A stretch of DNA of 32,092 bases from Halobacteriales archaeon QH_2_65_14 (GTDB taxonomy: Archaea > Halobacteriota > Halobacteria > Halobacteriales > Haloarculaceae), in assembly GCA_003021285.1 (NCBI GenBank), contig PXQO01000029.1:1-32092 (forward strand). Direction: 5' to 3'. Position numbers and translations under genes: made by a program. Of the stretch, positions 1 to 32,092 are shown in pieces. A model generated the notes under the pieces. The model saw only the letters and a program-made list of their open reading frames with translations, did no database searches and was not told the DNA's origin. The first letter of the stretch is position 1; every line of letters starts with the position of its first letter.

Positions 1-1
1 G

Positions 2-616
2 GTGACGCTGACGGGCGATCTGCTGTTTTACTACGTCGCCCTGGGGACGCTCGTCGCCTCGTTTTTCCTCACCCGGCGGATTCTCAACTCGCCGTTCGGG
101 GCCGTCCTCAAGGGGATCCGCGAGAACGAGGAGCGAGTCCGGTTTCTGGGGTACAACCCGACCGTCTACAAGCGGCGGGCGTTCACCGTTAGCGGCATCT
201 TCGCAACGCTGGCGGGCGTCCTGTTTGCGCTCCAGCGCGGGTTCGTCTCGCCCGAGGCCGCCGAGTGGCTCAAGTCCGGCGAGGTGCTCGTGATGGTTAT
301 CCTCGGCGGCCTGGGGACGCTGTTCGGCCCCATCATGGGCGCGTTCGCCTTCTTCGGCCTGGAGGAACTCGTCCAGAACGGCACGCTGGTGGCCCCGCTC
401 GTCTGGCTGTTCTCCCTGGTCGGACTCGAACAGCATCTCACGGACGTCACCGACCGCTGGCGGCTGGTGCTGGGAACCATCTTCGTGCTGTTCGTCATCT
501 TCCTGCCGAGTGGCATCGTCTCGATTCCCGCGAAAGCCGACGAACTGATCGACGAGCACCGCCGGTCGCGGACCGCGCCCGAACCCGGCGACGCGGGCGA
601 GGGAGGTGACGACTGA
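2..616 (+). CDS. livM: Branched-chain amino acid ABC transporter permease (LivM family), 5'-truncated by window edge
   Basis: Hydrophobic permease ORF with ILNSPFGAVLKGIRENEERVRFLGYNP and LGGLGTLFGPIMGA motifs; followed by two ABC ATPases of the Liv type. Confidence 0.9.
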   Translation: MTLTGDLLFYYVALGTLVASFFLTRRILNSPFGAVLKGIRENEERVRFLGYNPTVYKRRAFTVSGIFATLAGVLFALQRGFVSPEAAEWLKSGEVLVMVILGGLGTLFGPIMGAFAFFGLEELVQNGTLVAPLVWLFSLVGLEQHLTDVTDRWRLVLGTIFVLFVIFLPSGIVSIPAKADELIDEHRRSRTAPEPGDAGEGGDD

Positions 617-1431
617 TGAGTACGACCGACACAAAGCGGGGCGACGAACCGGCGTCGGACCTCGACCGGACGGACGCCATTCTCCGGACGGAGAACCTGA
701 TCAAGACGTTCGGGAGTTTCGCCGCCATCGACGGGGTGAACATCGCCGTCGAGCGCGGCGAGTTCCGCAGCATCATCGGCCCGAACGGCGCGGGCAAGAC
801 CACGCTGTTCAACCTCGTCTCGGGTGCACTCCCGGCGACCGCCGGGAGCGTGTACTTCGACGGCGAGGAGATAACCGACCTCCCGCCCCAGGAACGCATC
901 CGTCGGGGGATGGGCCGGTCGTTCCAGATATCGAACATCTTCGGCGGTCTCACGGTCCGCGAGAACGTCCGGCTGGCCGCCCAGGCGCGCCACCGCGGGG
1001 AGTACAGCTTCCTCGAATCGCTGTTCAAGCCGACCGACCGCTACGAGGACATCGACGCGGACACCGACGGAATCATCGACCGGATCGGCCTCGCCGACGT
1101 CGCCGAGGAGCACGCGGCAGCACTGCCCTACGGCGACAAGCGCCGGCTGGAAATCGGCGTCGTGCTGGCGACCGACCACGACCTCGTGTTGTTCGACGAG
1201 CCGACAGCCGGGATGGGCCCCCAGGAGACCGACGACACCATCGACCTGATTCAGGAGGTGCTGGCCGACCAGACGCTCGTGCTGGTCGAACACGACATCG
1301 AACTCGTCATGGAACTCTCGGACACCATCACCGTGTTACATCAGGGGCAGGTGCTGGCCGAAGGCACGCCCGAGGAGGTCGCTGACGACCGGGACGTCCA
1401 GGACGCCTACCTCGGAGGTGTCGTCGAATGA
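616..1431 (+). CDS. livG: Branched-chain amino acid ABC transporter ATP-binding protein (LivG type)
   Basis: Walker A GPNGAGKTT, LPYGDKRRLEIG signature, LVLFDEPTAGMGP Walker B, VEHDIELVMELSD. Confidence 0.93.
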   Translation: MSTTDTKRGDEPASDLDRTDAILRTENLIKTFGSFAAIDGVNIAVERGEFRSIIGPNGAGKTTLFNLVSGALPATAGSVYFDGEEITDLPPQERIRRGMGRSFQISNIFGGLTVRENVRLAAQARHRGEYSFLESLFKPTDRYEDIDADTDGIIDRIGLADVAEEHAAALPYGDKRRLEIGVVLATDHDLVLFDEPTAGMGPQETDDTIDLIQEVLADQTLVLVEHDIELVMELSDTITVLHQGQVLAEGTPEEVADDRDVQDAYLGGVVE

Positions 1432-2195
1432 GCGACGAGCGGTCGGACGACCGGCCGGCGGACACCAGGCCGGCGACCGACGTGCCGGTTCTCTCGGTCG
1501 AGAACGTCACGGCGGGCTACGGCGAGACGACCGTGTTGCGTGACATCTCGCTGTCGATGGACGAGGGCGAGGTCGTGTCGCTGGTCGGGCGCAACGGCGC
1601 GGGCAAGACGACGACGCTCCGGACCATCAACGGCATCCTCCACCCGACGTCGGGGTCGGTCGTCTACCGCGGCGAGGACGTCTCGACGCTCGGCCCCGCC
1701 GAGACCGCCCAGCGGGGCATCTCGCTTGTCCCCGAGGAGCGCCAGATATTCCCCGAGTTGACCGTCATGGAGAACCTCCGGCTGGCCGACCACGGCGGTG
1801 CCGACGACGTTGAGTCGATGGCGATTGGAGAGGCCCTGGAGATGTTCGAGAACCTCAAAGACCGGACGGGCAACCCCGGCTCATCGCTGTCGGGCGGCGA
1901 ACAGCAGATGCTCGCCATCGCCCGGGCGCTGGTCGCCGGGGCCGACCTGATGTTGCTGGACGAACCGACCGAGGGGCTCGCGCCCTACATCGTCCAGGAC
2001 GTGATGGACATCGTCGCCGAACTCGACGAGCGGGGCATCACGGTCCTCCTGGTCGAGCAGAACGTCCACGTCGCGCTCGAACTCGCCGACCGCAACTACG
2101 TCATCGACCGCGGCGAAATCGTCTGGGAGGGCTCCTCAGCGGACCTCGAAGACAACGAGGCGATCCTCGACCGGTATCTGGGGGTGAGCGTCTGA
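1428..2195 (+). CDS. livF: Branched-chain amino acid ABC transporter ATP-binding protein (LivF type)
   Basis: Walker A GRNGAGKTTT, LSGGEQQMLAIARAL, LLDEPTEGLAP; ATGA overlap with upstream gene. Confidence 0.93.
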   Translation: MSDERSDDRPADTRPATDVPVLSVENVTAGYGETTVLRDISLSMDEGEVVSLVGRNGAGKTTTLRTINGILHPTSGSVVYRGEDVSTLGPAETAQRGISLVPEERQIFPELTVMENLRLADHGGADDVESMAIGEALEMFENLKDRTGNPGSSLSGGEQQMLAIARALVAGADLMLLDEPTEGLAPYIVQDVMDIVAELDERGITVLLVEQNVHVALELADRNYVIDRGEIVWEGSSADLEDNEAILDRYLGVSV

Positions 2196-2197
2196 CG

Positions 2198-2629
2198 ATG
2201 AGCCCCGCGGCCGACGAGCCTCCGAGCCACGGCACGCCCATCCGCGTCGACCACGCCGGCATCGCCGTCGAGTCGATACCCGAGGCCGAGCCGGTGTTGT
2301 TCGCGCTGGGCTGTGAGAAGCGCATCGAGGAGTCGGTCGAGGGGCGGTTCCGATGGGCACAGTACGACTTCGGTCGGGACGCCTCGCGGCTGGAACTCAT
2401 CGCACCCGAAGCCGACGAGGACATCGACGCCGTCGTGGCGGCACTGGAGGCCGCGGATATCGACGTCGTCGAGTACACCGAGTTCGCGGACTGGACCGAA
2501 GCGTTCGTCTCGCCGACCAACCCGACGGGGACGCTCTTTCAGCTCATGGAGTACCACGACAGCTACGACGAGGGCCGACCGCCGGCCGAGGTGCTGTATG
2601 TCGACGGCGACCGGCTCGACGGAGGTTGA
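2198..2629 (+). CDS. VOC family protein (methylmalonyl-CoA epimerase/glyoxalase-like), apparently shortened internally
   Basis: RVDHAGIAVESIPEAEPVLFALG start and FVSPTNPTGTLFQLMEYHDSY end typical of the family; central segment unusually short. Confidence 0.75.
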   Translation: MSPAADEPPSHGTPIRVDHAGIAVESIPEAEPVLFALGCEKRIEESVEGRFRWAQYDFGRDASRLELIAPEADEDIDAVVAALEAADIDVVEYTEFADWTEAFVSPTNPTGTLFQLMEYHDSYDEGRPPAEVLYVDGDRLDGG

Positions 2630-2682
2630 ATGCCGCGCTACCCGAACCGTTTTTACCGCTGTCACATAATCTCTCACGTGAT

Positions 2683-3972
2683 ATGGTCTACAACGAGGTC
2701 GAGGTGGTCGACCGGTCCGAACTGACCGAACTACAGACCGACCGACTCCGGGAGACGGTCGAGCGCGCCTACGAGAACGTCCCCTTCTACCGGAAGAGGA
2801 TGGACGAGATGGGGGTAGCGCCTGCGGACATCCAGCACGTCGAGGACGTCCGGAAGCTTCCGATGACGACCAAGGAGGACTTCCGCGACGAGTACCCCGA
2901 CGGGCTGTTCGCCGTCGACCACGAGGACGTCCGGCGGATTCACGCCTCGTCGGGCACGACCGGCAAGCCGAAAATCGTCGCCTACACCGACGACGACCTC
3001 GCGGTCTGGCGGGAGGTGATGGCGCGGTCGCTTGCGGCGGCGGGGGTCGAACCCGGCGACACGTTCCAGAACGCCTACGGCTACGGCCTGTTCACCGGGG
3101 GGCTGGGCTTTCACGACGGCGTCGAGGAACTCGGTGCCACGGTGCTCCCCATCGGCGGCGGCGACACGAAAAAACAGATCGAGATGCTCCAGGACCTCGA
3201 AAGCGACGCGATGGGGTGTACGCCGTCATACTGCCTGTATCTTGCCGAGAAGGCCGAGGAGCGGGGCATCGACCCCACCGAGTTCTCCCTCTCGACGGTC
3301 GTCATCGGTGCCGAACCGTTCACCGACGCCATGCGCGACGAAATCGAGGAGGCGCTCGACGTGACCGCCATCGACATCTACGGACTCTCGGAACTCATCG
3401 GCCCGGGGGTTTCCGTGGAGTGTGCCAAGGCCCAGGAGGGACTGCACGTCTGGGAGGACCACTTCTACCCCGAAGTCGTCGACCCCGAGACGGGCGAGCC
3501 AGTCGAGGAAGGCGAGAGCGGCGAACTCGTGTTGACGTCGCTGACGAAACAGGCGCTGCCGGTGTTGCGCTACCGGACCGGCGACATGACGTCGCTCACG
3601 CGGGATATCTGTGAGTGCGGTCGGGTCTGTGCCCGGATGGACAACGTCAGGGGCCGCTCCGACGACCTGCTCATCGTCCGCGGGGTCAACGTGTACCCGA
3701 GCCAGATCGAGGAGATCATCCTCGACTTCGAGGAGGTCGCCCCCCACTACCGCATCGACCTCTACCGCGAGGGGAACCTCGACGAACTCGAACTCACCGT
3801 CGAACTCGTCGAGTCGTTCGACGGCGACATCGACGACCTCCGCGACCGGATCGTCTCCGACCTCAAAAGCGTGCTCGCGCTAACCCCCGACGAGGTCGAA
3901 ATCGTCCAGCCCGGCGGTATTGATCGCCAGGAGACGGGGAAAGTGAAACGCGTCTGGGACCACCGCGAGTGA
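2683..3972 (+). CDS. paaK: Phenylacetate--CoA ligase family protein (AMP-dependent synthetase)
   Basis: HASSGTTGKPKIVAYT, YGLSELIGPGVS, YRTGDMTSLT, VRGVNVYPSQIEE motifs; ATG at 2683. Confidence 0.9.
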   Translation: MVYNEVEVVDRSELTELQTDRLRETVERAYENVPFYRKRMDEMGVAPADIQHVEDVRKLPMTTKEDFRDEYPDGLFAVDHEDVRRIHASSGTTGKPKIVAYTDDDLAVWREVMARSLAAAGVEPGDTFQNAYGYGLFTGGLGFHDGVEELGATVLPIGGGDTKKQIEMLQDLESDAMGCTPSYCLYLAEKAEERGIDPTEFSLSTVVIGAEPFTDAMRDEIEEALDVTAIDIYGLSELIGPGVSVECAKAQEGLHVWEDHFYPEVVDPETGEPVEEGESGELVLTSLTKQALPVLRYRTGDMTSLTRDICECGRVCARMDNVRGRSDDLLIVRGVNVYPSQIEEIILDFEEVAPHYRIDLYREGNLDELELTVELVESFDGDIDDLRDRIVSDLKSVLALTPDEVEIVQPGGIDRQETGKVKRVWDHRE

Positions 3973-3984
3973 CCTACAACCGGC

Positions 3985-4383
3985 CTATCCCGGCCGGTAG
4001 ACCCGGCCGCGGAACGTGGCGATGCGGTCGTCGTTCTCGTCGGTGACGACCACCTCGTACTCGGCGGTTCGGCCGCCCAGGTGGGTCTCCTCGGCGGTCG
4101 CAGTCAGCGTCCCCCCGACGTCGACGGCGTCGAGATACGAGATGTTCGTCTCCAGCGCGACAGCCGTCTCGCCGCGGGAGTTGGAGGCGGCGGCGAAGGC
4201 CGCGTCGGCCAGCGAGTAGATGGTGCCGCCGTGGAGGGTTCCGTGGAAGTTCAAAAGCGACTCCGTGACCGTGAGTTCCGTCCGGGCGTGGCCGGGTTCC
4301 AGCGCCACGAGGTCGATGCCGAGACGCTCGCAGTACTGGTCGGCTTCGATGCGCTCGCGCGTCTCCGGGTCCACGTCGCTCAT
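3985..4383 (-). CDS. PaaI family hotdog-fold thioesterase
   Basis: LLNFHGTLHGGTIYSLADAAFAAASNS hotdog motif; ATG at 4383. Confidence 0.88.
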   Translation of the reverse strand: MSDVDPETRERIEADQYCERLGIDLVALEPGHARTELTVTESLLNFHGTLHGGTIYSLADAAFAAASNSRGETAVALETNISYLDAVDVGGTLTATAEETHLGGRTAEYEVVVTDENDDRIATFRGRVYRPG

Positions 4384-4467
4384 GGTTTGCGTTTGGACAG
4401 CGGGAGCAAATAGACACTGGTCCAGGCGGGTGTATCTGGGGGGCGAGGTCTGCTGGAAGTGCCGGGA

Positions 4468-4539
4468 ACAGCAAGAAAACCCCGATGCTGTCGACTCGGG
4501 AGGCCCGGACGGGTAAGCGACCGGGGGCTTTCTTGCTGT
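4468..4539. repeat. Imperfect inverted repeat (acagcaagaaaaccccg ... cgggggctttcttgctgt)
   Basis: Arms 4468-4484 and 4522-4539 are near-perfect reverse complements; same core recurs at 15928, 16062 and 16139. Confidence 0.75.
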
Positions 4540-4541
4540 CT

Positions 4542-5583
4542 TCAGTCCCGACAGCAGAAACACCGACAAACCGGATGGGGAGAACCGGGCCACCCCGGTG
4601 CTATGGCTGCCAGCCGATCGAGCGGACTCGACGGGAGTCCGGCCGTGGGCTTTGGGGCATTGTAGCCGCCGGGTGCGACGTCGTTGGGGCCGTCCGGGTA
4701 GAACAGCGAGGCCAGCGTCTGTATCTGGGTCCGGCCCACATCGAGTTCGAACTGCCCGCCGCCGTACAGCCTGACGTCCCGCTCGGCACAGTACTCCAGC
4801 GTTTCGAACAGCGACTCGACGGTGCCAAAGCGCGACGGTTTGATGTTCAGCCACCGCGGTTCGAACGTGAGGTCCTCGATGCTCCCGACGCCGGTAATCG
4901 GCGAGTCCCAGGAGATGCGGTTCTCGTGTCCCGCCAGGATCGGTCTCGTTTCGTCCGTCACGCCCGGGTCCTCGATGACGGCGTCGGGGAACGCCTCGAC
5001 CAGCAACTCGTAGAGGGTCGGGTCGGGGGGGTTGTCGACACTCGTCCCCTCGTAGTGGGCCTTCAGGTCGAGTATCTCGACCGCGTCGGTCGCCGCGAGC
5101 GCGTCGACGAGGGGCCGGTCCCAGCCGGGTCCCGGGTCGAGTTTGAACCCCAGCCCCGGGTCGATTTCCAGCCAGCGCTCGACGCGGTCGGGCGTCGGCA
5201 GGCCCTCGTCCTCGACGTCGCTCAGCCGGGTGCTCACCACGAACCGGACCGGGTCGTGGGTGCGCGCTCTCGAACCCCCAGCGCCGGTAGTGGTAAAACG
5301 CCTCCCTGTCAGGTTCCGTCGGAAACAGCGCCGCCCCGTCGAGTTCCTCCGAGAACGAATCGAGGGTGTAGCTTCCCGTCGGGCGTTCGAGGCGCTCCCA
5401 CCGCTCGGGGTCGTGTTCGGTCGCCTCGTAGGTGACGTCCTCGCCGCGGCCGGCCACCCCGTCACCCGAGAGCGTGATGACCGTCGTTGCCCGGGTGAAC
5501 CCGCTGGACGTCTCCCGCTCGCGTCGCTCGAAGTCGACCGATTCCACCTGGAGCGACAGGTCGGCGATGTCGGCGTAGCTCAT
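4542..5583 (-). pseudogene. Enolase-superfamily (mandelate racemase/OSBS-like) protein, frameshifted
   Basis: N-terminal half in one frame (MSYADIADLSLQVESVDFERRE...YHYRRWGFESA), C-terminal half in another (HDPVRFVVSTRLSDVEDEG...FELDVGRTQIQTLASLFYPDGPNDVAPGGYN); frame switch near 5255-5270. Confidence 0.8.
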
Positions 5584-5711
5584 GGTCCCTCTCTCGGCTG
5601 GCGGCGGCTTAACCCCGTCGCTCCCGAAGGCGGCAATACGGCCCCGTTACGGCGCGCGACCGTCTCGACGGAATCGGAAACGCTTAACCGCACCGACGAC
5701 AACCCGGAGAT

Positions 5712-5861
5712 ATGGCTACGTTCGACAAGGCGGAAGACCGAATCTTCACGACGCAAATCTGTATGCGCTGTAACGCCCGAAACCCCCAGCGTGCGGAGAA
5801 CTGCCGGAAATGCGGCTACGGCAACCTCCGACCGAAGGCCCGCGAGACCCGCAGCGCCTGA
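5712..5861 (+). CDS. rpl40e: 50S ribosomal protein L40e
   Basis: 49-aa [52 protein letters not shown] with CxxC...CxxC zinc ribbon; below the length cut-off of the ORF track. Confidence 0.95.
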
Positions 5862-6115
5862 CCCGGCGAGACATCTCCCGACTCCTGTGATTTCGCTTTC
5901 CTTCCCGGTCTGGGGCGCTACACCGGTCCCCGTTCGCGTCCGGTTCGCCCACCGTTGGCCTATCGCAATGGCACCGCACCGACCGGGAGTGACGCTCGCG
6001 GGTCGCGGTTCGACGTCCCCCCTCGGTCGGACGCGCCCTGCAGTCTGTCATCTGTCGATATCCACCACCATCTCTCCCCCTCGGACGCGACACGCGTCCC
6101 GGGTGACAGTCGGCG

Positions 6116-6727
6116 TCACTCGTCCGGGTATTTCGGCTCGCGCTTCTGTGCCCGCGAGAGCGCCCGCTCTCCGACTTCGTGGACGTCGCCGCTGAAGGCG
6201 TCGCCGTGTCCCGCGTACATCGCGTCGATGCTGTCGGGCATTCGCGCCAGTAGCTCCTGGATACTCTCGATGAGTCGCTGGCGCGACTGCCCGGGGTAGT
6301 CCGTCCGGCCGAAGCTTCCGTCGTCGAACGCGCCGTCGTTGTAGACGACGACGTCCCCCGAGAACAGCGACCGGTCGCCGACGAGCGAGACGTGGTCGTC
6401 GGCGTGGCCCGGCGTGTGGACGACCTCGCACGTCTCGTCGCCGACGCGGAGTTCGTCGCCGTCGTCGATGTCGTGGGTCCGGCGGGGATGGTCGGCGTAG
6501 GCATAACAGTCGGCGTCGAACGCCGACACCACTGCGTCGAGTTCGCTCACGTGGTCGCCGTGCTGGTGGGTGAGTACCACCCTGTCGAGGTCGTCGACGT
6601 GCTCGCGGACGACGTCCTCGACACCCGACATCGCACCCGCGTCGACGAGTGTCGGCACTTCCCCGAGCGCGAGATACGCGTTCGCCGTGAACACCTCGGC
6701 GTCTTCCGTCACGTTGATGACGTTCAT
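6116..6727 (-). CDS. MBL-fold metallo-hydrolase
   Basis: LTHQHGDHV, HTPGHADDHVSL, SGDVV, AGHGD motifs. Confidence 0.92.
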   Translation of the reverse strand: MNVINVTEDAEVFTANAYLALGEVPTLVDAGAMSGVEDVVREHVDDLDRVVLTHQHGDHVSELDAVVSAFDADCYAYADHPRRTHDIDDGDELRVGDETCEVVHTPGHADDHVSLVGDRSLFSGDVVVYNDGAFDDGSFGRTDYPGQSRQRLIESIQELLARMPDSIDAMYAGHGDAFSGDVHEVGERALSRAQKREPKYPDE

Positions 6728-6817
6728 ATCCGGAGGCACGACCGCCGCCGGCTTGAAGCTAGTGACCGACCCGACCGGCCACGGAGTTCTTTTGTTCCTG
6801 CCGCCGATAGCCGGCGT

Positions 6818-7498
6818 ATGGATTTCGAGGAGTTCGTCCTCGCCGCGGTCACCTCGGACCTGTCCAGCCTCGCCGGGGCGCGCGAGTACGCCGACGCCGT
6901 CGAGTTCCGGACTGACCTGGCGTCCGGGGGAGTCGGGATGCTCGCGGCGTACGACGGCGACCTGCCGCTGCTGGTCACCAACCGTCTCGACCGCGAGGGC
7001 GGCGAGGCAGCCCCGACTCCGGAGCGACTCGACGTCCTGTGTCGGGCCATCGAACAGCCCGCCGTCGAGGCCGTCGACGTCGAACTGTCGTCCATCAGGG
7101 AGGGCGAGGGGGTACGCGTCGTGAGACATGCCCGGGAACGGGACGTCGCTGTCGTCGTCTCGGCACACGACTTCGACAGAACGCCCGACCGGGAGCGCCT
7201 CCGGGAGATACTTTCGGCGGCCAGCGACTGGGGGACAGTCGCGAAACTCGCCGTCACCGCAAAGACGCGCTCTGACGTGCTCGACCTGCTGGCCGTGACC
7301 CGGCAGGCGACTGCGGACGGCGAGCGGGTCGCAACGATGGCGATGGGCGAACCCGCCCGCCACTCCCGCGTCGTCGCGCCGCTGTACGGGTCGCGGCTCG
7401 GCTACGCACCCCTGGATGCGGGAGACGCAACCGCCCCCGGTCAGTACGACCTCGAAACGTTCCGGCGGCTTTACGAGGACCTGCGGGACCGCTCCTGA
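6818..7498 (+). CDS. aroD: Type I 3-dehydroquinate dehydratase
   Basis: ADAVEFRTDLA, VVSAHDF (catalytic His), AKLAVTAK (Schiff-base Lys), TMAMG..SR..APLYGSRLGYAPL, APGQYD. Confidence 0.88.
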   Translation: MDFEEFVLAAVTSDLSSLAGAREYADAVEFRTDLASGGVGMLAAYDGDLPLLVTNRLDREGGEAAPTPERLDVLCRAIEQPAVEAVDVELSSIREGEGVRVVRHARERDVAVVVSAHDFDRTPDRERLREILSAASDWGTVAKLAVTAKTRSDVLDLLAVTRQATADGERVATMAMGEPARHSRVVAPLYGSRLGYAPLDAGDATAPGQYDLETFRRLYEDLRDRS

Positions 7499-7557
7499 CG
7501 GACGGGACCGGACGCGGAGGGAAGCTTACATGGTCGTGCCGAACACAGGGGGCTGTT

Positions 7558-8001
7558 GTGAGCGGGAGGACCTCGAACAGCGAGACGACGTCGAACGGGG
7601 ACGTCTCCCGGAGGCGGCCGTGGATAGCGGTGGCGTTGACCATCGCGCTCCCGGGGCTCGGGCACGTCTATCTCCGGCGCTTCAAGCGTGCCGTGCTCTG
7701 GCTCGTCCTGTACGTCGCCTCGACGACGTTCCTGCTGTCGGACGAGACGATGCCCGACTCGCTCTCGGTCGAGGCGATCCGGTCGGCCGGCGAGGCGATC
7801 CCGATTGAGGTGACGATTTTGATCATCAGCATCTCGGCGCTCTGTCTCCTCGATGCGTACATGCTCGCCAGGGAGATAAACGACCGCGCGAGACGCGCCA
7901 GCGGCGAGGCCCCTGCCCACTGTCCGAACTGTGGCGAGGAACTCGACGCGGACCTGAACTTCTGTCACTGGTGTACGGCGCGGCTCGACAGCGAGGAGTG
8001 A
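7558..8001 (+). CDS. Membrane protein with C-terminal zinc ribbon
   Basis: GTG start; LPGLGHVYLRRFKRAVLW transmembrane region and HCPNCGEELDADLNFCHWC ribbon; lies between aroD and DHQ synthase II. Confidence 0.8.
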   Translation: MSGRTSNSETTSNGDVSRRRPWIAVALTIALPGLGHVYLRRFKRAVLWLVLYVASTTFLLSDETMPDSLSVEAIRSAGEAIPIEVTILIISISALCLLDAYMLAREINDRARRASGEAPAHCPNCGEELDADLNFCHWCTARLDSEE

Positions 8002-8008
8002 CCGGCTG

Positions 8009-9175
8009 TCACTTCTCGATGATGCTCTCGTCGACGGCTTCACCGAAGTGCCGGGCGGTGTCCTCGTAGTAGATGCGGACCTCGTCCCCGGGTTCGAGGT
8101 CGGTCACCGCCTCGCGCCCCTCCGGCGTGTTGACCTTGATGGTTTCGGCGTTCTGGAGGAGCGTCTCGACCCGGTCTCCGTCCTCGGTTTCGGCCTGCAC
8201 CCGGAACATCGGCCGCTTCTCGATTTTCGACCGGCCGACGATGGCCTCCCTGGTGGTGCCCTCGGCGTCGACGACCTGGACCTCGTCGCCGCTCGATAGC
8301 TCCGAGAGGTAGTTCGTCTCGCCGTCGGGTGCGCGGACGTAGGCGTGGACGGCACCGGCGTTGACCCGGAACGGCCTGGACTCGACGTACGGCGAGTCTG
8401 CCGTTTCGGCGTGAACGAAAAAGAGCCCGCGAGCCATCGACCCGACGAGCATCCCCTCGTCGTCGTCCATGAGCGTGCCGGTGTCGATGCAGACGCGGTC
8501 GGCCGTCCCGGTCGCCTCGACGGCGGTCACCTCCGCCCACTCCAGGTCGAGTTGCTCGCGGTCGATGGTCTCGCTCACCTCGACCGTGCGCCGTATCTCG
8601 CCGGGGTCGTCGCTGTCGAGCAACACGCCGTCGGCACCACGTTCGAGCGTCTCGAAGGCCGTCTGTGCCTCCTCGGCGTCCTGGACGCCAGCGACGAGCG
8701 TGGTCTCCTCCCCGATGCGCGCGACGAGGTTCTCCAGGGGGATGATTCGCCAGTCTTCCCCGACGACGAGGGTGTACTCGGCCTCCCTGGCGAGTTCTTC
8801 CGCGAACGCCTCGTACTCCTCGCCGAGAATCCGCACGTAGCCGCCCGTCGCGCCGCGGTCGTTGCGCCGGAGCGTCGAGAGGTCGGCCGACCCCGACAGG
8901 TCCGGGGGGAGGTCGACCGTCCCGTCGCCCTCGGCATTTTTCCCCACGACGGTCGCGTCGGCTTCGGCCTCGTTCGATTCCGCCTCCATCACGTGGACGT
9001 CGTCGCCGGCGAACGCGGCGACGTTGACCGCACCGAGCGAGCGCACGCGGTCGAGGTCCGCCTCGTCGACCAGCACCCAGTCGACGCCTGCCTCCAGCCC
9101 TGCGGTGATGCGCCGCTTTCGCTGTTCCCAGTCCCCGACGGTGTCGTCCGCTTTCAGCCAGACGGAGCGTGTCAT
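8009..9175 (-). CDS. aroB': 3-dehydroquinate synthase II (archaeal alternative shikimate pathway)
   Basis: MTRSVWLKADDTVGDWEQRKRRITAGLEAGVDWVLVD...ICIDTGTLM-like, GMLVGSMARGLFFVHAET, VNAGAVHAYVRAPDG, NAETIKVNTPEG. Confidence 0.93.
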   Translation of the reverse strand: MTRSVWLKADDTVGDWEQRKRRITAGLEAGVDWVLVDEADLDRVRSLGAVNVAAFAGDDVHVMEAESNEAEADATVVGKNAEGDGTVDLPPDLSGSADLSTLRRNDRGATGGYVRILGEEYEAFAEELAREAEYTLVVGEDWRIIPLENLVARIGEETTLVAGVQDAEEAQTAFETLERGADGVLLDSDDPGEIRRTVEVSETIDREQLDLEWAEVTAVEATGTADRVCIDTGTLMDDDEGMLVGSMARGLFFVHAETADSPYVESRPFRVNAGAVHAYVRAPDGETNYLSELSSGDEVQVVDAEGTTREAIVGRSKIEKRPMFRVQAETEDGDRVETLLQNAETIKVNTPEGREAVTDLEPGDEVRIYYEDTARHFGEAVDESIIEK

Positions 9176-9215
9176 GTGGATACGGTTGCGGGCGGGGGGC
9201 TTGAACGTGGCGGAA

Positions 9216-9359
9216 CTACTGGCGGTCGAGCGCTTCCCTGACGACGGCACTCGGCGTCTCGTACCCGTCACACACGGCCAGCCGGTCCATCTCGATGAGC
9301 AACTCCCGCGGGAACGCTACCTCGACCGTCTCGAATTCGTCGGTACCGTCGAGTGTCAT
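9216..9359 (-). CDS. Short ribbon-helix-helix (CopG-like) protein, solitary
   Basis: 47 aa MTLDGTDEFETVEVAFPRELLIEMDRLAVCDGYETPSAVVREALDRQ; beta strand then two-helix RHH pattern. Confidence 0.7.
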   Translation of the reverse strand: MTLDGTDEFETVEVAFPRELLIEMDRLAVCDGYETPSAVVREALDRQ

Positions 9360-9695
9360 GCTCCGACCCTCCGAACGCGACGACCATAAGTTTGCGTCGG
9401 ACGATTGACAGACCGCTGATGGTTCGGGGATGGCGATGCCGGGCCGCCGTACTCGCCGGGTCGCTCTCGACGTGCCCAACTGTGCGTTTCCGAGCGCGAT
9501 TTCAGACAATCGGCTGACACCAAGAAGTGACTGCTCGAACCGGACAATCCACTGTCACCGTCAGGGGAAAAACGCAAGATAGCGACCAGCTCAAATCGTC
9601 ATTGGCCCCATCTCTGCATGGCTAAAATAGCTATTTGTGCTAAAGACACCCTCTTTAGGATGGCCATTGTAGGGACGTTCAGGAGACAGGCAGTT

Positions 9696-10735
9696 ATGAG
9701 CAGTATCTTTCCGATACGGGAGAAGGTCACCCTCGACCGGGAGCGCGAACCCCGGTTGGTCGAACTCGACGAGGAGACGGCGGACGAGGTGTTCGAGGCG
9801 CTCGCGTCGGGGACGACGCGCAAGATATTTCTCGAACTCCACAACCAGCCCCAGACCGCGTCTGACCTCGCCGAGGTGACGGAAACGTCGGTCCAGAACG
9901 CCCAGTACCACCTGTAGAAACTCGTCGACGCCGACATCGTCGAGGTCGTGGACACGTGGTACTCCGAGCGGGGCTCGGAGATGAAGGTTTACGCGCCACA
10001 GGACGAGTCGCTGGTGATGTTCGCCGGGCGCGACAAACAGAGCACGTTCCGGCGATTGCTCGACCGGGTCGCCGGCATCTTCGCGCTCCTCTTGCCCCCG
10101 AGTATCCTCGTCGGCCTGCTGGCCAACCGGACGGCGACGACGACCGGCAGTCCGTTCGATCTGTTTCCCGGCTCCGGTTCGTCCGACGACGACGCCGATG
10201 GAGGTACCGGTGACGACGGGGGCGGCTCCGACAGCAGCGAGGGGATGGGTGACGACAGCGGTGACATGGACGGTGATTCGGCGGACGAAGACGGGATGAA
10301 CGGGGCTGACACCGAGGGCGATGGAGCAACCCAGAGCGAGGATATGTCGGGCGACGCGGACGGGGGAGACGACGCCGGAGCGGGTCCGGAGCGGGTGATG
10401 CGGCCGCCACCGATGCCGATCCGACGCCCGATCCGTCGCCGACCCCGGATGCGGTATCCACTCAGGAGGGGTCGGTCGACGCTACCAACGTCAACGAGAC
10501 GCACACGGCCGTCGACCAGAACCAAACTTACGAGCTTACCACCAGCGACAACGACACCTACCTGGTCACCAGCGACAACGAAACCATCGACGTGGTGAGG
10601 GAGGGAACCCCAGAAGTCGCCGAGGGTACCATGGAGATCGCCGGTCTCGACCCGGGAATCGCGGTCGCGCTCGCGTTCATTCTCGGCGGCCTGTTCGTCT
10701 ATGCGGTCATCTCCTACCGGCGTCGCTCGCTCTGA
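9696..10735 (+). pseudogene. Winged-HTH (ArsR-like) regulator fused to membrane-anchored acidic linker; in-frame amber stop plus frameshift
   Basis: MSSIFPIREKV...TASDLAEVTETSVQNAQYHL*KLVDADIVEVVDTWYSERGSEMKVYAP, TM, Asp/Gly-rich linker, then frame change to ...DATNVNETHTAVDQNQTYELTTSDNDTYLVTSDNETIDVV...GIAVALAFILGGLFVYAVISYRRRSL*. Confidence 0.8.
10375..10396 (+). repeat. Exact 11-bp tandem duplication (ccggagcgggt x2)
   Basis: ccggagcgggt at 10375-10385 and 10386-10396; removing one copy restores the reading frame. Confidence 0.95.
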
Positions 10736-10764
10736 GTGGACCTCGTTTTCGGCGGTTCGTGTCT

Positions 10765-11475
10765 TCAGGCCTCCCCGTAGACGGGGATGGCCGCGCCGCT
10801 GGTGACGCCTGTCGCGTCGCTACAGAGGACGAGTATCGTCCCGGCGATGTCGGCGGGGTCGACCCACTTCGAGTGGTCGGCGTCGGACATCATCTCGCGG
10901 TTCATCGGCGTGTCGATGACGCTGGGCATCACGGCGTTGGCCCGGACCGTTCCCTCGTTTTCCTCGGCGATGGTCTCGGTGAGCAGGCGGACGCCGGCTT
11001 TCGTCGCCCGGTAGATGCCGTCGCCTTCGCCGCCTTCGAGCGACGACCGGGCCGAGACGCTGACGATGGCCCCCTCCCGCTCCTTGAGGTGGGGGAGGGC
11101 GTGTTTCGACGCCAGGAACATCGTCTTGAGGTTGACGTCGAACAGAAAATCGAACGTCGAGGTGTCGGTCTCCTCGATGGGGTCGCCGCCGCGCCACGTC
11201 CCGGCGATGTTTGCGAGGTAGTCCAGCCCGCCGTGCTCCTCGACGATTGCGTCGACGGTCGATTCGACCACCGACTCGTCGGTGAAATCCCCGCCGTAGA
11301 AGTCGATGCGGTCGGGGTCAGAGAGGAGAAAGTCGTCGCTGCCCGGTTCGACGAGGTCAGCGCCACAGACGGTCGCGTCGGCATCGAGGAACGCCTCGGC
11401 GACCGAACTGCCCAGCGCGCCGCCGACACCCGTGACCAGTACCACGTCGCCGCTGAAGTCGAACGTGACTGACAT
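10765..11475 (-). CDS. SDR family oxidoreductase
   Basis: LVTGVGGALGSSVAEAF Rossmann motif, NIAGTW, YRATK catalytic motif, PSVIDTPMNREMM. Confidence 0.92.
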   Translation of the reverse strand: MSVTFDFSGDVVLVTGVGGALGSSVAEAFLDADATVCGADLVEPGSDDFLLSDPDRIDFYGGDFTDESVVESTVDAIVEEHGGLDYLANIAGTWRGGDPIEETDTSTFDFLFDVNLKTMFLASKHALPHLKEREGAIVSVSARSSLEGGEGDGIYRATKAGVRLLTETIAEENEGTVRANAVMPSVIDTPMNREMMSDADHSKWVDPADIAGTILVLCSDATGVTSGAAIPVYGEA

Positions 11476-11736
11476 ACGTGACTGGTTGGCGCGCGGACGG
11501 ATAAATTGACGGTGGGAACGCGCTAGCCCGGCGGTCCACGACACAGCCGTGACGACCACGAGGAGTTTCTCGCAGTCGCCAGAGTGTACGCCCGCGCAGT
11601 CGTCGACGCGTTGTCTCACCACTGCGCTCCGTTCCCCCGGACGGGCGTCGACGGCGCGCACCGCGACGTGATACAGTACGGACTCCTCCGCGAGGAATGG
11701 ACCGACAAAGGGAGACAATGGGGCGTTCTGGGGCGG

Positions 11737-12831
11737 TCACTCGCCGCCGTCGGCCGCGACGGCCCGGCGGGTCGGTGCGAGCGGGTCGTCCAGTCCCATC
11801 GCCTCGTCGGTGGTGGCCATGCTCTCCGCCCGGTCGGCCGTTCCGAGCACGGCGCGGATGGCGTCGACGTTCTCGGGCACCACGTCGGACTCCTGGTGGA
11901 TGGCCTGGAACAGATACAGATCGCTGGCGGTTTCACCGCCTGCTCGGGTCGTAGACGACCCGCTCTCAACCGTAATCGACTCGCCCCAGATGCAGTTCTC
12001 CCAGACGTCGGCGCGGGGACGGCCGGCGTCCTGTGCGAGTTCCTTGATAGCGCCGGCACCGTCGAGGCCGAGCCACTCGGGGATGACGAACATTCGTCGC
12101 TCGCCTTCGAGCAGGTCGCGCACCTCCTCGACGGTGGCGTCGGATTCGAGCGTGACGTTGACGCTGTGCATGTGCATCAGCGTCGCGGGCACCTTCAGCC
12201 CCAGCGTGTCGATGTCGAGGTCGGGGAAGATGGTGTTCACGTCGGGGCCGTGGTGCGAGGGGAGCGTGACGGGGTTCGGGAGGATGTCGTCGATGGGACC
12301 GCGGCCCGACTGGGCGGGGTCGCCGCCGCGCCGGACCAGGGTCGTCCGGACCTTCTCGATGCCGTACTCCTCGTCGAGCGGCGCGACCAGCCGCGAGAGT
12401 CCCGTGGTGTTACAGGAGACCACGCGGACGAGGTCGTCGCCCTCGACCGTGTCGTAGTTCGACCGGGCGTTGAAGCTCGAATCGACGACGTCGGCGTCCT
12501 CCCCGCCCTGCAGGAGTGCCGGCGTGTCGTACTCGCGGTACATCTCGGCGTTGTCGGCACCGACGCCCGACGGGCAGGCGTCGACGACGACGTCGCTCGC
12601 CGCGACCAGTTCCTCGACGTCGCCGGCGATGTCGATGCCCGCCTCCGCGAACAGCGGCTTTCGCTTTTCGATGGCCGCGTACAGGTCCAAGCCCTTCTCG
12701 ATGGCCGTTCCGGCCTCGAAGTTGGGCCGGGTCTTGGCGACGCCGACGACCTCCATGTCGGGCTGGGCACGGACCGCGTCCGCGACGCGTTTGCCAATCG
12801 TTCCGTAGCCGTTGATGCCTACCTGGATCAT
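11737..12831 (-). CDS. gap: Type II glyceraldehyde-3-phosphate dehydrogenase
   Basis: [30 protein letters not shown] catalytic Cys, [34 protein letters not shown]. Confidence 0.94.
11926..11961. repeat. Two adjacent short hairpins inside the GAPDH reading frame
   Basis: ggcggt-ttc-accgcc (11926-11940) and gggtcgt-ag-acgaccc (11946-11961). Confidence 0.85.
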
Positions 12832-12970
12832 TGTATGAGAGTTCGGCAGGTCGCCGTTTATACCTCACGAACACTCTCGTCGGTCGTTCCTGCAGTGAGC
12901 GAGCCGAGCAATTATATCCGGACGACGCCCTGCCGGCTGGGGGCGGTCGGGCCGGCCGCCCGGTGACCGC

Positions 12971-13555
12971 TCAGGGCCCGCGCATCCGGATGCGGAGGAC
13001 GTACAGCAGTTTTGCCTCGGGGTCGACGCGACAGCCCAGGCGGAACGGGCCGACGAGGAGTTTGTCGTGGGGAGCCTCCGCCAGCGCGTCGAGGTCCTCG
13101 GTGGGGTTGCGCCACTCGCCGGTGACGAGTTCGTCGAGTTTGCCGACGATGCGCTCGCGTGCGTAGTCGTCGCGCCGGTCGAGGTCCGCCTTCGCAGTGT
13201 CGGTCAGCACCCAGTCCCACTCGTTGGTCTCGACGGCCGGGCGGTCGGTTCCGACCTCGGCCGTAATCTCCGCGCTCGTGTGCAGGTTGCCCTCGTGGAT
13301 GTCGACCTCGCCGGCGAGCATGGCCCGCAGGTCGCCGCGGTCGAACTCCGGATGTGTGACCGCGTCGACCAGCGCGTGTTCGAAAAACTCCTCGCGGCTG
13401 GCGTAGCCGAGCTGTTCCCACCGTTCGTCTCCCTCCCCGAGCAACGAATCGTCGAGCGCGAGTTCGACTGTCGTCTTCCCGGACGCCGCCTCGTCGGTCG
13501 TCTCCTCGGCCTCTTTCTCGACCGTCGCCGTCCCGCGTGCGTCTTCCTGGGCCAT
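12971..13555 (-). CDS. Antitoxin (RHH-like)-toxin (RelE-like) domain fusion protein
   Basis: N-half DSLLGEGDERWEQLGYASREEFFEHALVDAVTHPE matches the antitoxin at 17904-18176; C-half EWDWVLTDTAKADLDRRDDYARERIVGKLDELVTGEWRNPTEDL matches the toxin remnant at 17718-17911. Confidence 0.75.
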   Translation of the reverse strand: MAQEDARGTATVEKEAEETTDEAASGKTTVELALDDSLLGEGDERWEQLGYASREEFFEHALVDAVTHPEFDRGDLRAMLAGEVDIHEGNLHTSAEITAEVGTDRPAVETNEWDWVLTDTAKADLDRRDDYARERIVGKLDELVTGEWRNPTEDLDALAEAPHDKLLVGPFRLGCRVDPEAKLLYVLRIRMRGP

Positions 13556-13620
13556 ACGTCTGTGGTGCGCGGGGGGTTCGATAAACGTTTTGCCCGACTA
13601 TCAGGCCTGAAATTGCACCG

Positions 13621-14283
13621 TCACGGCTCGACCCGCGTCGTAAGCGCGAGCCCGCTCCCGACCGGGACGAGCGTGGTGTCGAACGCCTCGTCGGCACGGA
13701 CCGTCCCGATGTAGTCGGCTACGCCCCGGGTGCTCTCGTCGTCGGGGAGCACCTCGCCGGACTCGAAGTACGCGAGCAGGTCCTCGACGTCGATTGGCCC
13801 CCGGATCATGTTGTCCGCGACCACGACCGAGCCGACGGGGAGCTGGTCGCGGATGGTCTCGAACGCGTCGGCGTAGCGGTCCTTCTGGTGGTCGACGAGG
13901 ACGACGTCGAACTCCCCGTCGTACCGTTCGATTGTCTCCATCGCGTCGCCGTACTCGAAGGTCGCGCGGTCCGCGAACCCGGCGCGCTCGAAGAAGTCCT
14001 CGGCCATGGCGAGTTCGTCCTCGTCGAACTCGGTGAGGATTATCTCGCCGTCGTCGGGCATCCCCTCCAGGAACCAGTACGCCGAGTAGCCAAAGCCCGA
14101 TCCGAACTCGAAGACCCGTCGCGCCCCCCGCATCGTGGCAATCGCCCGCAGGAGTCCACCCGCGTCGGGGCCGATTATCGGGAACCCTTCCTCCTCGGCG
14201 TGGGCGGCCATCTCCGCCTGTATCTCGTCGTGTGTCGGTCCGGTGGCTCGGAGGTACCGCTTGACTGTCTCTGAAAGGTACAT
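13621..14283 (-). CDS. SAM-dependent O-methyltransferase (caffeoyl-CoA OMT-like)
   Basis: RVFEFGSGFGYSAYWFLEGMP, FDVVLVDHQKDRYADAFE, VADNMIRG. Confidence 0.9.
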   Translation of the reverse strand: MYLSETVKRYLRATGPTHDEIQAEMAAHAEEEGFPIIGPDAGGLLRAIATMRGARRVFEFGSGFGYSAYWFLEGMPDDGEIILTEFDEDELAMAEDFFERAGFADRATFEYGDAMETIERYDGEFDVVLVDHQKDRYADAFETIRDQLPVGSVVVADNMIRGPIDVEDLLAYFESGEVLPDDESTRGVADYIGTVRADEAFDTTLVPVGSGLALTTRVEP

Positions 14284-14365
14284 TGTTCGGGGGAACGACC
14301 GACTCGGTGAAGTATCTACCGTCGCGGCTCCACCCGTGGCGGTGGACGCTGACGATCATCCTCGC

Positions 14366-15694
14366 CTAGCCGTCGTACGCCCGGACGGCCTCGTAGACGC
14401 GTTCGGCCCCCCACTCGACGGTCTCGGCAGGGATGCGTTCGTCGCCGCTGTGGACCAGTTCGAGGAAGGGCAACTCGCCCAGTTGCATCGGGATGTAGCC
14501 GTAGCTCTGGACGTCGACCTTCGCGAGGTGGCGACCGTCCGTTCCGCCGGGCATCAACAGCGGGATGGCGACTCCGCCCGTCGCGTTTTCGAGGTGGCCG
14601 GCGAGTTCGTCGAACAGCCCCATGTCGGCCGCCGGCGGCCCGGGGTCGAAGCGAACGACCTCGACGTCGAGGTCCATGCCGGTCAACGCCTCCAGTTCGC
14701 GGACGACGTCGTCGGGTTCCTGGCCGGGGACCAGTCGGCAGTCGAGGAAGGCGGTCACCTCCTCGGGAACGACGTTCTCCTTGTCGCCGCCACGGACCCG
14801 GGTCACGTTGGCGGTGTTGTGCAAGAGTGCGTCGAACATCGCTCCGTCGGCCCCCATCTCGTCGAGGACGTCGTCGGTGCGCTCGGGGTCGAGCAGGGCC
14901 TGGAGCCGTTCGCCGTGGGCGTCGGGCAGTTCGTCGGCGAGCGATTCGAACATCCGCTCGGCCGGTGGCGTCACGTGGACGGGCAGGCGTTCGCCGTCCA
15001 CCTGCCGGACGAACGACGCCATCTTGCCCATCGCGGTGCCGGAAATCGGTAGCGAGGCGTGCCCGCTCTGGCCCCTGAACGTGACTTCGAGCCAGCAGAC
15101 CTGCTTCTCGTTGACCTGGATGGGGTGGGACTCGACGCCGGCTATCTCCATGTCGAACCCGCCGAACTCGCCGAGGGCGTACTCGACGTCGTCGAACAGT
15201 TCGGGGTGTTCCTCGACGAGAAACGCCGCCCCGTCGTCGCCGCCGCCCTCCTCGTCGGAGAGTGCGAGAAAGAGCACGTCGCCCGCAGGTTGTTCGTCCT
15301 CGGCTGCGACCCGGAGCGCCGTCGCCAGGAACATCGCCACCCCCGATTTCATGTCGAGCGCCCCTCGTCCCCAGACGTAGCCGTCTTCGAGAACGCCCTC
15401 GAAGGGGTCGTGGGTCCACTCCTGGTCCGTGACTGGGACGACGTCGACGTGACCGTACAACAGTAGCGGTGGTGCGTCGCCTCCGGGGACACGGGCGAGG
15501 AGGTTCGGCCGGTCCGGGTCGCGGGCGTAGGTGTCGTACTCGACGCCGTAGGCCTCGAAGAGGTCTCCGATCCAGTCGATGCAGGGTTTCTCGTCGCCCG
15601 GCGGGTTGACCGTCTCGAACCGGATGAGTTCCCGGAGCAGGTCGACCGGTCGTTCGTGGATATCCGTCGATACTGGGGGCTCGTGACTGGCCAT
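14366..15694 (-). CDS. M20 family metallopeptidase (ArgE/DapE-like)
   Basis: LLLYGHVDVVPV, GRGALDMKSGVAM, LSDEEGGGDDGA, GQSGHASLP. Confidence 0.93.
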   Translation of the reverse strand: MASHEPPVSTDIHERPVDLLRELIRFETVNPPGDEKPCIDWIGDLFEAYGVEYDTYARDPDRPNLLARVPGGDAPPLLLYGHVDVVPVTDQEWTHDPFEGVLEDGYVWGRGALDMKSGVAMFLATALRVAAEDEQPAGDVLFLALSDEEGGGDDGAAFLVEEHPELFDDVEYALGEFGGFDMEIAGVESHPIQVNEKQVCWLEVTFRGQSGHASLPISGTAMGKMASFVRQVDGERLPVHVTPPAERMFESLADELPDAHGERLQALLDPERTDDVLDEMGADGAMFDALLHNTANVTRVRGGDKENVVPEEVTAFLDCRLVPGQEPDDVVRELEALTGMDLDVEVVRFDPGPPAADMGLFDELAGHLENATGGVAIPLLMPGGTDGRHLAKVDVQSYGYIPMQLGELPFLELVHSGDERIPAETVEWGAERVYEAVRAYDG

Positions 15695-15788
15695 AGCCGG
15701 GAATCGGGGAGTCGAGAAATAAAGGTTTGCAGGGGTGGTTCCGGGTCGTTTACCTCGCATCGTATCACAGTCAAGGTGGCGCGCGTTG

Positions 15789-16162
15789 TCGCGGCGGCTC
15801 TGCCGCGATAGCACCGTGCGAGGGATGAGGGATGAGCGAACGACCGGAGGGAGTGAGCGAGTCGGCTGGGGAGGTGTGTGGCGCTGTTTGGGTGGACTGG
15901 AGGGGGCCATGAACGTGGAGTTACGAACAGCATGAAAGCCCCGAAGCGCTCGCTGGCTGCGACTCGCTGCGCTCCTCACTGCGTTGCGGTGCTTACGTCG
16001 TCTCGCTCGGCGAGCCCTTCGCCCCTTTCAGTCCCGCCCGACGTGGCGTTCCAGGCCGGGCGGAGGCTTTCATGCTGGTCGCAGTCCTTGCCCATCTCTT
16101 CTGTGAACAGTGCACCCCTTTACTTCCGAGAGAGCCAGCGGGGGCTTTCATGCTGGTAGCAG
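15789..16162. repeat. Composite non-coding repeat region with hairpin and repeated CAGCATGAAAGCCCC motifs
   Basis: Hairpin tcgcggc-N6-gccgcga (15789-15808); purine-rich gagggatgagggatgagcgaac...; core motif at 15928 (+), 16062 (-), 16139 (-); hairpin ccgcccg...cgggcgg near 16034-16063. Confidence 0.65.
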
Positions 16163-16244
16163 GTTTGTCGAGTCCTCGCCAGTCGATACAGCCCCACACG
16201 CCTCGTTCCGAAACCGACAAGCAACGGGGGCGACCAGTCCGTCC

Positions 16245-17129
16245 ATGAGCGTACTGGAACGGTACGAGCCGCTCGTCGACGACGTCGACGCGTTCCGCGC
16301 GGCCTGCGAGCGGCCGCTCCCGTCGGTCGTCAGGGTCAACACCATCAAGACGACTGTCGAGCGGGCCAGGGCGGCGCTCGACGAGGCCTGGCTCCCGGGG
16401 CTGTTGCGCCTGCCCGACACACAGCCGGGGGCGAACTGGCCGTACGTCCAGGGCTGGCTCCACGGTCAGGAGGAGGTATCGGCGCTCCCCGCCGAGGTGC
16501 TCGACCCGCAACCCGGCGAGCGCGTCTGGGACGCCTGCGCCGCTCCGGGGAGCAAGACGACCCAACTGGCAGCACTGATGGACGACACGGGGCTGGTGGT
16601 GGCGACCGACAGCAACCTCGGGCGCATCTCCGCGCTGCGGTCGAACACCGAACGGCTCGGTGTGACCGACGTCGCCGTCACCGTCGAGGACGCGCGCAAC
16701 CACTCGCTGAAACCGTTCGGCGGGGAGCCCTACGACCGGACGCTCGTCGACGCCCCCTGCTCCTGTGAGGGAACGATTCGGAAGAACCCGGACGCGCTGG
16801 AGCGGTGGAGCCTCGACCACGTCGAGGGCATCGCCGGCACGCAGAAGGGAATTCTCAAGCGCGCCGTCGAGGCGACCCGCGAGGGCGGTACGGTGGTCTA
16901 CTCGACGTGCACCTTCGCGCCCGAGGAGAACGAGGCCGTGCTGGATTTCGTCCTCGGCGAGCGGCCGTGTCGCCTCGTCGCGTTCGACGTCCCGCTCGAC
17001 TCCACCCCCGGAATCACGGAGTGGCAGGGCGAGTCCTTCGACGAGTCCGTCACGCGCGCGAAACGGATTTACCCACACCACAACGACACCGGCGGCTTCT
17101 TCTGTGCCAAACTGGAGGTGACCGGCTGA
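16245..17129 (+). CDS. RsmB/NOP family (NOL1/NOP2/sun) RNA m5C methyltransferase
   Basis: VWDACAAPGSKTTQLAALM, VDAPCSCEGTIRKNPD, TQKGILKRAVEATREGGTVVYSTCTFAPEENEAVL. Confidence 0.94.
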   Translation: MSVLERYEPLVDDVDAFRAACERPLPSVVRVNTIKTTVERARAALDEAWLPGLLRLPDTQPGANWPYVQGWLHGQEEVSALPAEVLDPQPGERVWDACAAPGSKTTQLAALMDDTGLVVATDSNLGRISALRSNTERLGVTDVAVTVEDARNHSLKPFGGEPYDRTLVDAPCSCEGTIRKNPDALERWSLDHVEGIAGTQKGILKRAVEATREGGTVVYSTCTFAPEENEAVLDFVLGERPCRLVAFDVPLDSTPGITEWQGESFDESVTRAKRIYPHHNDTGGFFCAKLEVTG

Positions 17130-17692
17130 TGGCCGACGGAAGCGGCGGGAACGGTGCCGACCACGACACGGACCAGCAGGCGGAAAACGTCGGCACCAGG
17201 TTCGACAGGCTCCCGGCGACGGCCGACGAGCGGGTCGTCGCGGGGCGGCCCACCCGCAGGGAGGTCCTCGACTGGTGGGACGAGCGGTTCGGTATCGACC
17301 CCGCGGTCTTCGAGCCGTACTCGTTCTGGGAGCGCGGTGCGGGAAAGATATGGGCGTTCCACGGCGAGCTAGCGTCGCCGGTCGAGGTTGAGGTTGAGGC
17401 GCTCGGCATGACAGTCCTGCGAACCCGCCAGGAACACTGGAAGCCGACGCTGGAGGCCGCCCAGCGGCTCGGCGGTCACGCGACGAGGAACTGTATCGAA
17501 CTCACCGACGGCCAGGCGCGGGCGTTCTTCGCCGGCCGGGACCAGGAACTCGACTGGGACGGGGACTGGGGATACCTCCTCGTGACGCACGAACTCGCCG
17601 GCCGGGCGCAACCGCTCGGGGTCGGGCTGTACGTCTACGGCGAACTCCGGTCGATGGTCCCCAAGGGCCGCCAGCGGGACATCCCGAAGTGA
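17129..17692 (+). CDS. Conserved hypothetical, probable partner of the upstream RNA methyltransferase (PUA-like?)
   Basis: TGATG overlap with the methyltransferase gene; GYLLVTHELAGRAQPLGVGLYVYGELRSMVPKGRQRDIPK. Confidence 0.75.
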   Translation: MADGSGGNGADHDTDQQAENVGTRFDRLPATADERVVAGRPTRREVLDWWDERFGIDPAVFEPYSFWERGAGKIWAFHGELASPVEVEVEALGMTVLRTRQEHWKPTLEAAQRLGGHATRNCIELTDGQARAFFAGRDQELDWDGDWGYLLVTHELAGRAQPLGVGLYVYGELRSMVPKGRQRDIPK

Positions 17693-17717
17693 CTTTCTGA
17701 CGTTGTCAGCGCTGCGT

Positions 17718-17911
17718 TCAATCGTCCCCCGGTTGGTATGCATTACCCCGTCGTTCGATTGTATAGAGTTCCAGGTAATCGTCGGGTTCGCGCCACTGGT
17801 CGGCCACTATCTCGTCGAGTTTATCGGTGATTCGTTCTGTGCATGGTCGTCAAGATCGTCGTATGTGCGCTTCGCGGGAGTCCGGAACTGCCAGTTCCAC
17901 TCGTCACTCAT
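17718..17911 (-). pseudogene. RelE-like toxin remnant (frameshift plus internal deletion)
   Basis: MSDEWNWQFRTPAKRTYDDLDDHAQ then frame change to ERITDKLDEIVADQWREPDDYLELYTIERRGNAYQPGDD*; overlaps antitoxin stop by ATGAGTGA. Confidence 0.8.
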
Positions 17912-18176
17912 CGTTTCCGAGAATCTCGTCGCGTAAGAACGTCTCGCTCTCGCCCGCCCGGCGTGCGTGTTCGACGGCGGCAATCTCCTTCCAGCTCTCT
18001 CGGGTTAGTTCGGGATGCCGGACGGCATCACGGAGCGCCTCTCGGACGAACTCACTGCGGCTGTTGTACCCTTCATCGCGCCAGGCCGCGTCGATGTCGG
18101 CGAGCAATGCTTCCGTGAGTCGAATGTTGATGTTCGTTTTCTCCGGGTCGGCGTCGTTTGTATCTGTATCAGACAT
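17904..18176 (-). CDS. RHH-type antitoxin
   Basis: KTNINIRLTEALLADIDAAWRDEGYNSRSEFVREALRDAVRHPE. Confidence 0.88.
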   Translation of the reverse strand: MSDTDTNDADPEKTNINIRLTEALLADIDAAWRDEGYNSRSEFVREALRDAVRHPELTRESWKEIAAVEHARRAGESETFLRDEILGNDE

Positions 18177-18270
18177 ACGTTTGTGTTACACTCCGGTCGT
18201 GACAAGCGTTCGCTCCCGCTGGGTGGCTGGATGAACTCTCCTTTCTGATCCGGTTCTAGCACTTCTCGTA

Positions 18271-19097
18271 TTACCTGTCCACGGCCGGTGACGGTGGAAA
18301 CTGCGTCCCGACGTCGTCCGGCACGTCGAACGAGCCGGGATGGATGCATCCTGCCAGATACGCCAGTGTGTCGACGAGCCGTGGCCCCGGCCGGTTCACG
18401 TAGTTGTGCCCGTCCATGGCGTAGACGCGGCCTGCCTGCACGGCGGAGAGCTCTGCCCAGCCCTCGCGGTCGGTCAGGTCGTCCGTGTTCGCGAGCGTCT
18501 GGTCGAGGTCGAACCCGCAGGGGGCGGCCACCAGCACCTCGGGGTCGTAGGTGCGAATCTCGTCCCACTCGCGGGGACGGGACCGGTCGCCCTCGCTCGC
18601 CAGGCCGTACTCGCCGCCACACCGCTCGACCATTCCGGGAATCCAGTGGCCGGCAACCATGACGGGGTCGAGCCAGTCCAGCACTACTACGCGAGGGCCA
18701 TCGTCGGGCGTCTCCCGTTCGATGCGGTCTACGCGAGCCTGCAAATCGGCTCTCAGTTCCCGCGCCCGCTCCTCCCGGTCGAGCACCGCTCCGAGCCGTT
18801 CGAGGTCGGCGAACACATCGGCGAGGCTGTGGGGGTCGGTCGTCACGACCTCTGCGTCGATGCGAGCGCGGCCAGCAGGTCGCGGTCGAGGTCGTAGACC
18901 CCGCCATCGTCGCTCGCTTCGGCGACCTGCTCGTTGATCTCCGCACTCGACGCGCCCGGATCGATGCGGGTCTCGATGACTGACGGCAGCTCCGCCGCCT
19001 CGGGCGGGTAGTCACACTCGTGGGAGACCCCGACCGGCTCGACCCCGAGGGCGTACAGCATCTCGGTCGCCGACGGGAGCAGTGAAACGACGCGCAT
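18271..19097 (-). pseudogene. BtuF-like cobalamin/siderophore substrate-binding domain protein, split by frameshift
   Basis: MRVVSLLPSATEMLYALGVEPVGVSHECDYPPEA...DLDRDLLAAL in one frame, DAEVVTTDPHSLADVFADLERLG...VAAPCGFDLDQTL...GRVYAMDGHNYVNRPGPRLVDTLAYLAGCIHP in another. Confidence 0.85.
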
Positions 19098-19121
19098 ACC
19101 CCCCGTTGGGACGGACACTGC

Positions 19122-19871
19122 TTAAACGCCGGCGTCCGGTGGTTCCTCTGTGGAGGGCTCATCCCCGCACTCCCGGTCGAGACACCGCTGCCCAGTCGCC
19201 GTCTCGAAGACTGGCAGGCCACACCGGCAGTCGTCGACGTGTCGCCCCGCCGGAAACGAGAAACCGGTCTCGCAATCGGGATAGCGCTCACAGCCCAGCA
19301 GGAGGCCGCCCCGGCGCAGGACGCGCAGGTCGCCGCCACACGCCGGACAGCACCACTCGCGGTCGAACGCCTCGCGGACCCGCTCGTCGAGGGATTCACA
19401 GTCGGCGTCGAGACACACCTCGAAGGTCGCGCCGCGCTCGACCCGAAACAGGGGGAGGTCGCAGTCGGCACACGTCTCCCCGAGAACCGTCGCCCCCGTG
19501 GGCAGCGAGTACTCCACCGGACAGTCCGGACACGAGACGTCCCCGCGGGCACGGACGAGCGTTCCGTCGCAGTCCGGGCAGTCACCCACCGGGACGCCCG
19601 CGTCACTCGCCGGATACCGACCGCGACCGTAGGCCTCCTCGACGGTCACCCGGAGCGACTGGTCGCCGTCGCGCGCGGTGATGGTGTCCCGGTCGACTGT
19701 CACGGCCTCCGCGCGGGTCAGCCACGCCAGCGGCTGGTACCCTCTCGCGTCGTGCACCAGAACGGTGCCGTCGGGCTTGACGACGACCAGCGCGTCGCCG
19801 TGCTGTTCGCGGTCGCGGCTCCCCTCGAAAACGGTCGTGCATCTGCCGGCGATGACCTCTATTCCGGACAT
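19122..19871 (-). CDS. Multi-zinc-ribbon protein with NucS/DUF91-like N-terminus and topoisomerase C4 zinc-finger-like modules
   Basis: Several CxxC pairs (CPDCDGTLV, CPACGGDLRVLRRGGLLLGCERYPDC); DALVVVKPDGTVLVHDARGYQPLAWLTRAEAV N-terminus. Confidence 0.8.
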   Translation of the reverse strand: MSGIEVIAGRCTTVFEGSRDREQHGDALVVVKPDGTVLVHDARGYQPLAWLTRAEAVTVDRDTITARDGDQSLRVTVEEAYGRGRYPASDAGVPVGDCPDCDGTLVRARGDVSCPDCPVEYSLPTGATVLGETCADCDLPLFRVERGATFEVCLDADCESLDERVREAFDREWCCPACGGDLRVLRRGGLLLGCERYPDCETGFSFPAGRHVDDCRCGLPVFETATGQRCLDRECGDEPSTEEPPDAGV

Positions 19872-20064
19872 GGGGGCCACTGGTCGTTGCTTCGTATGTA
19901 AAGGTGAGGTACCGGGAGAGAGACCTGGGCCGTGGACGAGCGGCCCAGTGTGCAGGAATCGGCAAGGCTCGGACCGGCATGGGGGCCGGGTGGGTTGGTT
20001 TGCGAACTGGCGTCGGAGAGTTGCTGGCTGGTCTGTCGGCGAGGAGGCACCCACCTGGCGGGTC

Positions 20065-20304
20065 TTATCGCTTGTAGTTCCTGCCGAGGACGAGGCCAAC
20101 AAGGTTCGCCAGCAACAGTCCGGCCAACAGTAGGGGCGACTGCTGGACGGTACCGCTGGCGATCAGGCCGAGCAGGACGAACGGGCTGAGAACCGCCGTC
20201 CAGAACCCGGCGAACTTCGCTGGCAATCCGAGTACCCGCAACGACTGTGCCCCGACCTGGCGGGATGCAATCGAATCGGTCTCAAACGGCGACGCGCTCG
20301 ACAT
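20065..20304 (-). CDS. Small membrane protein
   Basis: 79 aa with two hydrophobic segments (FWTAVLSPFVLLGLIASG, LLLAGLLLANLVGLVLG); TTATAT-like promoter upstream on the minus strand. Confidence 0.65.
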   Translation of the reverse strand: MSSASPFETDSIASRQVGAQSLRVLGLPAKFAGFWTAVLSPFVLLGLIASGTVQQSPLLLAGLLLANLVGLVLGRNYKR

Positions 20305-20509
20305 GGTGGGTCTCCTCACTTACCTCTATGGAAGCTACCACAATATAAGGGGTCGACCGCTAGCGCAATTTCGCCTCGTTTTCCGAATCCCCCTCGCTCC
20401 CCCGACGTTTTACGGCCCCTCCTGGACGTTTTATCGAACTCTGAAAATCGCTTAGACGATTTAAAACTGCTTTTGAGCGAGTTTCGAGAACCGAGTAACT
20501 GCGGCACTG

Positions 20510-22885
20510 TCACTCGGTAACGTCGACCTGTCGGGTGCGAACAACCGGGGTGAGCGGGAGGTCGGGAAAGACGACGCGGACGGCGAATTCGAGGCTGTCG
20601 GTCGAACTCCCGAACACGCCGACGGGGAGGGTCGTCGCGCCGAGGTACGTGCTCTTGCTCGTCATCTCGACGTCGTTGACCGTGACCGAGAGGGCCGCGC
20701 GGGCGTTGCCGGCAGTCGTGCGGACGGTCACTTCCTGCATCGCGCGCTCGCCGCGGCCGATGCGCTCGGGGAACGCCCCCCAGTCGACGTCGACGACGGG
20801 CAGTTCGGTCGCGCTCTCGTGGACGCGTTCGGCGACGCCGTCGCTCAGGCCGGCGGCGGCCAGTTCGGAGACGCTCGCGTCGACGACGTCGGCCGGCGAC
20901 TGGTAGCCCGCTGTTGCAAGCGAGGCGGCCCGCGTCGACCCGACGCCGTCGATGGCGGTCAGTCCGACGGCGTCCTCGCTGATACCGGTCTCGACGCGTG
21001 CCTCGATGCGACGAACGAGGTTCGCGTCCGCGCCGGTCCCGAAGCGGTCGACGATGGCTCGCAGTGCCGCGAGCAGTCGCAGGGCGTTCTGCCGGATGAC
21101 CCACGCGTCACTGCGGAGTTCCGCCGGCGTCGTTCCGTTCATTCCGGCGCGCAGGATGGCGAGTACCTTGCGCGCCCCCGGGTCGTGACCCTCGGCACGG
21201 TTCCCGAGGACGGCGTCGATGGCATCCTGTTCGTCCGAGCGGGCGCTGACGCTGTCGAACTCCGCGGCGGTTGCGACCGCGACCAGCACGTCGGCCGTCG
21301 ACAGCGCCTCATGCTCGGCGAGGTCGGCGAACGACCGCGCCGTCGGCAACCGGAGGTAAAACTCCGATGCCAGCCGACCGAGCGCTGTCGGTTCGACGGC
21401 GAGCCCGTCTATCTCGACGAACTCCCGGTCGACGAGCCATTCGAGCGTCCGACTCACCCGCTCGCGCAGGTCCGCGTCCGAGACGGGGGCCGCCGAGCGT
21501 TGCGCACGCACGTAGTAGAACGTGGTATCGAGCCAGTCCATCGCGTCGTCGACGTCCCTGACGGTGCCGAGTGCGATTTCGGCGTTCAGGTGGACCGCGA
21601 GGTCGGTCGCCGCCGACCGGTCACCGGTAGCGTCGGCCGAGCGGTCGACGAGTTGCGACTCGATGGTCTTGCCGTCTTCGAGCAGGCGGCGGTACCGGTC
21701 GGCCGAGTCGGGCGCACAGACGACCCACGCGTACCCTCGGTCGTCGTAGCCGGGCCGCCCGGCCCGACCGAGCATCTGGAGCACGTCGAGCGGACTCATC
21801 TCCACCTCGCCTTCCAGCGGGTCGTGGTAGGTCGTATCCCGGATGATGACACACCGCGCGGGCAGGTTGACGCCCCACGCGAGCGTCGACGTCGAGAACA
21901 GGAGCTGTATCTTGCCCTCGCGGAACCACTCCTCGACGCGGTTGCGGTCCTCGCGTGCGAGGCCGGCGTGGTGGAACCCGACGCCGTCGAGCACCGACTG
22001 GCGCAGGGTGTCGTCGGCCAGGTCGTCCGCCTCGGTGTGGAAATCGTAGTCACCGCGCGCACTGACCGGGATGTCCCGGCCCGCGAGTTCGTCGCGGGCC
22101 TTTTTCGCGGCCTGGACCGTGTCCTGGCGCGAGGAGACGAACACGAGCGCCTGTCCGTCCTCGCGGATGTGGGGTTCCGCGAGGTCCAGCGCCCGGTAGA
22201 GCCGCCGGTACTTGTCGGCGAAGGCGTTCTCGCCGCGACTGTATGTCCTCACGTCGGCCGCAAGCGGGACGGGCCGGTAGGAGTCCCCGAACGAGAACGT
22301 CGTCTCCTCGAGCGCGTCGAGCCAGGCGGCGACGTCGCCGACGTTGGGCATCGTCGCCGAGAGGGCGACGACGCGCGGGTCACACAGCCGACGAAGCCGC
22401 GAGATGGTGACTTCGAGGACGCTACCGCGTTCCTCGGAGTCGAGCAGGTGGACCTCGTCGATGATACAGCAGTCGATGTCGGTCATGAACGAGTAGCGCC
22501 GGGAGTCGCGTTTTCTGGTCGCCGAGTCCGCCTTCTCGGGGGTCATCACCAGCACGTCCGCGCGCTCGGCCCGGCGGGGGTTCAGGTCGCGCTCGCCCGT
22601 GACGACGTACACCGAGTAGCCCAGTTCCTCGAAGCGCTCCCACTCGCGCTCTTTCTCGTTGGTGAGCGCACGAAGCGGCGCGAGGAACAGTGCCGTCCCG
22701 CCCTCCTCCAGGGTGCGACAGATCGCAACCTCCGCGACTGCCGTCTTCCCGCTCGCGGTCGGGGCGCTGACGACGACGTTCTCCTCGGTGTCGAGCACCG
22801 CCGGCAGTGTCTCGGCCTGCATGGCGTTGAAGCGCTCGAACGGGAACGCCTCCGCGAACGCCGGCAACACCTCCTCGACGGGCAT
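20510..22885 (-). CDS. DEAD/DEAH box helicase, Hel308/Ski2-like
   Basis: APTASGKTAVAEVA, IIDEVHLL, LSATMPNV, FSTSTLAWGVNLPA, QMLGRAGRPGYD, C-terminal HhH-like region; GTG alternative start at 22915. Confidence 0.93.
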   Translation of the reverse strand: MPVEEVLPAFAEAFPFERFNAMQAETLPAVLDTEENVVVSAPTASGKTAVAEVAICRTLEEGGTALFLAPLRALTNEKEREWERFEELGYSVYVVTGERDLNPRRAERADVLVMTPEKADSATRKRDSRRYSFMTDIDCCIIDEVHLLDSEERGSVLEVTISRLRRLCDPRVVALSATMPNVGDVAAWLDALEETTFSFGDSYRPVPLAADVRTYSRGENAFADKYRRLYRALDLAEPHIREDGQALVFVSSRQDTVQAAKKARDELAGRDIPVSARGDYDFHTEADDLADDTLRQSVLDGVGFHHAGLAREDRNRVEEWFREGKIQLLFSTSTLAWGVNLPARCVIIRDTTYHDPLEGEVEMSPLDVLQMLGRAGRPGYDDRGYAWVVCAPDSADRYRRLLEDGKTIESQLVDRSADATGDRSAATDLAVHLNAEIALGTVRDVDDAMDWLDTTFYYVRAQRSAAPVSDADLRERVSRTLEWLVDREFVEIDGLAVEPTALGRLASEFYLRLPTARSFADLAEHEALSTADVLVAVATAAEFDSVSARSDEQDAIDAVLGNRAEGHDPGARKVLAILRAGMNGTTPAELRSDAWVIRQNALRLLAALRAIVDRFGTGADANLVRRIEARVETGISEDAVGLTAIDGVGSTRAASLATAGYQSPADVVDASVSELAAAGLSDGVAERVHESATELPVVDVDWGAFPERIGRGERAMQEVTVRTTAGNARAALSVTVNDVEMTSKSTYLGATTLPVGVFGSSTDSLEFAVRVVFPDLPLTPVVRTRQVDVTE

Positions 22886-23245
22886 CTCCGTCCCTGCGTC
22901 GGCACTGCGGTTCACATCTTGAGGGTGTGCTGGGCGGGCAAAGGTGTTTCCATACCGCGGTGAAAGTGATCGTCCCATTGTAAGGCCAACAAGCGGTTCA
23001 CCATACACACCCCGAGGAGATGAAACAGGCAAAACAGCGACGGCGGACACGAGAGCAAAAGCCCTGTGATGAAACTCGTTTCGGTACACGAGGACCTGCC
23101 TGCAATCACGAACACCAGCGGCGGTGAGGGGGACGTTGACCCGAGTACCGTAGGCGTTTGCCGGAGCGTCCTACCTACACAATGAGTCACAGTCACCCCC
23201 TGACCGCCTGCCCCGGGCGCTGTCATCCTTTTCGGCGGCTTGCGG

Positions 23246-24593
23246 TCAGTCGGCGGCTGCGGCCTCGCGGGCCGCGTTTTCGAACATCGGTTCGTGTCGC
23301 CACGCGTAGTACGTGCCCGCACCGAGCGCCGCCAGAATATTCGAGGCGGTGACCGCCCAGAACACGGCGTGAACGCCGAGGTCCAGCCCGCCGATAGAGA
23401 CGCCGTAGACGACGTAGGCGGCCGGCGGCAGCGCGGCGACCGCTGCCGGGATGCGAACGCCCCAGTACTTCAGGAGGTCGACGACGAACGAGGTCCGGGT
23501 GCGCGACGCCCCGTTGAACGCCGCGAGGACGACAGCGGAGACCCCCATCGCCCAGTAGCTGTACGCGAGAATGCGGAGGTAATCGACGCTGAGAGCGTAG
23601 CCACGGTCGGTCAGCGTCGGCACGAACAGCTCCGCGAGGAACCCGGGCACGACCCACTGGAGAGCGCCGACGAGGCCGAGGACGCCGCCGGCGATGAGGA
23701 CCCCGGCCCGGATAGTGGCGCTGGCACGGTCGGGACGCTCGGCACCGAGGTTCTGTCCGACCATGCTCTGGACGGCGTTTCCGAACCCGGCAGCGGGGAC
23801 GAACGCGACGCTGGCGATACGCGCACCGACAGTGTAGGCGGCCAGGCCCGCGGCACCGCCGACCGTCGCGACCACGCCGATGACAGCGACGCGGGCCGAC
23901 TGTGCGGCCAGCCGCTGGCCCGACAGCGGGGCACCGACGTCGAGCAGTTCCCGGAGGTCCCCCGTCGACGGCGTCACGTCGGCGGGCGAGAGCGACAGCA
24001 CCACCGAGTTCCGGGAACGGGCCGTAGCCGAGGATGAGAAACGGGTCGAGCACGACGTTCGTCGTCACCGTGGCGAGGTTGATGTACAGCGCCGCCCGGG
24101 TGTCTCCCCAGCCGACGAAGCCGCGTTCGATGGTGTCGCTCGCGGTCGCAAACGGGAAAAACAGCACGTACACAGACAGATAGGCGACAGCCAGCGGGGC
24201 AACGTCGGGTCCGGCCCCCAGCAGCCGGACGACCCAGTCGGCGCTCACCACGAAGAAGACGGCGAGACCGATGGAGAGAGCGAGCGACAGCACCACTCCG
24301 TTGACTGTTCCCCGCCGGGCCGCCGCCACCTGGTCGGCACCGACTCGCTGCGAGACGAGGATGTGTGTCCCACCGATACTGACCGTGACGACCCCGAACA
24401 TGACCGCCATCAGCGGGAAGTTGAGCCCCACGGCCCCCACCGCCGACTCGCCGACGCGACCGAGCCAGAACGTGTCGACTATCTGGTTGACGACGTGGAC
24501 GAGGTTCTGGGCGATCAGCGGTGCCGCGAGCACGACCAGAGTCGACGCTATCGGTCCCTCCGTGATGTCCTCCGGTGAAACGTCAAACCACAT
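23246..24593 (-). pseudogene. MATE family efflux transporter, frameshifted
   Basis: N-part MWFDVSPEDITEGPIASTLVVLAAPLIAQNLVHVVNQIVDTFWLGRVGE...LILGYGPFPELGG; C-part in another frame LSLSPADVTPSTGDLRELLDVGAPLSGQRLAAQSARVAVIGVV...; switch near 23995-24010. Confidence 0.85.
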
Positions 24594-24736
24594 CACGATA
24601 TCCGTCGAAGGAGTTATATAAATAAATTATGAAATTCTATTGTAATGTCAGTCCGAGCGTATTCGGGGCGGGTCGTGAGGGGAGCGGTCGCGGAGACAAC
24701 CGCAGGCTTTTGATGGAGGCCGCCCTGGTCCCGACA

Positions 24737-25666
24737 ATGAGCCGCGCCCGAAAGCCCGACTGGCTGAAGATGCGGCCGCCGTCGGGCGAGCGCTTCACCG
24801 AGATCAAGCAGACGCTCCGGGACCACGACCTGCATACCGTCTGCGAGGAGGCGTCGTGTCCGAACATGGGCGAGTGCTGGAGCGGTCGGGACGGTCCCGG
24901 TACGGCGACGTTCATGCTGATGGGCGACCGGTGTTCGCGGGGCTGTAACTTCTGTGACGTCGAGACCGGCGGGATGGAGCCCCTGGACGAGGACGAACCC
25001 GCCAACGTCGCCAGCGCCGTCGCCGAAATCGGCCTGGATTACGTCGTGTTGACGTCGGTCGACCGCGACGACCTCCCCGACCAGGGGGCAGGCCACTTCG
25101 CCGAGACCATCCGGGAGATCAAGCGGCGCGACTCGGACATCCTCGTGGAGGTGTTGATCCCTGACTTCCAGGGCGAGGCGGAGCTGGTCGGAAAGATCAT
25201 CGACGCCGAACCGGACGTCATCGCGCACAACATCGAGACGGTCGAGCGCCTCCAGTGGCCGGTCCGGGACCGCCGGGCGGGCTACGAGCAGTCGCTCTCG
25301 GTCCTGCGCCAGGTCGCCGCGGAGTCCGACGCCTACGCGAAAACGAGCATCATGCTCGGCGTCGGCGAGTACCACCACGAGGTCTACCGCACCCTGCGGG
25401 ACCTCCGTGCGGTCGGCGTCGATGTCGTCACGCTGGGCCAGTATCTCCAGCCCTCGCGCTCGCACCTCGAAGTCAGCGAGTACGTCCACCCCGACGTCTT
25501 CGAGACCTGGCGTCAGGTCGCCGAGGCGAAACTGGGTTTCCGGTACTGCGCCAGCGGCCCGATGGTCCGCTCGTCGTACCGCGCCGGCGAACTGTTCGTC
25601 GAACGCGTCCTGCGCGAGGGCAAAAGCGCCGCCGCGGCGCGACAGCAGGTGCGGGGAACTGATTGA
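24737..25666 (+). CDS. lipA: Lipoyl synthase
   Basis: [14 protein letters not shown] and [16 protein letters not shown] cysteine motifs, [22 protein letters not shown]. Confidence 0.96.
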
Positions 25667-25971
25667 TTCTCATCTGCCCTGCGCGTCCACTAACACGGGG
25701 GTCTCCTCCTCTCCAGACTCCGGATTCTCCGTATTTCCTTCGTGAGAATCAGAATCGGACAGATGGGCGACAGGTGGAGCTGGTGTTTACATCTGTTCAG
25801 TTATCTGTCCCAATTTGAGTCAATACTGGCCATTTGGCAAGCCATTGGTAGGCAATACCACTGTCGGACCGCCGATTATGTTCGAACTGTGGGAGATTCT
25901 ATCACGAAAACAATAAATCGTCGGCTCGTGAAACCTACAGATATGTCGCTATCAGAGAGGTGGTCTTTCTC

Positions 25972-27096
25972 ATGAGCGTGTTACAGCGCGAGCCATCGGA
26001 CATGGTACAGATACTCGACGACGATGGGAAGGTCCGCGAGGGAGCGGAGATGCCGGACATCTCGGATGACACACTCGTCGAGATGTACCGGGAGATGAAA
26101 CTCGCCCGCCACTTCGACGAGCGAGCAGTCAGCCTCCAGCGCCAGGGTCGGATGGGGACGTATCCGCCGCTGTCGGGTCAGGAGGCGGCCCAGGTCGGGA
26201 GCGTCCACGCGCTCGACGACGGCGACTGGGTGTTCCCGAGTTACCGCGAGCACGCCATCGGCTACGTGATGGGCTGGAAACTCAGCCAGATCATCCTCTA
26301 CTGGATGGGTCACAAGGAAGGGAAGGTCGCACCCGACGACGTCAACATGTTCACGCCGGCGGTGCCGATTGCGACCCAGATTCCCCACGCCACCGGTGCC
26401 GCGTGGGCCTCAGCTCTCAGGGACGAGGACAAGGCGTTCATCTGTTACTTCGGCGACGGTGCGACCTCCGAGGGGGACTTCCACGAGGGGCTGAACTTCG
26501 CCGGCGTCTATGACGTGCCCGCGATTTTCTTCTGTAACAACAACCAGTGGGCGATCTCGGTTCCCCGGGAGAAACAGACCGCGAGCGCGACCATCGCACA
26601 GAAGGGTCACGCCTACGGCTTCGAAGGCGTGCAGGTCGACGGGATGGACCCGCTGGCGGTCTACGCGGTCACGCGCGAGGCCGTCGAGAAGGCAAAACAG
26701 GGCGGGGAGGCAGACGAGGAGATCGGCCGGGCGACGCGGCCGACGCTCATCGAGGCCGTCCAGTACCGCTTTGGCGCACACACGACGGCGGACGACCCGA
26801 GCGTCTACCGCGACGAGGAGGAAGTACAGCACTGGAAGCAGAAAGACCCCATCCCTCGTCTGGAGACGTTCCTGCGCGACAGGGGGTTGCTCGACGACGA
26901 GACCGTCGACGCCATGGAAACCGAAATCGCCGACGAGGTCGCGGAGGCAATCGACGTCGCCGAGGACCACGAGCGTCCCGACCCGGCGGGCATGTTCGAG
27001 GACGTCTACGCGGACATGCCCCAGCGGCTCCAGGAACAGCTCGATTATCTCGAAGCGCTTCGCGACCGCCACGGCGACGAGGTGCTACTAGAATGA
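25972..27096 (+). CDS. pdhA: 2-oxoacid (pyruvate/branched-chain) dehydrogenase E1 alpha
   Basis: [42 protein letters not shown]-binding motif; [15 protein letters not shown]. Confidence 0.95.
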
Positions 27097-28100
27097 GCCA
27101 GGAAGTAACCGACCAGGAGAGCACGCAGAGTCTGACACTCGTACAGGCAGTCCGGGACGGGCTGTACACGGAGATGGAACGCGACGAGAGCGTGGTCGTG
27201 ATGGGCGAGGACGTCGGCGAGAACGGCGGCGTCTTCCGCGCGACGCAGGACCTCATCGACGAGTTCGGCGCGGACCGCGTCATCGACACGCCGCTCGCCG
27301 AGGCAGGCATCGCGGGGACGGCCGTCGGCATGGCCGCCTACGGCATGCGTCCCGTGGCGGAGTTCCAGTTCATGGGCTTTATCTACCCCGCGTTCGACCA
27401 GATCGTCAGCCACGCGGCCCGTCTGCGGACCAGGAGCAACGGCCGCTTTACCTGTCCGGCGGTGTTCCGCGCGCCCTACGGCGGCGGCATCCACGCGCCC
27501 GAACACCACTCCGAGTCGACCGAGACCTTCTTCGCCCACCATCCGGGGCTGAAGGTCGTCATGCCCTCGACGCCCTACGACACGAAGGGCCTGCTCATCT
27601 CGGCCATCCGCGACCCCGACCCGGTCGTGTTCCTCGAACCCAAACTCATCTACCGGGCGTTTCGCGACGACGTCCCCGAAGACGACTACACGGTTCCCAT
27701 CGGCGAGGCGAATGTCCGCCGGGAAGGGTCGGACGTGTCGGTGTTCACGTGGGGCGCGATGACCCCCGCGACGATGGACGCCGCCGAGGAACTCGCCGGG
27801 GAGGGCATCGACTGCGAGGTGGTCGACCTGCGGACGGTGTCGCCGCTGGACGAGGAGACCATCAAGGAGTCCTTCGAGAAGACCGGCCGGGGCGTCGTCG
27901 TCCACGAGGCCCACAAGACGGGCGGACTGGCCGGCGAAATCGTCGCCACCATCCAGGAGGACATTCTCCTCTACCAGGAAGCGCCGATCACCCGCGTCAC
28001 CGGCTTCGACGTGCCGTTCCCGCTGTACTCCCTGGAGGAGTACTACCTGCCGGAGACAGCGCGCATCAAGGACGGTATCCGGGAGACTGTCGAGTTCTGA
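27093..28100 (+). CDS. pdhB: 2-oxoacid dehydrogenase E1 beta
   Basis: [62 protein letters not shown]. Confidence 0.95.
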
Positions 28101-28103
28101 CCT

Positions 28104-29529
28104 ATGGCATTCGAATTCAAGCTACCCGACGTCGGTGAAGGCATCGCGGAGGGGGAGATCGTCGAGTGGCACGTCAGCCCGGGCGACCGCGTCGAGGAGG
28201 ACCAGTTGATGGCGGACGTCGAGACCGACAAGGCGGTCGTCGACCTGCCCGCCCCCGTGACCGGCACGGTGCTGGAACTCCACGCCGAGGAAGGGGAGAT
28301 GGTCCCGGTCGGCACCGTCGTCGCTACCATCGAAATCGAGGGCGAGGTCCCCGACGACGCCGACGTCGATGGTAGCGACACTCGCACGCGAACTCGGGGT
28401 CGACATCACGGCAGTCGACGGCTCCGGCCCGAGCGGCCGGGTGACCGAGGCCGACGTTCGAGCCGCCGCGGAAGACGACGGCGACGGCGAGAGCGAGGAG
28501 AAAGGGACGAAGTCGGCGATTACGCGCCGTGACGAGGGCAGCGACGCCGGCGCGACAGCCGCTGAGGCGACTGGCTCGGCGGGCGCGGCGGCGACCGTCG
28601 AGACCGCCGACCGCGACCGGACGCTCGCCGTCCCCGCGACTCGACGGGTCGCCCGCGAACTCGACGTCGACATCAACGAGGTGCCGACGGAGAAGACGCG
28701 CGACGGCGAGGCGTTCGTCGAGGAGGAGGACGTTCGGGCGTTCGTCGAGACCCGGGAGGCAGCCGAGGCGGCACCCGCGAGTGCGGGCGCGGAGACCGCA
28801 CAGCCCACGCCCGGTGGCCCGGCGGCCGGCGAGCGCGTCACCACGGAGGCCTACAAGGGCATCCGGCGGACCATCGGCAACAAGATGGCGGAGTCGAAGT
28901 ATACCGCCCCCCACGTCACCCACCACGACACGGCCGACGTGTCGGCGCTCGTCGAGGCACGCCAGGAACTCAAACCGCGCGCCGAGGAGCGGGGTATCGA
29001 CCTGACCTACATGCCGTTCGTGATGAAGGCCATCATCGCCGCGCTGAAGGAGTATCCGATGCTCAACTCCGAACTCGACGAGAAAGCGGGCGAAATCCGC
29101 TACAAGCACTACTACAACATCGGCATCGCCGTGGCGACCGACGCTGGACTGATGGTGCCGGTCGTCAAGGACGCCGAGAACAAGGGCATGCTCCAGTTGG
29201 CCTCGGAGGTGAACGAACTCGCAGCGAAGGCCCGCGACCGCGACCTCAGGCCCGACGAGATGCAGGACGGCACGTTCACCATCACCAACTTCGGGGCCGT
29301 TGGCGGCGAGTACGCCACGCCCATCATCAACTACCCCGAGACCGCAATCCTCGGGCTCGGGGCCATCAAACAGCGGCCCGTCGTCGAGGACGGGGAAGTC
29401 GTCCCGAAGCACACGCTGCCGCTGTCGCTGACCATCGACCACCGGGTCATCGACGGTGCCGAGGCCGCGAAGTTCTGTAACAGGGTCATGGAGTACCTCG
29501 AAAACCCCACGCTCCTGTTACTGGAGTAA
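28104..29529 (+). pseudogene. pdhC: 2-oxoacid dehydrogenase E2 (lipoyl acyltransferase), frame break between lipoyl and subunit-binding domains
   Basis: Lipoyl domain ...EEDQLMADVETDKAVVDLPAPVTG...EGEVPDDADVDG in one frame; VATLARELGVDITAVDGSGPSGRVTEADV... to catalytic LTIDHRVIDGAEAAKF in another; switch near 28360-28380. Confidence 0.85.
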
Positions 29530-29564
29530 CGACACGCGACTATCGAACCCACACGATTCACACA

Positions 29565-30980
29565 ATGGTTGTTGGAGACATCACCTCATCGACTGACGTA
29601 CTGGTAATCGGCGGCGGACCGGGCGGCTACGTGGCCGCGATCCGGGCCGGACAGCTCGACCTCGACGTGACGCTCGTCGAGATGGACGCCTACGGCGGCA
29701 CCTGCCTCAACCGGGGCTGTATCCCGTCGAAGGCGATGATTTCCGCGGCGGACATCGCCCACAGGGCCCGCGAGGCCGAGGACATGGGGGTCTACGCGGA
29801 CCCGGCGGTCGACCTCCAGGGGATGGTCGAGTGGAAAGACAGGCTGGTCACCCGCCTGACCAAGGGCGTCGAGTCGCTCAGCGAACGCGCCGGCGGCCAC
29901 CTCATCGAGGGACGGGCGGAGTTCGCCTCCGCCAAGAAGGCCCGCATCGTCGCGTCAGGTGAGGGCCAGGGCGCTGAATCCATCGAGTTCGACCACGCCA
30001 TCATCGCGACGGGAAGCCGCCCCATCGAGATTCCGGGCTTCGGGTTCGACGGCGAGCACATCCTCTCCTCGAAACACGCCCTCTCGCTTTCCTCGGTGCC
30101 CGAGAGCATGGTCGTCGTCGGCGCGGGCTACATCGGGATGGAACTGGCGACGGTCTACCAGAAACTCGGCTGTGACGTGACGATTGTCGAGCAACTCGAC
30201 GACGCGCTCCCGCAGTACGAGGACGACGTGACGAAGGTCGTCCGCGAGCACGCCGAGGACCTGGGCATCGAGTTCCACTTCGGCGAGCGCGCGCTGGAGT
30301 GGGAGGAGATGGGCGAGGGGCTGACGGTCAAGACCGAAGACGAGGACGGCACCGTCTCGGAGTTCGGTGCCGAGAAGTGTCTCGTGGCGGTCGGCCGCCA
30401 GCCCGTGACGGACACGCTCAACCTCGACGCCGTCGACGTCGAGACCACCGACGGCGGCTTCATCGAGACCGACGGGCAGGCCCGAACCAGCGAGGACACC
30501 ATCTTCGCGGTCGGCGACGTGGCCGGCGAGCCGATGCTCGCACACAAGGCGTTCAAGGAGGGCGAGGTCGCCGCGGAGGTCATCGCCGGCGAGCCCTCGG
30601 CGCTGGACTACCAGGCCGTCCCGGCCGCGGTGTTCACCGACCCCGAAATCGGCAACGTCGGCATGACCGAGGCCGAGGCCCGCGAGGCCGGATTCGAGCC
30701 GGTCGTCGGACAGATGCCGCTCCGGGCCTCCGGCCGTGCCCTCTCGCTCGACGAGACCGACGGGTTCGTCCGCGTCGTCGCCGACAGCGACAGCGAGTTC
30801 ATCCTCGGGGCACAGGTCGTCGGCCCCGAGGCGTCGGAACTCGTCGCGGAACTCACGCTCGCCATCGAGATGGGCGCGACGCTCGAAGACGTCGCCTCGA
30901 CCATTCACGTCCACCCGACGCTCTCCGAGGCCGTCCACGAGGCCGTCAAGGGCGCGCGCGGCGAGAGCATCCACTACTGA
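29565..30980 (+). CDS. lpdA: Dihydrolipoyl dehydrogenase (E3)
   Basis: GGGPGGYVAAIRAGQL, GGTCLNRGCIPSKA redox motif, IHVHPTLSEAVHEAV. Confidence 0.96.
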   Translation: MVVGDITSSTDVLVIGGGPGGYVAAIRAGQLDLDVTLVEMDAYGGTCLNRGCIPSKAMISAADIAHRAREAEDMGVYADPAVDLQGMVEWKDRLVTRLTKGVESLSERAGGHLIEGRAEFASAKKARIVASGEGQGAESIEFDHAIIATGSRPIEIPGFGFDGEHILSSKHALSLSSVPESMVVVGAGYIGMELATVYQKLGCDVTIVEQLDDALPQYEDDVTKVVREHAEDLGIEFHFGERALEWEEMGEGLTVKTEDEDGTVSEFGAEKCLVAVGRQPVTDTLNLDAVDVETTDGGFIETDGQARTSEDTIFAVGDVAGEPMLAHKAFKEGEVAAEVIAGEPSALDYQAVPAAVFTDPEIGNVGMTEAEAREAGFEPVVGQMPLRASGRALSLDETDGFVRVVADSDSEFILGAQVVGPEASELVAELTLAIEMGATLEDVASTIHVHPTLSEAVHEAVKGARGESIHY

Positions 30981-30995
30981 GCGACGAAATCCCCT

Positions 30996-31022
30996 TGTAT
31001 ACTGACTCGTATACATCAGTAT
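30996..31022. promoter_or_regulatory. Candidate VapBC autoregulatory operator (overlapping dyads)
   Basis: tgtatac-N6-gtataca (30996-31015) and atactga...tcagtat (30999-31022) immediately before/over the antitoxin ATG. Confidence 0.55.
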
Positions 31023-31233
31023 GAGCAAGCCCATCCGGGTCGAAGAGGACACGCATGCCGCACTCGCGGCGCTCAAAGACGAGGACGAGACGTTCGACGA
31101 CCTTCTTTCGCGCCTCGTCCGGGAGCGGCGGGACCTCGTTCGGGAAGGGGCGGGACTCTGGAGCGGGACTGACGCCGCCGAGAAGGCCCGCAAGTATCGC
31201 AAAGAGATGAAAGAGGACGTCGGAAACCGATGA
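31021..31233 (+). CDS. vapB: VapB-type antitoxin
   Basis: MSKPIRVEEDTHAALAALKDEDETFDDLLSRLVRERRDL; ATGA overlap with PIN-domain toxin. Confidence 0.85.
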   Translation: MSKPIRVEEDTHAALAALKDEDETFDDLLSRLVRERRDLVREGAGLWSGTDAAEKARKYRKEMKEDVGNR

Positions 31234-31622
31234 CGCTCTACGACAGCAGTGTGCTCATCGAATATCTCGATGGGGCTGACGTGGCCGTCGAGTACGTCGA
31301 AGCACATCTCGACGAGCGCGCAGTTACACCGCAACTCACGATGTTCGAGGTGTACCAGGGCGAAGTGTTCAAATCTGGTCCGGCGGATTTCGATGCTGTC
31401 GATGGGGCACTCGGCTGGGTTACTGTTCTCGACGGCGACGGGGACGTGGCACGCTCGGCTGCCAAACTCCAGAACGAGCTTCACCGTCAGGGGGAAGTCC
31501 TCGCCGCTCGTGACGCGTTCATTGCCGGAGCCGCGAGAGCACACGACGAACGCCTCGCTGTCGCCGACTCGGATTTTGACGTCGCGGGATTAACCAACCT
31601 CGTCGACGTGGATTTCCTCTAG
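31230..31622 (+). CDS. vapC: VapC-type PIN-domain toxin
   Basis: LYDSSVLIEYLDG, AARDAFIAGAARAHDERLAVADSDFD PIN-domain acidic residues. Confidence 0.88.
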   Translation: MTLYDSSVLIEYLDGADVAVEYVEAHLDERAVTPQLTMFEVYQGEVFKSGPADFDAVDGALGWVTVLDGDGDVARSAAKLQNELHRQGEVLAARDAFIAGAARAHDERLAVADSDFDVAGLTNLVDVDFL

Positions 31623-31759
31623 ACCGCCAGCGGCGGTACGGGATCGCCGTCGGGTTCGAGGAGACCGAGAAGCCGAGTCCGAGCCCGGTGGAACTCACGC
31701 TTCTGGAGCGCCTGCTGACGCCGGGACGCGCCGAACCCGGAACTGTCGGGGACCGGTAG
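31622..31759 (+). pseudogene. Orphan C-terminal coding remnant directly after vapC
   Basis: 46-codon open stretch DRQRRYGIAVGFEETEKPSPSPVELTLLERLLTPGRAEPGTVGDR* with strong GC3 bias and no start codon. Confidence 0.4.
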
Positions 31760-31793
31760 CTATCCGGTCTCTTGTGATTCCAGCGTTGCCGGG

Positions 31794-32092
31794 TCAGTCC
31801 GTCGACGGGTCGGCGTGTTCCTCGATGTACGCACACAGTTGGTCGCCGCTCGTCTCGACGCCCTGCCGGCGGAAGAAGTTCGCGACGTTCTCGCAGTCCC
31901 GGTCGAGGAAGTCGTCGCTGTTGGGGTGGTGGACCGTCACCGCCTGGCCGATGTCGATGACGTACAGCTGTGAGTCCTGGACGACGATGTTGAACTCCGA
32001 GAGGTCGCCGTGGACGATGCCGGCGTCGTAGAGGCGGGTCATGTACTCGCGGACGACCTCGTATGCGGTCTGGGGGTTCTCGACGTGCACCT
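31794..32092 (-). CDS. RIO1-type serine/threonine protein kinase, C-terminal part (runs off window)
   Basis: GIVHGDLSEFNIVV catalytic loop and LYVIDIGQAVTVHHPNSDDFLDRDCENVANFF. Confidence 0.93.
   Translation of the reverse strand, partial: VHVENPQTAYEVVREYMTRLYDAGIVHGDLSEFNIVVQDSQLYVIDIGQAVTVHHPNSDDFLDRDCENVANFFRRQGVETSGDQLCAYIEEHADPSTD

Follow-up and report, generated by a model that had tools for sequence, protein, structure and literature searches.

A fused RHH-RelE antitoxin-toxin gene of Halovenus, probably a domesticated toxin-antitoxin module

Toxin-antitoxin (TA) modules in which both partners are joined in a single polypeptide have been described before. A survey of fused mono-gene TA modules of the BECR fold catalogues 195 examples, which include 19 prokaryotic ParD-ParE antitoxin-toxin fusions as well as RHH-YoeB fusions (PMC11980606). 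Most catalogued TA fusions are isolated sequences, and it is hard to tell whether they are active, dead or domesticated. For the unfused RelBE system, the mode of action is known in some detail. RelB displaces the C-terminal helix of RelE, on which Tyr87 lies, and thereby inhibits the toxin (PMC3507626), and cleavage by RelE is lowered by the R61A, R81A and Y87A substitutions and is not lowered by K54A or Y87F, the latter being active in vitro (PMC2807027). On the antitoxin side, N5 and R7 of RelB, which lie in the same RHH strand, contact bases, while S28 contacts the backbone (PMC2812701).

The haloarchaeal relatives of these systems are bicistronic RHH-RelE/ParE type II modules (with HPEFNRADLKAML in the antitoxin and RKRGGDAYRSDDD in the toxin tail), which consist of two overlapping genes (ATGA) and have an operator-like repeat, DNA-contact residues and a Tyr-containing tail. 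The gene described here has its two halves in the same order; identity to these modules is about 60% for the toxin half and 41-47% for the antitoxin half. It lacks all of the features just listed.

The window, by which we mean the whole stretch of 32,092 nucleotides that was analysed, belongs, as contig 20, to a haloarchaeal genome that is 64% complete, and is placed in Halovenus by named relatives. The fused gene (P0002) occupies positions 12971-13555 and encodes 194 amino acids in a single open frame; the preliminary description had reported the reading frame at this position without a strand, which is the minus strand. From the N-terminus, the protein comprises an RHH-like part with replaced DNA-contact residues (residues 28-67; 13355-13474), the segment with which the antitoxin wraps the toxin (residues 68-105, HPEFDRGDLRAMLAGEVDIHEGNLHTSAEIT...; 13241-13354), which is conserved with split antitoxins, and a RelE/ParE-like toxin half (residues 111-193; 12977-13225), all on the minus strand. 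On this strand there is also a TATA-like box (TTTATC, 13580-13585) 30 nt before the ATG and, further upstream, an O-methyltransferase-like gene (13621-14283; family name given by eye). An assembly artefact is excluded by four orthologues that carry the same one-frame fusion, one of which comes from a complete genome.

That the antitoxin and the toxin of a TA pair, in this usual order, are united in one protein had been read from the sequence alone, and profile comparisons bear out both the RHH and the RelE assignment. The profile of the fused sequences matches that of 14 split toxins with E=1.2e-37 and that of 14 split RHH antitoxins, in strand-helix-helix order, with E=4.8e-21 (hhalign). In a direct scan the toxin half reaches Pfam ParE_toxin with E=5.4e-4 (20.9 bits, against a curated cut-off of 23 bits), and a split relative of this half is ParE_toxin at E=3.9e-9. 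The split toxin profile in turn matches Thermus thermophilus RelE (PDB 2khe, E=1.1e-6) and Escherichia coli RelE (E=0.0098), and the toxin half belongs to the RelE/ParE (BECR-fold) superfamily by both sequence and fold. Scanned directly against Pfam and NCBIfam, the fused N-terminal half gave almost nothing (RHH_1 at E=0.05 in one orthologue), so its RHH relation needs the split antitoxins as intermediates. With a BECR-fold domain and an antitoxin domain in one gene, the protein is a fused mono-gene BECR TA module; having one frame rather than two separate products, it is not a bicistronic type II module. A match to a PDB "lysozyme" entry (5i8l) rests on 28 residues in a three-fold repeat and was rejected. 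Among the IMG/VR viral contigs, neither the split toxins nor the fusion had any relatives.

The structure models agree with this assignment at low to medium confidence. Both were computed from alignments of five rows, five being the number of fused sequences known; that of the window protein is poor (pLDDT 53), while that of the H. rubra fusion reaches pLDDT 66, with most of the C-terminal half above 70. The H. rubra model has the fold order beta-alpha-alpha-(alpha)-beta-beta-beta, and its best PDB matches are RelE or RelBE complexes, including Mycobacterium tuberculosis RelBE2, E. coli RelBE and an archaeal RelE-RelB. The top 12 Foldseek matches are all TA complexes or toxins, nearly all of the RelE/YoeB type, with probabilities of 0.95-1.00; having E values of 0.004 and weaker, they lend support to a RelE-like fold rather than prove it. 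The RHH helices are modelled where they are expected, with the preceding strand appearing only in the low-confidence window model, and the strand-helix that ends the toxin-wrapping segment is the best-predicted part of the models.

The only other match of the fused frame in its own genome is a split locus in the same window, found with E=1.2e-14 over residues 16-156 and spanning two stops. This is the locus to which the preliminary description had related the fusion, and the relation holds for both halves. The N-terminal half aligns with the antitoxin at 17904-18176 (41% identity over 64 aa, E=8e-13), and the fusion does retain a segment that the split toxin has lost, namely the FRLGC stretch, which lies within about 30 internal residues missing there. 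The antitoxin itself (P0003, minus strand) is an intact RHH protein (Pfam RHH_1, E=1.1e-7) that tree placement assigns to a second split subfamily. The RelE-like toxin (17718-17911, minus strand), which overlaps the antitoxin by ATGA, is broken: three-frame translation reveals a frameshift after ...SPINSTR and an internal deletion, leaving two fragments in different frames. The locus as a whole (17718-18176) is thus an orphan antitoxin adjoining a frameshifted, internally deleted toxin. It was considered as the direct parent of the fusion and rejected on the basis of the trees and of closer split relatives in other genomes, the closest of which have about 60% identity in the toxin half.

Fused orthologues are present in five of 18 Halovenus genomes (that of the window, a MAG, H. 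aranensis, H. rubra and H. salina). Among 151 genomes of the family and 400 genomes sampled across the class Halobacteria, a single uninterrupted frame of this fusion type was found in these five only, the class-wide result holding for the genomes drawn; elsewhere the two halves are split, mostly as overlapping genes in different frames, and in some cases in frame with one stop between them. The five fused genes share 60-71% identity and are largely syntenic: the O-methyltransferase-like gene is the immediate upstream neighbour in three loci and stands about 2.5 kb upstream in a fourth, that of H. salina; on the downstream side, four loci share an acidic conserved gene. The fused sequences group as a single clade with 100% support in the trees of both halves, on stems of 0.69 and 0.82 changes per site. 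One clade on a long stem in both trees points to one fusion event, rapid change, and then conservation. The fused genes have pairwise dN/dS values of 0.09-0.29 over their whole length and 0.05-0.20 in the C-terminal half; these values are approximate because dS is high, and purifying selection by this measure is stronger on the C-terminal than on the N-terminal half. A related genome (G108, whose tree placement has 63% support) has the upstream gene at 76% identity with no fusion beside it, which implies that the fusion is either dispensable or young.

Two other copies, both short and degenerate and differently composed, are also joined in frame. An independent fusion of 153 aa (L019:1330-1791, plus strand) has the toxin-wrapping segment deleted, with an intact toxin tail and an internal ATG. 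A fusion of the second subfamily (L060, about 140789-141178 of G017:C2, the same coordinates as on Haloarcula litorea plasmid NZ_CP119780.1) combines a remnant antitoxin without RHH and a full toxin with its Tyr tail, and is annotated as a hypothetical protein. Same-frame split pairs or remnants with a single stop between or inside the halves are found at L053, L054, L055, G214, G200 and G422; in such copies one substitution could give a fusion.

For the residue-level comparison, the reference set consists of 51 split toxins and 45 split antitoxins. The toxin half is changed at its end. All five fused proteins terminate in R-[MI]-R-G-x (RMRGP in the window), where split toxins run on with GGDAYRSDDD; the tail and its Tyr, present in 92% of the split toxins, are absent from all five. 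Besides the lost A-Y...D of the tail, near-universal positions of the split toxins that are changed in every fusion are few: L128R, P157 (to A, S or D) and R167L. In the profile alignment to E. coli RelE, which as a basis for residue mapping is a weak match (E=0.0098), K54, R61 and R81 correspond to a K, an R and an R of the split toxins, whose conserved Tyr is offset from Y87 by a single residue. The equivalents of K54, R61 and R81 (K165, R172 and R192) are retained in all five fusions, while the split Arg aligned with R56 is Leu in all five. Of the mRNase catalytic set of RelE (R61, R81 and Tyr87), the fusions have R172 and R192 and lack the Tyr with its tail. Taken with the RelE mutant data, loss of the Tyr leads us to expect reduced RNase activity; the fusion probably has none, with some residual activity being conceivable as the three basic equivalents are kept and RelE with Y87F alone is still active in vitro. 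No in-frame ATG, GTG or TTG occurs at the toxin junction in any fused gene, so separate synthesis of the toxin is unlikely.

The antitoxin half shows a similar division between what is kept and what is lost. Strong conservation across split and fused forms is seen in the segment that follows the RHH part (HPEFDRxDLRAML..EVDIQ). Within the RHH part, the Arg at window residue 59, which is invariant in the 45 split antitoxins (100%), is Glu in all five fusions, the Arg at residue 63 (98% in split antitoxins) is Val or Ala, and the Arg/Lys of the RHH strand is replaced by Ala or Glu. The backbone-contacting Ser equivalent to RelB S28 is lost in four fusions and kept in one. The net charge of this part is -8 to -11 in the fusions versus -3 to +2 in split antitoxins. 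Neither the base and backbone contacts of an RHH autorepressor nor its operator is recognisable: every fusion has substitutions at the strand N/R and at the helix Arg, four have lost the Ser, and the upstream repeat is at chance level.

The upstream regions independently show a corresponding loss. Between the TATA-like box and the ATG, 29 of 31 distinct upstream sequences of the first split subfamily have an ACACA-N6-ACACA direct repeat with no more than one mismatch, compared with the 4-5 that are usual in shuffled sequences, and one of the two without it (L055) is itself a damaged copy. Upstream of all five fused genes, this repeat is at chance level (4-6 mismatches). In the second split subfamily, a TAATAC-N5-TAATAC repeat stands at the same place. 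Palindromic operators were not found in the upstream regions, the conserved element being the direct repeat. Given their 11-bp period, the repeats of both subfamilies (upstream regions of L011-L035 and L053-L084) are probably RHH operators. The TATA-like box itself has been maintained, and every fused gene has it precisely 30 nt ahead of its ATG, which implies a leaderless transcript.

We consider it probable, with good but not full confidence, that the gene is a domesticated RHH-RelE TA module, in which two genes were fused once in an ancestor of part of Halovenus to give a self-capped, non-autoregulated protein with a tightly constrained RelE-like core. At the sequence level, the fusion, the single clade, the coordinated losses and the purifying selection are all evident; from these we infer a self-capped fold, absence of autoregulation, and low or absent RNase activity. 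In the split parent, the antitoxin would have inhibited the RelE-like toxin by displacing the C-terminal segment with the catalytic tyrosine, and would have repressed the operon through a two-site operator at low toxin:antitoxin ratio. Fusion would fix the ratio of antitoxin to toxin at 1:1 and cap the toxin half permanently in cis, which would make the displaced tail superfluous and free for loss. As repression in E. coli is relieved by an excess of toxin (conditional cooperativity; PMC11980606), operator binding at a fixed 1:1 ratio would be useless, and both the RHH face and the operator would be expected to decay. On this model the operator, the DNA-contacting face and the catalytic tail would have been released from selection jointly by the fusion, and autoregulation would have been removed.

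What the protein does at present is suggested by the strong constraint on the C-terminal half and the three basic residues kept there, which argue for a binding role of the RelE-like core. Its function is most likely the binding of a partner (protein, RNA or ribosome), rather than RNA cutting or DNA repression. An RNA- or ribosome-binding role is possible given the retained equivalents of RelE K54, R61 and R81, and the narrower proposal that a selfish module became a conserved non-toxic protein, which uses its RelE-like groove and these residues to bind RNA or the ribosome as a regulator, is made only tentatively. Of the readings offered in the preliminary description, a domesticated protein with lost toxicity is the one we favour; a domesticated regulator that acts by binding DNA is unlikely, given the acidic residues with which the DNA-contact face has been rebuilt.

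A self-inhibited or proteolytically activated toxin, also suggested there, is disfavoured by the joint loss of the Tyr tail, the junction start codon, the DNA contacts and the presumed operator. In its EzeT-like form, the N-terminal half would cap an active RelE half until proteolysis or stress frees it. Fusions with cis inhibition do exist, EzeT being an example (PMC4826407), and the conserved capping segment and basic residues matching K54, R61 and R81 would suit such a toxin, but the tail missing from all five proteins is the very segment that the antitoxin displaces (PMC3507626), and the Leu found in all five in place of the Arg aligned with RelE R56 also speaks against an active toxin; we regard this explanation as unlikely.

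Somewhat less likely still is an anti-addiction function, as demonstrated for ccd (PMC2654758), in which the antitoxin half would act in trans on homologous toxins encoded by split modules on plasmids and neutralise them. Split relatives of the fusion do sit on haloarchaeal plasmids, and the toxin-wrapping segment is kept; yet within the fusion the antitoxin half should already be engaged in cis by its own toxin half, and it is the C-terminal half that is under the stronger selection. An intact split copy of the closest subfamily is present in none of the five genomes with the fusion and is found in two genomes without it (G101 and G115), a pattern (0/5 versus 2-3/13) too small to be meaningful. 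As for a functionless remnant in decay, degenerate split and fused copies are common in these genomes (window 17718-17911; L019, L055, L060) and a Phd-RelE fusion of Ralstonia is thought to be inactive (PMC4826407), but five species have kept the open frame, the TATA spacing, 60-71% identity, dN/dS of 0.09-0.29 and the same truncation point, and decay is accordingly very improbable. A domesticated, self-capped module thus remains the preferred reading.

For the Halovenus gene, comparison is possible with the split parents, at the operator, in synteny and across five diverged orthologues; together these provide a record of a TA module losing its toxin chemistry and autoregulation while the protein stays. 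The possible conversion of TA modules to ordinary genes is directly testable in H. aranensis, H. rubra and H. salina, which are culturable. No description of this haloarchaeal fusion was found in the open-access literature. The fusions of the BECR mono-gene survey share with it the antitoxin-toxin order, a RelE/ParE-fold toxin and a single polypeptide; the survey suggests that at least some are functional and contains, in its available part, no domesticated fusion from haloarchaea that has lost operator, DNA contacts and Tyr tail together (PMC11980606). The Ralstonia eutropha protein (YP_293189) is likewise an antitoxin-RelE fusion, with truncations thought to abolish both toxin and antitoxin function; its antitoxin is Phd and it may be an evolutionary dead end (PMC4826407), whereas the Halovenus fusion has an RHH antitoxin and is under purifying selection in five species. 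EzeT, an epsilon-zeta type fusion of E. coli that was probably born by operon fusion, similarly has its antitoxin domain in cis on the toxin, but its toxin is a kinase of unrelated fold and is still active (PMC4826407). TA fusions as such are therefore already known, and the Halovenus case is unusual in that operator, DNA contacts and catalytic tail have been lost in concert from a gene on which selection continues.
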